From the NCBI RefSeq assembly GCF_041346945.1, contig NZ_CP166850.1, positions 5,192,501 to 5,256,500 on the forward strand: a stretch of 64,000 bases of DNA. The letters are read 5' to 3'. The notes beneath the pieces were generated by a model. That model did no database searches and was not told where the DNA came from. It worked only from the letters and a program-made list of their open reading frames with translations. This DNA is from Amycolatopsis sp. cg9. GTDB taxonomy: Bacteria > Actinomycetota > Actinomycetes > Mycobacteriales > Pseudonocardiaceae. Both the position numbers and the translations under genes were made by a program. Below, piece after piece: positions 1-64,000 of the stretch (the stretch's first letter is position 1; each line of letters starts with the position of its first letter).

Positions 1-776
1 CCTACCGGCTGCCGGAGACGGTGACCGCGACGATCAAGTACCGCAACCTGGTCGGCCAGCGCTACCTCGCGCTCGGCACCGACGTCCCCGGGCAGCAGGC
101 ACTGCCGGACGGCGGCACGATCCCGCCCGAGCGCACGAAACCCGCGTTGAACCTCACGGTGCTGTTCAACGGGTTCAAGCCGCTGTTCAAAGCCTTGAGC
201 CCCCAGGACGTCAACCAGCTCTCGGCCGAGATCATCAGCGTCTTCCAGGGCGAGGGCGGCACGATCACCAGCCTGCTGCAGCACACCGCGTCGCTGACCA
301 CGGCGATCGCGAGCAAGGACCAGGTGATCGGCCAGGTCATCGCGAACCTCAACACCGTGCTCGGCACGGTCAACGCCCACGGCCCGCAGCTCGGCGACCT
401 CATCGAGCAGACGCAGAAGCTGGTCAGCGGCCTGGCCGAGCAGCGCAAGCCGATCGGCGACGCGGTCAGCGCGCTCGGCGACCTCGCGGTGTCCACAACG
501 GGCCTGCTCGCCGACGCGCGGCCGGCGCTCAAGGACGACGTCGCCCGGCTCGGCGTGCTTTCGCAGAACCTCGGCGACTCCGGTGAGCTGCTCAACCACC
601 TGCTCGAGGTGCTGCCGGGCAACCTGCAGAAGTTCACCCGGACCCTGAGCTACGGCAGCTGGTTCAACTACTACCTGTGCGGGATCACCGGCACCATCGG
701 CATTTCCTCGCTCGACATCACCCTGCCGATCGTCCCGATCCCCGGCACGCAGCGCGCGGAGAGGTGTGGTCCGTGA
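1..776 (+). CDS. Mce-family protein, MceB-like (5' end outside window)
   Basis: The open frame enters the window at position 3 and ends at TGA 774-776, so the N-terminal membrane anchor is missing. Visible residues start inside the MlaD/MCE domain (IKYRNLVGQRYLAL), followed by the long helical Mce C-terminal region and a final YLCG plus RCGP cysteine pair typical of secreted Mce proteins. Mce proteins form a periplasm-spanning channel that carries lipids to a YrbE permease and Mkl ATPase. The order of the next four genes (C, D, lipoprotein E, F) places this one at the B position. Its stop overlaps the next start in a GTGA motif. The letter is an inference from order; the family is secure. Confidence 0.9.
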   Translation, partial: YRLPETVTATIKYRNLVGQRYLALGTDVPGQQALPDGGTIPPERTKPALNLTVLFNGFKPLFKALSPQDVNQLSAEIISVFQGEGGTITSLLQHTASLTTAIASKDQVIGQVIANLNTVLGTVNAHGPQLGDLIEQTQKLVSGLAEQRKPIGDAVSALGDLAVSTTGLLADARPALKDDVARLGVLSQNLGDSGELLNHLLEVLPGNLQKFTRTLSYGSWFNYYLCGITGTIGISSLDITLPIVPIPGTQRAERCGP

Positions 777-1804
777 AGCCGCTGAAGGAACGCAACCAGG
801 CGGGAGTCGGCGCGGTCGCGCTCGTGCTGATCGTGCTCGTCACGGCCACCACGTACTTCTCCGACCAGCTCCCGTTCTTCGGCAACGGCACGACGTATTC
901 GGCGTACTTCGGCGAGTCCGCCGGGCTGGCGCCGGACAACGAGGTCGAGGTCGCCGGCGTCAAGGTCGGCACGGTGTCCTCGGTGAAGCTCGCGGGCAAG
1001 CAGGTGCTGGTCAAGTTCCGCGTGAAGGACGTCCGGGTCGGCGACGCGACGACGGCGTCCATCGAGATCAAGACGCTGCTGGGGGAGAAGTACCTCGCGC
1101 TCGACCCGAAGGGCGGCGGCACGCAGGAGCCGGACGCGACGATCCCGCAGGCCCGCACGCGCACGCCGTTCCAGCTGCAGGACGCCTTCGAGCAGCTGTC
1201 GACGACGGTCGGCGACATCGACACGAAGCAGCTCGCGGACAGCTTCAACGCGTTGTCGGACAGCCTCAAGGACAGCCCGCAGTACCTGAAGGACACGCTG
1301 ACCGGGCTGTCGTCCCTCGCGAAGACGGTCTCGTCCCGAGACGCGGACCTGCACACGCTGCTGGCCAACACGAGCCAGGTGTCGAAGACGCTGTCCGACC
1401 GCAACGCCCAGCTGCAGCGCGTGATCAGCGACGGCAACCTGCTGCTGGGCGAACTGCAGAACCGCAAGAAGGCGATCAACGCGCTGCTCACCGGCACCCA
1501 GCAGCTGTCGCAGCAGCTGACCGGGCTCGTCCAGGACAACCGCGCGCAGCTCAAGCCGACGCTGGACAAGCTCGGGAAGGTGACCGACATCCTGCAGCGC
1601 AACCAGGGCAACCTCGACAAGAGCCTGCAGCTGATGGCGCCGTTCGCCCGCGTCGGCGCGAACGCCACCGGCAACGGCCGCTGGTTCGAGGGCTACCTGT
1701 GCGGGCTGCTGCCGCCGACGATCAACGCCGGCGTCGTGACCATCAACCCCGAAGGCTGCACCCCGCCGATCGCGGCGCCGAACCAGGGGGTGGGCGGCCG
1801 ATGA
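773..1804 (+). CDS. Mce-family protein, MceC-like
   Basis: This 343-residue protein begins at a GTG that overlaps the previous stop (GTGA), giving an N-terminus of about 11 polar residues and then one hydrophobic segment (about residues 12-30) that anchors it. The MCE domain follows (SAYFGESAGLAPDNEVEVAG, then LLGEKYLAL). A long helical region with heptad-like Leu/Gln spacing follows, and the C-terminus carries a YLCG motif and a second Cys. It should be one subunit of the hetero-hexameric Mce lipid-transport channel. An upstream in-frame start near 677 would lie inside mceB and was rejected. Confidence 0.9.
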   Translation: MKPLKERNQAGVGAVALVLIVLVTATTYFSDQLPFFGNGTTYSAYFGESAGLAPDNEVEVAGVKVGTVSSVKLAGKQVLVKFRVKDVRVGDATTASIEIKTLLGEKYLALDPKGGGTQEPDATIPQARTRTPFQLQDAFEQLSTTVGDIDTKQLADSFNALSDSLKDSPQYLKDTLTGLSSLAKTVSSRDADLHTLLANTSQVSKTLSDRNAQLQRVISDGNLLLGELQNRKKAINALLTGTQQLSQQLTGLVQDNRAQLKPTLDKLGKVTDILQRNQGNLDKSLQLMAPFARVGANATGNGRWFEGYLCGLLPPTINAGVVTINPEGCTPPIAAPNQGVGGR

Positions 1805-2997
1805 CGATCCGCACCTACCGCGGCCGCAGCCTGGTGACGTGGCTGGCGTTCGCCTGCGTGCTGGCGTTGCTGCTGACCGCGGGACTGTGGCTGGTGTTCC
1901 GCGCGGCCACCGGCACGACGCTGTCGGCGTACTTCGGCAAGACCGTCGGGCTCTACGCGGGTTCGTCGGTGCGGGTGCTCGGCGTGCCGGTCGGGCAGGT
2001 CACCGACGTCACGCCGCAGGGCGACGCCGTGCGCGTGGACATGCGCGTCGACGACGACGTGTCCCTGCCCGCCGACGTCGGCGCGGTCGTCGTCGCGCCG
2101 AGCCTGGTCAGCGACCGGTACGTCCAGCTGACCCCGGCCTACGACAGCGGTCCCGTGCTCGCTTCGGGGACGGTGCTCGCGAAGAACCGCACGGCCACGC
2201 CGGTGGAACTGGACGACCTGTATTCGAGCCTGGACAAGCTGTCGACGGCGCTGGGCCCGAACGGCGCCAACAAGGACGGCGCGCTGTCCGGTGTCCTGGA
2301 CACCGCCGCGAACACGTTGAAGGGCAACGGCGCTTCGCTGAATTCGACGGTCGGGCAGCTCGCCGAACTGGCGAAGACCTTGGACGGCTCGAAGGACGAC
2401 CTGTTCTCGACCGTGCAGAACCTCAACTCCTTCACCGGCGCCCTGGCCCAGAGCGACCAGCAGCTCAACGAGTTCTACGGGCGCGTCGCTGATGTCAGCC
2501 AGTTCCTCGCGGCGGACTCTTCCGACGTCGGCGCGGCTTTGCAGTCCCTCGGCGGGGCGCTCGGCGACGTCCAGACGTTCGTCAACGACAACAAGGCGGC
2601 GCTGGAGTCCAATGTGGACAAGCTGGCGTCGCTGTCGAAGGTCCTGGTCGACCAGCGGGCCGCGCTCGCCGAGGTGCTCGACATCGCCCCGACCGGCGCC
2701 ACCAACTTCATCAACTCCTACGACGCCGCGTCGGGCACGATCGCCGTCCGCGACAACCTGAACGAGCTGACCAACCCGCCGATCCTCACCGTCTGCCGGC
2801 TGATCAGCTCGTTCACGCCGAAGCAGCTCCCGGACACCTTGGGGAACATCTGCAAGCAGCTCGCGCCGGTGCTGGACGGGGCGTTGAAGCTGCCGACCAT
2901 CCCGCAGGTGCTCAACTCCCTGCAGAACGGCACGCTCCCGCCGTTGCCCCTCCCGCTCGTCGACGTCATGGAGCAGCTTTCGGGTGGTGCGAAGTGA
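1801..2997 (+). CDS. Mce-family protein, MceD-like
   Basis: The start ATG overlaps the mceC stop (ATGA at 1801-1804), giving 398 residues. There is one membrane segment (about residues 10-30), an MCE domain (TTLSAYFGKTVGLYAGSSVR), then an extended helical region. The C-terminal part contains two Cys residues (TVCRLISSF and GNICKQL). Translational coupling on both sides shows that it belongs to the same operon and should be made in stoichiometric amounts with its neighbours. The D label comes from its position before the lipoprotein gene. Confidence 0.9.
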   Translation: MTIRTYRGRSLVTWLAFACVLALLLTAGLWLVFRAATGTTLSAYFGKTVGLYAGSSVRVLGVPVGQVTDVTPQGDAVRVDMRVDDDVSLPADVGAVVVAPSLVSDRYVQLTPAYDSGPVLASGTVLAKNRTATPVELDDLYSSLDKLSTALGPNGANKDGALSGVLDTAANTLKGNGASLNSTVGQLAELAKTLDGSKDDLFSTVQNLNSFTGALAQSDQQLNEFYGRVADVSQFLAADSSDVGAALQSLGGALGDVQTFVNDNKAALESNVDKLASLSKVLVDQRAALAEVLDIAPTGATNFINSYDAASGTIAVRDNLNELTNPPILTVCRLISSFTPKQLPDTLGNICKQLAPVLDGALKLPTIPQVLNSLQNGTLPPLPLPLVDVMEQLSGGAK

Positions 2998-4145
2998 AGC
3001 GGTTCGCAGGGGTGCTCGCCGGGCTGCTCGTGCTCGCCGGCTGCAGCGACGGCGGGTTCAACGGCCTCTACGGCACGCCGCTGCCCGGCGGCGCCGACGT
3101 CGGCGACCACCCGTACCACGTGACCGCGCTGTTCACCGACGTCCTGGACCTGGTGCCGCAGTCGAGCGTCAAGGTCAACGACGTCGCCGTCGGGCGGGTC
3201 GACAAGATTTCCCTGACGCCGGACACGCGGTCGGCACTGGTGGCGATGACCGTGAACGGCGACATCGCGCTGCCCGCCAACGCCCGCGCCGAGCTGAAGC
3301 AGTCTTCACTGCTGGGGGAGAAGTTCGTCGAGCTGAGCGTGCCGGCGGCCGAGCCGGCCGCCGGAAAACTGGCTGACGGCGCGCAGATCCCGCTCGGGCG
3401 CACCAACCGCAACCCCGAGGTCGAGGAGGTGCTCGGCGCGCTTTCGCTGCTGCTCAACGGCGGCGGCGTCGAGCAGATCCAGAAGATCAGCCACGAGCTC
3501 AACGACGCGCTTTCGGGCAACGAGCCGGAGATCCGCGCGCTGCTGTCCCGGGTGGACGAACTGGCCACGCAGCTCGACGGGCACCGGACCGAGATCGTCC
3601 GCGCGATCGACGGGCTCGCGAAGCTGTCGAAGACGTTGACCGGGCAGACGCAGAACCTGTCGAACGCGCTGGACAACCTGGCGCCGGGCTTGAAGATCGT
3701 CACCGACCAGCGCGACCAGCTCGTGGGCATGCTGAACGCGCTGAACACGCTGTCCGGCGTCGCGGTGGACACGGTCACGAAGAGCCGCGACCAGCTCGTC
3801 GCGAACCTCAAGGCGCTGCAGCCGACGCTGACCAAGCTCGGCGAGGCGGGCCAGAACCTGCCGAACGCGTTGCAGATCCTGCTGACCTACCCGTTCCCGG
3901 ACTACGCGGGCAACGTGATCAAGGGCGACTACGCGAACGTCGAGGCGAACGTGAACCTCGATCTCGACACGCTGATCCAGAACTTCACGAACTCGTCGCA
4001 GCCGCCGATCGCGCTGCCCCAGACCATCGGCGGCCAGGCGCCGGTCGCGCCGCCGCTGCCGCTGCCCGACCTGGGTTCCGGCCCGCAAGCCGCCGGACCC
4101 AACCTGCTGGGCGGCCTGCTCGGGCTGATCGGGGGTGGCCGGTGA
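2994..4145 (+). CDS. Mce-family lipoprotein, MceE/LprK-like
   Basis: The protein has 383 residues and starts at GTG in a GTGA overlap with mceD. The N-terminus is a lipoprotein signal peptide ending in a lipobox LVLAGC, with the acylated Cys predicted at residue 17. An MCE domain (VTALFTDVLDLVPQSSVKVN, then LLGEKFVEL) is followed by the helical region and a Pro/Gly-rich tail. In mce operons the fifth mce gene is the lipoprotein, so this fixes the register of the operon. It probably tethers the channel to the membrane surface. Confidence 0.93.
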   Translation: MKRFAGVLAGLLVLAGCSDGGFNGLYGTPLPGGADVGDHPYHVTALFTDVLDLVPQSSVKVNDVAVGRVDKISLTPDTRSALVAMTVNGDIALPANARAELKQSSLLGEKFVELSVPAAEPAAGKLADGAQIPLGRTNRNPEVEEVLGALSLLLNGGGVEQIQKISHELNDALSGNEPEIRALLSRVDELATQLDGHRTEIVRAIDGLAKLSKTLTGQTQNLSNALDNLAPGLKIVTDQRDQLVGMLNALNTLSGVAVDTVTKSRDQLVANLKALQPTLTKLGEAGQNLPNALQILLTYPFPDYAGNVIKGDYANVEANVNLDLDTLIQNFTNSSQPPIALPQTIGGQAPVAPPLPLPDLGSGPQAAGPNLLGGLLGLIGGGR

Positions 4146-5374
4146 CCTCCCGCAAGATCCGCATCCAGCTGTTCGCGTTCGTCGTCATCGCGGTGGTTTC
4201 GGTCGTCTACGCCGGCGGCCGGTACGCCGGGCTGGACCGGCTGTTCGGCAACCGCGGCTACGTCGTCACGGCGCAGCTCACCGACTCCGGCGGCATCTTC
4301 GTCAACTCCGAGGTCGCCTACCGCGGGGTGACGGTCGGGCGCGTGACCGGCATGACCCTGACCGAGCACGGCGTCGACGTCGCCCTCGACATCGACGCCG
4401 GCGCCCCGGACATCCCGGCCGACGCGCACGCCCAGGTGGCGAACCGGTCGGCGGTGGGGGAGCAGTTCGTCGACCTGCTTCCCTTGCACGACGGCGGTCC
4501 TTTCTTGACGGACGGCTCGGTGATCACGGCGGACAAGACGTCGCTGCCGCCGTCGCCGGACACCGTGCTGTCGCATTTGGACGACCTCGTGGCGAGCGTG
4601 CACCCGGACTCGCTGCGGACGGTCGTCGACGAGACGTACAACGCCTTCGCGGGTGCCGGCCCGGAACTGCAGCAGCTGCTGGACAGCACCGGCTCGCTGA
4701 CCGCCGTCGCCACCCAGTACATCCCGCAGACGCAGGGGCTGTTCGCGAACTCGCGGGTCGTGCTGGACACGCAGCAGCGGCAGGCCGCGAACATCACCGA
4801 CTTCGCTTCCGGCCTGCGCACGATTTCGGGCCAGCTCAAGAAGTCCGACCCGGACCTGCGGCGGGTGATCGCCGAAGCGCCGCAGCTGAGCCGGCAGATC
4901 AGCGACGTGCTCGCCGCGTCCGGCACCGATCTGGGCGTGCTGTTCGCGAACCTGCTCACCACGGCGCAGATCACGACGTCCCGGAAGGACTCGATCGAGG
5001 AACTGCTGGTGGCGTACCCGATCATCGGGGCGTTCTCGCCGTCGACGTCCCCGGACGGCACCGGTCACCTGGGCGTGGTGTTCAACTTCTTCGACCCGGC
5101 TTCGTGCACGAAGGGCTACGAAGGGACGAAGCAGCGTCCGGCGAACGACGAGTCCGAGGCGCCGGTGAACATGAACGCCTACTGCGCCGAGCCGCCGGGC
5201 AGCCCGACCGGCGTGCGCGGCTCCCAGAACGCGCCCTACGCGGGGAAGCCGCCCGCGATCCCGGCCGCGCCTTCGCAGACCGCCGCTTCGGCCCCGCAGC
5301 CGCTGCCGGGGATGCTGAGCCTGCTGACGGGCCCGTCGTCGGGCGGCCTCGGCCGGCTGCTGGGCGCGCCGTGA
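4142..5374 (+). CDS. Mce-family protein, MceF-like
   Basis: This 410-residue protein starts at GTG in another GTGA overlap. It has one N-terminal membrane segment (about residues 9-24, FAFVVIAVVSVVYAGG), an MCE domain (VVTAQLTDSGGIFVNSEV, then AVGEQFVDL), a helical region, and a low-complexity Pro/Ala/Ser tail before LTGPSSGGLGRLLGAP. It is the last canonical Mce subunit of the operon. Two Cys residues near residues 323-350 could form a disulphide outside the membrane. Confidence 0.9.
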   Translation: MTSRKIRIQLFAFVVIAVVSVVYAGGRYAGLDRLFGNRGYVVTAQLTDSGGIFVNSEVAYRGVTVGRVTGMTLTEHGVDVALDIDAGAPDIPADAHAQVANRSAVGEQFVDLLPLHDGGPFLTDGSVITADKTSLPPSPDTVLSHLDDLVASVHPDSLRTVVDETYNAFAGAGPELQQLLDSTGSLTAVATQYIPQTQGLFANSRVVLDTQQRQAANITDFASGLRTISGQLKKSDPDLRRVIAEAPQLSRQISDVLAASGTDLGVLFANLLTTAQITTSRKDSIEELLVAYPIIGAFSPSTSPDGTGHLGVVFNFFDPASCTKGYEGTKQRPANDESEAPVNMNAYCAEPPGSPTGVRGSQNAPYAGKPPAIPAAPSQTAASAPQPLPGMLSLLTGPSSGGLGRLLGAP

Positions 5375-5859
5375 AGCTCCGCCTCCTCGTGGTCCTCGCG
5401 GTCCTTTCGGTGCTGGCGGCCGCGTTTTCCGGCTGGTCGTGGTGGCGAGCGGCGGCCGACGACTCAGCCGCCCGCGGCCGCGAGCGCGACGCCGTGCTCG
5501 CTGCGGCGGGACCCCAGCTGGTCACGCTGAACACGATCGACTACCACTCGGCGGCAGCGGACGTCGACCGCTGGATCTCGGCGGCGACCGGCCAGTACGG
5601 AAAGGACCTGTCGGGCGACCGCCAGCTGCAGATCGACCGCGCCACCACTGCTCGGACGGTGTCCACGGCCTCCCTGGTCCAGGCGGCGGTGACGGAGATC
5701 GACGTCGCCGCGGGTTCGGCCCGGCTCCTGGCGGTGCTGGACGTCCGGGTCTCGACCGGAGGCGGTCCGGTGTCCCCGCGGCTGAACCGGCTGACGGTGG
5801 ACGTTTCGCGGTCTGCGTCCGGCTGGAAGATCGCCGGTGTGCAGGCGGCGGGCTCGTGA
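5371..5859 (+). CDS. Mce-associated membrane protein
   Basis: The protein has 162 residues with one N-terminal transmembrane helix (residues 4-27) and an extracytoplasmic domain that starts with a Leu/Ala-rich helix and a WISAATGQYGKDL segment. The rest looks like the NTF2-like alpha/beta fold seen in Mce-associated proteins such as mycobacterial Rv0177/Rv0178. It overlaps mceF by four bases (GTGA). Mce-associated proteins help stabilise the transporter. The exact partner is not visible here. Confidence 0.8.
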   Translation: MKLRLLVVLAVLSVLAAAFSGWSWWRAAADDSAARGRERDAVLAAAGPQLVTLNTIDYHSAAADVDRWISAATGQYGKDLSGDRQLQIDRATTARTVSTASLVQAAVTEIDVAAGSARLLAVLDVRVSTGGGPVSPRLNRLTVDVSRSASGWKIAGVQAAGS

Positions 5860-6335
5860 TCCGCGTGCTGTCCGCGATCGTCGTGGTCGCCTTGGGCTGT
5901 GCGGTGTGGTTCGGCGTGGAGACGGCGTCGTTGTCCCCCGGTTCGAACCAGGCTCTGGTGGATTCCGCGGCGACCGCTTCGGTTTCGGCTGAGGTGAGCG
6001 ATGCGGTGAAGGCGGTGTTTTCCTATGACTACGCGAATCTGGCGCGGACCGAGCGCGCGGCTTCCCAGGTGCTGACCGGCGACGCGGTGGGGCAGTACCA
6101 GAGCCAGTTCGCTTCCGCTCGTACTCGGGCGGCGGCGGAGAAGCTCGTCCGGACCACGACGGTCCGGGCTGCCGGGGTGCGTTCTCTCGTCGGCGACGAT
6201 GCTTCTTTGTTGTTGTTCCTGGATCAGCAGACGGTGGGTCCGGGTGGGGCGCTTTCGTCTTCGGTGGCTCAGTTGGCTGTGACGGCTCGTCGGGTTGATG
6301 GGCAGTGGAAGATTTCTTCTTTGACTGCTCTGTAG
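5856..6335 (+). CDS. Mce-associated membrane protein (last gene of the mce operon)
   Basis: The protein has 159 residues: an N-terminal membrane anchor (residues 3-19) followed by an NTF2-like domain with the pattern VFSYDYANLARTERAAS and LLFLDQQT. It overlaps the previous gene by GTGA. The paralogous pair (this gene and the one before it) is the usual tail of actinobacterial mce operons. The operon ends here: an IS66-family element is inserted 18 bp after the TAG stop, so the native terminator, if there was one, lies beyond or was displaced. Confidence 0.8.
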   Translation: MIRVLSAIVVVALGCAVWFGVETASLSPGSNQALVDSAATASVSAEVSDAVKAVFSYDYANLARTERAASQVLTGDAVGQYQSQFASARTRAAAEKLVRTTTVRAAGVRSLVGDDASLLLFLDQQTVGPGGALSSSVAQLAVTARRVDGQWKISSLTAL

Positions 6336-6345
6336 GTTTTTGCCA

Positions 6346-6353
6346 CCTGATCG
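6346..6353. repeat. Target-site duplication, left copy
   Basis: CCTGATCG immediately precedes the GTAA end of the insertion sequence and is repeated exactly at 7844-7851. Eight-base duplications are characteristic of IS66-family transposition. Confidence 0.93.
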
Positions 6354-7843
6354 GTAACTGTTCAGGTCGTTTTCGGGCTGTGAGCGGGCCTGTGGGATGA
6401 TCTTGTTGTGGGGGAAGGTGTTCGTCCGTCGTATGACGAGCTGGCCGCGCTGGTCGCAGCGCAGGCGGTAGAGCTCGCGCATGCGCGGGAGGAAATCGCC
6501 GCGTTGCGGGCCGAAGTCGCTGCGCTCAAGCGGCGGTTGGGCACGAACTCGGGTAACTCCTCGATGCCGCCATCGTCGGACCGGTTCGCCAAACCCGCCC
6601 CGAAGTCTTTGCGTAGCAGGACCGGCCGCAAGCAGGGCAAGCAGCCCGGTGCGCCTGGTGCGAACCTGTCGCTGGTCGAGAACCCGGACAGGATCGTCGA
6701 GCATGCGCCGTCGGCGTGTTCAGGATGCGGTGCAGGTCTGCGCCGCACTGATCGTGCGGGGGTGATGCGGCGGCAGGTGGTGGACCTGCCCGAGGTGCGC
6801 CCGTCGTTGACCGAGCACCGCCTGCAACGGCTGCGCTGCCGCGGCTGCCACCAGGTCACCACCGCGCCCGCGCCGGCCGAGGCGACCGCACCCGCGTGTT
6901 ACGGGCCGAACGTGACCGCGCTGGCGGTGTATCTGCTGACCTTCCAGCACATCCCGGTCGCGCGGACCGCGCAGCTGCTGGCGGACCTGATGGGGTTGCC
7001 GGTGTCGACCGGCTGGGTCGCCGGTGTCCTCACCCCCGTCGCCGCCAACCTCGAAGGGTTCGCCGAGCAGGTCGAGCAGGCATTGCGGGCAGCGCCGGTG
7101 GCACATTTCGACGAGACCGGCATCCGGGTCGACGGGAAGAACTGGTGGCTGCACGTGGCTTGCACCCCACACCTGACCGCCTACATGCCGCACCGGCAGC
7201 GTGGTGGCGAGGCGATGGACGAGTTCGGGATCCTCAACTACTTCCGGGGTGTCGCCGTCCATGACGGGCTGATGTCGTATCAAGATTTCGGACGCAAACA
7301 CGCCCGCTGCAACGCCCACCACCTGCGCGAACTGGTCGCGGCCGGCGAAGCACACCCCGAGCACACGTGGCCCACGATCGCGATCAAAACCCTCGAAGTA
7401 CTCAACACCGCTGCCCATGCCGCGCGAGACGACGGCCTGGACGCCATCCCCGCCCACATCGTCGATCCGCTGATCTCCCGGTTCGTCCGCACCATCCATC
7501 TCGGCCTGCTGCTGCACCCACCGAGCCGGCATCGTAAGCAAAGCAAGACCCGCAACCTGCTGGTACGCCTGCGCGACTACCAGCACCAAGTGCTGCTGTT
7601 CGCTCGCGACCTCACCGTCCCGTTCACCAACAACCAAGCCGAACGCGACCTACGGATGATCAAGGCCCAGTTGAAGATCTCCGGCGGCTGGCGCACCCAG
7701 CACGGCGCCCAGGTGTGGTTGCGCGTGCGCGGCTACATCTCCACCGCCCGCAAGAACGGCCTGCACATCATCACCGCACTCCGCGACGCCGTCACCGGAA
7801 ACCCTTGGCTGCCAACAACTATCGAAATGGCCTGAACAGTTAC
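6354..7843 (+). mobile_element. IS66-family insertion sequence, single-transposase type, apparently complete
   Basis: The element is 1490 bp long. The left end (6354-6375) begins GTAACTGTTCAGGTCG and the right end read inwards (7843-7823) begins GTAACTGTTCAGGCCA, so the first 13 bases are identical and the repeat continues imperfectly for about 21. Both ends start with GTAA, as in IS66 elements, and both flanks carry the same 8-bp duplication. Only one long gene (tnpC-like) is inside; no tnpA or tnpB is present, which matches the ISBst12-like subgroup. Perfect ends, duplication and reading frame suggest a fairly recent insertion. Confidence 0.93.
6408..7835 (+). CDS. IS66-family transposase (TnpC type)
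   Basis: The protein has 475 residues. It starts with a coiled coil (LAALVAAQ through ALKRRLG), followed by the IS66 N-terminal signature TNSGNSSMPPSSD, a zinc-binding module (CSGCGAGLR and LRCRGCHQ), then the DDE nuclease domain. Candidate catalytic positions are Asp in FDETGIRVDG, Asp in AVHDGLMSY and Glu in NNQAERDLRM. The C-terminal SGGWRTQHGAQVW segment is also typical. No frameshift or stop interrupts it, so it is likely active. Start GTG 6408 lies 54 bp inside the left end. Confidence 0.95.
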   Translation: MGEGVRPSYDELAALVAAQAVELAHAREEIAALRAEVAALKRRLGTNSGNSSMPPSSDRFAKPAPKSLRSRTGRKQGKQPGAPGANLSLVENPDRIVEHAPSACSGCGAGLRRTDRAGVMRRQVVDLPEVRPSLTEHRLQRLRCRGCHQVTTAPAPAEATAPACYGPNVTALAVYLLTFQHIPVARTAQLLADLMGLPVSTGWVAGVLTPVAANLEGFAEQVEQALRAAPVAHFDETGIRVDGKNWWLHVACTPHLTAYMPHRQRGGEAMDEFGILNYFRGVAVHDGLMSYQDFGRKHARCNAHHLRELVAAGEAHPEHTWPTIAIKTLEVLNTAAHAARDDGLDAIPAHIVDPLISRFVRTIHLGLLLHPPSRHRKQSKTRNLLVRLRDYQHQVLLFARDLTVPFTNNQAERDLRMIKAQLKISGGWRTQHGAQVWLRVRGYISTARKNGLHIITALRDAVTGNPWLPTTIEMA

Positions 7844-7851
7844 CCTGATCG
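7844..7851. repeat. Target-site duplication, right copy
   Basis: Exact second copy of CCTGATCG, abutting the TTAC end of the IS. The insertion lies only 39 bp before the next start codon. Confidence 0.93.
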
Positions 7852-7878
7852 AGTGATGAACACGCGTTCGGGCGCCGG

Positions 7879-7884
7879 TAATCT
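7879..7884 (+). promoter_or_regulatory. Candidate -10 element of a leaderless promoter
   Basis: TAATCT lies 6 nt before GTG 7891, and there is no Shine-Dalgarno sequence. Transcription would start at or next to the start codon. The IS inserted upstream leaves this -10 intact but replaces sequence beyond about -40. Confidence 0.55.
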
Positions 7885-7890
7885 TGGTGC

Positions 7891-9114
7891 GTGGACACAG
7901 AAGCGGTGTGGCAAGCGGACGCGGAGGTCTTGGCCGACCGCCTCCGTACCCTGCTCACCGTCGTACGGTCCGCTGAGGCGGAAATTGGTGCGGTGCTCGT
8001 GGAAATCGAGTCCCGCGGGGTGCAGGAACTGTTCGGATACCGTTCTGTGGCGCGGCTTTACGAGCATCTCGCCGACGTCCCCCGTGCTGCCGCAGTGCGG
8101 ACCGTCGCCCGTGCCCACGCCCTGCACCCCAGCCGCTCTCTCGACGCCGCGCCTGCTCTCGCTCCCGCCACCGGTACCGCCGCCCTCACCGGAGGGCTGA
8201 GCACCCCGATGATCGACACCATCATCACCACCCTCACCGCAATCCCTCCTGAGCACCGCGACACCGCCGAAGCAGACCTACTGGCCTTCGCCGCCGACAA
8301 CGGCCACAAACAAGTCGCCGCCCTCGGCGCGCGGATCGTGGCCCACCTCGACCCCGACGGACCCGAACCTGCGGACACCGAGCCCGCCACCCCCACCCGC
8401 GAACTATCGCTGCGCCGCAAACGCACCGGAACCTGGGAACTGTCCGGCCGCTTCGACGACGAGACCGGCACCCGCGCCCACGCCCTGCTCGACACCCTGG
8501 CCGAACGCCGCCACGCCGACGACGGCCCCGACCTGCGTTCCCCGCAGGAACGCTACGGCGACGCGTTCTCCGACGCTCTCGACCTGGCCCTCGACTCCCC
8601 AGAACTGCCGACCCAGGCCGGGGAACGCGCCCACGTCATGGTCGCGGTCTCCCTCACCGACCTACAGTCCGGCCTCGGCACTGCGACCCTCGGCGACACC
8701 GGCCTGCTCTCCGCCGCCGAAGCCCGCATCCACGCCTGCGACTGCAAACTCATCCCCGCCGTCCTCGGCACCACCAGCGAACCCCTCGACCTCGGCCGAG
8801 CCCGCCGCCTCATCTCACCCGGACTGCGGCGGGCGCTGTTCCTGCGTGACCGGGGTTGTGCGTTCCCCGGCTGCCACCGCCCACCCCGACATTGCCAAGG
8901 ACACCACATCCGGCACTGGGCCGACGGCGGCCCCACCGACCTGACCAACCTCGTCCTGCTCTGCGGACACCACCACCGGCTGCTGCACCGCTCCGGCTGG
9001 CAGGTCCGCATCGCCACCGACGGTCACCCCGAGTTCCTGCCGCCACGGTTCCTGGACAAACGCCGAAAACCCCGGCGCAACAACCTGCATCAGCCACTGC
9101 CATTCGCAGCCTGA
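7891..9114 (+). CDS. DUF222 domain protein with C-terminal HNH endonuclease domain
   Basis: The protein has 407 residues. The N-terminal two thirds match the DUF222 (13E12-repeat) family (GVQELFGYRSVARLYEHLAD; helical, with LDTLAERRHADDGPDLRSPQ). The C-terminus is an HNH nuclease: CAFPGCHRPPRHCQGHHI, then TNLVLLCGHHHRLLH, giving paired Cys zinc ligands and the catalytic His. Such genes occur in many copies in actinomycete genomes and are often near mobile elements, as here. The biological role is not established; DNA cleavage is inferred from the domain. Confidence 0.92.
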   Translation: MDTEAVWQADAEVLADRLRTLLTVVRSAEAEIGAVLVEIESRGVQELFGYRSVARLYEHLADVPRAAAVRTVARAHALHPSRSLDAAPALAPATGTAALTGGLSTPMIDTIITTLTAIPPEHRDTAEADLLAFAADNGHKQVAALGARIVAHLDPDGPEPADTEPATPTRELSLRRKRTGTWELSGRFDDETGTRAHALLDTLAERRHADDGPDLRSPQERYGDAFSDALDLALDSPELPTQAGERAHVMVAVSLTDLQSGLGTATLGDTGLLSAAEARIHACDCKLIPAVLGTTSEPLDLGRARRLISPGLRRALFLRDRGCAFPGCHRPPRHCQGHHIRHWADGGPTDLTNLVLLCGHHHRLLHRSGWQVRIATDGHPEFLPPRFLDKRRKPRRNNLHQPLPFAA

Positions 9115-9130
9115 CAACCGAACACAGGAC

Positions 9131-9157
9131 AGGCCCGCAGCCACCGGCTACGGGCCT
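9131..9157 (+). terminator. Candidate hairpin terminator after the HNH gene
   Basis: AGGCCCG-C-AGCC, loop ACC, GGCT-A-CGGGCCT forms an 11-bp stem with one mismatch 17 nt after the stop. There is no T tract, as is common for actinomycete terminators. Confidence 0.5.
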
Positions 9158-9487
9158 ACCCGCACGTCCACGATCACCCGCCCATGCCCGCGTCTTTCGT
9201 GCCGGGGCCTTCGCGCGTTCCTCCGGCGCCGATCACCGACCGGCTCTGCTCCAGTCGCCCGACCGTCTTGCGCCTTCATGTGGATGATCGCCCGCCACGT
9301 GCAGCGGCCTCCGAGCCCTCACAAGACCTCCGGCGCCAGTCCTGCACTTCGCGCCCACGATCCGCCAGTTACGCACTCGCCCGAGCCCCCACCCAGTTCC
9401 GACCGTCCACCAGCCCGCGATCAACCCGCCACGCACTCGTCCCGACCGCCACCGAGCCCAGCCCCGCCCCGAGGCGCACCGGAAACC
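9158..9487. other. Intergenic region without a recognisable gene
   Basis: About 330 bp of Pro/Arg/Ser-coding low-complexity sequence, open in several frames but with no recognisable domain, start signal or hairpin. It may be decayed sequence. Confidence 0.4.
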
Positions 9488-9964
9488 TCACCCGTCCCAC
9501 ACCGAAGCGCCCTGCCGCAGCACCTCGACCCCCGCAGAACCCGAAACCGGCCACAACTCCACCACGTACCGGTAATGCTCCCCGAACTCGTGCTCGTTCC
9601 ACGTCGCCGACGGCGGCCCGGCCGGCACGTACGAAACCCGAGCCCGGTACAACCCCGGCAACACCGAAAAGAACTTTTCCTGCGACGGATAGTCCGCGGG
9701 CCCGGAAATCACGACTTTCCCGCTCGGAACCGGAAGATCCGCTTCCACCACGTGCTCCGCGTCCGAAAGCAGCGAAGGCGCCGACGGCAGCAACGTGACC
9801 GATGACTCCACGATGTCCGAGCGGGCCGTCACGATCGCGATGCCGCCGGCCTCCGAGGCGATGCGGTGGTCGAGGGCGGCGGGGGTCCAGCCGCTGCCGG
9901 TCAGGCGGGAAGCCGAGTCGCGCAACGAGAACTGGCGCTGGTCGGCGTGGACGACTAGGTGCAC
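9488..9964 (-). CDS. Hypothetical protein, 158 residues
   Basis: I do not recognise the family. The protein is soluble, without signal peptide or membrane helix, and looks mainly beta: IAIVTARSDIVESSVTLLPS, SGKVVISGPADYPSQEKFF, LPGLYRARVSYV and YRYVVELWPVS. The pattern resembles small beta-sandwich proteins of the ComJ or immunity-protein kind, but that is only an impression. Start GTG 9964 was chosen because a TAGGGT hexamer (9972-9977 on this strand) lies 7 nt upstream and would give a leaderless mRNA; GTG 9973 is the alternative. It is transcribed divergently from the aminotransferase gene with a 63-bp gap. Confidence 0.65.
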   Translation of the reverse strand: MHLVVHADQRQFSLRDSASRLTGSGWTPAALDHRIASEAGGIAIVTARSDIVESSVTLLPSAPSLLSDAEHVVEADLPVPSGKVVISGPADYPSQEKFFSVLPGLYRARVSYVPAGPPSATWNEHEFGEHYRYVVELWPVSGSAGVEVLRQGASVWDG

Positions 9965-10014
9965 ACGATCCACCCTAGCCAGGACCCGCCCCGAAATGGT
10001 ATCGACGCCGGGTT

Positions 10015-10020
10015 TAGCGT
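10015..10020 (+). promoter_or_regulatory. Candidate -10 of leaderless aminotransferase promoter
   Basis: TAGCGT is 7 nt before ATG 10028; no Shine-Dalgarno sequence is present. It lies back to back with the candidate -10 of the divergent gene. Confidence 0.5.
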
Positions 10021-10027
10021 TGACGCC

Positions 10028-11269
10028 ATGACCACTGCTTCCGTCGACGTCGACACGGCCCGCAGCGACTACGCGGCCCTGGTCGGCCGAGGCCTCTCCC
10101 TGGACATCACCCGTGGCAAGCCGTCGCCCGAGCAGCTCGACCTTTCGAACGCGCTGCTGAGCCTTCCCGGCGACGGCTCCTTCAAGGCCGAGGACGGCAC
10201 CGACGTCCGCAACTACGGTGGCCTGAAGGGCCTGGCCGAGCTGCGCCGCGTCTTCGCCGGTGCGCTGCAGGTTCCCGCCGAGCAGCTGCTCGCCGCCGGG
10301 AACTCCAGCCTCGAGCTCATGCACGACGCCGTCGTGCAGGCGCTGCTGAGCAAGCTGCCCGGGGCCGAGCGCCGGTGGGCCGACGAGCCGCAGGTGAAGT
10401 TCCTCGCGCCCGTTCCGGGGTACGACCGGCACTTCGCGCTGACCGAGCGGTTCGGCATCGAGCTCGTCCCGGTCGCGATGACCGACGAGGGCCCGGACAT
10501 GGACGCCGTCGAGACGCTGGTCGCCGAGGACCCCGCCGTCAAGGGGATCTGGTGCGTGCCGAAGTACAGCAACCCCACCGGGGTCACGTTCAGTGACGAC
10601 GTCGTGAAGCGGCTCGCCACCATGCGGACCGCGGCGCCGGACTTCCGGATCTTCTGGGACAACGCCTACGCCGTGCACCACCTCACCGACGACGAGCCGG
10701 AGCTGGCCGACCTGCTGGCGCTGGCCACCGAGGCCGGCAACGCCGACCGCGTGTTCGTCTTCGGCTCGACCTCCAAGATCACCCTGGCCGGGGCCGGCGT
10801 CGGGTTCTTCGGTGCCTCCGAGGCCAACCTCGCCTGGTGGACCGGCAACATCGGCAAGCGCACCATCGGCCCGGACAAGGTCAACCAGCTGCGCCACGCC
10901 CACTTCCTCAAGGACGAAGCCGGCGTCCGCGCGCACATGCGCAAGCACGCCGAGATCATCGGGCCGAAGTTCGCGGCCGTCGACCGCATCCTCACCGAGG
11001 AGCTGGCCGACCTGGCGTCCTGGACCAAGCCGACCGGCGGCTACTTCGTCACGCTGACCGTGCCCGCGGGCACCGCGAAGGAGGTCGTCCGGCTGGCGAA
11101 GGAGGCCGGTGTCGCGCTGACCCCCGCCGGGGCGACGCACCCGCACGGGGCCGACCCGGCCGACGCCGTCATCCGGATCGCGCCGACCTTCCCGAAGCTC
11201 GCCGAGGTCGAAGAGGCCGTCCGCGCGCTGGCCGTCTGCGTCCGGCTCGCCGTCGCCGAACGCGGCTGA
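10028..11269 (+). CDS. Aspartate aminotransferase, class Ic-like (PF12897 type)
   Basis: The protein has 413 residues and is a fold-type I PLP aminotransferase. It shows ITRGKPSPEQLDLSNALL at the N-terminus, GNSSLELMHD, CVPKYSNPTGVTFSDD for the substrate/PLP region, the Asp of FWDNAYAVHHL, and GSTSKITLAGAGVGF with the Schiff-base Lys. This arrangement matches the actinobacterial aspartate aminotransferase subgroup described for Corynebacterium. It would convert aspartate and 2-oxoglutarate to oxaloacetate and glutamate. It stands alone, with its own promoter. Confidence 0.88.
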   Translation: MTTASVDVDTARSDYAALVGRGLSLDITRGKPSPEQLDLSNALLSLPGDGSFKAEDGTDVRNYGGLKGLAELRRVFAGALQVPAEQLLAAGNSSLELMHDAVVQALLSKLPGAERRWADEPQVKFLAPVPGYDRHFALTERFGIELVPVAMTDEGPDMDAVETLVAEDPAVKGIWCVPKYSNPTGVTFSDDVVKRLATMRTAAPDFRIFWDNAYAVHHLTDDEPELADLLALATEAGNADRVFVFGSTSKITLAGAGVGFFGASEANLAWWTGNIGKRTIGPDKVNQLRHAHFLKDEAGVRAHMRKHAEIIGPKFAAVDRILTEELADLASWTKPTGGYFVTLTVPAGTAKEVVRLAKEAGVALTPAGATHPHGADPADAVIRIAPTFPKLAEVEEAVRALAVCVRLAVAERG

Positions 11270-11385
11270 CCTGCGGGAACGGAAGAAGGAAGAACTTTTT
11301 CCCGATTTGACCGAGCCGGGGGCCGTCCAGGTACGTATCACCGTTGGGTGAGGTGGACGAACTCGTCACGAGAGGACGTCCCCCG

Positions 11386-12360
11386 GTGTTCGGAAAACGC
11401 TACACACGGCAGCTGATCGAGCGCAGCGCGGAGAACGCGACCGACCGCCGCCGCTTCCTCAAGGCTGCGGGAGCGGCGGGGCTCGGCGTCGCGGGCGCCG
11501 GTGCGCTCGGCACAGCGCTGTCGCTGGGCCTCGGCTCGGCCGGTGCCACGCAGCAGTACGGCGCGCAGGGCGGCGACGCCGCGAAGGAGGCGGCGAGCGA
11601 CGCCGCCGTGCTGAACTTCGCGCTCAACCTGGAGTACCTGGAGGCGAACCTCTACTCGTTCGCCGTCTACGGCTACGGGCTGAACGAGAAGTACGTCAAC
11701 GGCATCGGCAACCTCGGCAAGGTCTCCGGCGGGCACGCGGTCAAGTTCAAGAGCGAGCACACCAAGCAGATCGTGCAGGAGATCGCCGGCGACGAGGTCG
11801 CGCACGTGAACTTCCTGCGCAAGGCGCTCGACAAGGCGGCCGTCGCGCAGCCGGAGATCGACTTCCAGAACAGCTTCACCGCCGCCATGCAGGCCGCGGG
11901 GCTGATCAAGGAAGGCCAGACGTTCGACCCGTTCGCGAGCGAGAACAACTTCCTGCTCGCCGCGTACCTGTTCGAAGACGTCGGCGTGTCCGCCTACAAG
12001 GGCGCGGCGCCGCTGGTCAACAACAAGACGTTCCTCGACGCGGCGGCGGGCATCCTCGCGGTCGAGGCCTACCACGCGGGCATCGTGCGCGGACAGCTGT
12101 TCGAACGCGGCCTCGGCGACGTCACGAACAAGATCTCCGACGCCCGCGACAGCCTCGACGGCAAGGCCGACGACGACGAAGGCGTGCTCAAGGACGGCAA
12201 GGCGAACCTCGTCCCCGCGGACGCCAACGGCATCGCGTTCGGGCGGTCGGCCGACCGCGTGCTCAACATCGCCTACCTCAACCCGGACAAGGTGTCCTCG
12301 GGCGGCTTCTTCCCGCGCGGCCTCAACGGCGACATCGCCACCAGTGGCGCGAAGGAGTGA
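11386..12360 (+). CDS. Tat-exported ferritin-like domain protein
   Basis: The protein has 324 residues. The start GTG 11386 is preceded by AGAGGA (11371-11376) at a 9-nt spacing; an in-frame TTG at 11344 lacks this signal. The N-terminus carries a twin-arginine motif (DRRRFLKAAG) and a hydrophobic Gly/Ala stretch ending near ATQQYG, so it should be exported folded. The mature part is the ferritin-like four-helix domain (PF13668): FALNLEYLEANLYSFA, then DEVAHVNFLRKAL with the usual E..H metal ligands, and VEAYHAGIVR. Its metal and function are unknown; related proteins appear in stress-tolerant bacteria. Confidence 0.85.
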   Translation: MFGKRYTRQLIERSAENATDRRRFLKAAGAAGLGVAGAGALGTALSLGLGSAGATQQYGAQGGDAAKEAASDAAVLNFALNLEYLEANLYSFAVYGYGLNEKYVNGIGNLGKVSGGHAVKFKSEHTKQIVQEIAGDEVAHVNFLRKALDKAAVAQPEIDFQNSFTAAMQAAGLIKEGQTFDPFASENNFLLAAYLFEDVGVSAYKGAAPLVNNKTFLDAAAGILAVEAYHAGIVRGQLFERGLGDVTNKISDARDSLDGKADDDEGVLKDGKANLVPADANGIAFGRSADRVLNIAYLNPDKVSSGGFFPRGLNGDIATSGAKE

Positions 12361-12364
12361 ACCC

Positions 12365-12406
12365 CGCGTGCCGCCGTCACGGTAACGTCGTGGACGGCGG
12401 CACGCG
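12365..12406 (+). terminator. Strong hairpin terminator
   Basis: Arms 12365-12378 (CGCGTGCCGCCGTC) and 12393-12406 pair perfectly over 14 bp with a 14-nt loop, starting 4 nt after the ferritin-like gene stop. The loop contains TAACGT, which could serve as a -10 for the next gene. Confidence 0.75.
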
Positions 12407-12427
12407 GAGTCCACGAGGGGGAGCAGG

Positions 12428-13537
12428 GTGCGGGTACTGGTTGCGGGTGGCGGGATCTCCGGCACGGTCACGGCGATGGCGCTGAAGCTCGCCGGGCACG
12501 AGCCGGTCGTGTTCGAGGCCTACCCGGCGGGCGGGGACGACATCGGCGCGTTCCTCACGATCATGCACAACGGCATGGACGCCCTGCGCGCGATCGGCGC
12601 CGACCAGCCGGTGATCGACAGCTCGTTCGCCGCCCAGGGTGTCGAGCTGGTCCTCCCGACCGGGGAGACCGCCGGGCGCCGCGAGTTCGGCACCGAAGGC
12701 CTCGACGGGCCACGCACCCTGACTCGCGCGACGCTCTACCGCGTCTTGCAGGACGAAGCCGCGCGCCGGGCCGTCCCGCTCGAACGGGGCAAACGCCTGG
12801 TCGGCGCGAAGCCGGACGGGGGCGGTGTCTCGGCCGAATTCGCCGATGGCACCACCGAAACGGGTGACTTGCTGGTCGGCGCGGACGGGTTGCACTCGGT
12901 GGTCCGGAAGCTGATCGACCCGGACGCCGCCGCGCCGCGCTACACCGGCCAGACCATCGTCTACGGCTACACGCGTGCGCCCGGGCTGCCGTCGGCGGCC
13001 GGGATCTACCGGATGGTCCGCGGCAGCAAGGCGGCCTTCGGGTTCACGACCGACCCGGACGGCGCCACGTACTGGTTCGCCCGCGTCCCCGACGCCGAGC
13101 GCTCCCGCGAGGAGGTCGCGGCGGTCACCCCGGCGGGGTGGCGCGAGTTCGCGCACGCGGCGTTCGCCGGGGAACCGTTGCCCTGCGCGGACATCATCGC
13201 CGCGACGGGCGGCGAGGTGTTCGGCGGCCACTCCTACGACGTCCCGCGGACGCGGATCTGGTCGACGCCGGAAATGGTGCTCGTCGGCGACGCCGCCCAC
13301 GCCGCGGCCCCGGCGGACGCCCAAGGGGCGTCGATGGCGATCGAAGACAGCGTCGTCCTCGCGCAGTGCCTGCGTGACCTGCCGGACCCGGCGTCGGCGT
13401 TCGCGGCGTACGAAGAACTCCGCCGTGAGCGCGTCGAGAAGCTGGTCGCGTCGAGCGCGGGCGAGGACGTCGGGGAAAAGCCGGGCTGGGTCTACGCGCA
13501 CCACATCGACTGGGACGCGAAGGTCACCGCCCGATGA
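12428..13537 (+). CDS. FAD-dependent monooxygenase (aromatic hydroxylase fold)
   Basis: The protein has 369 residues of the p-hydroxybenzoate hydroxylase class. The N-terminal Rossmann motif VAGGGISG binds ADP, TRATLYRVLQDEA contains the conserved Arg, DLLVGADGLHSVVR is the DG motif, and MVLVGDAAHAAAPADAQGA is the GD motif for FAD ribityl binding. GTG 12428 is preceded by GAGGGGGAGCAG. The substrate cannot be read from the sequence. It is translationally coupled (ATGA at 13534) to a kinase-fold gene, so the pair probably acts on one small molecule, possibly in resistance or detoxification. Confidence 0.88.
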   Translation: MRVLVAGGGISGTVTAMALKLAGHEPVVFEAYPAGGDDIGAFLTIMHNGMDALRAIGADQPVIDSSFAAQGVELVLPTGETAGRREFGTEGLDGPRTLTRATLYRVLQDEAARRAVPLERGKRLVGAKPDGGGVSAEFADGTTETGDLLVGADGLHSVVRKLIDPDAAAPRYTGQTIVYGYTRAPGLPSAAGIYRMVRGSKAAFGFTTDPDGATYWFARVPDAERSREEVAAVTPAGWREFAHAAFAGEPLPCADIIAATGGEVFGGHSYDVPRTRIWSTPEMVLVGDAAHAAAPADAQGASMAIEDSVVLAQCLRDLPDPASAFAAYEELRRERVEKLVASSAGEDVGEKPGWVYAHHIDWDAKVTAR

Positions 13538-14406
13538 GCCTCGGCCCGCCGCCCCGGCGCCTCGAGGTCACCGCCGACCAGGTGCGACAGCTCGTCGCCG
13601 AGCAGTTCCCGCAGTGGGCGGGGCTCCCGGTGCGGCCAGTGGCGAACGGCGGCTGGGACAACCGGACCTTCCACCTGGGCGACGCGATGTCGGCGCGGCT
13701 GCCCAGCGCGGCCGAGTACGCGCTGGCGGTCGAAAAGGAACAGCGCTGGCTCCCGGTGCTCGCGCCGCGGTTGCCGCTGCCGATCCCCGTCCCGCTGGCC
13801 GAAGGCAAACCCGGCGCGGACTACCCGTTCCCGTGGTCGATCCTCCCGTGGCTCGACGGAGAGCAGGCCAGGGCGGATCGGATCGCCGACCCCGTCGCGT
13901 TCGCCTCCGATCTGGCCGGGTTCCTGGCGGCGCTGCAGGACGTCGACCCCGTCGGCGCGCCCGGGCCGGGCAAGCACAACTGGTTCCGCGGCGGCACCCT
14001 GCTCACCTACGACGCGCTGGTCCGGCACCGGCTCGACGACCTGACCGGCGAAATCTGGCGGGCCGCGCTCGACGCGCGGTGGGACGGCGTGCCACGCTGG
14101 TTCCACGGCGACGTTGCCGCGGGAAACCTGTTGCTGCACAACGGAAAACTGACCGCGGTCATCGACTTCGGCAGCTGCGGCACCGGCGATCCGGCCTGTG
14201 ACGTGGCCATCGCGTGGACGCTGCTGACCGCCGACGGCCGCCGGGTGTTCCGCGAGCGGCTGGCGATCGACGACGCCACGTGGGCCCGCGGTCGCGGCTG
14301 GGCGCTGTGGAAGACACTCGTCACCCTCGCCCGCGCGCGTGGCCGCGAAGCCGCCGAAGCGCAGCGCGTCCTCGACGAGATCCGCACCGAGTACCGAGGC
14401 AGCTGA
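13534..14406 (+). CDS. Aminoglycoside phosphotransferase-family kinase
   Basis: The protein has 290 residues. Key features are NGGWDNRTFHLGD near the N-terminus (glycine-rich loop), EKEQRWLPVL, the Brenner motif WFHGDVAAGNLLL with catalytic Asp and Asn, and IDFGSCGTGDPACD with the metal-binding Asp. The fold covers antibiotic kinases and small-metabolite kinases, and the true substrate is unknown. It overlaps the monooxygenase gene by ATGA and ends 3 bp before the convergent LacI gene. Confidence 0.88.
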   Translation: MSLGPPPRRLEVTADQVRQLVAEQFPQWAGLPVRPVANGGWDNRTFHLGDAMSARLPSAAEYALAVEKEQRWLPVLAPRLPLPIPVPLAEGKPGADYPFPWSILPWLDGEQARADRIADPVAFASDLAGFLAALQDVDPVGAPGPGKHNWFRGGTLLTYDALVRHRLDDLTGEIWRAALDARWDGVPRWFHGDVAAGNLLLHNGKLTAVIDFGSCGTGDPACDVAIAWTLLTADGRRVFRERLAIDDATWARGRGWALWKTLVTLARARGREAAEAQRVLDEIRTEYRGS

Positions 14407-14409
14407 GGT

Positions 14410-15447
14410 TCAGGCGCCGCAGGAGTCGCGGATGACCAGCTTGGTCGGCAGCCGCACCGGTTCCGGGGCGCCCACGTTCTCGATCATCGCCAGCAGCGCG
14501 CCGGCCGCCGCCGTGCCGAACCCCGGCTTGTCCTGGGCCACCGTCGTCAGCGCCGGGTCCACCAGGGACGCCACCTCGATGTCGTCGAACCCCACCACCG
14601 CCAGGTCGTCCGGCACCCTGAGCCCGGCCGCGCGGGCCGCCAGCAGGGCGCCGACCGCCATCTCGTCGCTGGCCGCGAACACCGCCGTGGGCGGGTCCTT
14701 GCGGGCCAGGAGCCGGCGCATGCCGACGAAGCCGCTCTCGCGGTAGAAGTCCCCGGTCACCACGTAGTCCTCGCGCACCGGCAGCCCCGCCTCGGCCAGG
14801 CCGCGCCGGTAGCCCTCGGTGCGGGCGGCGGCGGGCGCGTTGCCGCGCGGGCCGGTGATCGTGGCGATCCGCTGGTGCCCGAGGGCGGTCAGGTGCCGGA
14901 CGGCCTCGGCGGCGCCGGCGGCGTTGTCCGAGGTCACGTAGGTCGCCCGCGGGCCGGAGAGGGCCACGTCCACCGCGACGCACGGCAGCCCCGACTGGGC
15001 GAACGTGCCGAACGCTTCGGCGTCGGTCCCGCTGTCGATGAGCACCAGCCCGGCCAGGTGGTGGCGCCGGGTCATGCCGACGTACCCGACCGGGTCGGCC
15101 AGCGACACCCCGGGGTGGCGGTTGCGGGCGTCGTCGCTCGTGGCGAGCAGCAGCAGGTGGTAGCCGTGCGAGCTGAGCGCGGATTTGAGGCCCAGCAACA
15201 GGTCCTGCAGGAACGGGTGCCGCCAGCCGGGCCGCCGGTGGTCGGTGTCCCAGACCAGCCCGATCATCGCCGAGCGCTGCCGCGACAGCGCCCGCGCCGA
15301 CTCGTTCGGCGAAAAATCGAGTTCCCGGGCGACCCGCTCGACGTGGGCGCGGGTCGCCTCGCTGACCGTCGCGGGGCGGTTGAACACCCGCGAAACGGTC
15401 GCGACGGAAACGCCGCAGAGCTGCGCGATCTCGCGGGCGGTGACCAT
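14410..15447 (-). CDS. LacI-family transcriptional regulator of the cellobiose-type operon
   Basis: The protein has 345 residues. Residues 1-60 are the LacI DNA-binding region: TAREIAQLCGVSVATVSRVF helix-turn-helix and hinge FSPNESARALSR. A periplasmic-binding-protein-like sensor domain follows (GLVWDTDHRRPGWRHPFLQD, HLAGLVLIDSG, AVFAASDEMAVGALL, VVGFDDIEVASLVDPALTTV). It is divergent from a cebEFG-bglC operon and a GGAGG site precedes its ATG. Position suggests CebR, but the recognition helix (SVATVSRV) resembles those of regulators binding TGTAA-type sites, and a perfect TGTAACCGGTTACA palindrome lies just upstream. So it may be an autoregulator with a different operator from CebR. Confidence 0.88.
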   Translation of the reverse strand: MVTAREIAQLCGVSVATVSRVFNRPATVSEATRAHVERVARELDFSPNESARALSRQRSAMIGLVWDTDHRRPGWRHPFLQDLLLGLKSALSSHGYHLLLLATSDDARNRHPGVSLADPVGYVGMTRRHHLAGLVLIDSGTDAEAFGTFAQSGLPCVAVDVALSGPRATYVTSDNAAGAAEAVRHLTALGHQRIATITGPRGNAPAAARTEGYRRGLAEAGLPVREDYVVTGDFYRESGFVGMRRLLARKDPPTAVFAASDEMAVGALLAARAAGLRVPDDLAVVGFDDIEVASLVDPALTTVAQDKPGFGTAAAGALLAMIENVGAPEPVRLPTKLVIRDSCGA

Positions 15448-15462
15448 GCTGACCTCCGATGC

Positions 15463-15476
15463 TGTAACCGGTTACA
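15463..15476. promoter_or_regulatory. LacI-family operator candidate TGTAACCGGTTACA
   Basis: A perfect 14-bp palindrome 16 bp upstream of the LacI-family start codon. It is the classic LacI/GalR operator shape (central CG). Its place in the regulator's own leader suggests autorepression, and it may also act on the divergent cebE promoter about 70 bp away. Confidence 0.75.
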
Positions 15477-15533
15477 TCTGTAGCACATGATCTCAGGCAG
15501 CGTAAACGCCGAGGTGCGTTATCTTTTCGTTAC

Positions 15534-15539
15534 TTGACG
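15534..15539 (+). promoter_or_regulatory. Candidate -35 element of the cebE promoter
   Basis: TTGACG on the plus strand. A matching -10 would fall at about 15557-15563, within the CebR-type box, but the hexamer there is poor. Confidence 0.35.
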
Positions 15540-15548
15540 AACCCGGGT

Positions 15549-15562
15549 TGGGAGCGCTCTCA
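15549..15562 (+). promoter_or_regulatory. CebR-type operator TGGGAGCGCTCTCA
   Basis: This site matches the published Streptomyces CebR box TGGGAGCGCTCCCA at 13 of 14 bases. It lies 46 bp before the cebE start and overlaps the expected core promoter, so a repressor bound here would block transcription of the operon. Confidence 0.75.
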
Positions 15563-15607
15563 TGGGTCCCGCGTTTTCCGACCGGCCCGCAGAACAACGG
15601 AGATCTC

Positions 15608-16873
15608 ATGCGCCCGAAAACGACACCCCGACTCGTCTTGGCGGTCGTCTGCGCCGCTGTCACCGCCTTGAGCGCCTGCGGGAGCGGTGACGCGGCCGGC
15701 GGGAAGGTGAAGCTGAGCCTCGGCCTGTTCGGCAACTTCGGCTACACCGACCTGATCAAGGAGTACCAGGCCGCGCACCCCGGCATCGAGATCACCGAGC
15801 GGACCGCGGCCTACTCAGACCACCACAAGAACCTCGCCGCGCACCTGGCCACCGGGGGTGGCGCCGCGGACATCGAAGCGATCGACACCGGCTACGTCGC
15901 CCAGTTCAAGGCGACCCCGGACAAGTTCGTCGACCTCAACACCGTCGGCGGGGACAAGGTCAAGGACCGCTGGCTGAGCTGGAAGTGGTCGGCGTCGCTG
16001 GCCAAGGGCGGGCAGCAGATCGGCTACGGCACCGACGTCGGCGGCCTGGCCATCTGCTACCGCCGCGACCTGTTCGAGAAGGCCCAGCTGCCCGCCGACC
16101 GCGACGCCGTCTCCGCGCTCTGGCCCACCTGGCAGGCGTTCTTCGAGACCGGCAAGCGCTTCCAGGCCAAGGCGCCGAACGGCGTCAAGTTCATGGACGG
16201 CGGCCCGACCGTGCTCAACGCGATCTTCGGCCAGGCGCCCGTCGGCTACTACGACCAGAACGACCAGCTCGTCGTCGACAGCAACCCGGCGCTGCGCACC
16301 GGCTGGAACCAGGTCGTCGACGCCGTCAAGGCGAACCTCTCCGCCGGCCTGCTCTACAGCACGCCGACCTGGAACACCGGCTTCACCCAGGGCCAGTTCG
16401 CCACGGTCACCTGCCCGGCCTGGATGATGACCAAGATCAAGGACCAGGCCCCGGACACCGCGGGCAAGTGGGACGTCGCGACCGTGCCCGGCGGGGGCGG
16501 CAACTGGGGCGGCTCGTACCTGACCGTGCCGAAGTCGGGCAAGCACACCAAGGAAGCCGCCGAGCTCGCCGCCTGGCTGACCGCGCCCGAGCAGCAGGCG
16601 AAGGTCTTCACCAGCAAGGGCCTGCTGCCCTCGACGCCGTCGCTCTACGACGACCCGAAGATCACCGGCTACACCAACCCGTTCTTCAACAACGCTCCCG
16701 TCGGCAAGGTGTTCACCGACGCGGCGAAGAAGCTGAACCCGCAGTACCAGGGCCCCAAGGCCGGGGACGTCCAGACCGAGTTCGGCAACGCGATGCAGCG
16801 CGTCGAGCAGGGCAAGCAGGACGGCGCGGCGGCGTGGCAGCAGCTGGTCGGTGACGTGGCGAAGCTGAAGTAA
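15608..16873 (+). CDS. cebE: Cellobiose/cello-oligosaccharide ABC transporter, substrate-binding lipoprotein (CebE-like)
   Basis: The protein has 421 residues and is a group 1 extracellular sugar-binding protein. It has a signal peptide with lipobox ALSAC (Cys 24), then the binding-protein fold (KEYQAAHPGIEITERTAAYS, YGTDVGGLAICYRRDLFEKA, GGGGNWGGSYLTVPK). ATG 15608 has CGGAGA upstream. It is first in an operon with two permeases and a GH1 glucosidase and carries a CebR-type box, which points to cellobiose or cellotriose. The stop TAA shares its last A with the next ATG. Confidence 0.88.
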   Translation: MRPKTTPRLVLAVVCAAVTALSACGSGDAAGGKVKLSLGLFGNFGYTDLIKEYQAAHPGIEITERTAAYSDHHKNLAAHLATGGGAADIEAIDTGYVAQFKATPDKFVDLNTVGGDKVKDRWLSWKWSASLAKGGQQIGYGTDVGGLAICYRRDLFEKAQLPADRDAVSALWPTWQAFFETGKRFQAKAPNGVKFMDGGPTVLNAIFGQAPVGYYDQNDQLVVDSNPALRTGWNQVVDAVKANLSAGLLYSTPTWNTGFTQGQFATVTCPAWMMTKIKDQAPDTAGKWDVATVPGGGGNWGGSYLTVPKSGKHTKEAAELAAWLTAPEQQAKVFTSKGLLPSTPSLYDDPKITGYTNPFFNNAPVGKVFTDAAKKLNPQYQGPKAGDVQTEFGNAMQRVEQGKQDGAAAWQQLVGDVAKLK

Positions 16874-17793
16874 TGGCACTCACCCTGGCCGACCGGCGGC
16901 ACAAGTGGGACGTCAAGCTGTCGCCGTTCGGCTTCATCAGCCCGTACTTCCTGATCTTCGGCGTCTTCGGGTTGTTCCCGCTGCTGTACACGGCGTTCGT
17001 GTCGCTGCAGAAGCGGAACCTGCTCGACGCCGAAGGCGCGCAGTTCATCGGGTTCGGCAACTACGAGCAGCTGCTGTTCCACGACCCGTACTTCTGGAAC
17101 GCGATGGGGAACACGGTCAGCCTGTGGCTGCTGACCACGATCCCGCAGATCCTGTTCGCGCTCGGCATCGCGCACCTGCTCAACCGGCGCCTGCGCGGGC
17201 GGACGCTGTTCCGGATGGGCATGATCCTGCCGAACATCACCTCGGTGGCGGCGGTGACGATCATCTTCGCGCAGCTGTTCGGCCGGGACTTCGGCCTGGT
17301 GAACTGGGTGCTGAGCTGGTTCGGCGCCGGCCAGGTCGACTGGCAGGCCGGCACGGCCAGCTCCCACACCGCCATCGCGGCGATGGTGGTGTGGCGCTGG
17401 ACCGGCTACCACGCGCTGATCTTCCTGGCGTCGATGCAGGCGATCCCGTCGGCCATGTACGAAGCCGCGACGCTCGACGGCGCCCGCGGGTGGCAGCAGT
17501 TCTGGCGGATCACCGTGCCGCTGCTGCGGCCGCAGATCATCTTCTCCACGGTGATCGCGACGACCGGGAACATGCGGCTGCTCGCCGAACCGCTGCTGTT
17601 CAACCCCGGTACGGCGGCCGCCACCGGCGGCTCGGACCGGCAGTTCCAGACCGCCGCGCTCTACCTCTACGAGCAGGGCTTCACCAAGTACGACTTCGGC
17701 TACAGCTCGGCGATCGCGCTCATCCTGGCCGTGGCCACGATGCTCGTCGCCGGTGTGTCGTACCTGGTCACCCGGCGCATCCAAACGGACTGA
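16873..17793 (+). CDS. cebF: Sugar ABC transporter permease (CebF-like)
   Basis: The protein has 306 residues and is a MalF-type inner-membrane permease with six predicted helices (the first near residues 22-45, FISPYFLIFGVFGLFPLL). The EAA loop that contacts the ATPase is EAATLDGARGWQQFWRITVP. It starts on the last base of the cebE stop (TAATG), so translation is coupled. No ATP-binding subunit gene is in the operon; in Streptomyces the shared ATPase MsiK, encoded elsewhere, does this job. Confidence 0.88.
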   Translation: MALTLADRRHKWDVKLSPFGFISPYFLIFGVFGLFPLLYTAFVSLQKRNLLDAEGAQFIGFGNYEQLLFHDPYFWNAMGNTVSLWLLTTIPQILFALGIAHLLNRRLRGRTLFRMGMILPNITSVAAVTIIFAQLFGRDFGLVNWVLSWFGAGQVDWQAGTASSHTAIAAMVVWRWTGYHALIFLASMQAIPSAMYEAATLDGARGWQQFWRITVPLLRPQIIFSTVIATTGNMRLLAEPLLFNPGTAAATGGSDRQFQTAALYLYEQGFTKYDFGYSSAIALILAVATMLVAGVSYLVTRRIQTD

Positions 17794-17802
17794 GGAGCCG
17801 AC

Positions 17803-18690
17803 ATGACCACCGTGCTGACGCCGGCCGCACCCGCGCCGCCGGCCGCGGCGCCCGGCCGGATCCGGCGCATCGGGCGGCGGATCGCGAGCCCGTGGACCTA
17901 CGCCGCGCTGATCGCGATCCTGGCCGGCTCGGCGTTCCCCGTGTACTGGTCGTTCGTCGTCTCCTCGCAGACGACGGAGGCGGTCGGGAGCGTGCCGCCC
18001 GTGCTCGTGCCCGGCGGGCACCTGTTCGAGAACATCGCCCGCGTCTTCGACGAGACGAACTTCGCGCTGGCGCTGGGGAACTCGCTGATCGTCGCGGGCA
18101 CGATCACCGTGTCCGTGGTGCTGTTCTCGACGCTCGCCGGGTTCGCCTTCGCCAAGCTGAAATTCCGCGGGCGGACGTTCCTGCTGCTGCTCGTGGTCGC
18201 CACCCAGGCGATCCCGACCGAGCTCGGCGTCGTCCCGCTCTACATGATGATGGCCGACTTCGGCTGGGCCGGGCAGCTGCAGGCGGTGATCGTGCCCGGG
18301 CTCGTCACCGCGTTCGGCGTGTTCTTCATGCGCCAGTACTTCGAACGCGCGCTGCCGCTGGAGCTGCTGGAAGCCGGGCGGATGGACGGCTGCGGCTCGC
18401 TGCGGCTGTTCTGGCACGTGGCGCTGCCCGCCGCCCGCCCGGCCGCGGCGGTGCTCGGGCTGTTCACGTTCATGCAGGCGTGGAACGACTTCTTCTGGCC
18501 GCTGGTGGTGCTGGTGCCGGAGAACCCGACGGTTCAGACCGCACTGTCCAGCCTGGCCAGTGGCTACACCACCGACTACACGCTCGTGCTCACCGCCGCG
18601 ACCATCGGCACCGTCCCCGTCCTCCTCGTGTTCCTGCTGTTCGGCCGCCAGATCGTCGGCGGCATCATGCAGGGCGCGCTCAAGGGCTGA
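17803..18690 (+). CDS. cebG: Sugar ABC transporter permease (CebG-like)
   Basis: The protein has 295 residues and is a MalG-type permease. It has an Ala/Pro-rich cytosolic start, six predicted helices and the EAA loop EAGRMDGCGSLRLFWHVALP. It follows cebF by 9 bp with GAGGAG before the ATG. Together with CebF it should form the translocation pore for sugar delivered by CebE. Confidence 0.88.
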   Translation: MTTVLTPAAPAPPAAAPGRIRRIGRRIASPWTYAALIAILAGSAFPVYWSFVVSSQTTEAVGSVPPVLVPGGHLFENIARVFDETNFALALGNSLIVAGTITVSVVLFSTLAGFAFAKLKFRGRTFLLLLVVATQAIPTELGVVPLYMMMADFGWAGQLQAVIVPGLVTAFGVFFMRQYFERALPLELLEAGRMDGCGSLRLFWHVALPAARPAAAVLGLFTFMQAWNDFFWPLVVLVPENPTVQTALSSLASGYTTDYTLVLTAATIGTVPVLLVFLLFGRQIVGGIMQGALKG

Positions 18691-18706
18691 CCTCCCGGAG
18701 ATCACC

Positions 18707-20074
18707 GTGACCACCAGTTTCCCGCCCGGTTTCCGCTGGGGCGTCGCCACTTCGGCGTTCCAGATCGAGGGCGCCACCACCGCGGACGGCCGCGGACCGT
18801 CCATCTGGGACACCTTCGCCGCGGTCCCCGGCGCGGTGGCGGGCGGCGACACCGGGGAGCCGGCGGCGGACCACTACCACCGCTGGCCCCAGGACCTCGC
18901 CCTGCTCGCCGGCCTCGGCGTGGACGCCTACCGGTTCTCGGTGTCGTGGCCGCGCGTGCAGCCCTCCGGCCGCGGCCGCGTCGAACGCCGCGGGCTCGAC
19001 TTCTACCGGCGGCTCGTGGAAGGGCTGCGGGAGAAGGGGATCGAGCCGTTCCTGACGCTTTACCACTGGGACCTGCCCCAGGCGCTGGAGGACGAAGGCG
19101 GCTGGCGGTCCCGCGACACGGCGTTCCGGTTCGCCGACTATGCGGCCCTGGTCCACGCGGAGCTCGGTGACCTGGTCGAGCACTGGACGACGCTGAACGA
19201 GCCGTACCCGTGCGCGGTCGCGGGCTACGGCGAGGGCCGCCACGCACCCGGCGCGAAGGAGGGGCACGGCGCCCTCGCGGCGGCCCACCACCTGCTGCTC
19301 GGACACGGCTCGGCGGTGCGCGCGATGCGGGCGCAGGCACCGCCGCACCACCAGTTCGGCATCGTCCTCAACCAGTCCCCGGTGGTCCCGGTGTCCGGTT
19401 CGGCCGCGGACGCGGCGGCCGCCGCCCGCCAGGACACGCTGCTGCGCCGCCAGTTCACCGACCCGCTGTTCGGCGGCCGCTACGCGCCGGGCCTGGCGGC
19501 GATGTTCAGCGGCGTCTCGGACTTCGCCTTCCGCCGCGACGGCGACCTGGGGACGATCGGGCAGCCGCTGGACTACCTGGGCGTCAACTACTACTACCGC
19601 CTCCACGTCGCGGACGCCCCGCTCCGCGAACCGGACCCGGCGGCACGGACGGTGGCCGACATCGGCGTCGACACCTCGCGGCTGCCGGACGTCCCGCGCA
19701 CGGGCATGGGCTGGCCGGTGGAGCCGGAGGGCCTGACGGAGGCATTGGTGGGCCTGCACAACCGCTACCCGGGGCTGCCCCCGGTGTACGTCACGGAGAA
19801 CGGCTGCGTCTACCCGGACCGCAGCGACTTCGCCGACTACGAGCGCATCACGTACCTGAGCGAGCACATCGAGGCGGCGCGCACCGCCGCGGCGGCGGGG
19901 GTGGACCTGCGGGGGTACTTCTGCTGGTCCCTGCTGGACAACTTCGAGTGGGCGCACGGGTACAAGCACCGGTTCGGCCTGGTGCACGTGGACTACGCGA
20001 CGCAGGCGCGGACGCCCCGGGCGAGTTACCGCTGGTACCGCGACTTCGTGACGGCCCAGCACACGACTCGGTAA
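18707..20074 (+). CDS. bglC: Beta-glucosidase, glycoside hydrolase family 1 (BglC-like)
   Basis: The protein has 455 residues, the normal GH1 length. Signature motifs are FRWGVATSAFQIEGA at the N-terminus, TLNEP (acid/base Glu), YVTENG (nucleophile Glu), and SLLDNFEWAHGYKHRFGLVH near the end. It has no signal peptide, so it hydrolyses imported cellobiose in the cytosol. GTG 18707 is preceded by GGAG (18697-18700). It closes the cebEFG-bglC operon, 16 bp after cebG. Confidence 0.92.
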   Translation: MTTSFPPGFRWGVATSAFQIEGATTADGRGPSIWDTFAAVPGAVAGGDTGEPAADHYHRWPQDLALLAGLGVDAYRFSVSWPRVQPSGRGRVERRGLDFYRRLVEGLREKGIEPFLTLYHWDLPQALEDEGGWRSRDTAFRFADYAALVHAELGDLVEHWTTLNEPYPCAVAGYGEGRHAPGAKEGHGALAAAHHLLLGHGSAVRAMRAQAPPHHQFGIVLNQSPVVPVSGSAADAAAAARQDTLLRRQFTDPLFGGRYAPGLAAMFSGVSDFAFRRDGDLGTIGQPLDYLGVNYYYRLHVADAPLREPDPAARTVADIGVDTSRLPDVPRTGMGWPVEPEGLTEALVGLHNRYPGLPPVYVTENGCVYPDRSDFADYERITYLSEHIEAARTAAAAGVDLRGYFCWSLLDNFEWAHGYKHRFGLVHVDYATQARTPRASYRWYRDFVTAQHTTR

Positions 20075-20103
20075 AGCGCTGGTCCGCCGGGCCGGGCCGA
20101 CCC

Positions 20104-20109
20104 TACGGT
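20104..20109 (+). promoter_or_regulatory. Candidate -10 of a leaderless promoter
   Basis: TACGGT is 6 nt before ATG 20116, with no ribosome binding site. It separates this gene from the bglC operon. Confidence 0.5.
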
Positions 20110-20115
20110 GACGCC

Positions 20116-20460
20116 ATGAGCGATCACCCGGAAGCGCCCGTCGGGGCGTTAGAACCGCCGTACTACGTGGCTGTCTTCACCACTGTGCGAACCGCGGAGC
20201 AGAGCGGGTACGGCGAAACGAACGCCCGCATGGAAGAACTCGTCCGGGAGGTCCCCGGCTACCTGGGGATGGACCACGCGCAGACCCCGGGCGGACTGGG
20301 CATCACCGTCGGGTACTTCCGCGACGCCGACGCCCTCGGCGAGTGGCGCCGCAACGCCGAGCACCGCGGAGCGCAGCAGCGCGGCCGGGCCGAGTGGTAC
20401 CAGAGCTACACCCTGCACGTGGCGAAGGTGGAGCGCAGCCACGGTTTCACCCGGCCCTGA
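20116..20460 (+). CDS. Antibiotic biosynthesis monooxygenase-domain protein
   Basis: The protein has 114 residues of the dimeric alpha/beta (ferredoxin-like) ABM family: YYVAVFTTVRT strand, MEELVREVPGYLGMDHAQ, GLGITVGYFRDADALGEWRR, and YQSYTLHVAKVER. Members include small cofactor-free oxygenases and haem-degrading enzymes, but most are uncharacterised. No catalytic residues can be assigned. It is leaderless by appearance and ends at a long hairpin. Confidence 0.75.
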   Translation: MSDHPEAPVGALEPPYYVAVFTTVRTAEQSGYGETNARMEELVREVPGYLGMDHAQTPGGLGITVGYFRDADALGEWRRNAEHRGAQQRGRAEWYQSYTLHVAKVERSHGFTRP

Positions 20461-20466
20461 ACGCCA

Positions 20467-20511
20467 TGAGGGGCACCTTCCTGGCTCTCAAGTCCAGGAA
20501 GGTGCCCCTCA
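20467..20511. terminator. Long perfect hairpin (family with GGGGCACCTT stem), bidirectional terminator
   Basis: Arms 20467-20484 and 20494-20511 pair perfectly over 18 bp (TGAGGGGCACCTTCCTGG) with a 9-nt loop. It sits between two convergent genes. A related hairpin with the same GAGGGGCACCTTC core occurs at 36361-36411, so it is also a dispersed repeat. Confidence 0.8.
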
Positions 20512-20520
20512 GGCAGCTCG

Positions 20521-22317
20521 CTACTTCTTGTACAGGCCTTCGATGTCGTTCGCGTAGTTCTTCGACACCACGTTCCGCTTCAGCTTCAGGCTCGGCGTGA
20601 TCTCGCCGCCGGCCTCGGTGAAGTCGTTGGACAGCACCGTGAACTTCTTGATCGCCTCGGCCTTCGACACCTGCTTGTTCGCCTCGTCCACCGCCGCCTG
20701 GATCTCGGCGAGCAGGTCGGCGTCCGAAGCGAGGTCCGCGACCGTGGCCGAAGAAGGCTTGCCGTGCTGGGACTTCCACGCCGGGAAGTACTCCTCGTCC
20801 ACCGTGACCAGTGCCGCGATGAACGGGCGCTGGTCGCCGACCACCATGGCCTGGCTGACCAGCGGGGCCGCCTTGATCGTGTCCTCGAGGCCGGACGGGG
20901 CGACGTTCTTGCCGCCCGCCGTCACGATGATCTCCTTCTTGCGGCCGGTGATCTTCAGGAAGCCGTCGGAGTCGAGCTCGCCGAGGTCGCCGGTGTGGAA
21001 CCAGCCGTCGGTGAGCGCTTCCTTCGTCGCCTCCGGGTTGTTGTAGTACGCCCGGAACACGACGTCGCCCTTGAGCATGACCTCGCCGTCGTCGGCGATG
21101 CGGACCGACGTGCCGTTGACCGGCTTGCCGACCGTGCCGACGCGGAACGCCGTCTGCGTGTTGACGTTCGCCGCCGCGGACGTCTCGGTCAGGCCGTAGC
21201 CCTCGAACACCGGGACGCCGATGCCGCGGAAGAAGTGCGCCAGCCGCGCGCCGAGCGGGGCGCCGCCGGACACCGCCGCGACGCAGCGGCCGCCGAGGGC
21301 CGCGCGCAGCTTGCCGTAGACGAGCTTGTCGAACGCCAGGTGCTTCAGCTTGAGGCCGAGCCCGGCGCCGCCCTTGTCCTGGGCCTGGCTGTACTCGACC
21401 GCGACCGCCTCGGCGGCGTCGAAGATCTTGCCCTTGCCGTCGCCGTGGGCCTTCTGCTTCGCCGAGTTGTAGACCTTCTCGAACACGCGCGGCACGGCGA
21501 CGACGAACGTCGGCCGGAACGTGCCGAGGTCGGCGACCAGGTTCTTGACGTCCGGGGTGTGCCCGAGGGTGACCCGGGCGGTGAGCGCGGTCACCGCGAT
21601 CGCGCGGGCCAGCACGTGCGCCAGCGGCAGGAACACCAGCAGCGAGTTGCCCTGCTCCATCAGCTGCGGGAACGCCTCGATGTCGGCGCGGATCTCGGCC
21701 AGCAGGTTGCGGTGGGTCAGCTCGACGCCCTTGGGGCGGCCGGTGGTGCCCGAGGTGTAGACGATCGTGGCGAGCTCGTCGGCGCTGACCTCGCGGCGGC
21801 GCTCGTGCAGCTCGTCGTCGGACAGCGAAGCGCCCAGCGCGGCCAGCTCTTCGACGGCGGGGGAGTCGCCCTCGATCTGCCAGGTGTGGTCCAGCCCGGT
21901 GAGCCGGTCGCGGATCTCCTCGACCGCGCCGCGGTGGCCGTTCGTCTCGACGAACACGCCCTTGGCGGCCGAGTCGGAGAGGATCCAGTACACCTGTTCG
22001 GGCGACGAGGTGTCGTAGATCGGCACCGTGACCGCGCCCGCGGCCCAGATCGCGAAGTCGATCAGCGTCCACTCGTAGCGGGTCTTCGACATGATCGCGA
22101 CGCGGTCGCCGCGGCCGATCCCGGCCTGGGCCATGCCCTTGGCGACGGCCAGCACCTGGGCGGCGAACTCCTTGGCGGTCACGTCCAGCCAGCTGCCCTC
22201 GACCTGGCGGCGGAAGCTCACCACGTCGGAGAACCGCTCGGCGTTCGCCCAGACGACATCGGACATGTTCTCGTCGTCGGCCACCGGCTTGCCGGCGGGA
22301 GCGCTGTATTCGCGCAC
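20521..22317 (-). CDS. fadD15: Long-chain fatty acid--CoA ligase (FadD15-like)
   Basis: The protein has 598 residues and belongs to the adenylate-forming enzymes: P-loop-like YTSGTTGRPKGVELTH, the GYGLTETSAAANVNTQ motif, GWFHTGDLGELDSDGFLKI, and the hinge plus catalytic lysine region (GRKKEIIVTAGGKNV, TPSLKLKRNVV). It makes acyl-CoA from fatty acid, ATP and CoA. Start GTG 22317 has GGAGG 5 nt upstream; TTG 22335 would place that site inside the gene. It is the homologue of Rv2187, and the genes that follow also match that mycobacterial region. Confidence 0.9.
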   Translation of the reverse strand: MREYSAPAGKPVADDENMSDVVWANAERFSDVVSFRRQVEGSWLDVTAKEFAAQVLAVAKGMAQAGIGRGDRVAIMSKTRYEWTLIDFAIWAAGAVTVPIYDTSSPEQVYWILSDSAAKGVFVETNGHRGAVEEIRDRLTGLDHTWQIEGDSPAVEELAALGASLSDDELHERRREVSADELATIVYTSGTTGRPKGVELTHRNLLAEIRADIEAFPQLMEQGNSLLVFLPLAHVLARAIAVTALTARVTLGHTPDVKNLVADLGTFRPTFVVAVPRVFEKVYNSAKQKAHGDGKGKIFDAAEAVAVEYSQAQDKGGAGLGLKLKHLAFDKLVYGKLRAALGGRCVAAVSGGAPLGARLAHFFRGIGVPVFEGYGLTETSAAANVNTQTAFRVGTVGKPVNGTSVRIADDGEVMLKGDVVFRAYYNNPEATKEALTDGWFHTGDLGELDSDGFLKITGRKKEIIVTAGGKNVAPSGLEDTIKAAPLVSQAMVVGDQRPFIAALVTVDEEYFPAWKSQHGKPSSATVADLASDADLLAEIQAAVDEANKQVSKAEAIKKFTVLSNDFTEAGGEITPSLKLKRNVVSKNYANDIEGLYKK

Positions 22318-22444
22318 GTGGACCTCCGTGTTCAACGCGTGCGGCAGGCGACACCGCTGTTACCCGCCAGTCAACTTAGCGTGGTGAGCACCTTAAGACC
22401 ATGCTGATCGCCGTCGCACGGCGAGGGCGTGACATTCTTCGCAC

Positions 22445-22855
22445 GTGAACGCACCGCCCGCCATCGACGTCGTCGACGAGACGTTCCTCGCGGTCCCGCC
22501 GTCCACCGTGGCCGCCGCTTTCGCCGATCCCAGGTCGTGGACGCGCTACTGGCCCGACCTGGTCCTGGAGGTCTACACCGACCGGGGGGACAAGGGCCTG
22601 CGCTGGACCGTGCGGGGCGCGCTCGTCGGTACGATGGAGGTCTGGCTCGAGCCGGTGCTCGACGGCACTCTGCTGCACTACTTCCTGCGGGCGACCCCCG
22701 CCGACGCGGCGGGCGCGCCCCGTGCGCTGGCGCCGCGCGACCTGCGCCGGGAGTTCGACCGGCGGGCCCGCGCGGCCAAGGCGATCGCGCTCGGGCTCAA
22801 GGAGATCCTGGAGGACGGGCGCGAGCCCGGGGTGCCTCCGCGCGGCGAAGACTGA
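22445..22855 (+). CDS. SRPBCC/polyketide cyclase-like protein
   Basis: The protein has 136 residues with the START-like ligand-binding fold: FLAVPPSTVAAAFADPRSW, RWTVRGALVGTMEVWLEP, LLHYFLRATPAD, and a C-terminal helix (RREFDRRARAAKAIALGLKE). The first of two such proteins in this block; the other follows at 23689. A lipid ligand is plausible given the fadD15 neighbour but not shown. It is divergent from fadD15. Confidence 0.8.
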   Translation: MNAPPAIDVVDETFLAVPPSTVAAAFADPRSWTRYWPDLVLEVYTDRGDKGLRWTVRGALVGTMEVWLEPVLDGTLLHYFLRATPADAAGAPRALAPRDLRREFDRRARAAKAIALGLKEILEDGREPGVPPRGED

Positions 22856-22866
22856 AGGGACCAGGG

Positions 22867-23661
22867 GTGCGGGTACACGTCGTCTCGGACGTGCACGGCA
22901 ACGCGGACGCGCTGAAGCGGGCGGGGGACGGGGCCGACGCGCTGGTCGTGCTCGGCGACCTGCTGGACTTCGTCGACTACCGCGACCACGACAAGGGCAT
23001 CATGGGCGCGCTGTTCGGCGCCGAGAAGGTGGGGGAGTTCGCGCGCCTGCGCCGCGAGGGCACCCGTGACGAAACCGTTGCCTTCTCCCGGACGCTCTGG
23101 GCGAGCCTCGACGACCCGGCCGCCGCGGTCGACGAGGCCATCCGCGAGCAGTACGCGGCGCTGTTCGCGGCCATGACCGCGCCCACCTACGCCACCCCCG
23201 GCAACGTCGACACGCCCTCGCTGTGGCCCGAGTTCACCGGCGAGGGCGTCCAGGTCCTCGACGGCGAGGTGGCCGAGATCGGCGGCCTCCGGTTCGGGTT
23301 CGTCGGCGGCGCGCTGTTGCCCGACGGCGTCGTCCCGCGCCGCCGCAAGGGCGCCGCCTGGCGCCCCTACCTGCGGGATCGCGAGGACTACGACAAGAGC
23401 GTCGCCGCGCTCACCGACATCGATGTCCTCTGCACGCACGGCCCGCCGGCGCTGCCGGAGCTGACCTACGACGTCGTCGCGCGCCGCAACGAGATCGGCT
23501 CCACCGCGCTGCTGGAGCTGATCCGGGAGCAGCGGCCGCGCTGGTCGGTGTTCGGCCACGTGCACCAGCCGCTGTCCTCGCGCGTCCGGGTCGGCCTGAC
23601 CGAGTGCCGTAACGTGGGTCACTTCAAGGAGACCGGGCAGCCGTACGTGCTGCGCTGGTGA
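22867..23661 (+). CDS. Metallophosphoesterase
   Basis: The protein has 264 residues of the calcineurin-like phosphoesterase fold. Metal-ligand motifs are DVHGNADAL (D-x-H), LGDLLDFVD (GD), PGNVD (GN-like), THGPP and FGHVHQP (GHxH). GTG 22867 follows AAGGGACCAGG and lies 11 bp after the SRPBCC gene, suggesting co-transcription. The substrate is unknown; homologues lie in the same neighbourhood in other Pseudonocardiales in my recollection. Confidence 0.87.
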   Translation: MRVHVVSDVHGNADALKRAGDGADALVVLGDLLDFVDYRDHDKGIMGALFGAEKVGEFARLRREGTRDETVAFSRTLWASLDDPAAAVDEAIREQYAALFAAMTAPTYATPGNVDTPSLWPEFTGEGVQVLDGEVAEIGGLRFGFVGGALLPDGVVPRRRKGAAWRPYLRDREDYDKSVAALTDIDVLCTHGPPALPELTYDVVARRNEIGSTALLELIREQRPRWSVFGHVHQPLSSRVRVGLTECRNVGHFKETGQPYVLRW

Positions 23662-23675
23662 CCGACCGCGGCGGC

Positions 23676-23681
23676 TACGCT
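23676..23681 (+). promoter_or_regulatory. Candidate -10 of a leaderless promoter
   Basis: TACGCT is 7 nt before ATG 23689; no Shine-Dalgarno sequence is visible. Confidence 0.45.
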
Positions 23682-23688
23682 TCGTCCC

Positions 23689-24123
23689 ATGGCCGAGCAG
23701 TCCACACAGTCCATCGAGGTCGACGCCGAGCCCAGCCGGGTGATGGCCGTGATCGCCGACTTCCCCGCGTACCCGGAATGGGCCAAGGCCGTCCGGCAGA
23801 CCGAGGTCCTCGACACCGACGCCGGTGGCCGGGCCAAACAGGTCAAGCTGACCCTGGACGCGGGCCCGATCAAGGACGTCTACACCCTCGAGTACGACTG
23901 GGACGGTGACGGCCTCGGCGTCAGCTGGCACCTGGTCAAGGGCCAGATGCAGAAGGCGCAGAACGGCCGGTACGCGCTCGAGGACCTGGGCGGCCGGACC
24001 CGGGTCACCTACACGCTCTCGGTCGAGCTGGCGCTCCCGATGATCGGGCTGCTGCGCCGCAAGGCCGAGAAGATGGTCATGGACACCGCGCTGAAGGAGC
24101 TCAAGAAGCGGGCCGAGGGGTAG
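23689..24123 (+). CDS. SRPBCC-family protein, Rv2185c-like
   Basis: The protein has 144 residues: STQSIEVDAEPSRVMAVIAD, FPAYPEWAKAVRQTEVLD, and a long C-terminal helix (GLLRRKAEKMVMDTALKELK). This is the START-like fold closest to mycobacterial TB16.3 (Rv2185c), which sits beside an ArsA-type ATPase as here. It probably binds a hydrophobic molecule. The ATPase gene starts 4 bp after its stop. Confidence 0.85.
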   Translation: MAEQSTQSIEVDAEPSRVMAVIADFPAYPEWAKAVRQTEVLDTDAGGRAKQVKLTLDAGPIKDVYTLEYDWDGDGLGVSWHLVKGQMQKAQNGRYALEDLGGRTRVTYTLSVELALPMIGLLRRKAEKMVMDTALKELKKRAEG

Positions 24124-24127
24124 CCGC

Positions 24128-25255
24128 GTGCGGATCCTGCTGTTCACCGGCAAGGGGGGTGTCGGGAAGACGACGCTGGCCGCCGCCACCGGCGCCGCCC
24201 TGGCCGCTCGCGGCAGGAAGACGCTGGTCGTGTCCACCGACCCGGCGCACTCGCTCGGCGACGCCTTCGGCCACCCCCTGGGCGCCGAACCGTCCGAAGT
24301 GGACGCCCTGCTGTCGGCCGTCCAGATCGATTCGCGGACGCTGGTGGACACCACCTGGCACCGGCTGCGCGCCGAGCTCCAGGCCGCACTGGCCGGCGCG
24401 GGGCTCGACACCTTGGACGCCGAAGAGCTCACCGTGCTGCCCGGCGTCGACGAGCTGCTCGCCCTCACCGAGGTCCGCCGGCTCGCCGAAGACGGGCCGT
24501 GGGAGACCATCGTCGTCGACTGCGGGCCGACGGCCGAGACGCTGCGGCTGCTCGCCCTCCCGGAAGCCGTCTCGGGCTACCTGACGCGCGTGTTCGGCCG
24601 CCGCGTCACCGAGTCCGTGCGCCGGCTCGGCGTCCACCTCGACGGCTTGCGCGCGCTGCTCACCGAGCCGTCGGTGACCACGGTCCGGCTGGTCCTCACC
24701 CCCGAGCGGGTGGTCGTCGCCGAAGCGCGCCGCACGCTCAGCTCGCTGGCCCTGCGCGGCATCGCCGTCGACGGCCTGATCGCCAACCGGCTGATGCCCG
24801 CGCCCGGCTTCTGGCGCGGCGGCGCCGCGTCGTGGCTGCGCACCCGCCGCACCCAGCAGGACGCCGTGCTCGCCGAGCTCTCCGGCGCCGGGTTCGAGCG
24901 CGTGTCCCGCGTCGAGCACCGCGCCGTCGAACCGGTCGGGCTGCCCGCGCTGCTGGAGATCGCCGCGGAGCTGTACCGCGACGGCGACCCCCTGGCCGGC
25001 GACGGCACCCCGGTCACCCCGCTGCTGCGGGTCCGCCGGGCACCGGACGGGTACACGCTGCGCATCGCGATCCCGCTCACGCGGGACGCCGAGGTCGACC
25101 TCGCCCGCGTCGACGACGACCTGGCGATCACCGTGGACGGCTTCCGCAGGCTCATCGCCCTGCCGGAGTCGCTGCGGCCGTGCCGGATCACCGGCGCGGA
25201 ATCCGACGCCGACGGCCTGGTCGTGAGCCTGGCCGGGAACCGGGGACGCGGGTGA
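24128..25255 (+). CDS. ArsA/Get3-type anion-transporting ATPase homologue (Rv2184c-like)
   Basis: The protein has 375 residues. The deviant Walker A motif GKGGVGKTT spans residues 8-16, with STDPAHSLGDAFGHPL as switch I and VVDCGPTAETLRLL as Walker B/switch II. The arsenite-binding Cys triad of true ArsA is absent, so arsenic export is unlikely. The last 80 residues form the small beta domain common to this actinobacterial group. Function is unknown; context suggests a role linked to lipid or envelope proteins. GTGA overlap with the next gene indicates coupling. Confidence 0.88.
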   Translation: MRILLFTGKGGVGKTTLAAATGAALAARGRKTLVVSTDPAHSLGDAFGHPLGAEPSEVDALLSAVQIDSRTLVDTTWHRLRAELQAALAGAGLDTLDAEELTVLPGVDELLALTEVRRLAEDGPWETIVVDCGPTAETLRLLALPEAVSGYLTRVFGRRVTESVRRLGVHLDGLRALLTEPSVTTVRLVLTPERVVVAEARRTLSSLALRGIAVDGLIANRLMPAPGFWRGGAASWLRTRRTQQDAVLAELSGAGFERVSRVEHRAVEPVGLPALLEIAAELYRDGDPLAGDGTPVTPLLRVRRAPDGYTLRIAIPLTRDAEVDLARVDDDLAITVDGFRRLIALPESLRPCRITGAESDADGLVVSLAGNRGRG

Positions 25256-25656
25256 GCGAAGAGGAACCCACGGACGGGCCGCGGCTCGTCGAGGAGCTCC
25301 GGCTGCTCGTCGAGATGGTCGTCGAGAAGGCGGCGCCCTGGCTGCAGGAGGTGGTCGCCGCCGGGCACGGCACCCCTGAGGAGGGGAACGCCGGGGCTTC
25401 GGCGTGCGGCTGGTGCCCGCTGTGTGCGATCGTCGCCGTTGTGCGAGGTGAGCGTCCCGAGCTGGTGGCGAGGGTGGCCGAGCAGCTCGCGCAGCTGGTC
25501 GCCCTGCTGCGCGCGGTGCTGGCGGACCGCTGGGAGCCGGAGGAGGGCGTCCACATGCCCGGGTTCCGGCCCGCGCCGCGGCCCCCGGCCGACGCGTCGG
25601 TGTCGGTGCGGGTCCAGCACATCGCCGTCCGCAGGCGTGACGAGTGGGAGAACTGA
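25252..25656 (+). CDS. Small conserved protein with a CxxC-type cluster
   Basis: The protein has 134 residues. It has an acidic start, a helix (LVEELRLLVEMVVEKAAPWL), the Cys-rich CGWCPLCAIVAV, another helix rich in Val/Leu, and a Pro-rich tail. CGWCPLC could bind a metal or act in redox chemistry. The position after the ArsA-like gene corresponds to Rv2183c. It starts in a GTGA overlap and stops directly before the glucokinase GTG. I do not know its function. Confidence 0.75.
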   Translation: MSEEEPTDGPRLVEELRLLVEMVVEKAAPWLQEVVAAGHGTPEEGNAGASACGWCPLCAIVAVVRGERPELVARVAEQLAQLVALLRAVLADRWEPEEGVHMPGFRPAPRPPADASVSVRVQHIAVRRRDEWEN

Positions 25657-26610
25657 GTGCGGACGATAGGGGTGGACGTCGGCGGGACGAGCGTCCGGGC
25701 CGGCGTGGTGGACGAGCGCGGCTCCCTGCTCGACACGGCACGCGTCGGGACGCCGAGCGAGGAAGGCGCCCTCGAGGACGCCATCGCGGGCGTCATCGAG
25801 GACCTGCGCAACCGCCACGAGGTGGCGGGCGTCGGCCTGGCCGTGGCCGGGTTCGTGGCCCGCGACCGCCGGTCGGTGATGTTCGCGCCGCACCTGGCCT
25901 GGCGCGGCGCGCCGGTTGCGGACCGGATCGAGAAGCGCGTCGGCCTGCCGGTGCTGCTGGAGCACGACGTCAACGCGGCGATGGTCGGCGAGCACCGCTT
26001 CGGCGCGGCCCGCGGCGCCCACGTGGCGGCGCTGGTGGCGCTGGGCACGGGCATCGGCGCGGGCCTGCTGCTGGACGGCAAGCTGTTCCGCGGCGCGTAC
26101 GGCGTCGCGCCGGAGCTGGGCCACCTGACGGTGGTCCGCGGCGGCCGGCCGTGCCCCTGCGGCAAGTACGGCTGCTGGGAGCGCTACTGCAGCGGCACGG
26201 CGCTGGCGGCGACGGCGGTGGAGCTGCTGGCCCGCCACCCGGGCCGCTCGACGGTGCTGGCCCAGCAGGTCGCGGGCGACCCGGGCTCGGTGACCGGCCG
26301 CCGCGTGGCGGGCGCGGCCCGCGACGGCGACCCGATCGCCCAGCTGGCGATGGCCGAGCTGGCCAAGTGGCTGGGCGAGGGCCTGGCACTGGTGGCGGAC
26401 GTGTTCGACCCGGAGATCATCGTGATCGGCGGGGGCGTGTCGGAGTCGGCGCCCCTGTTCCTGGACGAGGCCCGCGAGCACTACGCGGGCGCGATCACGG
26501 GAGCCCGGCACCGGCCCTTGGCGCGGATCCGCACGGCCCACCTGGGCGACGACACGGCGATCGTCGGCGCGGCGGCGCTGGCCCTGGAAGCGGCCAAGAC
26601 CCCGGTCTGA
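25657..26610 (+). CDS. ROK-family glucokinase
   Basis: The protein has 317 residues. The phosphate-binding motif IGVDVGGTSVRAG begins at residue 4, LEHDVNAAMVGEH provides the catalytic Asp, LGTGIGAGLLLDG is the second glycine-rich loop, and CPCGKYGCWERYCSG is the ROK zinc motif. It should make glucose 6-phosphate, using glucose freed by the beta-glucosidase among other sources. Its GTG directly abuts the previous stop, so it is the fourth gene of the SRPBCC-ATPase operon. Confidence 0.9.
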   Translation: MRTIGVDVGGTSVRAGVVDERGSLLDTARVGTPSEEGALEDAIAGVIEDLRNRHEVAGVGLAVAGFVARDRRSVMFAPHLAWRGAPVADRIEKRVGLPVLLEHDVNAAMVGEHRFGAARGAHVAALVALGTGIGAGLLLDGKLFRGAYGVAPELGHLTVVRGGRPCPCGKYGCWERYCSGTALAATAVELLARHPGRSTVLAQQVAGDPGSVTGRRVAGAARDGDPIAQLAMAELAKWLGEGLALVADVFDPEIIVIGGGVSESAPLFLDEAREHYAGAITGARHRPLARIRTAHLGDDTAIVGAAALALEAAKTPV

Positions 26611-26624
26611 CCGCGCTCGCCAAG

Positions 26625-26714
26625 GTCGCGAATGAGTCATTCGCGACCTCCAGCGTCCCGAATGACTCATTCGCGACCTCCAGCGTCCCGAATGACTCAT
26701 TCGGGACCCTCGTG
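26625..26714. repeat. Three 30-bp units around a GAATGASTCATTC palindrome
   Basis: Units start at 26625, 26655 and 26685. Each contains GAATGA(G/C)TCATTC flanked by GTCGCG or GTCCCG and its complement, so every unit is itself a palindrome. Related units occur at 39298-39350 and 58689-58741. They lie just after the glucokinase stop. Confidence 0.85.
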
Positions 26715-26740
26715 GCCCGGAACCGTCGGTGGCTCCCGAT

Positions 26741-26800
26741 AGCGTGGCGATCGGGGGCGGGCCCGCGAGCGTGGCGATCGGGGGCGGGCCCGCGAGCGTG
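26741..26800. repeat. 27-bp tandem direct repeat, 2.2 copies
   Basis: The unit beginning AGCGTGGCGATCGGGGGCGG occurs at 26741-26767 and 26768-26794 without mismatch, followed by AGCGTG. It sits between the palindromic repeats and a small membrane protein gene. Confidence 0.9.
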
Positions 26801-26834
26801 TTCGCCCGCCCGGGACGCTGGGTATCTCCCGGCC

Positions 26835-27203
26835 ATGGGGATCGCGATCGGGCTCGGCGGCCTGCTTCTGGTGGCCGCGGCGGCCGTGCTGCGCTGGAAG
26901 GCGCGCCGGCGGTGGGTGCCCCTGGTGGCGTTGCTCGTGGAAGGCGTGGGCTGGGCGCTCGCGGCGCAGTTCCTGCTCAAGCCCCTGGTCCCGGGCCCGG
27001 TGCTGGCCGTCGTGCTGCTGAGCGGCATCACACTGGCCATCCTCCTGACCGCGGTCATCGGCGGCCGGCGGCGTTACTCCTCCGGGAAGCTCCCCGACGG
27101 CACGAGTCCCTCGGCGAACGCCCGGAACGTCGGCGCCAACGCCAGCTCGGCCTCCAGCTCCACGTCGAACCACGTCACCGACGGCTCCGAAGACCGGCGG
27201 TAG
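26835..27203 (+). CDS. Possible small membrane protein
   Basis: The frame encodes 122 residues. Residues 3-18, 28-46 and 53-72 are hydrophobic (IGLGGLLLVAAAAVL, PLVALLVEGVGWALAAQFLL, VLAVVLLSGITLAILLTAV), with RWKARRR between the first two, which gives a convincing three-helix protein of about 80 residues. The remaining 40 residues are Ser/Asn-rich and antisense to the SMI1-type gene, so either the genes overlap by 130 bp tail to tail or the true C-terminus is lost. A TATCTC hexamer 6 nt before the ATG could be a leaderless -10. Confidence 0.45.
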   Translation: MGIAIGLGGLLLVAAAAVLRWKARRRWVPLVALLVEGVGWALAAQFLLKPLVPGPVLAVVLLSGITLAILLTAVIGGRRRYSSGKLPDGTSPSANARNVGANASSASSSTSNHVTDGSEDRR

Positions 27204-27550
27204 TCCAGCGCGACCCACGTGTGGCCGTCCCCGGACAGCACCACCACCTGGCGAGGCAGGTCCCACTCCGCGCTCAGGTAGGGCGAATCCAGGATCGACA
27301 GCCGCCCGCCGACGCCGAGGAGCTGGTCGAACGGCACGTGCGTGGCGCTGTACGACGTCGGCGCGCTCGTCGGGAAGGCGTCGAACGAAGCCGCCACCGC
27401 GCCGCCGTTGCGCAGGCCCAGCAGCTCGCCCAGCTCGATCGGCAGGCGGACGCCCAGCTCGCGGCCGGCGTGGGCGAAGGTGCGGGCGCTCAGCGGCTCG
27501 CCGGGACCGCGGTCCCAGAAGGTGGGCTTGAGCTGGTCGAACCGGGTCAC
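27074..27550 (-). CDS. SMI1/KNR4-family (SUKH) protein
   Basis: The protein has 158 residues with features of the SMI1/KNR4 superfamily: GRELGVRLPIELGELLGLRN at the N-terminus, an aromatic/Asp middle (LSILDSPYLSAEWDLPRQVV), GHTWVALDYRRSSEPSVTWFD, and a C-terminal helix (APTFRAFAEGL). Many family members are immunity proteins for contact-dependent or polymorphic toxins; others are orphans. No toxin gene is adjacent. The start is 26 bp from the divergent Nudix gene. Confidence 0.8.
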   Translation of the reverse strand: MTRFDQLKPTFWDRGPGEPLSARTFAHAGRELGVRLPIELGELLGLRNGGAVAASFDAFPTSAPTSYSATHVPFDQLLGVGGRLSILDSPYLSAEWDLPRQVVVLSGDGHTWVALDYRRSSEPSVTWFDVELEAELALAPTFRAFAEGLVPSGSFPEE

Positions 27551-27576
27551 GCCGGGAATTGTGACAGGCTGGCCGA

Positions 27577-28422
27577 GTGAGTCACCAGTCCGCGAGCGTC
27601 TTCGTCAAGTGTTCCTGCGGGCACCTGCACTGGGGCCGCTACGGCGCCGCCGGGTTGCTGCTCGTCGATCCCGCGCGCGGGGTCCTGCTGCAGCGCCGGG
27701 CCTGGTGGGTGCACCACGGCCGCACCTGGGCGCTGCCCGGCGGGGCCATCGAGGCGGGCGAAACGGCGCTCACCGCGGCCGCCCGCGAAGCCTTCGAAGA
27801 GGCCTCCGTGCCCGCCGAAGCCTTCCGGACCGTCTCCGCCTCCGTCGTCGACCACGGGGACTGGAGCTACACCACCGTGCTCGCCCTCGCCGAAGGCGCC
27901 GAGGCGCGGGTCGCCAACACCGAGAGCGCGGAGGTGCGCTGGGTGGATCCCGAAGACGTCCCCGGTTACCCCCTGCACCGCGACTTCGCCGCCGCCTGGC
28001 CGGACCTGCGGCCCCGCGTCGGGCGGGAGCTCGTCCTCGTCGTCGACGGGGCCAACGTCGTGGGCTCGCGGCCGGACGGCTGGTGGCGCGACCGGCACGG
28101 CGCCGCCGAGCGGCTGCGCGACCAGCTCGCCCGCCTCGCCGAAGCCGGCCTGACCGATCCGGACGACCCCGCCGTGACCTGGTGGCCGCGGATCGTCCTG
28201 GTCGTCGAAGGCAAGGCCAAGCACGTCACGGGCGTGCCCGGCGTCGAGGTCGTCTCCGCGGACACGGACGGCGACTCGAAGATCGTCGAGGTCGTCGCGA
28301 AGCAGGCCGATGCCAGGATCCTGGTCGCGACGGCCGACCGCGAGCTGAAAGGGCGCGTCGAAGCGCTCGGCGCGGCGATCCTCGGCCCGGGCACCTTGCG
28401 CACCCGGCTGGACCGGCTCTAG
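27577..28422 (+). CDS. Two-domain protein: Nudix hydrolase plus NYN/PIN-like nuclease
   Basis: The protein has 281 residues. The N-terminal half is a Nudix hydrolase: KCSCGHLHWG near residue 11 and a Nudix box GAIEAGETALTAAAREAFEE with the catalytic Glu residues, although the usual Gly after EE is Ser. The C-terminal half (from about residue 150) starts LVLVVDGANVVGSRPDGWWR and ends with DGDSKIVEV and LVATADRELKGRV, which fits the NYN (PIN-like) RNase family with its conserved Asp residues. The fusion suggests linked removal of a modified nucleotide and RNA cleavage, but the substrate is unknown. Confidence 0.85.
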   Translation: MSHQSASVFVKCSCGHLHWGRYGAAGLLLVDPARGVLLQRRAWWVHHGRTWALPGGAIEAGETALTAAAREAFEEASVPAEAFRTVSASVVDHGDWSYTTVLALAEGAEARVANTESAEVRWVDPEDVPGYPLHRDFAAAWPDLRPRVGRELVLVVDGANVVGSRPDGWWRDRHGAAERLRDQLARLAEAGLTDPDDPAVTWWPRIVLVVEGKAKHVTGVPGVEVVSADTDGDSKIVEVVAKQADARILVATADRELKGRVEALGAAILGPGTLRTRLDRL

Positions 28423-29558
28423 TCCTTCGCGATCCCGTCGCGCATCTCGGAGACCAGCGACGCCATCACGGCCTTGAGGCTGCCCTTGTGCCGTTCCGCG
28501 ACCGCCCGCTGCCGCCGGTAGCTCGGCCCGTACTCCAGGATCGTCTCGACGTCCCGCAGCTCGGCGACGCAGCCGAGCCGCCGCGCCACCGGCTCCAGCC
28601 GGTCCAGCAGGTCGGCGATGTCGTCGGTGACCAGCCGTTCGCGCCCCGCCGCGTCGAGGATGACGATCGCGTCGGTGCCGTAGCGGGCCGCGCGCCACTT
28701 GTTCTCCTGGACGTGCCACGGCGGCAGCGTCGGCAGGATCTCGCCGTCGTCGAGGCGCTGGCTGAAGTCGTCGACCAGGCACTGCGTCAGCGCCGCGATC
28801 GCGCCGACCTCCTCCAGCGTCGGCAGCCCGTCGCAGACGCGCATCTCGATCGTGCCCAGGTGCGGGGCCGGCCGGATGTCCCAGCGGATCTCCGAAAAGT
28901 GGTCGATCACGCCGGTGGTGAACATGTCGTCGACGTAGTTCTCCAGCTCCGCCCACTTCCGGAACTGGAACGGCAGCCCGGCCGTCGGCAGCTGCTGGAA
29001 CATCAGCGCCCGGTTCGACGCGTACCCGGTGTCCTCGGCGCCCCAGTACGGCGACGACGCCGACAGCGCCTGCAGGTGCGGCGCGTAGTTGAGCAGCCCG
29101 TCCAGGATCGGCAGGACCTTCTCGCGGTGGTCGACCCCGACGTGCACGTGGACGCCGTAGATCAGCATCTGCCGTCCCCACCACTGGGTCCGGTCGATCA
29201 GCTTGGCGTAGCGCTCCTTGTCGGTGACCTTCTGCTGGTACCAGTTCGAGAACGGGTGCGTCCCGGCCGAGAACATCTCGACGCCGAGCGGGTCGGCGAC
29301 GCCGTGCACGACGTCGAGGGACTCGTTCAGGTCGGCCTTGACCTCGGCGATCGTTTCGCAGACGCCGGTGATGATCTCGATGGTGTTGAGCAGCAGCTCC
29401 TGCTTGATCTTCGGGTGCTCGGCGGCGCCGTCGGGGCGGACGGCCTCGAGGATCCGCTCCGCCACCGAGGACAGCTCGCCGCTGCGGCGGTCGACCAGGC
29501 CGAGCTCCCATTCCGCGCCGACGGTCGATCGCCGCGAAGGGGTGAAGTCGATGCGCAT
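28419..29558 (-). CDS. Carboxylate-amine ligase, YbdK/GCS2 family
   Basis: The protein has 379 residues of the glutamate-cysteine ligase type 2 family: TVGAEWELGLVDRRSG, IKQELLLNTIEIITGV, GVHVHVGVDHREKVLP, and HLGTIEMRVCDGLPT. Members have weak glutamate-cysteine ligase activity; in actinomycetes, which use mycothiol, the natural product is unknown. It is the second gene downstream of a membrane protein gene (12-bp gap) and overlaps the Nudix gene end by 4 bp tail to tail. Confidence 0.87.
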   Translation of the reverse strand: MRIDFTPSRRSTVGAEWELGLVDRRSGELSSVAERILEAVRPDGAAEHPKIKQELLLNTIEIITGVCETIAEVKADLNESLDVVHGVADPLGVEMFSAGTHPFSNWYQQKVTDKERYAKLIDRTQWWGRQMLIYGVHVHVGVDHREKVLPILDGLLNYAPHLQALSASSPYWGAEDTGYASNRALMFQQLPTAGLPFQFRKWAELENYVDDMFTTGVIDHFSEIRWDIRPAPHLGTIEMRVCDGLPTLEEVGAIAALTQCLVDDFSQRLDDGEILPTLPPWHVQENKWRAARYGTDAIVILDAAGRERLVTDDIADLLDRLEPVARRLGCVAELRDVETILEYGPSYRRQRAVAERHKGSLKAVMASLVSEMRDGIAKD

Positions 29559-29570
29559 CGCCGTGGCGCG

Positions 29571-30095
29571 TCAGACCTGGGCGCCGTTGCTGGGATCGGC
29601 GCCGGGCGGCGGTCCCTGCCGGACGCGCAGCAGCAGGAGCGCGATCGCCGTCGCGAGCGCGAGGATGCCGAGCGGGGTCGCCACCGTCGGGCCGACGCCG
29701 ATCGCGCCGGGCAGGATCAGCAGGAACAGCCCGGCCAGGAACAGCAGCAGGATGAGGAACGCGCCCATCTTCGGCCGCGGCAGCGGCGGCGGCTCCGGCG
29801 GGACGTAGTGCTCGTCGTCGCCCGCGGGGTCGTCGGAGAACATCGTCGTGTCCCACGACGTGCCCCCGGACCGCCAGCCGGGCTCGGGCGGGGAGGGGTC
29901 CGCGGCCGGCGGCTCGGCGGGCCGTTCCGGCGTCTTCCGCTGCTCGGTCGCCGTGCCGGTCTGCTGGGGCCCCGCGGCGTCGGCGGTGTCGGCAGTGTCG
30001 TCTTCGGGGAGCCCGAACCCGTCGGCCCGCAGGTCGGCGACGATCTCGGCGAACGTCGCGTCGACGTCCTCCGGCCCGTCCTTCCCCCGGCTCAT
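29571..30095 (-). CDS. Hypothetical membrane protein with acidic Pro-rich N-terminus
   Basis: The protein has 174 residues. Residues 1-110 are acidic and Pro/Asp-rich, without recognisable domain; two transmembrane helices follow (MGAFLILLLFLAGLFLLILP and a second containing LGILALATAIALLLL), then a short tail. I do not recognise a family. It is joined to the esterase gene upstream by an ATGA overlap, so it is likely co-expressed with it. Confidence 0.7.
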   Translation of the reverse strand: MSRGKDGPEDVDATFAEIVADLRADGFGLPEDDTADTADAAGPQQTGTATEQRKTPERPAEPPAADPSPPEPGWRSGGTSWDTTMFSDDPAGDDEHYVPPEPPPLPRPKMGAFLILLLFLAGLFLLILPGAIGVGPTVATPLGILALATAIALLLLRVRQGPPPGADPSNGAQV

Positions 30096-30859
30096 GCGGT
30101 CTCCTCAGGCTGTGCGGCGTGCGCCTTCGCGAACTCGACGCTACGCGTGAAGATCACCTCGGCGTCGTTGTCCTGCGTCGCCACGTGGTAGCTGTTCTCC
30201 AGCACCACCTCGGTGACGTCGGTGCTCGAGACCCCTTGCAGCACGAGCTGCGAGTTCACCGGCTCGACGACGTGGTCGACCGACGAGTGCAGCAGCAGCA
30301 CCGGCTGCGTGACCTTGCCCAGGTCCGCGCGCACGACGGCCCACAGCTTCGCCAGGCTCGCGGCGGCCCGGACCGGGGTGCGGGGGTAGGCCAGCTCGGT
30401 CTCGCCCGGCTTCTTGATGTCGTTCGCGATCGCCGGCACCGACGGCACGATCCGGCCCAGCACCGGCAGCAGCTTCGTGTCCCACTTCAGCCGCGTCACC
30501 GACGGGTTGACCAGGACGATCCCGGCGATCCGGTCGCCGAACTCCTCGGCGAGGCGCAGGGTGAGCGTGCCGCCCATGGAGAGGCCGCCGACGAAGACCG
30601 TCTTGCACGCCGAGAGCAGCTCGAGGAGCGCTTCCCGGACCGTGCCGTACCAGTCTTCCCACGTCGTGCGGTTGAGGTCCGGCCAGCGGGTGCCGTGGCC
30701 GGGCAGGAGCGGGCAGCGCACGGTGAACCCGGCGCCGGCCAGGTGATCACCCCAGGCCCGCATGCTCGCCGGGGTACCGGTGAACCCGTGGCAGAGCAGG
30801 AACCCGGTGTCGGCCGAACCGGTGTGGCCGAACGGTTCCGCGCCGGCGAGCACGCCCAT
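30092..30859 (-). CDS. Alpha/beta hydrolase, carboxylesterase/monoacylglycerol lipase type
   Basis: The protein has 255 residues. FLLCHGFTGTPASMRAWGDH forms the oxyanion region, GGLSMGG holds the nucleophile Ser, HSSVDHVVE the acid Asp and ENSYHVATQD the His, the layout of Est30-type carboxylesterases. Start ATG 30859 has GGAAGG upstream at 8-nt spacing; an in-frame ATG at 30895 is the alternative. It probably cleaves short or medium acyl esters in the cytosol. It is divergent from plsC. Confidence 0.87.
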   Translation of the reverse strand: MGVLAGAEPFGHTGSADTGFLLCHGFTGTPASMRAWGDHLAGAGFTVRCPLLPGHGTRWPDLNRTTWEDWYGTVREALLELLSACKTVFVGGLSMGGTLTLRLAEEFGDRIAGIVLVNPSVTRLKWDTKLLPVLGRIVPSVPAIANDIKKPGETELAYPRTPVRAAASLAKLWAVVRADLGKVTQPVLLLHSSVDHVVEPVNSQLVLQGVSSTDVTEVVLENSYHVATQDNDAEVIFTRSVEFAKAHAAQPEETA

Positions 30860-31068
30860 GCGATCGCCTTCCGTGTGAGCGGTGGATCCGTCCATGCTCT
30901 CACGGCTCGCGGGCGTTGTGGGGTTCCGCCCGGACCCGGAATTCGCTGTGAGATCGATCGCTGCCCGCCGGTAACCGGGTGGTCTCCGTTGTGCGGCGGC
31001 CGCCCGGGTTCGTAGGCTGTCTCGCGCGGGTGGCAGGGGTTGAGCAGCGATGGAGGACTGAGGCACCG

Positions 31069-31830
31069 GTGCTGTACTGGCTCATGAAGTGGGTATTCAT
31101 CGGACCGCTGCTCAAGACGCTGTGGCCGACCAAGGTCGTCGGCGCGGAGAACATCCCCGAGACCGGCGGCGCGATCCTGGCCGGCAACCACCTGGCGGTC
31201 GCGGACTCGTTCTTCATGCCGCTGCGGGTCAAGCGCAAGGTCACCTTCCCGGCCAAGTCGGAGTACTTCACCGAGCCCGGCTTCAAGGGCCTGCTCAAGA
31301 AGTGGTTCTTCACCGGCGTCGGCCAGTTCCCGATCGACCGCTCCGGCGGCAACGCCGCCCAGGCCGCGCTCGACACGGCGACCCGCCTGGTCAAGGCCGG
31401 CCACCTGCTCGGCATCTACCCCGAAGGCACCCGTTCCCCGGACGGCCGCCTCTACAAGGGCAAGACCGGCGTCGCCCGCATCGCCCTGGAGTCCGGCGGC
31501 GTCGTCGTCCCGGTGGCGATGATCGGCACCGACAAGGTCAACCCGATCGGCTCCAAGATGTGGTGGCCCCGCCGCCTCGAGGTCCGCTTCGGCACGCCGC
31601 TGGACTTCTCGCGCTACGAAGGCCTCGCCGGCGACCGCTTCATCGAGCGGTCGATCACCGACGAGATCATGTACGCGCTGATGGAGCTCTCCGGCCAGGA
31701 GTACGTCGACATCTACGCGGCGAAGGCCAAGGAGCTGCTGGCCGCCGAAGCCGCCGGGGTGAAGCCCGCGGTGCCCGCCCAGCCGTCCTCCCGCGACGCG
31801 GCCCGGGTGCCCGACTCCAAGGTCGGCTGA
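31069..31830 (+). CDS. plsC: 1-acyl-sn-glycerol-3-phosphate acyltransferase (PlsC family, Rv2182c-like)
   Basis: The protein has 253 residues. Motif I is GNHLAVADSFF (catalytic NHxxxxD in AGNHLAVAD), with FPIDRSGG (motif II), YPEGTRSPDG (motif III) and VVVPVAMIG (motif IV). It transfers an acyl chain to lysophosphatidate at the membrane. GTG 31069 has a GAGG site nearby; an upstream GTG at 30979 lacks one and adds an unconserved 30-residue extension. Gene order with the next exoribonuclease gene resembles Rv2182c-Rv2179c. Confidence 0.9.
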   Translation: MLYWLMKWVFIGPLLKTLWPTKVVGAENIPETGGAILAGNHLAVADSFFMPLRVKRKVTFPAKSEYFTEPGFKGLLKKWFFTGVGQFPIDRSGGNAAQAALDTATRLVKAGHLLGIYPEGTRSPDGRLYKGKTGVARIALESGGVVVPVAMIGTDKVNPIGSKMWWPRRLEVRFGTPLDFSRYEGLAGDRFIERSITDEIMYALMELSGQEYVDIYAAKAKELLAAEAAGVKPAVPAQPSSRDAARVPDSKVG

Positions 31831-31835
31831 CCCAC

Positions 31836-31841
31836 TACTGT
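31836..31841 (+). promoter_or_regulatory. Candidate -10 of a leaderless promoter
   Basis: TACTGT is 6 nt before GTG 31848; no ribosome binding site is present. Confidence 0.5.
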
Positions 31842-31847
31842 TCACCA

Positions 31848-32336
31848 GTGCGTTTTTTCTACGACACCGAGTTCATCGAAGACGGCGTGACGATCGACCT
31901 GGTCTCCATCGGTGTCGTCGACGAACGGGGCCGCGAGTTCTACGCGGTCTCGACGGAGTTCGACCCGGCCCGCGCGGGCCAGTGGGTCCGCGACAACGTG
32001 CTGGACAAGCTCCCGTCCCCGGCCGACCGGGCGTGGCGCAGCCGCGAGAAGATCCGCACCGACCTCCTGGAGTTCTTCGGCAAGCCCCCGGGCGGCATCG
32101 AGCTGTGGGCCTGGTTCGCGGCGTACGACCACGTGGCGCTGGCCCAGCTGTGGGGCCCGATGCCGGCCCTGCCCCGCCAGCTGCCACGCTTCACGCGCGA
32201 CCTGCGCCAGCGGTGGGAGGACGCGGGCAAGCCGAAGCTGCCCTCGGCCCCGACCGACCAGCACGACGCCCTGGCGGACGCGAAGCACAACCTCGCGCGC
32301 TGGGAAGTCATCGAGGAGTACTTCCACCACCGCTGA
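31848..32336 (+). CDS. 3'-5' exoribonuclease, Rv2179c family
   Basis: The protein has 162 residues and begins MRFFYDTEFIEDG, where DTE supplies the first two metal ligands. AAYDHVAL supplies the third, and TDQHDALADAKHN the His and final Asp of a DEDDh nuclease. This is the family of mycobacterial Rv2179c, an RNase with 3'-5' activity. The compact protein lacks extra domains. It ends 3 bp from the convergent Lrp gene. Confidence 0.9.
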   Translation: MRFFYDTEFIEDGVTIDLVSIGVVDERGREFYAVSTEFDPARAGQWVRDNVLDKLPSPADRAWRSREKIRTDLLEFFGKPPGGIELWAWFAAYDHVALAQLWGPMPALPRQLPRFTRDLRQRWEDAGKPKLPSAPTDQHDALADAKHNLARWEVIEEYFHHR

Positions 32337-32339
32337 CGG

Positions 32340-32786
32340 TCATTCGACCGGGGTGACCACCGTGCGGCGGACGTGGCTGAAGATCACCGACGTCCGGACG
32401 TCGACGATCTCCTTGCGCTGGGTGAGCCGGTCGAGGACGAACCCGCTCAGGTGGTCGTTGTCGGCGACCGCGATGTGCAGCAGGAAGTCGTCGCTGCCGG
32501 ACATCACGAACACCGACAGCACCTCCGGCAGCCCCGCCACGAACGCGCGGAACGATTCGATCACCGCGCGGTCGGGCGGGCGCAGCCGCACCGCGACCAT
32601 CGCCTGCACCGGCCGGCCGATCTTCTTCAGGTCGACTTCGACGTGGTGCCCGCGCACGATCCCGCGCCGGGTCAGCTCCCGCACCCGTTCCAGGCACGTC
32701 GACGGCGCGATGTGCAGCTTGCGGGCCAGCTCCTTGTTGGTCTGCTTGGCGTCCTCCTGCAGCAGGGTCAGCAACGCCGAATCCAG
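32340..32786 (-). CDS. Lrp/AsnC-family transcriptional regulator
   Basis: The recognisable protein begins LDSALLTLLQEDAKQTNKEL and runs through the winged helix (LHIAPSTCLERVRELTRRGI) and the RAM ligand domain (VQAMVAVRLRPPDRAVIESF, SGSDDFLLHIAVADNDHLSG). About 148 residues is the family length. No ATG or GTG fits: the best start is CTG 32786 or TTG 32774, and the reading frame upstream is non-conserved antisense of the EamA gene. It is divergent from EamA with a 9-bp gap, typical of a regulator controlling an amino-acid exporter. Confidence 0.82.
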   Translation of the reverse strand: MDSALLTLLQEDAKQTNKELARKLHIAPSTCLERVRELTRRGIVRGHHVEVDLKKIGRPVQAMVAVRLRPPDRAVIESFRAFVAGLPEVLSVFVMSGSDDFLLHIAVADNDHLSGFVLDRLTQRKEIVDVRTSVIFSHVRRTVVTPVE

Positions 32787-32795
32787 TGCCTCTCG

Positions 32796-33614
32796 GTGGC
32801 CGCCGTCCTGGCCGCCGCGCTGATCTGGAGCAGCTCGTTCGCGGTCACCAAGGTGGCGCTGGCGGAGGTCCCGCCGATGACGCTCGGCGCGTCGCGGTTC
32901 GTGCTCGCCGCGCTCGTCCTCGGCGTCGCGGCGCGCCGCTTCCCCCGGCCGTCCACCCGGCAGCGCTTGTCCATCGGCGGCGCCGGTCTGCTCGGGATCA
33001 CGGCGTACTTCGCGCTGGAGAACGCCGGCGTCGACCTGGCGACGGCGTCCGACGCGACGCTGATCGTCGCCGCCTACCCGATCATCACCCTGGCCCTGTC
33101 CGGCCGCGCCGCGTTGTCGGCGGTCCGGCTGGTGGGCATGCTGGTGGCTCTCGCCGGGGTCTGGCTGGTGGTGTGGGACCAGCCCGGCGGCCACCACCTG
33201 TGGGGCGACCTCCTGCTGGTCGCGGGCGGCTTCGCGTGGGCGGCCTACAACGTGGTCGCGCGCCGGGACGGCTCGGGCGCGTCGCCGATCGTGGTGACGT
33301 ACTACCAGACGCTGGCGGGCGCGGGTGGGTTCGCCCTGCTGTCGCTGACCGAGGCGGACCGCTGGACCGTCCCGTCCGGCGGCACCCTGCTGCGGATCGG
33401 TTTCCTGGCCGGGTTCTGCTCGGTGGCGGCTTTCCTGCTGTACAACCACGGGCTCCGCGGGCTGGAGCCGAGCGTCGCGGTCAACCTGCTCAACGTCGTC
33501 CCGGTGGCGGGGCTCGGCTGGGCGGTGGTGCTGGCGGGGGAGAGCCTGGCCCTTTCCCAGCTGCTCGGCGGAGCCGTCGTGCTCGCCGGCGTCTTCCTCG
33601 GGAGCCGGAAGTGA
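32796..33614 (+). CDS. EamA/DMT-family transporter
   Basis: The protein has 272 residues with ten predicted helices in two EamA repeats. The first helix contains the family signature ALIWSSSFAVTK, and the second repeat GGFAWAAYNVVARR. Start GTG 32796 is the only one that keeps helix 1. The substrate may be an amino acid or aromatic metabolite, judging from the Lrp-type neighbour, but the sequence does not tell. Its stop overlaps the next frame by GTGA. Confidence 0.88.
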   Translation: MAAVLAAALIWSSSFAVTKVALAEVPPMTLGASRFVLAALVLGVAARRFPRPSTRQRLSIGGAGLLGITAYFALENAGVDLATASDATLIVAAYPIITLALSGRAALSAVRLVGMLVALAGVWLVVWDQPGGHHLWGDLLLVAGGFAWAAYNVVARRDGSGASPIVVTYYQTLAGAGGFALLSLTEADRWTVPSGGTLLRIGFLAGFCSVAAFLLYNHGLRGLEPSVAVNLLNVVPVAGLGWAVVLAGESLALSQLLGGAVVLAGVFLGSRK

Positions 33615-33897
33615 AGTGCGCGGTCGTGGTCGGTACGGAGCTGCCCGCGGGTTTGGCGGCCGACGTCGAGGACGCGGACGGCGTCACGCACGCCAGGATC
33701 ATCCACGTGCCGCTGCCGATCCTGACGGCCTCGCGGTCGCCTTCAGCGCGCTCGCCCAGAGCTGCCGCACGTACGAGGAGTACACGGCCAGGATGGCGGC
33801 CACGGCCACCGCGGACATCGAGGGCGTCGGCGTCGCCCTGCACGGCCCGCGCAAGCGCGTCGACCGGCTGGTCGGGGCACTGCCGCTGCTGCGCTGA
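33611..33897 (+). pseudogene. DUF2000-family gene, frameshifted and internally deleted
   Basis: The start region (KCAVVVGTELPAGLAADVED, ADGVTHARIIHVPLPILTAS) is in one frame, while the end (VAFSALAQSCRTYEEYTARM, GVALHGPRKRVDRLVGALP) is in the next frame. Against the family pattern, about 15 residues are missing after GLAAD and another block, out of frame, is missing near 33725-33740. The product would be non-functional. The gene overlaps EamA by GTGA, so Lrp-EamA-DUF2000 was once a unit. A sequencing error could explain the frame change but not the missing residues. Confidence 0.8.
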
Positions 33898-33912
33898 CGG
33901 CCGAAAACTGTC

Positions 33913-33947
33913 GGGGTCCCCCGGTAACGTGAAAACCGGGGGACCCC
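33913..33947. terminator. Hairpin terminator between convergent genes
   Basis: GGGGTCCCCCGGT (33913-33925) and its exact complement (33935-33947) form a 13-bp stem with a 9-nt loop. It lies between the DUF2000 remnant and the DAHP synthase gene and can serve both strands. Confidence 0.75.
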
Positions 33948-33962
33948 CAGGCCGGGGACCTC

Positions 33963-35045
33963 TCAGCGGCGCGCCCGGACCGCCTCGGCCAGCTCGTCCA
34001 GCAGCGGGGCCGTGTCGTCCCACGCCAGGCACGCGTCGGTGATCGACTGGCCGTACGTCAGCTCCTCCGCGTGCCCCAGCGAAAGGTCCTGCCGGCCGCC
34101 GGTCAGGAAGCTCTCCATCATCAGGCCCGAAATCCCGCGCTCGCCCGCCGAGATCCGCGCGGCCAGCTCGCGCACCACCGCGCCCTGGCGGACGTGGTCC
34201 TTGCCGCTGTTCCCGTGCGAAGCGTCGATGATCACCCGCTCCGGCAGGCCCGACTTCGCCAGCCGCGAAAGCGTGTCCGCGACCGTCGCCGCGTCGTAGT
34301 TCGGGCCGGTGTTGTGGCCGCGCAGGATCACGTGGCAGTCCGGGTTGCCCGACGTCGTCAGCAGGGCCGCGAGGCCGTCGGTGTTGATGCCGGGGAAGAC
34401 GTGGCTCGCGGCCGCCGCGCGGGTCGCGTCGATCGCCACCTGGACGTCGCCCTCGGTGGAGTTCTTGATGCCCACCGGCATCGACAGCGCGCTGCACAGC
34501 TGGCGGTGCACCTGGCTCGCCGCCGTGCGCGCGCCGATCGAACCCCACGTCACGATGTCCGCGATGAACTGCGGCGTGATCGGGTCGAGGAACTCGCAGC
34601 CGACCGGCAGGCCGAGCGCGGACACGTCGAGCAGCAGCCGCCGGGCCATCCGCAGGCCCTTGTTGACGGCGAACGTGCCGTCGAGGTCCGGGTCGTTGAT
34701 CAGGCCCTTCCAGCCCAGCGTCGTGCGCGGCTTCTCGAAGTACACGCGCATCACGACGTGCAGCTCGCCGCGCAGCTCCTCGGCCTTCGCGGCCAGCCGG
34801 CGCGCGTAGTCGAGGGCCGCCTCGGGGTCGTGCACCGAGCACGGGCCGACGACGACGAGCAGCCGGTCGTCCCGGCCTTCGAGGATGTCGACCGTCTCGG
34901 CGCGGCCCTGCCGCACCACCTTGGCCACGGCGGCGTCGACCGGATGGTCTTCGCGCAGCAGCGCGGGCGAAATGAGCGGACTGATCGACGTGGTGCGCGC
35001 GGCGTCGAGGTCACCGATGGTGGCGGGCCCGGCGGAGAGCGTCAT
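33963..35045 (-). CDS. 3-deoxy-7-phosphoheptulonate (DAHP) synthase, type I AroFGH-like
   Basis: The protein has 360 residues. Signature segments are LLVVVGPCSVHDPEAALDYA, MRVYFEKPRTTLGWKGLIND, GCEFLDPITPQF, GIKNSTEGDVQVAIDA, ILRGHNTGPNYD and VIIDASHGNSGKDHVRQ. This is the E. coli AroG-like type I-alpha enzyme for the first shikimate-pathway step (PEP plus erythrose 4-phosphate), not the type II enzyme (Rv2178c) found at this place in Mycobacterium. ATG 35045 has AGGAAGG upstream. A leader peptide gene with Tyr, Phe and Trp codons precedes it, so attenuation by aromatic amino acids is likely. Confidence 0.92.
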   Translation of the reverse strand: MTLSAGPATIGDLDAARTTSISPLISPALLREDHPVDAAVAKVVRQGRAETVDILEGRDDRLLVVVGPCSVHDPEAALDYARRLAAKAEELRGELHVVMRVYFEKPRTTLGWKGLINDPDLDGTFAVNKGLRMARRLLLDVSALGLPVGCEFLDPITPQFIADIVTWGSIGARTAASQVHRQLCSALSMPVGIKNSTEGDVQVAIDATRAAAASHVFPGINTDGLAALLTTSGNPDCHVILRGHNTGPNYDAATVADTLSRLAKSGLPERVIIDASHGNSGKDHVRQGAVVRELAARISAGERGISGLMMESFLTGGRQDLSLGHAEELTYGQSITDACLAWDDTAPLLDELAEAVRARR

Positions 35046-35091
35046 GGCGGGGGTGTTCCTTCCTGGTGGACACCGACCCGCGGGGGACTCG

Positions 35092-35117
35092 CCGAGCCGG
35101 TTGGAGATCCGGCTCGG
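35092..35117 (-). promoter_or_regulatory. Hairpin between leader peptide and DAHP synthase (candidate attenuator)
   Basis: On the minus strand CCGAGCCGG, loop ATCTCCAA, CCGGCTCGG forms a perfect 9-bp stem, 8 nt after the leader peptide stop. No U tract follows, so it is not a classical terminator. The AGCCGG in leader codons 9-11 can pair with CCGGCT of the 3' arm, giving a possible alternative fold. Confidence 0.6.
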
Positions 35118-35125
35118 GGTGGCGG

Positions 35126-35191
35126 TCAGCGCAGGTTCACGCCGCCGTGCCCACCCGGGGCCGGCTTCGTAAACCAGAAATAGCGCTGCAC
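35126..35191 (-). CDS. Aromatic leader peptide for DAHP synthase attenuation
   Basis: This 21-codon gene reads MQRYFWFTKPAPGGHGGVNL then Arg and TGA. Codons 4-7 are Tyr-Phe-Trp-Phe, the three end products of the pathway begun by the enzyme encoded 80 bp downstream. Such a cluster is unlikely by chance. Ribosome stalling at scarce aromatic tRNAs would control formation of the following hairpin. The start GTG 35191 has a TACGTT hexamer 6 nt upstream and no Shine-Dalgarno sequence, so the mRNA probably begins at the start codon. Confidence 0.8.
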   Translation of the reverse strand: MQRYFWFTKPAPGGHGGVNLR

Positions 35192-35197
35192 GGCGCC

Positions 35198-35203
35198 AAC
35201 GTA
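35198..35203 (-). promoter_or_regulatory. Candidate -10 of the leader peptide/DAHP synthase promoter
   Basis: TACGTT on the minus strand, 6 nt before the GTG of the leader peptide. I see no good -35. Confidence 0.55.
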
Positions 35204-35326
35204 GCACACGCCGGACGTGGACCGATTCGGCAGGTGGTACGGGCTGCACCGATCAAGACGGAAGCCGCTACTCTGGCGAGCGACGAAATGTGACTGTCAT
35301 CTCCAGAGAACAGACGGAGGCTTCTC

Positions 35327-36352
35327 ATGCGTGTCGGTGTGCTGACCGGCGGCGGCGACTGCCCGGGACTCAACGCGGTGATCCGCGCCGTGGTGCGCAA
35401 GGGCATCGAGGTGCACGGCTGGGACTTCGTGGGCTTCCGCAACGGCTGGAACGGCCCGCTGACCGGGGACAGCCGTCCGCTCGGTCTCAACGACGTCGAG
35501 GACATCCTGACCCGCGGCGGCACCATCCTGCGGTCCTCGCGCACCAACCCGTACAAGGTCGAGGGCGGCGTCGAGAAGATCAAGCAGGTCCTGGCCGACC
35601 AGGGCGTCGACGCGCTGATCGCGATCGGCGGCGAGGACACCCTCGGCGTCGCGAAGCGGCTGACCGACGACGGCGTCGGCGTCGTGGGCGTGCCCAAGAC
35701 GATCGACAACGACCTGGGTGCCACCGACTACACCTTCGGCTTCGACACCGCGGTCTCCATCGCGACCGAAGCGATCGACCGGCTGCACACCACCGCCGAG
35801 TCGCACCACCGCGCGCTGGTCGTCGAGGTCATGGGCCGCCACGCCGGCTGGATCGCGCTGCACTCCGGCCTGGCCGGCGGCGCGAGCGTGATCCTGGTGC
35901 CGGAGCGGCACTTCAACGTCGACCAGGTCGTCTCCTGGGTCGAGCGCCGCTTCGAGAAGGAGTTCGCGCCGATCATCGTCGTCGCCGAGGGCGCGCTGCC
36001 CGAGGGCGGCGAGGAGAAGCTGCTCACCGGCGAGAAGGACGCCTTCGGGCACGTCCGCCTCGGCGGCATCGGCACCTGGCTGGCCGACGAGATCGCCCAC
36101 CGCACCGGCAAGGAGTCCCGCGCGGTGGTCCTGGGCCACGTCCAGCGCGGCGGCACCCCGACGGCGTACGACCGCGTGCTGGCGACCCGCTTCGGCCTCC
36201 ACGCGGTGGACGCGGTGGCCGACGGCGACTTCGGCGTGATGGTCGCCCTCAAGGGCACGGACATCGTCCGCGTGAAGCTGTCCGAGGCGACGGCCGAGCT
36301 GAAGACCGTCCCGGTCGAGCGCTACCAGGAAGCCGAAGTCTTCTTCGGCTGA
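35327..36352 (+). CDS. 6-phosphofructokinase, probably pyrophosphate-dependent
   Basis: The protein has 341 residues. TGGGDCPGLNAVIR is the phosphate-donor loop, PKTIDNDL the catalytic region (Asp 127/129 type), MGRHAGWIAL and GHVQRGGTPTAYDR bind fructose 6-phosphate. GGEDT places Asp at residue 104 and PKTIDND places Lys at 124, in the same numbering as E. coli PfkA where both are Gly; Asp104 with Lys124 is the combination associated with PPi as donor. The PPi-PFK of Amycolatopsis methanolica is a likely close relative. ATG 35327 has ACGGAGG upstream. Confidence 0.9.
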   Translation: MRVGVLTGGGDCPGLNAVIRAVVRKGIEVHGWDFVGFRNGWNGPLTGDSRPLGLNDVEDILTRGGTILRSSRTNPYKVEGGVEKIKQVLADQGVDALIAIGGEDTLGVAKRLTDDGVGVVGVPKTIDNDLGATDYTFGFDTAVSIATEAIDRLHTTAESHHRALVVEVMGRHAGWIALHSGLAGGASVILVPERHFNVDQVVSWVERRFEKEFAPIIVVAEGALPEGGEEKLLTGEKDAFGHVRLGGIGTWLADEIAHRTGKESRAVVLGHVQRGGTPTAYDRVLATRFGLHAVDAVADGDFGVMVALKGTDIVRVKLSEATAELKTVPVERYQEAEVFFG

Positions 36353-36360
36353 GCCTTCGC

Positions 36361-36411
36361 CCACGAGGGGCACCTTCACGGCTTTCAACGCCGTGAAGGT
36401 GCCCCTCGTGG
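36361..36411. terminator. Long perfect hairpin, second member of the GGGGCACCTT family
   Basis: Arms 36361-36382 and 36390-36411 pair over 22 bp without mismatch (CCACGAGGGGCACCTTCACG and on), loop of 7 nt. It starts 8 bp after the phosphofructokinase stop and shares its core with 20467-20511. Confidence 0.8.
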
Positions 36412-36574
36412 CATTTCAAGGGCGCTGCCGCACGGCGTCGACGATGCCCTGGCTCACCACCGTGCCGGTCGTCCCCGTCCCCGGCTTCACCTGGTGAACT
36501 CATGAACCGCCTGCCTGTAGTGAGGCCATCTGTCCCGTCGCCGGCGGAACAGGCGATTCGGGTTCACGGTTTCC

Positions 36575-38011
36575 TCAGATCCGCGCGAGCCGTTCCAGGA
36601 CGCCGACCGCGGCGGCGATGTCGTCGGTCAGGGGCCGGTCGTCGGTGCTCTCGTCCAGCACCTCCGACGCCAGCTCGAACGCGTCGCGCACCGGCAGGTC
36701 CACCAGATCCGCGTCGCGCATCCGCAGCGCGCGGACCGCCGCGACCAGCTCGCACGCCAGGACCTGCTGGTAGGCCTGGCACGCCGCCGTCGCCGCGCGG
36801 GCCGCCTGCGTCGAGAAGCTCGCGTGGTCCTCGATGCCGCGGGACACCACGGCCGTGCCGAGCGTTGCCGGCAGTGCCGCCTGCCGCAGCTCGGTCAGCG
36901 CGTCGTGCGCCACGTACTCGAGGATCATCACGCCCGAGCTGCCCGCCGGGCCCGCCGCGAGGAACGGCCGCAGCCCGGTGAACTCCGGCTCGACCAGGTC
37001 GCCCAGCCGCGCCACCGACAGCTCCGCCACCTGGTGCACGGTCGCGCGGGCCTGGTCCAGCGCCGTCGACACGTACGCCGTGTGGAAGTGCGCGTGGTGG
37101 TAGGCGTCGCCGTGCACCGTCGAGATCATCGGGTTCTCGGTGCTCGCGTTGATCTCGACCGCGAGCACGTCCCGCAGGTAGTGGATCGCGTCCAGCGCCG
37201 GGCCCTGGACCTGCGGGAACGCCCGCAGCCCGAACGGGTCCTGGATGCGGCGCCCCGGCTTCGGCGTCTGGTGCATGCCCAGCAGCCGCCGCATTTCCGC
37301 GGCGCAGGCGACCTGCCCCGCGTGCGGCCGCGCCTCGTGCACCGGCGTCGCGTAGGCCTCGGGGTTGCCGTCGAGCGCGACGTACGTCAGCGCCGCGACG
37401 GCGTGGCTCGCCCGGGTCAGCGCGTCCAGCCGCATCGCCGCGAGGGTCGCTTCGGCGAGCGTCGCGGCGTTGCTGCTCATGAACGCCAGCGCGTCGCCGG
37501 CGAGCACCGGCACCGGCGGCACGTGCCCGGTGACCCACGCTCGCTGGCCGGTCAGCGCCAGCGCCGTCTCCGCCAGCGGCGCGAGGTCGCCGGTGCCGAT
37601 CGCGCCGAGCCGGTGCACCAGCGGCAGCGCGCCGGAGCGGACCGCTTCGGCCAGCGCGCCGATCAGCTCGGGGCTGATCCCGGACCGCCCGGCGAGCAGC
37701 TGGTTCAGCCGGATCAGCATCATCGCCCGGACCTGCCCGGCCGGCAGCACGTCGCCGCTGCCGCCCGCGTGGCTGCGCAGCAGGCGCAGCCCGTGTTCCC
37801 GCGAGCTTTCGACGGTGTCGTCCTTGTTGGCCCCGACGCCGGTGGTCCGGCCGTAGACCACGCGCCGCGTGCTCAGGTCTTCCGCGAGCTTCCACGCGTG
37901 CTCGGCCGCGCGCTGCGCGGCGATCGAGACGTCGATGCCCAGCGGGCCCTCGGTGCGCGCCGCCGTCACGACGTCCGCGCACCGGAGGGTCCGGCCGTCC
38001 ACCCGGATCAA
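36575..38011 (-). CDS. Aromatic amino acid lyase (HAL/PAL) homologue with altered MIO triad
   Basis: The protein has 478 residues. Start TTG 38011 is fixed by AAAGGAGG (38019-38026) 7 nt upstream. The histidine ammonia-lyase fold is clear: YGRTTGVG (Tyr 53), QDPFGLRAFPQVQGPALDAI, EINASTENPMI, and GIEDHASFST. The segment that should read GASGDLAPL, whose Ala-Ser-Gly forms the MIO electrophile, reads GTGDLAPLAE here, with one residue missing and no Ser. The FMSSNAAT segment also departs from the usual LLNGT. It is therefore unlikely to use the normal MIO mechanism. Substrate and activity are unknown. Confidence 0.85.
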   Translation of the reverse strand: MIRVDGRTLRCADVVTAARTEGPLGIDVSIAAQRAAEHAWKLAEDLSTRRVVYGRTTGVGANKDDTVESSREHGLRLLRSHAGGSGDVLPAGQVRAMMLIRLNQLLAGRSGISPELIGALAEAVRSGALPLVHRLGAIGTGDLAPLAETALALTGQRAWVTGHVPPVPVLAGDALAFMSSNAATLAEATLAAMRLDALTRASHAVAALTYVALDGNPEAYATPVHEARPHAGQVACAAEMRRLLGMHQTPKPGRRIQDPFGLRAFPQVQGPALDAIHYLRDVLAVEINASTENPMISTVHGDAYHHAHFHTAYVSTALDQARATVHQVAELSVARLGDLVEPEFTGLRPFLAAGPAGSSGVMILEYVAHDALTELRQAALPATLGTAVVSRGIEDHASFSTQAARAATAACQAYQQVLACELVAAVRALRMRDADLVDLPVRDAFELASEVLDESTDDRPLTDDIAAAVGVLERLARI

Positions 38012-38045
38012 GGGCAGCCTCCTTTCGACTGCCCTCACTATGCGG

Positions 38046-38684
38046 CTAGGGCGCGGGTGGCTGCCAGGGCGGCATCGGCCAGTCCCACTGCGGGACCGGT
38101 TCGTGCGGGTTCGGCTCGGCGCCCGGGGCGGAGAAGACGACGGCGAGCCGGCTGCCCCACTCGACGTAGCCGGCGAAGGCCGCGCGGAATTCGGGGTCGC
38201 CGGGCAGCTCCGCCTCGTCGGCGGCGTCGAGCAGCAGCGACACCCACCGGCGGCGCTGCTGCTCGGTGATGCCGCGGCCGAGGTGGCGGCCGATCATGTG
38301 GGCGTGCCCGCCGTGGCTCCCGGAGTAGGCCGGCGGCCCGCCGAAGACCTCGCCGAGCCAGACCGCGACGTGCTCGGCGTGGTGCGGGTCCATGCCGCGG
38401 AACACGGGTTCGAGCAGCGGGTCTTCGCGCACGTGGCGGTAGAAGATCGTCAGCAGGCGCACGAGGGCTTCGCGGCCGCCGGCCCAGTCGTAGAGGGAGG
38501 GGGTGGTGGTTTCGTAGCGCTCGGGTTCGCCGTCGGGCGTGAAGCCTTCGATGCCGCCGAAGGCCGGCGTGGCGCGCACCAGGTACCGGCCGGGCGCGCG
38601 CTCGACGTGGTGCCCGGCCGCGGCCTTTTCGAAGTCGGCCCGCGCGGCTTCTGGCACGGTGTAGCGGAAGTAGTCGACGATCAC
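38046..38684 (-). CDS. Group II truncated haemoglobin with short N-terminal ABM-like extension
   Basis: The protein has about 212 residues. From about residue 70 it is a group II truncated globin: SLYDWAGGREALVRLLTIFY, FGGPPAYSGSHGGHAHMIGR (distal/proximal region with the haem His in GGHAHM), and WVSLLLDAADEAELP. Residues 1-65 (VIVDYFRYTVPEAARADFEK) resemble the start of an ABM domain; trHb-ABM fusions are known in Streptomyces. A Pro/Trp-rich tail ends the protein. Start GTG 38684 is preferred, ATG 38720 possible. It is 34 bp after the lyase start and may precede it in one operon. Confidence 0.85.
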   Translation of the reverse strand: MIVDYFRYTVPEAARADFEKAAAGHHVERAPGRYLVRATPAFGGIEGFTPDGEPERYETTTPSLYDWAGGREALVRLLTIFYRHVREDPLLEPVFRGMDPHHAEHVAVWLGEVFGGPPAYSGSHGGHAHMIGRHLGRGITEQQRRRWVSLLLDAADEAELPGDPEFRAAFAGYVEWGSRLAVVFSAPGAEPNPHEPVPQWDWPMPPWQPPAP

Positions 38685-38752
38685 CCGGCCAGGCAACCAG
38701 CGGCCGGGTGGTGGCGGCAAGCACGTACTTTCCGGTGCGTAGGGAGCACGAC

Positions 38753-39103
38753 GTGAAGCGGTACCACTGCGCGACGGAACTGGCGGTCGACCTGATCGGC
38801 GGCAAGTGGAAGCCGGTGATCCTGGCGCACCTGAAGGAAGGTGCCCACCGCTACGGCGAACTGCGGCGCCGGATGCCGGGGGTGAGCGAGAAGATGCTGA
38901 CCCAGCAGCTGCGCGAGCTGGCGGCGGACGGCCTGGTGCGGCGGGTGGAGTTCGCCGGCCGGGTGCCGCGGGTCGAGTACCACCTGACGGAGGTGGGGGA
39001 GGAGCTGCGCCCGGCGTTGACGGCCCTGTACGAGTGGGGCGAGCGCCGCGCGGCCGAGCGCGGCATCACGTTCGAGCCGCTCCCGGAAGCCGAGCGCTCT
39101 TGA
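38753..39103 (+). CDS. HxlR-family transcriptional regulator
   Basis: The protein has 116 residues: YHCATELAVDLIGGKWKPVI, HRYGELRRRMPGVSEKMLTQ, LRELAADGLVRRVEF, and VEYHLTEVGEELRPAL. The winged-helix HxlR fold carries a single N-terminal Cys (YHC) that in related proteins senses electrophiles or oxidants. Start GTG 38753 has AGGGAG upstream. It is divergent from the haemoglobin-lyase pair with a 68-bp gap and is the obvious candidate to control them. Confidence 0.88.
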   Translation: MKRYHCATELAVDLIGGKWKPVILAHLKEGAHRYGELRRRMPGVSEKMLTQQLRELAADGLVRRVEFAGRVPRVEYHLTEVGEELRPALTALYEWGERRAAERGITFEPLPEAERS

Positions 39104-39297
39104 CGCCGCCCCGGCCGCCCGGTTGCCCTTTCGAGCCGTCCTGGCCGCGCGAGTGGCCCGTTCGAGCCGCCCCCGGGAGCCCTGACGCCGCCCAGCCGCG
39201 CGAGTGGCCCGGTTGAGCTTCCCTTGCCTGATCCGGCGCCCGGCGTTTCAGGCCGGTGTTCCCGGTGAGGTCGGGTGGTGCCGGCTGCTGCTGTGGT

Positions 39298-39350
39298 GTC
39301 GCGAATGACTCATTGGGGACCTCCGAGGTCCCCAATGAGTCATTCGCGAC
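39298..39350. repeat. 25-bp perfect inverted repeat with GAATGASTCATT core
   Basis: Arms 39298-39322 and 39326-39350 are exact complements with a 3-nt loop. It combines two GAATGA(C/G)TCATT units head to head and belongs to the family at 26625 and 58689. Confidence 0.85.
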
Positions 39351-39383
39351 CTCGGCGGAGCCGTTCGTGACCTCCGGGTCAGG

Positions 39384-39692
39384 TCAGCGCGGGTCGGTCG
39401 AGTCCAGCCGGCGCTCCAGCGCGTCGAGGCGCTCGCCCCAGAACCGCCGGTAGGGCGCCAGCCACGCGTCGACCTCCGCCAGCGGCTCCGGCCTCAGCGC
39501 GTAGCACCTGCGCTGCGCCGCCACCCGGACCGTCACCAGGCCGGCCTCCCGCAGCACCCGCAGGTGCTTCGACACCGCGGGCTGGCTGAGCTCCAGCTCG
39601 TCGACCAGTTCGCCGACCGAGCGCTCGCCGTCGCGGAGGAGGTCCAGGATCGTGCGGCGGCGGGGTTCGGCCAGCACCTCGAAGGTCTGCAT
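39384..39692 (-). CDS. ArsR-family transcriptional regulator
   Basis: The protein has 102 residues: TFEVLAEPRRRTILDLLRDG, ELVDELELSQPAVSKHLRVL, EAGLVTVRVAAQRRCYALRP. It is the winged-helix ArsR fold without the CxC metal-binding motif, in the subgroup often paired with START-domain (AHSA1) genes; none is adjacent here. ATG 39692 is chosen from the family start; it is divergent from chitinase. Confidence 0.87.
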   Translation of the reverse strand: MQTFEVLAEPRRRTILDLLRDGERSVGELVDELELSQPAVSKHLRVLREAGLVTVRVAAQRRCYALRPEPLAEVDAWLAPYRRFWGERLDALERRLDSTDPR

Positions 39693-39772
39693 CACCCCCG
39701 AAATGTGCTCCGCCGGGCATATTCCTGTCAAGGAATGCACGACCCGACCACCGGGCTGCTTGGTCTGAACCA

Positions 39773-39801
39773 TTGACCTAATGGTCTAGTCCACTTACGG
39801 T
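39773..39801 (+). promoter_or_regulatory. Chitinase promoter (-35 TTGACC, -10 TACGGT)
   Basis: TTGACC at 39773-39778 and TACGGT at 39796-39801 are separated by exactly 17 bp, the housekeeping sigma spacing. The start codon is 60 bp downstream with a strong ribosome site. Confidence 0.75.
39780..39795 (+). promoter_or_regulatory. DasR-type (dre) operator in the chitinase promoter
   Basis: AATGGTCTAGTCCACT matches the Streptomyces dre consensus (ACTGGTCTAGACCACT) at 14 of 16 positions. It fills the spacer between -35 and -10, so a bound GntR-type DasR would block RNA polymerase until amino-sugar phosphates are available. Confidence 0.75.
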
Positions 39802-39860
39802 GGTGTGGTCCTCACCACTCCGGCAACGCAGCCGTGAGTAATTCTCCGGAGGGAGAACGC

Positions 39861-41078
<1,218 letters not shown>

Positions 41079-41083
41079 CGCGC

Positions 41084-41118
41084 ACGGGGGCACCGGCGAA
41101 ACTCGTCGGTGCCCCCGT
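41084..41118 (+). terminator. Chitinase terminator
   Basis: ACGGGGGCACCG pairs exactly with CGGTGCCCCCGT (12 bp, extendable by three weaker pairs), followed by TTT. Its T tract overlaps the candidate -10 of the next gene. Confidence 0.85.
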
Positions 41119-41119
41119 T

Positions 41120-41125
41120 TACTGT
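41120..41125 (+). promoter_or_regulatory. Candidate -10 of a leaderless promoter
   Basis: TACTGT is 7 nt before GTG 41133, beginning inside the T tract of the preceding terminator. Confidence 0.5.
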
Positions 41126-41132
41126 CGCGGGC

Positions 41133-41798
41133 GTGAAGTTCAGCGGATTCGGCGAGTACGCCGTCGACTTCTACGACGGCCTCGTCGAGGACAACTCGAA
41201 GCCCTACTGGGACGACCACGTCGAGACCTACAAGTCCGACGTCCGCGCCCCGATGGAAGCACTGCTCGCCGAGCTCGCGCCGGAGTTCTCGGACGGCTTC
41301 GGCGAGCCCAAGGTGTTCCGCCCCTACCGGGACGTCCGGTTCGCCAAGGACAAGACGCCGTACAAGACCCACTGCGGCGCGGTGATCGAGCAGGGCCGCG
41401 GCGGCGGCGCCTACTACGTCGAGGTCGGCCCCGAGGGCCTGCGCGTCGGCGGCGGCTGCTTCCACCTGGCCGCCGACCAGCTCGCCCGGTTCCGGCAGGC
41501 CGTCGACACCGAGCTGCACGGCGAGGCGCTCGAGAAGATCCTCGCCAAGCTCGAGAAGTCGGGCTGGGAGGTCAAGGGCGACCGGCTGAAGTCGAAACCC
41601 CGCGGCTTCGACGCCGATCACCCGCGCCTCGACCTGCTGCGCTACCGCTCGGTGTACGCGGTGCGGGCCTGGGAACCGGACGACGTCCTGCACGAGCGGG
41701 GCGCCCTCGAACGGGTGAAGAAGGCCTGGCGGCAGCTGCGCGAGTTCAACGAGTGGGCCCGCGACCGGATCGGACCCAGCGCGCAACCCCGGCGTTGA
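41133..41798 (+). CDS. DUF2461 (TIGR02453) family protein
   Basis: The protein has 221 residues: FSGFGEYAVDFYDGLVEDNS, KVFRPYRDVRFAKDKTPYKT, GGGAYYVEVGPEGLRVGGG, and LLRYRSVYAVRAWEPDDVL. These are the conserved blocks of DUF2461. The function is unknown. It is monocistronic, with no ribosome binding site. GTG 41133 is chosen because the family alignment begins there; the extra residues from 41109 would be encoded by the terminator. Confidence 0.85.
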   Translation: MKFSGFGEYAVDFYDGLVEDNSKPYWDDHVETYKSDVRAPMEALLAELAPEFSDGFGEPKVFRPYRDVRFAKDKTPYKTHCGAVIEQGRGGGAYYVEVGPEGLRVGGGCFHLAADQLARFRQAVDTELHGEALEKILAKLEKSGWEVKGDRLKSKPRGFDADHPRLDLLRYRSVYAVRAWEPDDVLHERGALERVKKAWRQLREFNEWARDRIGPSAQPRR

Positions 41799-41876
41799 CC
41801 AGCTGGACGGGACAGGTTTCTGAACAGTTTTTCTGAACTTTTCGGGATCGGTACAGACGAACGCGCGAAGAGGGAC

Positions 41877-41882
41877 TACCCT
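41877..41882 (+). promoter_or_regulatory. Candidate -10 of the pyk promoter
   Basis: TACCCT lies 8 nt before GTG 41891, without a Shine-Dalgarno sequence, suggesting a leaderless transcript. Confidence 0.5.
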
Positions 41883-41890
41883 GTGCAGAC

Positions 41891-43315
41891 GTGAGCCGAC
41901 GCGCGAAGATCGTTTGTACCCTGGGCCCTGCCACCGCTACACCGGAGAAGATGCGGGCCCTCGTGGATGCCGGCATGGACGTGGCCAGGATGAACTTCAG
42001 CCACGGCAGCCACAGCGACCACAAGCAGGTCTACGACCTGATCCGGGCCGCGGCCGCGGAGAGCGGCCGCGCGGTCGGCATCCTCGCCGACCTGCAGGGG
42101 CCGAAGATCCGCCTCGGCACGTTCGCCGGCGGGCCGGTCGAGTGGCACAACGGCGACGTCGTGCGGATCACCGTCGAGGACGTCGCCGGTACCCACGACC
42201 GCGTCTCGACCACCTACAAGGGCCTGGCGCGGGACGCCAAGCCCGGTGACCGCCTGCTCGTCGACGACGGCAAGGTCGGCCTGGTGGTCAAGGGCGTCGA
42301 GGGCCCGGACGTCGTGTGCGAGGTCACCGAGGGTGGCCCGGTCAGCAACAACAAGGGCGTCTCGCTGCCCGGCATGGACGTCTCCGTGCCGGCGCTGTCC
42401 GACAAGGACATCGAGGACCTCGAGTTCGCGCTCGAGCTGGGCGTCGACTTCATCGCCCTCTCCTTCGTCCGCTCGCCGGCCGACATCGACCTGGTCCACC
42501 AGGTGATGGACCGGGTCGGCAAGGGCCGGCTGCCGGTCGTCGCCAAGATCGAGAAGCCCGAGGCCGTCTACAACCTCGAAGCCATCGTGCTGGCCTTCGA
42601 CGCGGTGATGGTCGCCCGCGGCGACCTCGGCGTCGAGTTGCCGCTGGAGCAGGTGCCGCTGGTCCAGAAGCGCGCCATCCAGATCTGCCGCGAGAACGCG
42701 AAGCCGGTCATCGTGGCGACGCAGATGCTCGAGTCGATGATCAACAACTCCCGGCCGACCCGCGCCGAGGCCTCCGACGTCGCGAACGCGGTGCTCGACG
42801 GCGCCGACGCGCTGATGCTGTCCGGCGAGACCTCGGTCGGCCGGTACGCCATCGAGGTCGTGCAGACGATGGGCCGGATCATCGAGGCGGTCGAGACCGA
42901 CTCGCCGGTCGTCCCGCCGCTCTCGCACGTCCCGCGCACCAAGCGCGGCGTGATCTCCTACGCCGCCCGCGACATCGGCGAGCGGCTCAACGCGAAGGCC
43001 CTGGTCGCCTTCACCCAGTCCGGTGACACCGTGCGCCGCCTGGCCCGGCTGCACACCCGGCTGCCGCTGCTGGCGTTCACGCCCGAGGAAGAGGTTCGCA
43101 GCCAGCTCGCGATGACGTGGGGCACCACTACCCGGATCGTCCCGAAGGTCGACTCGACCGACCAGATGATCCAGCAGGTCGACCACGCGATGCTGGAGAT
43201 GGGCAAGTACCAGAAGGGCGACCTGGTCGTCATCGTGGCCGGTTCCCCGCCGGGGACCGTCGGGTCGACCAACCTGATCCGCGTGCACCGGCTCGGTGAA
43301 GACGACCACGCTTGA
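41891..43315 (+). CDS. pyk: Pyruvate kinase
   Basis: The protein has 474 residues. RAKIVCTLGPAT begins the barrel, MNFSHGSHSDH and LADLQGPKIRLG bind substrate and metal, VVAKIEKPEAV holds the catalytic Lys, MVARGDLGVELP the Mg ligands, and ATQMLESMINNSRPTRAEAS the conserved core. The C-terminal allosteric domain ends GSPPGTVGSTNLIRVHRLG. It makes pyruvate and ATP from PEP and ADP. The tesB gene follows by 36 bp, the same order as Rv1617-Rv1618. Confidence 0.96.
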   Translation: MSRRAKIVCTLGPATATPEKMRALVDAGMDVARMNFSHGSHSDHKQVYDLIRAAAAESGRAVGILADLQGPKIRLGTFAGGPVEWHNGDVVRITVEDVAGTHDRVSTTYKGLARDAKPGDRLLVDDGKVGLVVKGVEGPDVVCEVTEGGPVSNNKGVSLPGMDVSVPALSDKDIEDLEFALELGVDFIALSFVRSPADIDLVHQVMDRVGKGRLPVVAKIEKPEAVYNLEAIVLAFDAVMVARGDLGVELPLEQVPLVQKRAIQICRENAKPVIVATQMLESMINNSRPTRAEASDVANAVLDGADALMLSGETSVGRYAIEVVQTMGRIIEAVETDSPVVPPLSHVPRTKRGVISYAARDIGERLNAKALVAFTQSGDTVRRLARLHTRLPLLAFTPEEEVRSQLAMTWGTTTRIVPKVDSTDQMIQQVDHAMLEMGKYQKGDLVVIVAGSPPGTVGSTNLIRVHRLGEDDHA

Positions 43316-43339
43316 GGGACCGACCGCTCAGTATGGACG

Positions 43340-43345
43340 TAAGGT
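43340..43345 (+). promoter_or_regulatory. Candidate -10 of the tesB promoter
   Basis: TAAGGT is 6 nt before ATG 43352; no ribosome binding site is seen. Confidence 0.5.
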
Positions 43346-43351
43346 CCTGCC

Positions 43352-44248
43352 ATGACTGAAATGGCCAGGACGGCCGCCACCGAACTCGACCAGCCCGGTG
43401 GCGGCCAGCCGGTGCTCGACCGCCTGATCGCGCTGCTCGACCTGGAGAAGATCGAAGAGAACATCTTCCGCGGCGTCTCGCCGGCCCACTCGCCGGTGCG
43501 CGTGTTCGGCGGTCAGGTGGCCGGCCAGGCGCTGGTCGCGGCCGGGCGCACGGTCCCCGAGGAACGCCGGGTGCACTCGCTGCACGCGTACTTCATCCGC
43601 GGCGGCGACCCGAGCGTGCCGATCGTCTACGAGGTCGACCGGATCCGGGACGGCCGCTCGTTCACCACCCGCCGGGTCGTCGCGGTCCAGCACGGCAAGG
43701 CGATCTTCTCGCTCTCGGCGTCGTTCCAGAAGGACGAACCGGGCATCGAGCACGCCGAGACGATGCCCGAAGGCATCCCCGCGCCGGAGACGCTGCCGAC
43801 GCTCATGGAGCGCGCCGAGGGCTACGCGATCGGCGCGCACAGCCGGCCGCGGCCGATCGACGTGCGCTACGTCAACGAACCGCCGTGGATCACCCGCGAG
43901 ACCGGTGAGCGGCCCTCGCGCAACCAGGTGTGGATGCGCGCCGACGGGAAGCTGTCCGAGGACCAGCTGCTGCACGTCTGCGTCCTCACCTACGCCTCGG
44001 ACATGACGCTGCTCGACTCCGTGCTCGCGCGCCACGGCGTCTACTGGGACACCGACAAGGTGCTCGGCGCGAGCCTCGACCACGCACTGTGGTTCCACCG
44101 GCCGTTCCGCGCCGACGAGTGGTTCCTCTACGACAGCGCTTCGCCGACGGCGTCCGGCGCCCGCGGCCTCGCCACGGGCCGGTTCTTCGCCGAGGACGGC
44201 ACGCTCATCGCGACGGTCGTCCAAGAAGGACTCCTGCGCGTCCTCTGA
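43352..44248 (+). CDS. tesB: Acyl-CoA thioesterase II
   Basis: The protein has 298 residues and forms a double hotdog fold. First hotdog: VRVFGGQVAGQALVAAGRTV, HSLHAYFIRGGDPSVPIVYE. Second: LDHALWFHRPFRADEWFLYD, TGRFFAEDGTLIATVVQEGL. The catalytic Asp (SDMTLLDS), Ser/Thr and Gln (VVQEG) are present. It hydrolyses medium and long acyl-CoAs. It lies after pyk but probably has its own leaderless promoter. Confidence 0.93.
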   Translation: MTEMARTAATELDQPGGGQPVLDRLIALLDLEKIEENIFRGVSPAHSPVRVFGGQVAGQALVAAGRTVPEERRVHSLHAYFIRGGDPSVPIVYEVDRIRDGRSFTTRRVVAVQHGKAIFSLSASFQKDEPGIEHAETMPEGIPAPETLPTLMERAEGYAIGAHSRPRPIDVRYVNEPPWITRETGERPSRNQVWMRADGKLSEDQLLHVCVLTYASDMTLLDSVLARHGVYWDTDKVLGASLDHALWFHRPFRADEWFLYDSASPTASGARGLATGRFFAEDGTLIATVVQEGLLRVL

Positions 44249-44627
44249 GTGCGGCTCGGAAATCACCCCTACGGGCGACAAATTGGCGGAATATCCCCCG
44301 CCGCAAAAGGGCAGTCAGCCGGGTGGAGAGGGCCGGGACCGATCGGGGGACGGCCCCGGACCTCTTCTCCCGATGATCACGCGGCGAGCCGCGGATCCAT
44401 CGTCTACGCTGCTCAACAGGGCCGGGCGGGGGCTGGGGGCGGAACCGCCGGGCCTCGCGCGCGTCCTGGGCAGTGCAGGCCGTGAGCATACAAGAGCATT
44501 CTGCAAATTGCAGATTTCCGCCCGGACGGCCGGGCGGGAATAGTGCCGGTGTTATTGCACGACCGCCGTGGTTGGATACTGGCAGCGACCGAACGGCTAC
44601 GACGCCGTCGACATCCGGAGGTGCGCG
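44249..44627. other. Intergenic region upstream of the XRE/DUF397 pair
   Basis: About 380 bp without a convincing gene. It is less G+C-rich around 44490-44520, where a palindrome lies, and should contain the promoter of the XRE gene. Confidence 0.5.
44500..44514. promoter_or_regulatory. Candidate operator TCTGCAAATTGCAGA
   Basis: A 15-bp palindrome (perfect apart from the central base) 113 bp before the XRE gene. Its position suggests autoregulation by that protein. Confidence 0.5.
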
Positions 44628-45530
44628 ATGGCAAGGGGACAGAGCCCCACGGTTCGCCGCCGGAGGCTCGCGGGCGAGCTGCGCCGGCTGCGGGAAGCCG
44701 CGGACCTGACCATCGACGAGGTCGGCGAAAAGCTCGAATGCTCCGCCTCGAAGATCAGCCGCATCGAGACCGGCCACGTCGGCGTCACCCCGCGTGACGC
44801 CCGCGACATGCTGGCCCTCTACGGCATCACCGGCGACGAGCAGGAAGCGCTCGTCCAGCTGGCCAGGGAGGCCCGCAAACGTGGCTGGTGGCACGCCTAC
44901 AACGAGGTCTTCACCGGCACCTTCGTCGGGCTCGAGGCCGACGCCAGCTCGCTGCGCGCGTTTCAGGCGCTGCTGGTGCCCGGGCTGCTGCAGACCGAGC
45001 GGTACGCCCGCGCGGTGATCCGCGCGCTGCGGCCGGACGCCGAGGACGCCGAGATCCGCCGCCGCGTCGCCGCGCGGATGGCGCGCCAGGAACTGCTGTC
45101 GGAGACCCCGCCGCCGGAGTACTGGGCGGTGATGGACGAGGCCGTGCTGCGCCGGGTGGTCGACGGCCCCGAGGTGATGGCCGAGCAGCTCTACCGCATG
45201 GTCGCGGTCGCCGAGAAACCGAACGTGACCGTCCAGGTCGTGCCGTTCGGCGCCGGCGCGCACCCCGGGATGGAAGGCCCCTTCCTGATCATGGGCTTTC
45301 CCGAGCAGGCCGATCCGGACGTCGTCTACGTCGACGACAGCACGTCCAGCGGCCTCTACCTGGAGGAACCCACAGACGTCCGGCGCTACGGGCTGATGTT
45401 CGACCATCTGCGCGCGGCCGCACTGAAGCCGGACGACTCGGTGGATCTGATCGCCGAGGCCGCCGGACGGTTCGCCGAACAGGCTGCCGTTCCGGCTCCG
45501 GTGCACCATCTGGAACCGAGGACACAGTAA
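44628..45530 (+). CDS. XRE-family regulator with DUF5753 domain
   Basis: The protein has 300 residues. Residues 8-65 are an XRE helix-turn-helix (RRLAGELRRLREAADLTIDE, EKLECSASKISRIETGHVGV). The rest is DUF5753: ASSLRAFQALLVPGLLQTER, YARAVIRALRP, VMDEAVLRRVV, VTVQVVPFGAGAHPGMEGPF, VVYVDDSTSSGLYLEEP. ATG 44628 follows CGGAGG. Such proteins pair with DUF397 proteins, as here, and in Streptomyces the WhiJ-type pairs influence development. The gene is followed by the partner after 12 bp. Confidence 0.92.
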   Translation: MARGQSPTVRRRRLAGELRRLREAADLTIDEVGEKLECSASKISRIETGHVGVTPRDARDMLALYGITGDEQEALVQLAREARKRGWWHAYNEVFTGTFVGLEADASSLRAFQALLVPGLLQTERYARAVIRALRPDAEDAEIRRRVAARMARQELLSETPPPEYWAVMDEAVLRRVVDGPEVMAEQLYRMVAVAEKPNVTVQVVPFGAGAHPGMEGPFLIMGFPEQADPDVVYVDDSTSSGLYLEEPTDVRRYGLMFDHLRAAALKPDDSVDLIAEAAGRFAEQAAVPAPVHHLEPRTQ

Positions 45531-45542
45531 GGAGTGGGGACC

Positions 45543-45746
45543 ATGGAAGCAGATCTGTCCGGGGCGCGGTGGCGCAAGAGCAGCCACAGCGGTGGCGGCA
45601 ACGACTGCGTCGAGGTCGCGTTCGTCGACGGCGGCGCCGCGGTGCGCGACTCGAAGGACCCCGAAGGTGGTGCGTTCCGCCTGCCCGCGTCGGGCTGGCG
45701 GGGGCTGCTGGCCGCGGTGCGGACCGGCGGCCACACGCACGGCTGA
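45543..45746 (+). CDS. DUF397 protein, partner of the XRE regulator
   Basis: The protein has 67 residues with the family blocks ARWRKSSHSGGGNDCVEVAF, AAVRDSKDPEGGAFRLP and GWRGLLAAVR. AAGGAG precedes ATG 45543; a GTG at 45534 is the alternative. DUF397 proteins act with XRE/DUF5753 regulators, in some cases like a toxin-antitoxin pair. The operon ends at a hairpin. Confidence 0.92.
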   Translation: MEADLSGARWRKSSHSGGGNDCVEVAFVDGGAAVRDSKDPEGGAFRLPASGWRGLLAAVRTGGHTHG

Positions 45747-45757
45747 GGCCGTCCACG

Positions 45758-45807
45758 AAGACCCCTTACCCCCGCCGAGCTGGGCTCGACCGGGAGTAAG
45801 GGGTCTT
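45758..45807 (+). terminator. Terminator after DUF397
   Basis: AAGACCCCTTAC and GTAAGGGGTCTT form a 12-bp stem with a long, partly paired loop, followed by TT. Confidence 0.75.
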
Positions 45808-45907
45808 TTCGCGTTCAGGGCTGCGTGATCACCCGATGCCTGAGCCACCCCCTCAGGACGAACCTGAGTGCTACCAACCGGTGAACTCGGGGACAAAGGG
45901 GAACACG

Positions 45908-46117
45908 ATGCACAGCGATCTGATGCTCGACGCGGTCCGCGCCGAAGCGGCGTACCGGGCCGAGGAACTGCGGAAGGCCGGGCGCAGCGCCTGGGCCGTC
46001 CGCGCCCGCCGCGCCGCCCGGCACTTCCGGGCCGCGCGCACCGACGTCGACGTACCGGCGCAGGAGCGCCGCGAAGCCACGCGGGAGACCGCGGGCGTCG
46101 GCGAGACCGCCCGGTAG
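45908..46117 (+). CDS. Small Arg/Ala-rich hypothetical protein
   Basis: The protein has 69 residues, mostly one long charged helix (MLDAVRAEAAYRAEELRKAG, VRARRAARHFRAAR) and an acidic tail. AAAGGGGA precedes ATG 45908. It has no recognisable domain; similar short helical proteins are common in Amycolatopsis genomes, by recollection. It lies upstream of the LuxR gene on the same strand but 124 bp apart. Confidence 0.6.
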   Translation: MHSDLMLDAVRAEAAYRAEELRKAGRSAWAVRARRAARHFRAARTDVDVPAQERREATRETAGVGETAR

Positions 46118-46241
46118 AGGCGGCGAGATGGTGTCCAAGGCGATAAGCGGTCGGAAACTGTCGGTGACATCCGGGGCTTCGCCCCAGGTTGGGGGCTTCG
46201 CCACCCAAACCCCCGCGAGATTGTCGGTGGGGTAGGCAACA

Positions 46242-49200
46242 ATGCTCCTCGTGCCCCGACTCGGCTCCGGAATCCCGCTCGTCGCCCGTACCCACGAGAT
46301 GCGGCGGCTCCGCGCCGCCTTCGCCAGGGCTGAACGTGGCGAAGCCGGCGCGGTGCTGCTCTCGGGGGACGCCGGGGTCGGCAAGACCCGGCTGCTGACC
46401 GCGCTCGGCGAGCACGTCGACGGCTGCGGTGCGCTGGTGCTCACCGGCCGCTGCATCGACGTCCGCGAAGGCGGTCTTCCTTATCTTCCGTTCGCCGAGG
46501 CGCTCGCCCCCCTCGGCGCGGCGACGGACACGGCGGTCGCGGCCGCGGTGCGGGCCCGGCCCGCGCTCGGGCGGCTGCTGCCGCAGGGGCAGGGTTTCGA
46601 GGAGCCGCGGGCGGCCGAACACCCGCCGATGACCTCGAACGACCGGGAGACCATGGTGCGTCCCCGGCCCGAGCAGGATCTCGGTCAGCTGCAGTTGTTC
46701 GACGCGGTACTGGGGGTGCTGACCGAGGTCGCGGAGTCGCGCCCGGTGGTGATCCTGCTGGAGGATCTCCACTGGGCCGACGCGTCGACCCGCAACCTGC
46801 TGTCCTTCCTGCTGAGCCGGCTGCGCGCGCAGCGGCTGCTGGTCGTGGGCAGCTACCGCGAGGAGGACGTCCACCGGCGCCACCCGCTGCGCGGTCTCCT
46901 GTCGGAACTGGTCCGCCTCGCCACCGTCGAGCGCGTCGACCTGCACCCCTTCGGCGCCGCCGACGCCCGCAAGTTCGTCGAGGCGCTGGCCGACGAGCCG
47001 CTGCCGGCGGACGTCGTGGCCGACATCGTCAGCCGCTCCGAGGGCAACCCGTTCTTCGCCGAGGAGCTGCTCGCCACCAAGACCGAGTGCAACGACCTGC
47101 CCGCCGGGCTGGCCGAGGTGCTGCTGTCCCGGCTCGAGCGGCTCTCGCCGGACACGCGCCGGGTGGTCCGCGTGATCTCGGTGGCCAACGAGCCCGTGAT
47201 GCACGCCGCGCTCGCGGAGATCTCCGGGCTGGGGGAGCTGGAGCTCGACGAGGCACTGCGCGAAGCCGTCCAGCACCACGTGCTCGTGGTGCTCTCCGAC
47301 GGTTCCTACACGTTCCGGCACGCGCTGCTGCAGGAAGCGGTGTACGGCGACCTGCTGCCGGGGGAGCGGTCGCGCACGCACGCCGCGTACGCCGCGCGGA
47401 TCCAGGCCCGGCCGCAGGGCCGCGGGCACGACGCGAAGCTGGCCTACCACTCGATGCAGAGCAGCGACCTGGTCACCGCGCTGCCGGCGTTGCTGCGCGC
47501 GATGGACGAAGCCGAGAAGCTGGGTGCGCCCGGCTCGGCGCTGCAGCACGTCGAGCAGGCGCTGTCCATCTGGGACGCCGTTCCGGCGGCGGACCGGCCC
47601 GATGGCTACGACGAGCTGCGGCTCCTGCACGAAGCGTCGTACTTCGCGGGCACGTCCGGCGAGCCCGACCGGGCCGCGGCCTTCGCGCGGTCGGCCACCC
47701 GGGCCCTGACCCCCGACACGGCGGTGGACCGCGCGGCCAAGACGTGGCGGCGGCTGGCCGAGTCGCTGCTGGCCTTGGAGGGCACGCTCGACGAGGCGAC
47801 GGCGGCCATCGACCGGGCCTGGGACCTGGTGAAGGACGGCGAACCGAGCGGGACGCGGGCGTGGGTGCTGGCCAGCCGGGCCGGGTTCCTGCGGATCCTC
47901 GACAAGCCCGAGGAGGCGCTGGACAGCGCGCTGACCGCGGTCGCCGACGCGCAGGCGGTCGGCGCGGCGGGCGCGGAGGCGTCGGCGCTGGTCACCCTGG
48001 GCACGCTGGCCGATTCCGCGGGCGACGCCGCCGAGGCCCGTGAGCGGCTGCGGCAGGCCGAACGCAAGGCGCGGGACGCCGGGGCGTTGAACACCGAGAT
48101 CCGCGCGACCTACTTCCTGGCGCTGAGCCACGACGACCAGGGCGAGTTCGCCGAAGCGCTGGCCCACGCGGCCCGCGGCGTCGCCCGGGCCGAAGAGGCC
48201 GGGCTGAGCTGGAGCGTCTACGGGCTGGAGCTGCGCGCGCGGCAGCTGATGCTGCGGTACCTGATGGGCGACTGGCCGGACGAGAGTGCCGGGCGGGCCG
48301 GGCGCGGGGTGTCCAGCGCGGTCGCCGCCCGGATCCTGGCCATCTGGTCGCTGTTCCTCGTCGCCCGCGGCCGGTTCGACGAAGCCGCGAAGCTCGTCGC
48401 CGGGCAGCGGCAGCACTGGACGGCGGACATGCAGATCCCGCTGTCGGTGGGCGGCGCCGGGATCGAGCTGGCGTACTGGCGCGGTGAGCACGCCGAGGCC
48501 GTGCGCCGGGCCGAAGACCTCATCGGCTGGCTGGAGCGGATCGAACCCGGCCTGCTGGCCGGCATCCGGGTGGCCGCGCTCGGCGTTTCGGCCGCGGCCG
48601 CACTGGCCGCCGAGGCCCGGGTCCGCGGCGACTCGGCGGCGGTGGACGCGGCGGTGGCGGCGGGCGAGCGGATCCTGGCGCACGGCCGCATGTGCTCGGT
48701 CGTCGGGCAGCCGCGCTCGGGCACGCTCGGGCCGGAGGGCCGGGCCTGGCTGGCCCGGCTCGAAGCCGCGGCGTCCTGCCTGTCCGGCCGGGGTGACGCG
48801 GCGAAGTGGGCGGTCGCGGCGGAGGCGTTCGGCTACGGCGCCGTCTACGAGCAGGCGATCTGCCGCTGGCACGAGGCCGAAGCACTGCTGGCCGGCGACA
48901 CCGGCGCGGGTGACGCGCTCGAAGCGGCCCACGCGGTCGCGGTCCGGCTGGGCGCGCTCCCGCTGCGCGACGCGGTCCGGGACCTGGCGCACCGCGCGCG
49001 GGTCGAGCTGGACGGCGTCGAACCGGCCGCGCCGGCCCGCCCGGTCACCGACCCGCTGACCGATCGCGAGCGCGACGTCCTGGAGCGCGTGGCGCTGGGC
49101 CGCACCAACCGGCAGGTGGGGGAGGAGCTCTACATCAGCGAGAAGACGGTGAGCGTGCACCTGTCCCGGGTGATGGCGAAGCTGGGCGCGAGCCGGCGTG

Positions 49201-49265
49201 CGGAGGCCGTGGCGATCGCCTACGACCGGGGGCTGCTGACCGCCCCGGCCTCCGAACACGCGTGA
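46242..49265 (+). CDS. Large LuxR-family ATPase regulator (LAL/MalT-like)
   Basis: The protein has 1007 residues. Residues 12-25 contain RTHEMRRLRAAF, typical of the AAA_16 domain; Walker A is GDAGVGKTR (42-50) and Walker B VVILLEDLHWAD. A long middle region of TPR-like helices follows (LLRAMDEAEKLGAPGSALQH, AGFLRILDKPEEALDSALTA). The last 60 residues are a LuxR helix-turn-helix (LTDRERDVLERVALGRTNRQ, ISEKTVSVHLSRVMAKLGAS). Such regulators need ATP and an unknown inducer; targets may include neighbouring genes. It ends 6 bp from the convergent SSADH gene. Confidence 0.92.
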   Translation: MLLVPRLGSGIPLVARTHEMRRLRAAFARAERGEAGAVLLSGDAGVGKTRLLTALGEHVDGCGALVLTGRCIDVREGGLPYLPFAEALAPLGAATDTAVAAAVRARPALGRLLPQGQGFEEPRAAEHPPMTSNDRETMVRPRPEQDLGQLQLFDAVLGVLTEVAESRPVVILLEDLHWADASTRNLLSFLLSRLRAQRLLVVGSYREEDVHRRHPLRGLLSELVRLATVERVDLHPFGAADARKFVEALADEPLPADVVADIVSRSEGNPFFAEELLATKTECNDLPAGLAEVLLSRLERLSPDTRRVVRVISVANEPVMHAALAEISGLGELELDEALREAVQHHVLVVLSDGSYTFRHALLQEAVYGDLLPGERSRTHAAYAARIQARPQGRGHDAKLAYHSMQSSDLVTALPALLRAMDEAEKLGAPGSALQHVEQALSIWDAVPAADRPDGYDELRLLHEASYFAGTSGEPDRAAAFARSATRALTPDTAVDRAAKTWRRLAESLLALEGTLDEATAAIDRAWDLVKDGEPSGTRAWVLASRAGFLRILDKPEEALDSALTAVADAQAVGAAGAEASALVTLGTLADSAGDAAEARERLRQAERKARDAGALNTEIRATYFLALSHDDQGEFAEALAHAARGVARAEEAGLSWSVYGLELRARQLMLRYLMGDWPDESAGRAGRGVSSAVAARILAIWSLFLVARGRFDEAAKLVAGQRQHWTADMQIPLSVGGAGIELAYWRGEHAEAVRRAEDLIGWLERIEPGLLAGIRVAALGVSAAAALAAEARVRGDSAAVDAAVAAGERILAHGRMCSVVGQPRSGTLGPEGRAWLARLEAAASCLSGRGDAAKWAVAAEAFGYGAVYEQAICRWHEAEALLAGDTGAGDALEAAHAVAVRLGALPLRDAVRDLAHRARVELDGVEPAAPARPVTDPLTDRERDVLERVALGRTNRQVGEELYISEKTVSVHLSRVMAKLGASRRAEAVAIAYDRGLLTAPASEHA

Positions 49266-49271
49266 GGCGCC

Positions 49272-50882
49272 TCAGCGGGGGAGCCGGCGGAGGGCCTTGA
49301 TGCCGAACGTCATCCCGCGCGACCACAGCGAACCCGGCACCGCGCGGGGCGGGCGCAGCGCCAGCCCGCGCTGCAGCGCGATCGACTGCGACTCGGTGTA
49401 CTTCAGCAGGCCTTCGGCGCCGTTGCGGCGCCCGACGCCCGAGTCCTTCATGCCGCCCATCGGCACGCCGACGCTGCCGAACGTCGCCGCGTACCCCTCG
49501 TTGACGTTGACCGTGCCGGCCTTGAGGCGCGCGCCGACCTCCCAGCCCGCGCGGCCGTTGCGGGACCAGACGCTGGCGTTGAGCCCGAACGGCGTGTCGT
49601 TGGCCTGGTCGATGGCCTCGGTGACGTCGGTGTAGCCGTAGATCGAGACGACCGGCCCGAAGGTCTCCTCCGCGAACGGCAGCATGTCCGGGGTGACGCC
49701 CGACAGCACCGTCGGCTCGTAGAACAGCGGCCCGAGGTCGGGCCGGGCGCGGCCGCCGGTGAGCACCGAAGCACCCTTCTCCCGGGCGTCCTCGACGTGC
49801 GCCGACACCGTCGCGAGCTGGTCTTCCGACGTCAGCGAGCCCATCTGGGCGTGGTAGTCGAGCGCGCCGCCGAGCTTCAGCGCCGCGGTCTTCGCCACGA
49901 AGGCGCGGGTGAACTCCTCGCGGATGTCCTCGTGGACGTAGATCCGCTCGACCGACACGCACAGCTGGCCCGCCGAGGAGAAGCACGCCGTCACCGCGCC
50001 GGTCGCGGCCTTCGCGACGTCGGCGTCGGGCAGCACGATCATCGGGTTCTTGCCGCCGAGCTCCAGCGAGTACGACGTGAGCCGCTTCGCCACCTGCCCG
50101 GCCAGTTCCTTGCCGGTCGGCGTGGAGCCGGTGAAGCAGAGGTAGTCGGATTCCTCGACCAGCGCGGTGCCGATCTTCGAGCCGCGGCCGAGCACGATCT
50201 GCCAGGTCCCGGCGGGCAGCCCGGCTTCTTCGGCGAGTTCGTGCAGCCACAGCGCCGAGAGCGCGGTCTGGTTGTCCGGCTTCTGCACGACGGCGTTGCC
50301 CGCGGCCAGCGCCGGCAGGACGTCCATCGCGGTCAGCGCCAGCGGGTAGTTCCACGGCGAGATGATCCCGACGACGCCCTTGGGGTGCCGGATCTCCCCG
50401 GCCCGGGTCAGGCCCGGGATGACACCGGCGACGCGCCGCGGGGCGAGGATCTTGGCCGCGTGCCTGCCGTAGTAGGCCGCCACCAGCGCGGTCGCGCTGA
50501 CCTCGTCGAACGCGTCGAGCCGCGCCTTGCCCGCTTCGACCTGGACCAGGTCGAGCACCTCGTCCTGGCGGGCGAGCACCAGGTCGTGCAGCCGGGTGAG
50601 CACGCGGGCGCGCTCGGCGGGGGAGCGGTCCGCCCAGGCCCGCTGGGCCGTGCGCGCGCCGGCGAACACCGCGCGGACGTCGGCGTCGGTGGCCTGGGGC
50701 AGCGTCGCGATCGGCTGCCCGGTGAAGGGCGCGGTCATCCGGATCGGCGCCGAGTCCGCCCCGCCGGCCACGCGGGCGACGAGCTGGGCCGCCCGCGCCG
50801 AGCCGGGCGCCCCGGCGACGCCGCCGACGGTCGGTGGCAAAGGGGTGTCTTCGACCGTGTTCGCGGGGGTCGTGCTGGTCAT
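49272..50882 (-). CDS. gabD2: Succinate-semialdehyde dehydrogenase (NADP+), GabD2-like
   Basis: The protein has 536 residues. The aldehyde dehydrogenase core shows SPWNYPLALTAMDVLPALAA, FTGSTPTGKELAGQVAKRLT, LELGGKNPMIVL (general base Glu), FSSAGQLCVSVERIYV (catalytic Cys), and EETFGPVVSIYGY. It is closest in pattern to GabD2 (Rv1731), which oxidises succinate semialdehyde to succinate; the N-terminal 30 residues are an extra polar segment. Other aldehyde substrates are possible. Confidence 0.87.
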   Translation of the reverse strand: MTSTTPANTVEDTPLPPTVGGVAGAPGSARAAQLVARVAGGADSAPIRMTAPFTGQPIATLPQATDADVRAVFAGARTAQRAWADRSPAERARVLTRLHDLVLARQDEVLDLVQVEAGKARLDAFDEVSATALVAAYYGRHAAKILAPRRVAGVIPGLTRAGEIRHPKGVVGIISPWNYPLALTAMDVLPALAAGNAVVQKPDNQTALSALWLHELAEEAGLPAGTWQIVLGRGSKIGTALVEESDYLCFTGSTPTGKELAGQVAKRLTSYSLELGGKNPMIVLPDADVAKAATGAVTACFSSAGQLCVSVERIYVHEDIREEFTRAFVAKTAALKLGGALDYHAQMGSLTSEDQLATVSAHVEDAREKGASVLTGGRARPDLGPLFYEPTVLSGVTPDMLPFAEETFGPVVSIYGYTDVTEAIDQANDTPFGLNASVWSRNGRAGWEVGARLKAGTVNVNEGYAATFGSVGVPMGGMKDSGVGRRNGAEGLLKYTESQSIALQRGLALRPPRAVPGSLWSRGMTFGIKALRRLPR

Positions 50883-50949
50883 GACGTCTCCGTTCCGCGG
50901 CGTCCGGAGTCCGCGCGACGCCGCGCAGGGGTTACCGACGAGTACACCA

Positions 50950-50960
50950 TACCGTCGGTA
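50950..50960. promoter_or_regulatory. Small palindrome upstream of SSADH
   Basis: TACCGTCGGTA is an 11-bp palindrome 68 bp upstream of the gabD2-like start, of a size suited to a TetR or GntR half-site pair. Confidence 0.35.
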
Positions 50961-50991
50961 CGTCAGATGTCCAGTCTGATGTGAATATCTT

Positions 50992-52026
50992 TCACGTATT
51001 GGGCGGGTTCAGCGGCGGGAGCTGGTAGGTCGGCTCGGTCGGCTCCTGCTTCGGCGGCGGGTGGGCCTGGGTCGCGCCGCCGTAGGCATCGTCAAGCCGC
51101 GACGACAGGTCGCCGGACACCGGCTCGTCGTCGCTTCGTTCGGAAGCCGCGCCGCCGTAGGGCTGGGCGCCGAAGGACTGGGACCGCGGCGTGCCGTGCG
51201 CCGGGGTGGGCGGCCCGGCTTGGGGCTGGGCCGGGAACGGCTGGGACTGGGGAGCGCCGTACGGCCCGGCTTGGGGCTGCGCCGGGAAGGGCTGGGACGG
51301 CGGTGCCCCGTAACCCTGGCCGCCGTAACCCTGCCTCGGAAACTGCGGCGCACCGTACTGCGGCGGCGGAACCGGGTAGGGCTGCGACTGCTGCTGGTAC
51401 GGCCCCGGCGGCCCACCGGGACCGGCCGGCGCGGGCGCGGGTGCCCGCCGCCCGGCCAGCACCGCGAACACCAGCGCCACCAGCGCGACCGCCCCGCCGC
51501 CGAGCAGCAGCCAGAACCCGGTTCCGGTCGCGTAGTGCGACTGGACCGTGCCTTCGCCGGACTCGTAGCTCAACGTCGCCGACACGTCCATGCCGAGCAT
51601 CCACACCGCCGCGGCCACCCCGGCGCCGCCGGCGACCAGTGCCGTGCGGGCGCCGTCGCGGACGCCCGGGCCCGCCGAGCGGCGCCGGCCCGCGAAGGCC
51701 AGCCCGGCCCCGGCCAGCAGCACCACCGCGCCGGCGGTGAGCGGGATCCCGTAGCGCGCGACGTGGGTGTTCTCGTAGAACTTCTTCGCTTCCTCGCCGG
51801 GTTCGACGGAGAACGAACGCGTCCAGGCGCTGATCGTCTGGCTGCTCTCGCTCTTGCCGTCGACGACCTGCTCGAACGACGTCTGCGGCAGGAACGACCC
51901 GGCCACCACGAGGGCCGCGGCCACAGCGCCGAACATCCCGGCGAGCAGCCGGAAGAACCCGCCGGGGTCGGCGGGCGGCCGCGCGGGCGTCGGGCCGTAG
52001 GGATACGGGTGCGGAGCGGCGGTCAT
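50992..52026 (-). CDS. Membrane protein with Pro/Gln-rich repetitive tail
   Basis: The protein has 344 residues with four predicted helices (near residues 23-45, 93-112, 128-146 and 172-193) and a large loop between the first two (SFEQVVDGKSESSQTISAWT). The cytosolic tail (about residues 200-344) is rich in Pro, Gln and Gly and holds two near-identical repeats with core SQPFPAQPQAGP. I do not recognise a function. ATG 52026 has GAGGGGAG upstream. Confidence 0.75.
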   Translation of the reverse strand: MTAAPHPYPYGPTPARPPADPGGFFRLLAGMFGAVAAALVVAGSFLPQTSFEQVVDGKSESSQTISAWTRSFSVEPGEEAKKFYENTHVARYGIPLTAGAVVLLAGAGLAFAGRRRSAGPGVRDGARTALVAGGAGVAAAVWMLGMDVSATLSYESGEGTVQSHYATGTGFWLLLGGGAVALVALVFAVLAGRRAPAPAPAGPGGPPGPYQQQSQPYPVPPPQYGAPQFPRQGYGGQGYGAPPSQPFPAQPQAGPYGAPQSQPFPAQPQAGPPTPAHGTPRSQSFGAQPYGGAASERSDDEPVSGDLSSRLDDAYGGATQAHPPPKQEPTEPTYQLPPLNPPNT

Positions 52027-52087
52027 GGTGACTCCCCTCTGTCCGGGGGATTGGACCACGATTCGACCACCGCGGATAAGGGGTTCG

Positions 52088-52705
52088 TCAGCTCGGAGCA
52101 GTGGCGGCGTCCTGGTAGAGCAGGACGGCGATGCGCTTCCACTCCTCGAGGAGCTGCCGCCGCCGGTCCGGGTCGCCGCCGAGCTCGGCGTCCAGCGCCA
52201 GCCCGCGGGTGAGGTTGACGGTGAGCCAGAACAGCATTTCGGCCCGCTCGGGCGGGAGTTCGCCGGCGACCTGGGTGACGTGTTCGAGCGTGGCGCGGCC
52301 GAGCGCGCGGTCGACCGGGCGGATGGCCGCGCGCAGCTCGGGGTCGGTGCGGGCGGCGACCCACAGCTCGGTGACGGCGGTCGAGAGCGTGCCCGAGTAG
52401 CCGGTCCACAGCAGGTCGATCGCCGCGGCGACCCCGGTGCCGCCGCCGGGCAGCTCGTCCAGCGACGCCGCGAGGCGCCGGCGCAGCTTGGTCGTCAGGT
52501 GCTCGACCGCGGCCGCCATCAGCTCGGCCTTCGCGGTGAAGTGGTGCTGCACCGCGCCCTTCGAGACGCCCGCGCGGGCGCAGATCTCCTGGACCGACGT
52601 CCGCGCGTAGCCGAGGTCGACCAGGCAGTCGATGGTGGCGTCGAGCAGCGCCGTGCGGGTCTGCTCCCGCCGCTGCGCCTGAGTTCGGTGCGCCGTCGAA
52701 GTCAC
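52088..52705 (-). CDS. TetR-family regulator
   Basis: The protein has 205 residues. The N-terminal helix-turn-helix is RTALLDATIDCLVDLGYART, CARAGVSKGAVQHHF; the ligand domain follows, with DPELRAAIRPVDRALGR. It is divergent from an acyl-CoA dehydrogenase-racemase operon with 96 bp between, so it probably represses that operon and responds to an acyl-CoA or the degraded substrate. Confidence 0.88.
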   Translation of the reverse strand: MTSTAHRTQAQRREQTRTALLDATIDCLVDLGYARTSVQEICARAGVSKGAVQHHFTAKAELMAAAVEHLTTKLRRRLAASLDELPGGGTGVAAAIDLLWTGYSGTLSTAVTELWVAARTDPELRAAIRPVDRALGRATLEHVTQVAGELPPERAEMLFWLTVNLTRGLALDAELGGDPDRRRQLLEEWKRIAVLLYQDAATAPS

Positions 52706-52721
52706 CTCGGTCTCCCTGCTT

Positions 52722-52737
52722 TACCTACAGGCCGGTA
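52722..52737. promoter_or_regulatory. Candidate TetR operator TACCTACAGGCCGGTA
   Basis: TACC-N8-GGTA arrangement in the divergent TetR/acyl-CoA dehydrogenase spacer. A second inverted pair, ACATG-N8-CATGT, lies closer to the dehydrogenase. Confidence 0.4.
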
Positions 52738-52801
52738 CGGATGTACATTCCGCGGAGAACTTACATGCTGACCGTCATGTTTTCCAGCAGGAGGGTGTCC
52801 C

Positions 52802-53953
52802 GTGCCGCTGCAACTGCCGAAGAGCTCCTGGAGCACGACCGAGCTCGAAGACCTCCGCGAACTCTTGCGGTCGTTCATGCAGAAGGAGCTCGTGCCGCAC
52901 CAGGAGCGCTGGGCGGCCGAGAAGAAGGTCGACCGCGAGCTGTGGAACAAGGCCGGCGAGGTCGGGCTGCTCTGCCTGTCGATCCCCGAGGAGTACGGCG
53001 GCGGGGGCGGCACCTTCGCGCACGAGGCCGTCCTCTACGAGGAGCAGGCCCGCTCCGGCGACAGCGCGTGGGGCGTCACCGTCCACAACGGAATCGTCGC
53101 GCACTACCTGAGCGCGTACGCCTCCGAAGAGAAGAAGCGCGAGTGGCTGCCGAAGATGGCCAGCGGCGAGCTGGTCGGCGCGATCGCGATGACCGAGCCG
53201 GGCACCGGCTCCGACCTGCAGGGCATCAAGACCCGCGCGGTGCGCGACGGCGACCACTACGTCATCAACGGCGCCAAGACGTTCATCACCAACGGTTTCC
53301 ACGCCGACCTCGTCGTCGTCGCGGTGAAGACCGACCCGGACGCGGGCGCGCAGGGCGTCTCGCTGGTCGTGGTCGAGACCGACACGCCGGGCTTCCGCCG
53401 CGGCCGCGTCCTCGACAAGGTCGGGCTCAAGGGCCAGGACACCGCCGAGCTGTTCTTCGACGACGTCCGCGTGCCCGCCGCCAACCTCCTCGGCGACGCC
53501 GAGGGCCAGGGCTTCTTCCAGCTGATGCTGCAGCTGCCGCAGGAACGGCTGATCATCGCGGTCACCGCGGTGGCCGGGCTGGAGGCCGCGGTGGACCTGA
53601 CGCTCGAATACACCAAGGAGCGCACGGCGTTCGGCCGCCCGATCTTCGGCTTTCAGAACACCAAGTTCACCCTCGCCGAGGCCGCGACGGAAGCGGCCGT
53701 CTCGCGCGCGTTCCTCGACCAGTGCATCGAACGGCACCTCAAGGGCGAGCTCGACGTCCAGGGCGCGGCGATGGCGAAGCTGTGGACCACCGAGCGGGTC
53801 AACAAGGTCATCGACGACTGCGTGCAGCTCTTCGGCGGCTACGGCTACATGACCGAGTACCCGATCGCGCGCGCGTGGGCCGACGTCCGGATCTCCCGGA
53901 TCTTCGGCGGCACCAGCGAGATCATGAAGGAAATCATCTCCCGCTCGCTGTGA
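52802..53953 (+). CDS. Acyl-CoA dehydrogenase
   Basis: The protein has 383 residues. FAD and substrate motifs are IAMTEPGTGSDLQGIKTRA, YVINGAKTFITNGFHADLVV, QLPQERLIIAVTAVAGLEAA, ERTAFGRPIFGFQ, CVQLFGGYGYMTEYPIARAW, and RIFGGTSEIMKEII. The Glu of the MTEYP region or GTSEIM is the usual base. It introduces the alpha,beta double bond in beta-oxidation. GGAGGG precedes GTG 52802. The racemase-like gene follows by 11 bp. Confidence 0.95.
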   Translation: MPLQLPKSSWSTTELEDLRELLRSFMQKELVPHQERWAAEKKVDRELWNKAGEVGLLCLSIPEEYGGGGGTFAHEAVLYEEQARSGDSAWGVTVHNGIVAHYLSAYASEEKKREWLPKMASGELVGAIAMTEPGTGSDLQGIKTRAVRDGDHYVINGAKTFITNGFHADLVVVAVKTDPDAGAQGVSLVVVETDTPGFRRGRVLDKVGLKGQDTAELFFDDVRVPAANLLGDAEGQGFFQLMLQLPQERLIIAVTAVAGLEAAVDLTLEYTKERTAFGRPIFGFQNTKFTLAEAATEAAVSRAFLDQCIERHLKGELDVQGAAMAKLWTTERVNKVIDDCVQLFGGYGYMTEYPIARAWADVRISRIFGGTSEIMKEIISRSL

Positions 53954-53964
53954 AAGGACCCGAC

Positions 53965-55101
53965 ATGAAGGCAGGTCCGCTCAGCGGCCTGAAGGTGGTG
54001 GAGCTCGCGGGTCTCGCGCCCGGGCCCTTCGCCACGATGATCCTGTCCGACCTCGGCGCCGACGTCGTCCGCGTCGACCGCGCGCAGCCGGGGGAGGACG
54101 TGCTCGGCATCTCGACCGACCCCCTCGCCCGGGGCCGCCGGTCGGTCGGCATCAACACCAAGACGCCCGAAGGCGTCGAGCTGGTGCTCAAGCTGTGCGA
54201 CACCGCCGACGTCCTCATCGAGGGGTTCCGGCCCGGGGTCGCCGAGCGGATCGGGCTCGGCCCGGACGTCGTGCACGCCCGCAACCCGCGGCTGGTCTAC
54301 GGCCGGATGACCGGCTGGGGCCAGGACGGCCCGCTGGCCACGGCGGCCGGGCACGACATCAACTACATCGGCATCGCCGGCGCGCTCGAACCGATCGGGC
54401 GCGCGGGCGAGCGGCCGGTGCCGCCGCTCAACCTCGTCGGCGACTTCGGCGGCGGCGGGCTGCTCCTCGCCATGGGCATCCTGGCCGCGCTGTACGAACG
54501 GACGACGTCCGGCCGCGGGCAGGTCGTCGACGCGTCGATGGTCGACGGCGCCGCGCTGCTCACCACGAGCCTGCACGGCATGGCCGCGGCCGGGCTGTGG
54601 GGCGGCGGCCGCGGGGACAACATGCTCGACGGCGGCGCCCCGTTCTACGACACCTACGAGACCGCGGACGGCAAGTACGTCGCCGTCGGCGCGATCGAGA
54701 TGCGGTTCTGGGGCGACCTGGTCAAGGTGCTCGAGCTGGACCCGGCGGAGCTGCCGCTGCACATCGACAAGACGCAGTGGCCGAAGCTGCGCGAGATCCT
54801 CGCGGCCGCGATCGGCAAGCACACCCGCGACGACCTGGTCGCCCGCGCGGAAGGCACCGACGCGTGCCTGACCCCGGTCCTCGCGCCCGGCGAAGCCGCG
54901 GCGCACCCGCACAACGCGGCGCGCGGCACGTTCGTCGAGATCGGCGGCATGGTGCAGCCCGCCCCGGCGCCGCGGTTCGACCGGACGCCGCCGGACACCC
55001 CGGAAGCCCCGCGGGCCAAGGGATCCGACACCGAAGCCGTGCTGGCGGAACTGGGCGTCACGGACCTCGGCGCGCTGCGTGCGGCGGGCGCGATCGCCTA
55101 G
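53965..55101 (+). CDS. Alpha-methylacyl-CoA racemase-like protein (CaiB/BaiF fold)
   Basis: The protein has 378 residues of the class III CoA-transferase fold: KVVELAGLAPGPFATMILSD, GADVVRVDRAQPGEDV, NPRLVYGRMTGWGQDGPLAT. Where transferases have the Asp nucleophile, this protein has the racemase pattern: AGHDINYIGIAGAL (His) and LVGDFGGGGLLLAMG (Asp), matching the catalytic His/Asp of mycobacterial MCR. It should epimerise 2-methylacyl-CoAs ahead of beta-oxidation of branched chains. AAAGGA precedes ATG 53965. Its end overlaps the convergent acetyltransferase by 4 bp. Confidence 0.88.
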   Translation: MKAGPLSGLKVVELAGLAPGPFATMILSDLGADVVRVDRAQPGEDVLGISTDPLARGRRSVGINTKTPEGVELVLKLCDTADVLIEGFRPGVAERIGLGPDVVHARNPRLVYGRMTGWGQDGPLATAAGHDINYIGIAGALEPIGRAGERPVPPLNLVGDFGGGGLLLAMGILAALYERTTSGRGQVVDASMVDGAALLTTSLHGMAAAGLWGGGRGDNMLDGGAPFYDTYETADGKYVAVGAIEMRFWGDLVKVLELDPAELPLHIDKTQWPKLREILAAAIGKHTRDDLVARAEGTDACLTPVLAPGEAAAHPHNAARGTFVEIGGMVQPAPAPRFDRTPPDTPEAPRAKGSDTEAVLAELGVTDLGALRAAGAIA

Positions 55102-55628
55102 TCCCGCGCCAGGTCGGAGCGCACGACCGAGTAGATGACGTGGTCGCGCCACTCGCCGTTCCGGAAGTCGTAGCCGCGGAGGACGCCTTCGCGGGTGAAC
55201 CCGGCCTTCTCGAGCGAGCGCTGTTCGGCGCGGTTGCCGACCTCGGTCGTCGCTTCGACGCGGTTCAGCTGCGTGTGCGCGAAGAGGTATTCGGCGAGCA
55301 GCCGCTGGGCCTCGGTGCCGTAGCCGTGGCCGCGCGCCTCCGGTGCCAGCACCAGGCCGACGTTCCAGCAGTAGGACGCCGGCCCGGTGCGGCTGCGGTG
55401 CCACGAAACGAGCCCGAGCACGCGGCCGCCGAGCGCGGGCACGAGCATGCCGCTGTCGGCGGTGAGCATCCCGGTCTCGTGCCACCGGCGGCGCAGGTAA
55501 CCGGGGTCGTGCCAGCCGAACCACTGGTGCTCGCCCGCGGCGGTGGGGTCGTTGGTCAGCCGGTCGAGCAGCTCGAGATCGGCCTCGGCCACCGGCCGGA
55601 GCACGACTCTGGAGACATCGTCGTCCAT
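55098..55628 (-). CDS. GNAT-family N-acetyltransferase (RimJ-like)
   Basis: The protein has 176 residues: VVLRPVAEADLELLDRLTND, CWNVGLVLAPEARGHGYGTE (acetyl-CoA pyrophosphate loop), RVEATTEVGNRAEQRSLEKA and GFTREGVLRGYDFRNGEWRD. These are the RimJ/RimL-type acetyltransferase motifs. The substrate is unknown. TAGGGT lies 6 nt before its ATG on the minus strand (55635-55640), again a leaderless arrangement. Confidence 0.88.
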   Translation of the reverse strand: MDDDVSRVVLRPVAEADLELLDRLTNDPTAAGEHQWFGWHDPGYLRRRWHETGMLTADSGMLVPALGGRVLGLVSWHRSRTGPASYCWNVGLVLAPEARGHGYGTEAQRLLAEYLFAHTQLNRVEATTEVGNRAEQRSLEKAGFTREGVLRGYDFRNGEWRDHVIYSVVRSDLARD

Positions 55629-55634
55629 CCGGCG

Positions 55635-55640
55635 ACCCTA
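55635..55640 (-). promoter_or_regulatory. Candidate -10 of a leaderless promoter (acetyltransferase)
   Basis: TAGGGT on the minus strand, 6 nt before ATG 55628; no ribosome binding site. Confidence 0.45.
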
Positions 55641-55677
55641 TCGGCGTCGCGCACGGTGAGCTCCCACCGGACGCGCT

Positions 55678-55720
55678 GAAGGGGACTTTCGTCGCGTCGG
55701 ATGCGGTGAACGTCCCCTTC
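55678..55720. repeat. Degenerate hairpin with GAAGGGGAC/GTCCCCTTC arms
   Basis: Outer arms 55678-55686 and 55712-55720 pair exactly; the 25-nt interior retains a partial ATCGGATGCG-like palindrome. It may be a third dispersed repeat family and could also end the enoyl-CoA hydratase transcript. Confidence 0.55.
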
Positions 55721-55728
55721 GGCCCGCG

Positions 55729-56502
55729 TCAGCCGAAGCTGCCGTGGCGGCCTTCGCCGCTCGTGAACCGGGCCGCGCCGTCGACCGCCTCCGCCGCCAG
55801 CACGCCCGTGCCCATCGCGGCCCGGAACTCCGCCGTGAGCGCGTCCTCTTCGGACTGTCCCCACTGCGCCAGCGCCGACCGCCGGTCGCCGCGCAGGCAG
55901 GCCTGCGGGAACGCCGCCAGCTGCCGGGCCAGCTCCTGCGCCGCCGAGACCGCTTCGCCCGCCGGGACCAGGCGGTTGGCCAAGCCGATCGAAAACGCTT
56001 CGTCGGCTTCCACCGGCCGTCCGGTCAGGATCAGGTCCATCGCCCGCGACTGGCCGATCAGGCGCGGCAGGCGCACCGTCCCGCCGTCGATCAGCGGGAC
56101 GCCCCAGCGGCGGCAGTACACGCCGAACACCGCCGTCGCGTCCGCGACCCGCAGATCGCACCACAGCGCCAGTTCGAGCCCGCCCGCGACGGCCGGGCCG
56201 TGCACCGCCGCGATCACCGGCTTGCCGAGCGCCATCCGGGTCGGGCCCATCGGGCCGTCCCCGTCCGGGTGGGTGCGGTTCACCCGGTCGGTGCCGATCG
56301 CCTTGAGGTCGGCGCCCGCGCAGAACACGCCGCCGGCGCCGGTCAGCACCGCGACGGCGGCGTCCGGGTCGGCGTCGAACGCGCGGAAGGCGTCGGCCAG
56401 CCCGGCCGCGGTGGGCCCGTCGACGGCGTTGCGCGCGGCCGGCCGGTCGATGGTGATCGTGGTGACGGGTCCGTCGTGCTCGACCAGCACGTTCCGGGGC
56501 AT
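55729..56502 (-). CDS. Enoyl-CoA hydratase/isomerase family protein
   Basis: The protein has 257 residues of the crotonase fold: VTTITIDRPAARNAVDGPT, AGGVFCAGADLKAIG (oxyanion loop), AAVHGPAVAGGLELALWCDL (second oxyanion Gly, Glu in the GGLEL), FGVYCRRWGVPLIDGGTVRL. One of the usual two catalytic Glu residues lies at GLELAL; at the second position the sequence is GVPLIDGG, so the activity may differ from a simple hydratase. GAGGAG precedes ATG 56502. The residues up to 56802 upstream are not conserved. Confidence 0.87.
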   Translation of the reverse strand: MPRNVLVEHDGPVTTITIDRPAARNAVDGPTAAGLADAFRAFDADPDAAVAVLTGAGGVFCAGADLKAIGTDRVNRTHPDGDGPMGPTRMALGKPVIAAVHGPAVAGGLELALWCDLRVADATAVFGVYCRRWGVPLIDGGTVRLPRLIGQSRAMDLILTGRPVEADEAFSIGLANRLVPAGEAVSAAQELARQLAAFPQACLRGDRRSALAQWGQSEEDALTAEFRAAMGTGVLAAEAVDGAARFTSGEGRHGSFG

Positions 56503-56605
56503 CGGCGCTCCTCGAGGGTTGACCGGCGTGTCTTCCGGGCACGCCTTCCCTAGAGTATTGGGGTGGCCACTCCCGGGACGGGGACGGCGAGCCGGGAGGA
56601 AGCGC

Positions 56606-56773
56606 ATGTCGGGCGGCATGAAGAAGGTCCTGATCGTCGGGGTGGTGGCGATCGTCCTGTTCTTCCTGATCACCCAGCCCACCCAGTCCGCCGACTTCGT
56701 GCACCGCGTGCTCGGCTGGCTCAAGGACGGCGCCGAAGCGATCGTCACGTTCTTCCGGACGCTCTTCTCCTGA
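56606..56773 (+). CDS. Small conserved membrane protein, 55 residues
   Basis: The sequence has a short basic start (MSGGMKK), one transmembrane helix (VLIVGVVAIVLFFLITQP), then an amphipathic helix (FVHRVLGWLKDGAEAIVTFF). GGGAGGA precedes the ATG. Proteins of this outline, with ITQPTQSA after the helix, recur in actinobacteria by recollection. Its function is unknown. Confidence 0.75.
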   Translation: MSGGMKKVLIVGVVAIVLFFLITQPTQSADFVHRVLGWLKDGAEAIVTFFRTLFS

Positions 56774-57132
56774 TCTTCGCGACCCGCGTACCGGCACCGC
56801 ATCGGCGGCGCCGGTGGCTACCGTGCGTGTTAGCGGACGGTAAATCACCCAGTGTCACCAATCCCGGATTTCGGACTCCAGCACTCGACCATCCGGGTGG
56901 ATTGCGGCTGAAAACGCGCAGGTCGGCGAATTCGTGGCAGCCGGGGTCTGGCGAAGGGGACCACCCCGGCCCTACGGTGCTCACATTGCGTGATCGGGTG
57001 GTTCGCCATCCCCCCGGAGAACCCCGGTACGCAGGCAGTTTCCACTCAGCAAGGTGCAGGTTGGTGCGTGCGGCACCACCGCGTGGGACAGGCGTCAGGG
57101 CCTGTCCGTCGGGGACCTACAAGGAGGCAGGG
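56774..57132. other. Intergenic region upstream of a hypothetical gene
   Basis: About 360 bp with no convincing gene. An 8-bp hairpin (GGACAGGC, loop GTCAGG, GCCTGTCC) at 57086-57107 lies in the probable 5' leader, 25 nt before the start. No known riboswitch pattern was recognised. Confidence 0.5.
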
Positions 57133-57615
57133 ATGACCGGAGATCCCGGAGTGGACGCGCTGATCCGGCAATGGGCCGCCGAGCGCGAGCAGACCCCCGA
57201 AGAGCAGGAGGTCGACCGCATCGCGAACGCGTGGCTGGCCGACGCGCCACCGCAGGCCCCGGGCATCCCCGGCCAGCGCGCCCGGACCGGGCAGTCCCGG
57301 TTCGTCCCCGTCGAGTCGGCCGACCCCGGCTACCTCGCCGCGATGCGCAGCCGGCTGCCGGACGTGCCGGAAGAGCTCCTCACCGCCGCCGCGGGCTGGT
57401 GGCAGATGGTCGGCGGCGTCGCCGAAGCCGAAGAGTGGTGGGACGCCGGCATCAGCCCGCTCGACCAGCGGGCCCTCGACTACCGGGCGGCCGGGCTCGC
57501 GCCGTCCGACCTGAGCCGCCGGCTCGGGCCGATGACCGTCCTGCAGCACCTCCGCCGCGGCAGCGCCCCGGCCTGGTGCGTCGCGCGCCTCGCGCGGCAG
57601 CAGAAGTCCGCCTGA
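57133..57615 (+). CDS. Hypothetical protein, 160 residues
   Basis: The protein is soluble and helical: ALIRQWAAEREQTPEEQEVD, a Pro-rich linker, SRLPDVPEELLTAAAGWWQM, AEEWWDAGISPLDQRALDYR, and GLAPSDLSRRLGPMTVLQHL. It is unusually rich in Trp and Arg for its length. AAGGAGG precedes ATG 57133. I do not recognise the family. It lies upstream of the transglycosylase gene with a 123-bp gap. Confidence 0.65.
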   Translation: MTGDPGVDALIRQWAAEREQTPEEQEVDRIANAWLADAPPQAPGIPGQRARTGQSRFVPVESADPGYLAAMRSRLPDVPEELLTAAAGWWQMVGGVAEAEEWWDAGISPLDQRALDYRAAGLAPSDLSRRLGPMTVLQHLRRGSAPAWCVARLARQQKSA

Positions 57616-57738
57616 CGGGACGCTTTTCACTCGGCCGGGTGATCCGGCGTGGTGAGCCGATCGGGACGACCCGCGTAACGCTAACCTGCGCGGGCTCGTT
57701 GACACTTCGTCGACACCACGCTGGAGGACCGGAGTTAC

Positions 57739-58653
57739 GTGCGCACCAGGACCGGAAAGAACGAGGACGACCCCATCGACGCGAGCGTCGAAGAAGCCGC
57801 CCCCGCCGCACCGGCACCGGCGCCGCGCTCCGCGAGCGTGGCGGTGCTCACCCGGCTGATCGTGGTCCTCGCCGTGCTGGCCGTGGCCGGCGGGGGCATC
57901 TGGCTCGTCACCCGCGCGGCGACGCCCGAGGCGAGCCCGCTCACCACCGAGATCCCCGCCCTGCAGGTCAAGGCGGCCGACGTCCGCCCGGGGTCGGTCG
58001 CCCCGGCCGGGGGCGCCGTGGCGGGCGGGGCCGAGCAGCAGACCTCCCCGCAGCAGGCCCGCAGCACCGGCCCGGCGACGCTCTCGCAGTGGGCGAGCCA
58101 GGTCGCGGCGGTCACGAACGTCCCCGCGCGGGCGCTGCAGGCCTACGGCAACGCCGAGCTGGCGATGCGCGCGGACCAGCCGAAGTGCAAGATCTCGTGG
58201 GCGACGCTCGCGGGCATCGGCCGCATCGAGTCGAACCACGGCCAGTACGCGGGCGCGGTCCTCGGCGCGGACGGCCGCCCGTCCAAGCCGATCATCGGCG
58301 TCCCGCTCGACGGCTCGGCCGGGGTCCAGGCCATCGGCGACACCGACGGCGGCCGCTACGACGGCGACGCCGGGGTCGACCGCGCGGTCGGCCCGATGCA
58401 GTTCATCCCGAGCACCTGGCGCAAGTGGGCCTCGGACGGCAACGGCGACGGCCTCGGCGACCCCCAGCAGATCGACGACGCAGCCTTGGCGGCGGCCCGG
58501 TACCTGTGCGCGGGCGGCCGGGACATGGCCGGCCCGAGCGGGTGGTGGGCCGGGATCCTGTCGTACAACAACTCGACGGAGTACGCGCAGAAGGTGTTCG
58601 GCCTGGCCGACGGCTACGCGAAGGGTGCGCAGTCGATCCGCAAGCAGGGCTGA
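57739..58653 (+). CDS. Membrane-anchored lytic transglycosylase (SLT/MltB-like)
   Basis: The protein has 304 residues with a cytosolic N-terminus, one transmembrane helix (about residues 36-56, LIVVLAVLAVAGGGIWLV), a Ser/Pro/Gln-rich linker and a transglycosylase domain: ISWATLAGIGRIESNHGQYA (catalytic Glu in RIESNHG), VGPMQFIPSTWRKWASDGNG, DAALAAARYLCAGGRDM, GILSYNNSTEYAQ. It cleaves peptidoglycan outside the membrane. GTG 57739 has GGACCGGAG nearby. A TTGACA hexamer at about 57699 may be a -35. Confidence 0.9.
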   Translation: MRTRTGKNEDDPIDASVEEAAPAAPAPAPRSASVAVLTRLIVVLAVLAVAGGGIWLVTRAATPEASPLTTEIPALQVKAADVRPGSVAPAGGAVAGGAEQQTSPQQARSTGPATLSQWASQVAAVTNVPARALQAYGNAELAMRADQPKCKISWATLAGIGRIESNHGQYAGAVLGADGRPSKPIIGVPLDGSAGVQAIGDTDGGRYDGDAGVDRAVGPMQFIPSTWRKWASDGNGDGLGDPQQIDDAALAAARYLCAGGRDMAGPSGWWAGILSYNNSTEYAQKVFGLADGYAKGAQSIRKQG

Positions 58654-58688
58654 GCGCCGCGGTCCGGGCTGTCCCGATGCCCGGCGAG

Positions 58689-58741
58689 GGTCGCGAATGA
58701 GTCATTCGCGACCTCCGGGGTCCCGAATGAGTCATTCGCGG
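58689..58741. repeat. Two 30-bp units of the GAATGAGTCATTC palindrome
   Basis: GGTCGCGAATGAGTCATTCG and its complement span 58689-58713, and a second GAATGAGTCATTCGCG copy follows at a 30-bp period, as at 26625. It lies 36 bp after the transglycosylase stop. Confidence 0.85.
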
Positions 58742-58858
58742 CAGTTCGCGGCAGCCTCCCCGCAGGCCTGGTCAAAGGCGTGTGAAGCCCGGCGGACCTG
58801 GGCTGAGAGCGGCGCCACCCGGTAGGCGGTCGGCCGTCGCCGCTCAGCAGGTCGGTGC

Positions 58859-58864
58859 TAGCGT
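58859..58864 (+). promoter_or_regulatory. Candidate -10 of a leaderless promoter
   Basis: TAGCGT is 6 nt before GTG 58871, without a Shine-Dalgarno sequence. Confidence 0.5.
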
Positions 58865-58870
58865 CGGAGC

Positions 58871-59263
58871 GTGCCAGCTTCCCCTCCGCCGGCCGCGTCC
58901 CCCTGGGGGCGCCGGATCGCGATCGCCGCGACGTGCTTGGTGAGCCTGCTCGTCTGCTGCGGGCTCGCCTGGTGGCAGTGGGACCGCTTCACCTCGGCGA
59001 ACGGCACCTTCCAGAACCTCGGCTACGTCCTGCAGTGGCCGCTGTTCGGGCTCTTCCCGGCCTTCATGTTCTGGCGGATCCGCAAGCTCCGCCTGAAGGC
59101 CGAAGCCGACGGCACCGCGGACGAGAAGCCGGCGCCCGTCGCCGAAGTGCCCGCTCCTCGTCCCCGCCCGGACACCCCGGTGCCGGACGAAGACGAGGAA
59201 CTGGCCGCGTACAACCGTTACCTGCGCGAGCTGAACGCCCGCGACCAGCAGGCCGCAGAGTGA
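58871..59263 (+). CDS. Small membrane protein with acidic C-terminus
   Basis: The protein has 130 residues with two transmembrane helices (residues 15-34, IAIAATCLVSLLVCCGLAWW, and 50-67, VLQWPLFGLFPAFMFW) and a cytosolic tail rich in Pro and acidic residues, ending YNRYLRELNARDQQ. It pairs with the next gene, a DUF3817 membrane protein, 10 bp downstream; this pair is common in actinobacteria. The function is unknown. Confidence 0.8.
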   Translation: MPASPPPAASPWGRRIAIAATCLVSLLVCCGLAWWQWDRFTSANGTFQNLGYVLQWPLFGLFPAFMFWRIRKLRLKAEADGTADEKPAPVAEVPAPRPRPDTPVPDEDEELAAYNRYLRELNARDQQAAE

Positions 59264-59273
59264 GGACGACCCG

Positions 59274-59615
59274 ATGACCACCAGCACCGAAGGCGCCCGG
59301 ACCGCGGTGCCGCTCGCCGGCCCCCTGCTCCGGTTCCGGACCGCCGCCTACGTCACCGGTGTCGGGCTGCTCGGCCTGTGCTTCGTGATGGTGCTGCGCT
59401 ACGGCTTCGACAACCCGACGCCGTCCGCGGTCTACTCGCCGATCCACGGCGTCCTCTACATGATCTACCTGGTGCTGACCATCGACCTGGCGATCAAGGC
59501 CCGCTGGTCGATCAAGGGCACCGTGCTGGTGCTGCTGGCCGGCTGCGTGCCGTTCGTCTCGTTCCTCGTCGAGCGCCGGGTGACGCACAAGGTCAAGGCC
59601 GGGCAGAAGCTGTAG
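59274..59615 (+). CDS. DUF3817 integral membrane protein
   Basis: The protein has 113 residues with three membrane helices (AAYVTGVGLLGLCFVMVLRY, HGVLYMIYLVLTIDLAIKAR, KGTVLVLLAGCVPFVSFLVE) and the conserved SPIHGVLYMIYLV block of DUF3817, and ends with a basic segment. It follows the previous gene by 10 bp and overlaps the convergent MFS gene end by 23 bp. Confidence 0.88.
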   Translation: MTTSTEGARTAVPLAGPLLRFRTAAYVTGVGLLGLCFVMVLRYGFDNPTPSAVYSPIHGVLYMIYLVLTIDLAIKARWSIKGTVLVLLAGCVPFVSFLVERRVTHKVKAGQKL

Positions 59616-61026
59616 CCGCGGCCTGGCGGCGGAACGTCAGTGCCACCAGGAACGTGCAGGCCGCGAACACCGCGGCCGTCCCGAACGCGGCGGTCATCCC
59701 GTCGACCGTCAGCTGGGCCCCGGTCGAGCCCGCCGAGCGGGTCACCGAGCCGAACACCGTGATCAGCACGGCCAGGCCGAGCGTGCTGCCGACCTGCTGC
59801 ATCGTCTGCAGCACGCCACCCGCGGCACCCGCGTCCTCGCTGGGCACCGTGGCCATCACGATCACGTTGAGCGGCGCGAACGCCAGCCCGGCGCCGAGCC
59901 CCATGAGCAGCAGCGGACCCAGCAGCGCCGGGAAGTACGCGCTGCTCGTGGTGAGCGTGGCGAGCCAGCCGACCCCGGCGACCATCATCAGGGAGCCGGT
60001 GATCGCGAGCGGCTTCGGCCCGTAGCGGGGGAGCAGCCGCGGCACGAGCCGGCTCATGGTGAAGATCAGCGCCGCCATCGGCAGGAAGGCGAACCCGGTG
60101 GCCAGCGCGGCGTAGTGCCGGATGTCCTGCATGAACTGGGTGAGGAAGAAGAACATCGACATCATCGCCATCGGGCCGAGGAAGAAGTTGACGTAGGCCG
60201 CGCTGCGGTTGCGGTCGGCGAACAGGCGCAGCGGGACCAGCGGCAACGCGGTCCGGGCTTCGATCACGACGAACGCCGTCAGCAGCGCCAGGCCGCCGGC
60301 GAGCGACCCGAGGGTCACCGGGCTGCCCCAGCCGTCGGACGCGGCGTGGGTGAAGGCGAACACGAGTGCGCCGACGCCGAAGGTGCCGGTGATCGCACCG
60401 GGCAGGTCCAGGTGGGCCCGCCGGCGCGGCGGCTCGGGGACGAACCGCGGGGCGAGGAGCACGATCGCCAGCCCGAACGGGACGTTGATGAACAGCGCGG
60501 CGCGCCACGAGATCCATTCGGTGAGCAGGCCGCCGACGATCAGGCCGATCGCGAAGCCGCCGCTGGACATCGCGGAGAACAGCGCCAGCGCCCGGACGCG
60601 GGCCTTGGCTTCGGTGAACGTCGTGGTGACCAGGGCCAGGGTGCTCGGGCCGGCCATGGCGGCGCCGACGCCCTGCAGGACGCGGGCGGCGATGAGCAGC
60701 GCGGCCGAGTCGGCGAGGCCGCCGGCCAGCGAGGCGAGGGTGAACAGGGCGGTGCCCGCGACGAACATCCGGCGCCGGCCGAACAGGTCGCCCGCCCGGC
60801 CGCCGAGCAGCAGCAGGCCGCCGAAGACGAGGCTGTAGGCGGTCATCACCCAGGACAGGCCGGTGGGGGAGAACCCCAGGTCGGCCTGGATGCGCGGGAG
60901 CGCGACGTTCATCACGGTGGCGTCGAGGATGAGCATGAGCTGGCAGGTCAGGATGATCGCGAGGACCAGCCCGCTGCGGCGGGCCGGGGCAGGCTCGACC
61001 GCACGATGGATCGTCTGCTGCGACAA
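59593..61026 (-). CDS. MFS transporter, EmrB/QacA-type drug efflux (14-helix)
   Basis: The protein has 477 residues. Motif A-like LLGGRAGDLFGRRRMFVAG, motif D1 DATVMNVALPRIQADLG, and motif C GGFAIGLIVGGLLTEWISWR indicate DHA2-type drug/proton antiporter. TTG 61026 has GGGGGAG at 6-nt spacing; TTG 61041 is possible. It is divergent from a TetR gene, with three operator-like palindromes between, the usual layout of a self-protecting efflux system. Confidence 0.92.
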   Translation of the reverse strand: MSQQTIHRAVEPAPARRSGLVLAIILTCQLMLILDATVMNVALPRIQADLGFSPTGLSWVMTAYSLVFGGLLLLGGRAGDLFGRRRMFVAGTALFTLASLAGGLADSAALLIAARVLQGVGAAMAGPSTLALVTTTFTEAKARVRALALFSAMSSGGFAIGLIVGGLLTEWISWRAALFINVPFGLAIVLLAPRFVPEPPRRRAHLDLPGAITGTFGVGALVFAFTHAASDGWGSPVTLGSLAGGLALLTAFVVIEARTALPLVPLRLFADRNRSAAYVNFFLGPMAMMSMFFFLTQFMQDIRHYAALATGFAFLPMAALIFTMSRLVPRLLPRYGPKPLAITGSLMMVAGVGWLATLTTSSAYFPALLGPLLLMGLGAGLAFAPLNVIVMATVPSEDAGAAGGVLQTMQQVGSTLGLAVLITVFGSVTRSAGSTGAQLTVDGMTAAFGTAAVFAACTFLVALTFRRQAAATASARP

Positions 61027-61054
61027 GAGATACTCCCCCAAGGAGTACGAAGTT

Positions 61055-61075
61055 AAGTGGAGAGCTTCTCCACTT
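61055..61075. promoter_or_regulatory. TetR operator 1 (AAGTGGAGA-GCT-TCTCCACTT)
   Basis: Perfect 9-bp arms with a 3-nt spacer. It is nearest the MFS gene and shares the GGAGA-N3-TCTCC core with two further sites. Confidence 0.75.
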
Positions 61076-61094
61076 GGGCATGAAGCGATAATAT

Positions 61095-61107
61095 GGAGAG
61101 CGTCTCC
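61095..61107. promoter_or_regulatory. TetR operator 2 (GGAGA-GCG-TCTCC)
   Basis: Core identical to operators 1 and 3; centre 36 bp from operator 1. An AT-rich TAATAT stretch just beside it is a likely -10. Confidence 0.7.
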
Positions 61108-61125
61108 GGATGCGCAAGTAAATTC

Positions 61126-61138
61126 GGAGAATCTCTCC
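61126..61138. promoter_or_regulatory. TetR operator 3 (GGAGA-ATC-TCTCC)
   Basis: Third copy of the core, centre 31 bp from operator 2 and 30 bp before the TetR start codon, so it could mediate autorepression. Confidence 0.7.
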
Positions 61139-61161
61139 GGTTAGTTGGCGAGGAGGCCGGG

Positions 61162-61728
61162 ATGCCGGGTGGGGACGCGGGGCGTCCGATGCGGGCGGAC
61201 GCGCGGCGCAACTACGAGCGCATCGTCGCGACGGCGAAGGAGCTCTTCACCGCGCACGGGGCCGACGTGCCGCTGGACGACATCGCGAAGAAGGCGGAGG
61301 TCGGGGCCGGGACGCTCTACCGGCACTTCCCGACGCGCGAGAAGCTGTTCGAAGCGGTCTACCGCGACGAGATCGAAGTGCTCGCCGATCGCGCGTTCGC
61401 GCTGCACGACGAGCTGCCGCCGTGGGAGGCGCTGGAAGCGTGGCTGACCGCCCAGGTCACCTGGGTCGTCGAGCGGCACAAGCTGGCCACGTTCCTCAAG
61501 GAGTCGATCGATTCCGGCTCCGAAACGTTCCAGTACTGCCAGAAGCGGCTGCGTGAAGCGACCGGCGTGCTGGTCGACGCCGCGCAGGACGCCGGGCTGA
61601 TCCGCGCGGACATCCAGGGTGTCGACGTGCTGCGGCTGGGCCACGGCGCGGGGATGGCGGTGCGCAACTGCAGTCCCGAGGACGGCAGGCGGGTGCTGGC
61701 CGTGATCCTGGACGGCCTGCGCGTCTGA
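61162..61728 (+). CDS. TetR-family repressor of the adjacent efflux gene
   Basis: The protein has 188 residues. The helix-turn-helix covers NYERIVATAKELFTAHGADV and IAKKAEVGAGTLYRHFPTRE; the ligand domain resembles the family of SCO-type efflux regulators with LREATGVLVDAAQDAGLIRA. ATG 61162 has AGGAGG 5 nt upstream; earlier starts at 61093 lie in the operator region. Its own gene ends within a hairpin. Confidence 0.9.
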   Translation: MPGGDAGRPMRADARRNYERIVATAKELFTAHGADVPLDDIAKKAEVGAGTLYRHFPTREKLFEAVYRDEIEVLADRAFALHDELPPWEALEAWLTAQVTWVVERHKLATFLKESIDSGSETFQYCQKRLREATGVLVDAAQDAGLIRADIQGVDVLRLGHGAGMAVRNCSPEDGRRVLAVILDGLRV

Positions 61729-61737
61729 CGCAGGCCG
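61713..61737. terminator. Hairpin overlapping the TetR stop codon
   Basis: CGGCCTGCG and CGCAGGCCG form a perfect 9-bp stem, with the TGA stop in the 7-nt loop. It separates the convergent TetR and ActP genes. Confidence 0.6.
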
Positions 61738-61749
61738 CCCAGGCGGGGC

Positions 61750-63342
61750 TCAGCTGCCGATGCCGGTGAGGGAACGGACTTCCATCTCGGCCTGCTTGGC
61801 TTCGTCGGCCTTCGGCTTGCCGACCAGCGTGCCGACGAACCCGCACAGGAACGAGAACGGGATCGAGACCAGGCCCGGGTTCTTCAGCGGGAACCAGGCG
61901 AAGTCGATGCCCTTGAAGATCGAGTCCGGCGAACCCGACACGACCGGCGAGAAGAGCACCAGCAGCAGGCACGCGATCAGGCCGCCGTAGATGCCCCACA
62001 GCGTGCCGGTCGTGTTGAACCGCTTCCAGAACAAGGAGTAGAGCAGCGTCGAGAGGTTCGCCGACGCCGCCACCGCGAACGCCAGCGCCACCAGGAACGC
62101 GATGTTCTGCCCGTTCGCCAGGACGCCGCCGACGATGGCGAACACGCCGACGACGATCGCGGTCAGCCGCGCCACGCGGACCTCGTCGGCCGGCTCCGCC
62201 TTGCCCCGCTTGAAGATGTTCGCGTAGACGTCGTGGGCGAACGAGGCCGACGCGGTGATCGTCAGCCCGGCCACGACCGCGAGGATCGTCGCGAACGCCA
62301 CCGCGGCGATGATGCCCAGCAGCAGCGTCCCGCCGACGTGCAGGGCCAGCAGCGGGGCCGCCGAGTTCTCGCCGCCGGGCGCGGCCTTGATCTCGTCCGC
62401 GCCGACCAGCGCGGCCGCGCCGAAGCCGATCACCAGCGTGCACAGGTAGAAGAGGAACATGCACGCCGTCGCCCAGACGACGCTTCGCCGCGCCTCGCGG
62501 GAGTTCGGCACGGTGTAGAAGCGCATCAGCACGTGCGGCAGCGCCGCCGCGCCGAGGACCAGCGCCAGCGCCAGCGACACGAAGTCGAGCTTGGTGGTGC
62601 CGTTCTTGCCGTACGAGCCGCCCGGTTCGAGGAGCTTGTCGCCGAGCGGGCTGTTTTCGGCCGCCGAGGAGAGCAGGTTCGAGAACGAGAAGCCGAACTT
62701 GCCGAACAGGAACACCGTGAGCAGCGCGCCGCACAGCAGCAGGATGGTCGCCTTGATGATCTGCACCCACGTGGTGCCCTTCATCCCGCCGACCAGCACG
62801 TAGAGCACCATGACCAGGCCGACGACGCCGATCACCAGCGCCTGGCCGAGCTTGGAGTGCACGTTCAGCAGCAGCGCCACCAGGCCGCCGGCGCCCGCCA
62901 TCTGCGCCAGCATGTAGAAGAAGGAGATGACCAGCGTCGACGTCGCCGCCGCCGCGCGGACCGGGCGCTGCTTCATCCGGAAGCTGAGCACGTCGCCCAT
63001 CGTGAAGCGGCCGGTGTTGCGCAGCAGCTCGGCGATCAGCAGCAGGTCGACCAGCCAGGCGACCAGGAAGCCGATCGAGTAGAGGAAGCCGTCGTAGCCG
63101 TGGATCGCGATGGCGCCGGCGATCCCGAGGAAGGACGCCGCCGACAGGAAGTCGCCGGAGAGGGCGATGCCGTTCTGGCGGCCGGTGAAGGCGCTGCCCG
63201 CGGCGTAGTAGTCCGACGTCGACGAGTTCCGGCTGCTGGCCCGGTAGACGACGTAGAGCGTGATCGCCACGAAGAGGGCGAACACGGCCGTGTTGACGAT
63301 CGGGTTGCTGGCGGGCACCCCGCCCGCGGCGAGGGCGGTCAC
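61750..63342 (-). CDS. actP: Cation/acetate symporter (ActP-like, SSS family)
   Basis: The protein has 530 residues and is a sodium:solute symporter with 13 or so helices. Conserved parts are SDYYAAGSAFTGRQNGIALS, GDFLSAASFLGIAGAIAIHG (sodium-binding region), MGDVLSFRMKQRPVRAAAAT, and VLYVLVGGMKGTTWVQIIKA. These are ActP signatures. Start GTG 63342 overlaps the DUF485 stop (GTGA). The pair takes up acetate and other short carboxylates. Confidence 0.9.
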   Translation of the reverse strand: MTALAAGGVPASNPIVNTAVFALFVAITLYVVYRASSRNSSTSDYYAAGSAFTGRQNGIALSGDFLSAASFLGIAGAIAIHGYDGFLYSIGFLVAWLVDLLLIAELLRNTGRFTMGDVLSFRMKQRPVRAAAATSTLVISFFYMLAQMAGAGGLVALLLNVHSKLGQALVIGVVGLVMVLYVLVGGMKGTTWVQIIKATILLLCGALLTVFLFGKFGFSFSNLLSSAAENSPLGDKLLEPGGSYGKNGTTKLDFVSLALALVLGAAALPHVLMRFYTVPNSREARRSVVWATACMFLFYLCTLVIGFGAAALVGADEIKAAPGGENSAAPLLALHVGGTLLLGIIAAVAFATILAVVAGLTITASASFAHDVYANIFKRGKAEPADEVRVARLTAIVVGVFAIVGGVLANGQNIAFLVALAFAVAASANLSTLLYSLFWKRFNTTGTLWGIYGGLIACLLLVLFSPVVSGSPDSIFKGIDFAWFPLKNPGLVSIPFSFLCGFVGTLVGKPKADEAKQAEMEVRSLTGIGS

Positions 63343-63776
63343 CGGCGCGTCCCTTCCGGGGCGCCCGCGCGGGCGCGCAGTTCGGCCACGCGCGGGTCGA
63401 CCTGGCGGCGCGCGTAGCGGAGGTAGAGCCAGGTGACCAGCGCGGTGCTGGCGAACTGGCCGATGCCGAGCACGATGCCGACGTTGACCTGGCCGAACAC
63501 CTTCTGGCTCATGAAGTCGTGCGCGTAGGCGGCCAGCAGCACGTACGTCATGTACCAGGCGAAGAAGGCGAGGCTCATCGGGAAGACGAACCCGCGGAAC
63601 CGGCGGCGCAGCGCGACGAACTCGCGGCTGGCCTGGATCCCGGCGTAGTCGGGGCCGGTGGGGGCGGCGGGGCGCCGCTGCGGGGCGCCGGACGGGCGCT
63701 CCCCGGTGAAGAGGGCCGGCATCCGGCCGGTCTCCTCGAGGGCGTTGCCCGTCGCTGGTCGCGCGACGTCGTACAT
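63339..63776 (-). CDS. DUF485 membrane protein, partner of ActP
   Basis: The protein has 145 residues: a polar Pro-rich N-terminus of about 45 residues, then SREFVALRRRFRGFVFPMSL (typical DUF485), two helices (MSLAFFAWYMTYVLLAAYAH and VLGIGQFASTALVTWLYLRY) and a basic end. ATG 63776 has GGAGG 5 nt upstream. DUF485 proteins are almost always cotranscribed with ActP and may help assemble it. The N-terminus is longer than usual. Confidence 0.9.
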   Translation of the reverse strand: MYDVARPATGNALEETGRMPALFTGERPSGAPQRRPAAPTGPDYAGIQASREFVALRRRFRGFVFPMSLAFFAWYMTYVLLAAYAHDFMSQKVFGQVNVGIVLGIGQFASTALVTWLYLRYARRQVDPRVAELRARAGAPEGTRR

Positions 63777-63928
63777 GGGTGCCTCCGGCAGAGAGCCTGG
63801 CGTGGCGGCGGGACCCGGTGCCCGCGGCGGGCGCCGGCCGCCCTTGCGGTCTGCGAGGCGAACATCGTAACTACGCCGTCCGGCGGAGTCCGAAGGCGGC
63901 CGGGCGGTTAGGGGGCCCGGTACGCACG

Positions 63929-63960
63929 GTATTCGTTTTCTTGTCGAAAGTGTCGAATAC
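63929..63960. promoter_or_regulatory. Inverted repeat upstream of the DUF485-actP operon
   Basis: GTATTCG (63929-63935) and CGAATAC (63954-63960) are exact complements separated by 18 bp, with a smaller TTTC/GAAA pair inside. It lies about 155-185 bp upstream of the operon start and may be a regulator site or part of a gene beyond the window. Confidence 0.45.
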
Positions 63961-64000
63961 GCTTTCGGTGGCAAGATCACGGGCAGATCACCCGGAATGA

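Follow-up and report, generated by a model that had tools for sequence, protein, structure and literature searches.

Which signal is read by the region upstream of the type I DAHP synthase gene of Amycolatopsis sp. cg9, and at which level does it control this gene? In the window (i.e., the whole analysed stretch of 64,000 nucleotides, to which all positions refer), the gene product scored 483.8 bits against the TIGR00034 aroFGH model (with a cut-off of 173.2), and the gene is preceded by a leader ORF of 21 codons plus stop (66 nt by direct reading), the stop codon of which is located 80 nt from ATG 35045 (Table 1). In this respect, direct reading agreed with the original prediction of a 21-codon ORF situated 80 bp before DAHP synthase with Tyr-Phe-Trp-Phe at codons 4–7; as to leader length, the 21 codons given in its title stood, whereas the peptide that it wrote out ends after 17. 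The predicted 9-bp hairpin without a U tract could be read directly as well, beginning 8 nt after the leader stop. Folding of the region from the leader start to the ATG yielded a z of -3.1 (1/200 shuffles as low), and Rfam release 15 gave no match at gathering score in either the window or 19 loci.

Table 1. Features of the DAHP synthase leader region (window positions)
Feature	Positions	Strand	Remarks
-10-like hexamer TACGTT, with TGC before it (extended -10)	35198..35203	minus	6 nt before GTG
Leader peptide gene, MQRYFWFTKPAPGGHGGVNLR	35126..35191	minus	GTG start 35191; TGA stop 35128-35126; direct reading
Control codons Tyr-Phe-Trp-Phe = TAT TTC TGG TTT (codons 4-7)	35171..35182	minus	
Outer leader helix CAGCGC (35188-35183) / GCGCTG (35132-35127, at stop codon)	35127..35188	minus	MFE fold
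Segment 2, CCGGCCCCGGGTGG, codons 10-14	35151..35164	minus	partner of segment 3
Segment 3, CCACCCCGAGCCGG	35109..35122	minus	pairs with segment 2 or segment 4; hairpin 5′ arm plus flank
Hairpin 3:4, CCGAGCCGG / CCGGCTCGG	35092..35117	minus	9 bp, 8-nt loop, no U tract
Segment 4, CAACCGGCTCG	35093..35103	minus	pairs with segment 3 or segment 5; hairpin 3′ arm plus loop bases
Segment 5, GGGTCGGTGT	35070..35079	minus	pairs with segment 4 or segment 6; G-rich, before Shine-Dalgarno
Shine-Dalgarno of DAHP synthase, AGGAAGGA	35057..35064	minus	within loop of helix 5:6
Segment 6, ACACC	35052..35056	minus	pairs with GGTGT in segment 5, closing the loop around the Shine-Dalgarno
Type I DAHP synthase (aroFGH family), regulated gene	33963..35045	minus	ATG 35045

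An RTG-N6-YFWF pattern matched only once in the 10.6 Mb host genome (and nowhere when reversed), and 33 times in 120 Pseudonocardiaceae genomes (nine times when reversed). By coordinates, 22 of these 33 matches were located directly 5′ of a DAHP synthase match, the other 11 being close in number to the nine of the reversed control. Such counts and the leader survey detailed below indicate that leader conservation exceeds chance, which argues against an accident of the upstream region. The ORF could alternatively be a piece of a longer DAHP synthase reading frame, given that this frame is open to 35249, and thus through the leader, in the window. Nevertheless, the frame is open through the leader in just 13 of 47 loci without a terminator (defined below), the distance from leader to gene shows all three values modulo 3 among these 47, and several relatives' protein matches (L002, L005, L007) begin at residue 1, i.e., at ATG 35045. 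The frame being closed in most loci and the varying distance rule out the leader as an N-terminal extension, and either explanation, accident or longer frame, is in our opinion next to untenable.

The leader was surveyed in 137 regions upstream of actinobacterial DAHP synthase relatives (135 distinct after discounting two duplicates), taken from a named collection and from genomes of the host's family, order and class; non-actinobacterial records were kept out of this count. The type I DAHP synthase was found in 73/120 genomes of the family, 71/160 of the order and 25/148 of the class, and is not universal among the surveyed genomes. With a leader defined as a short ORF in which five codons close to the start include three or more aromatic residues (a promoter not being required), a comparable leader preceded DAHP synthase in 111 of the 137 loci. 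Among the 26 loci that failed this rule, four did hold a leader on inspection, either with an earlier start (L083, L094) or with two aromatic residues (L155, L156), and 14 were copies (52–59% identity) within the same family, roughly half being second copies. The leader of L177 is reduced to Ser-Tyr-Phe, and L178 and L182-185 are without one. When read by eye, two loci of a single genus (L107, L115) had kept the -10-like element and the hairpins with no aromatic-block leader ORF; these are natural leader losses. By the same rule, none of seven further actinobacterial loci outside the 137 (L011, L012, L028, L031, L035, L075, L081) carried a leader.

Within the host genus, type I DAHP synthase was matched three or four times in some other genomes (G015, G054, G085, G107, G206), and no comparable leader was found upstream of the extra copies L138, L142, L143, L145 and L150. 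The host genome also contains a type II DAHP synthase (G000:C1:5051470-5052753; L169), and the frames around it included no comparable leader, only other aromatic-rich ones. Short aromatic-rich ORFs were furthermore seen before DAHP synthase in Proteobacteria, i.e., in Dyella, Xanthomonas, Pseudoxanthomonas, Rhodanobacter, Burkholderia and Polaromonas (L037, L044, L045, L049, L072, L073, L077, L078, L080), with FYFWYYGF and KFYFYFFWY as examples and with a terminator-like hairpin following the ORF in L077. Rfam gave no match for L045, L072 and L080 of these.

The composition of the 111 leaders bore out the proposed control codons for Tyr, Phe and Trp: all three residues occurred within the first 14 positions in 102 of them, and an alignment of the window's close relatives showed MQRYFWF to be kept. 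Between clades, the order of the aromatic residues varies (YFWF, YYWF, YRWF, YPWF, YWWF, WYRF, YWRF). In seven of the nine leaders that miss one of the three amino acids (L171-L174, L176, L180, L181), the block is YPYF or YRYF and Trp is absent from the first 14 residues, so that these leaders may have come to sense Tyr and Phe alone. A drift of the YFWF codons out of frame, which was to count against the original prediction, was not seen in relatives. The leaders of the 47 terminator-less loci (window included) measure 66, 69, 72, 75 or 81 nt and, despite such length changes, all end in the same GCGCTGA in frame. Taken from sequence comparison, this pattern of conservation looks like that of a translated leader having an RNA role.

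Codon choice in the leaders was skewed as well, with TAT over TAC for Tyr (110 vs. 16, compared to 0 vs. 16 in three genes of the window) and TTT over TTC for Phe (109 vs. 45, compared to 0 vs. 26 in the same three genes). At the Tyr of YFWF, TAT was used in 22/22 pattern matches before DAHP synthase and in 1/11 elsewhere. Since the rows are related, no probability is attached to these codon and pattern counts.

Because the -10-like hexamer is situated only 6 nt 5′ of the GTG, the mRNA is predicted to be leaderless, with its start at or next to 35191. Across the 111 leaders, the distance from the first base of a TAnnnT element to the start codon is 12 or 13 nt in 94 counts, and no other distance reaches more than four counts. 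A transcript start downstream of 35191, which would have undone the original prediction, was not indicated, the predicted start being at the GTG. A consensus scan yielded neither a -35/-10 promoter pair at the leader nor a -35 partner for TACGTT. The same scan returned two overlapping terminator-like hits (35201-35181, minus strand; 0.1 expected) that span both the -10 element and the opening codons of the leader, and a transcript begun at 35191 would hold only part of this stem. The 9-bp hairpin itself (35117-35092) was not picked by the terminator scan.

Further upstream, a TTGATCGGT / ATCGGT motif was noticed on the minus strand of the window (35256-35248 and 35228-35221). It occurs 30–78 nt 5′ of the leader start in 26/47 loci, where mononucleotide shuffles expect approximately 1.2, and is present twice in the window and in six further loci. 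The motif may be an operator of the DAHP synthase gene, or may belong to the divergent phosphofructokinase gene. The latter is adjoined by a histidine/phenylalanine ammonia-lyase-like gene (36575-38038, minus strand), which stays below the hutH cut-off and possibly encodes an aromatic amino acid lyase or mutase.

The RNA role of the leader was examined by means of a swap test, in which two segments from one and the same locus are scored by duplex energy and compared with pairs having a partner swapped in from another locus. In the main test, segments were cut by alignment column instead of by pairing, across 47 terminator-less loci from which duplicates had been removed (i.e., 53 loci minus four of the WYRF clade and two with an uncertain leader start). 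Own partners yielded z values of -6.3 for 2:3, -5.8 for 4:5 and -6.2 for 5:6, each being reached in 0/2000 shuffles, and the control pairings gave +0.2 (2:4), +1.4 (2:5), +1.9 (3:5), -0.3 (4:6), +3.4 (3:6) and -0.5 (2:6). Helices 2:3, 4:5 and 5:6 therefore co-evolve, and the six control pairings do not. Thinning to 26 rows retained the signal (2:3 -4.2, 4:5 -4.1, 5:6 -5.3), and after thinning to 11 rows (2:3 -0.9, 4:5 -1.8, 5:6 -3.1) just 5:6 was clear.

These data bear on the previously proposed pairing of leader AGCCGG (codons 9-11) with CCGGCT of the hairpin's 3′ arm, i.e., 2:4. Both stretches are present and could pair, but they do not co-evolve (z of +0.2 in the main test and -0.4 in an earlier run), and this pairing was rejected; the co-evolving partner of the leader is instead the 5′ arm and its flank (2:3). 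In the earlier run, for which segments 3 and 4 of the 47 rows were placed by their own pairing, 2:3 scored -4.2 and 3:4 scored -5.9, the latter value being inflated by this placement and by four of the 47 rows being misplaced (L010, L085, L089, L090). With segments cut by columns in the 47 loci, hairpin 3:4 yielded a z of only -1.2; it is nearly invariant (97.9% of cells paired), and this invariance leaves the co-variation test without power. The outer leader helix was paired in 94.3% of cells with no compensatory change, and is unproven for that reason.

Alignment A1 (MAFFT, 35 of the 47 loci) gave 10 cells changed on both sides of 2:3 versus 3.6 in shuffles, and 31 such cells for 4:5 versus 12.9 in shuffles (0/500 in both cases), although for 4:5 two of five measures, namely how many such pairs and how many pair types occurred, did not exceed shuffles. 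Without being given a structure, RNAalifold chose 4:5, in which three pairs had both sides changed in 5, 15 and 11 of the 35 sequences. The edge bases of 4:5 change together (AAG/CTT, GGA/TCC, AGA/TCT, GAG/CTC), and some rows, the window's included, pair partly. With columns held fixed, helix 5:6 was unsupported (51.7% paired, a value reached in 72/500 shuffles, and a better score on sliding by -1) because segment 6 shifts against the Shine-Dalgarno; when at least four pairs were called for, 20/38 rows formed it versus 11.5 with swapped partners (15 of 53 rows having been dropped). In A1, neither the length nor the letters are constant for the loops and spacers that separate the segments. RNAalifold also paired the control codons CTGGTTT with GAGCCGG via three G-U pairs in nearly invariant columns, and the case for this pairing is weak.

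In many other Actinobacteria, including Micromonospora, Mycobacterium, Gordonia, Kribbella and part of the host's own family, a U-tract hairpin was encountered approximately 20–30 nt after the leader stop, inside the 3:4 loop. When segment limits were set by fixed distances in 33 such terminator-bearing loci, the z values were -3.7 for 3:4, -4.5 for 4:5 and -4.0 for 5:6, against -0.5, +0.2 and +1.8 for three controls; after thinning to 18 rows, 3:4 (-3.1) and 5:6 (-2.6) persisted, and 4:5 (-1.5) was close to the 3:5 control (-1.4). In five folds (L016, L030, L117, L131, L164), helix 2:3 abuts the terminator hairpin with 0–1 nt between them and no overlap. Since 2:3 thus stands side by side with the terminator and does not exclude it, 2:3 is not a classical antiterminator.

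Labelling of 117 loci yielded 54 terminator-bearing, 7 decayed and 51 terminator-less loci, next to 5 without a leader; for 21 of the 117, the label given by the automatic rule was overruled by hand after inspection. A quick tree of 108 rows with the chosen labels placed the 47 terminator-less rows on one side of a single branch (support 92, unstarred), requiring one change, and the neighbouring clade held four intact and six decayed terminators. The automatic labels required 10 changes on the same tree, and a single loss can be called likely only on condition that the hand labels are right. To judge from these comparisons, the window's branch seems to have lost a transcription terminator that others carry, with the translational part being kept.

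Taken together, the window contains a leader ORF with aromatic codons and, downstream of these control codons, alternative helices, of which 2:3, 4:5 and 5:6 are supported by co-evolution. We propose, with a probability of roughly 0.6, that the region acts as a leader-peptide attenuator on a leaderless mRNA, sensing charged tRNAs for Tyr, Phe and Trp jointly and controlling the first shikimate enzyme, here most likely at translation. Its parts differ in strength: leader control of the DAHP synthase gene is nearly certain, a response to each of the three aromatic amino acids is likely, and an output at translation is, on balance, what we expect in the window's lineage. With ample aromatic amino acids, the ribosome would clear the leader and 3:4 would form, leaving segment 5 for segment 6 and enclosing the Shine-Dalgarno in the small 5:6 loop (off). 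If charged tRNA ran short for any one of the aromatic amino acids, the ribosome would stall at codons 4–7, upon which segment 2 would capture segment 3, and segment 4 would be free to capture segment 5; formation of 4:5 would then release the Shine-Dalgarno (on). Many other Actinobacteria would have an additional intrinsic terminator inside 3:4, which would have been lost in the window's clade. As to the layout of the original prediction, its leader and hairpin were upheld; 4:5 and 5:6 were lacking from it, as was the U-tract terminator of relatives that is missing from the window's clade.

When the region was folded with a ribosome placed at each codon, stalls before the last aromatic codon led to a gain of more than 0.2 in the probability of 2:3 in 20 of 43 rows and to a loss in none, with a smaller change in 23 (the 43 being the 47 minus four with a misplaced hairpin; among all 47, 20 rose, one fell and 26 changed little). 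At equilibrium, the mean probability of 4:5 was 0.10 for the free RNA, 0.07 with the ribosome at the stop and 0.26 on stalling; against the scheme, the mean unpaired probability of the Shine-Dalgarno amounted to 0.50–0.53 in every state. At the last Phe codon, a stalled ribosome would lie over segment 2, and no switch is predicted. Equilibrium folding is a poor witness here.

The unchanged predicted Shine-Dalgarno access on stalling counts in favour of a leader that acts by transcription termination, either via 3:4 despite its missing U tract or via a Rho site that is masked or exposed by the stalled ribosome, with 4:5 and 5:6 being secondary. The relatives' U-tract terminators at the same place and the description of C. 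glutamicum aroR as transcriptional in the accessible part of a review (PMC11802643) point in this direction too. However, the window hairpin has no U tract and went unpicked by the terminator scan, and 4:5 and 5:6 co-evolve even in loci labelled terminator-less, where a purely transcriptional device would have no need of them. We therefore regard termination as an unlikely, albeit serious, contender, and between a translational and a Rho-linked mechanism the former appears to fit the evidence better.

Improbable, in turn, is the idea that 4:5 and 5:6 serve as a protein binding site or in the control of mRNA decay, with the leader regulating RNA stability alone. It can draw on L107 and L115, which keep the downstream helices without a leader ORF, and on the actinobacterial leucine leaders (LEU element), for which protein binding was proposed according to the portion of PMC1262725 at hand; but the variable loops and spacers speak against it, as does the fact that 5:6 brackets the Shine-Dalgarno with different letters in several clades. 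Still less credence is due to an arrest peptide, by which the stalled ribosome would sense via the nascent peptide instead of via tRNA charging at the aromatic codons. While a PA.GG stretch following the aromatic block is indeed conserved within the clade, between clades this stretch changes together with its RNA partner (CCG GCC CNG vs. GCT CCG GGT). Moreover, the aromatic order shuffles while the set is kept in 102/111 leaders, and rare synonymous codons are favoured in the leaders, neither of which suits an arrest peptide.

Our preferred reading of a tRNA-sensing translational attenuator can be compared with known systems. The E. coli trpL and pheL leaders combine control codons with mutually exclusive 2:3 and 3:4 helices, sense one amino acid each, use an intrinsic terminator as output and have a leader with its own Shine-Dalgarno. 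The window shares the control codons and the 2:3/3:4 alternatives, but differs in that three amino acids would be sensed, no intrinsic terminator with a U tract is present and the mRNA is predicted to be leaderless; since the U-tract terminator is absent, it is not a classical trpL-type transcription attenuator. Closer at hand, aroR of C. glutamicum is leaderless, with Neshat et al. 2014 reportedly being the original paper on it, and the mycobacterial cysteine leader of Canestrari et al. 2020 is said to work by unmasking a sequestered ribosome binding site.

The accessible texts on aroR describe a Phe-Tyr-Phe leader before aroF (PMC4046766) and a transcriptional attenuator with enhancement by ribosome stalling (2025 review, PMC11802643), in agreement with the original prediction's remark that leader control of DAHP synthase is known in corynebacteria. 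The window resembles aroR in having an aromatic-codon leader peptide before DAHP synthase; going by those same texts, it differs from this Phe-Tyr-Phe, transcriptional case in its Tyr-Phe-Trp-Phe block, its missing U-tract terminator and its helix chain ending on the Shine-Dalgarno. In M. smegmatis, leaderless cysteine ORFs on which ribosome speed depends on one amino acid regulate downstream translation, as far as the available part of PMC9031893 describes them, and the mycobacterial polycysteine leaderless short ORFs of Canestrari et al. 2020 are also cited in the seen portions of PMC9094748 and PMC13236596. The window shares with these a short ORF, here predicted to be leaderless, the amino acids being aromatic here and cysteine there.

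Leader-peptide attenuators of Actinobacteria have been described for trp, ilvB, leuA, leuS and trpS in the consulted parts of PMC1262725 and PMC8079986; like the window, they combine a short ORF, control codons and alternative RNA structures, several being leaderless and some being without a clear terminator. In the sections available to us, the actinobacterial survey of 2005 notes that conserved RNA structures were not seen ahead of phenylalanine and tyrosine operons (PMC1262725), and the S. lividans study lists eight leaders (leu, trp, ala, ilv, met, thr), with none for DAHP synthase (PMC8079986). A literature search, with subscription papers mostly outside it, returned no report of such a leader outside C. 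glutamicum. Leader control of DAHP synthase is already known from aroR, and the window would represent a new form of leader-peptide attenuation.

A wider reading, which we offer tentatively and at somewhat less than even odds, is that a hitherto undescribed RNA element acts twice in many lineages, i.e., via the terminator and then via the helix relay onto the Shine-Dalgarno, while sensing three aromatic amino acids, and that the window's clade kept the relay alone. Along this line, which is held equally tentatively, a transcription attenuator would have turned translational, with decayed intermediates in the neighbouring clade and with the element occurring in several actinobacterial families. 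DAHP synthase determines how much flows towards all aromatic amino acids, as well as towards many natural products of actinomycetes. If the proposed attenuator is real, a single leader with three types of control codon would explain how the shared first enzyme is released when any one end product runs short. If the wider reading is true as well, a regulatory device would have changed its output from RNA making to translation with the sensor left in place, and terminators are to be seen among relatives in intact, decayed and missing form.
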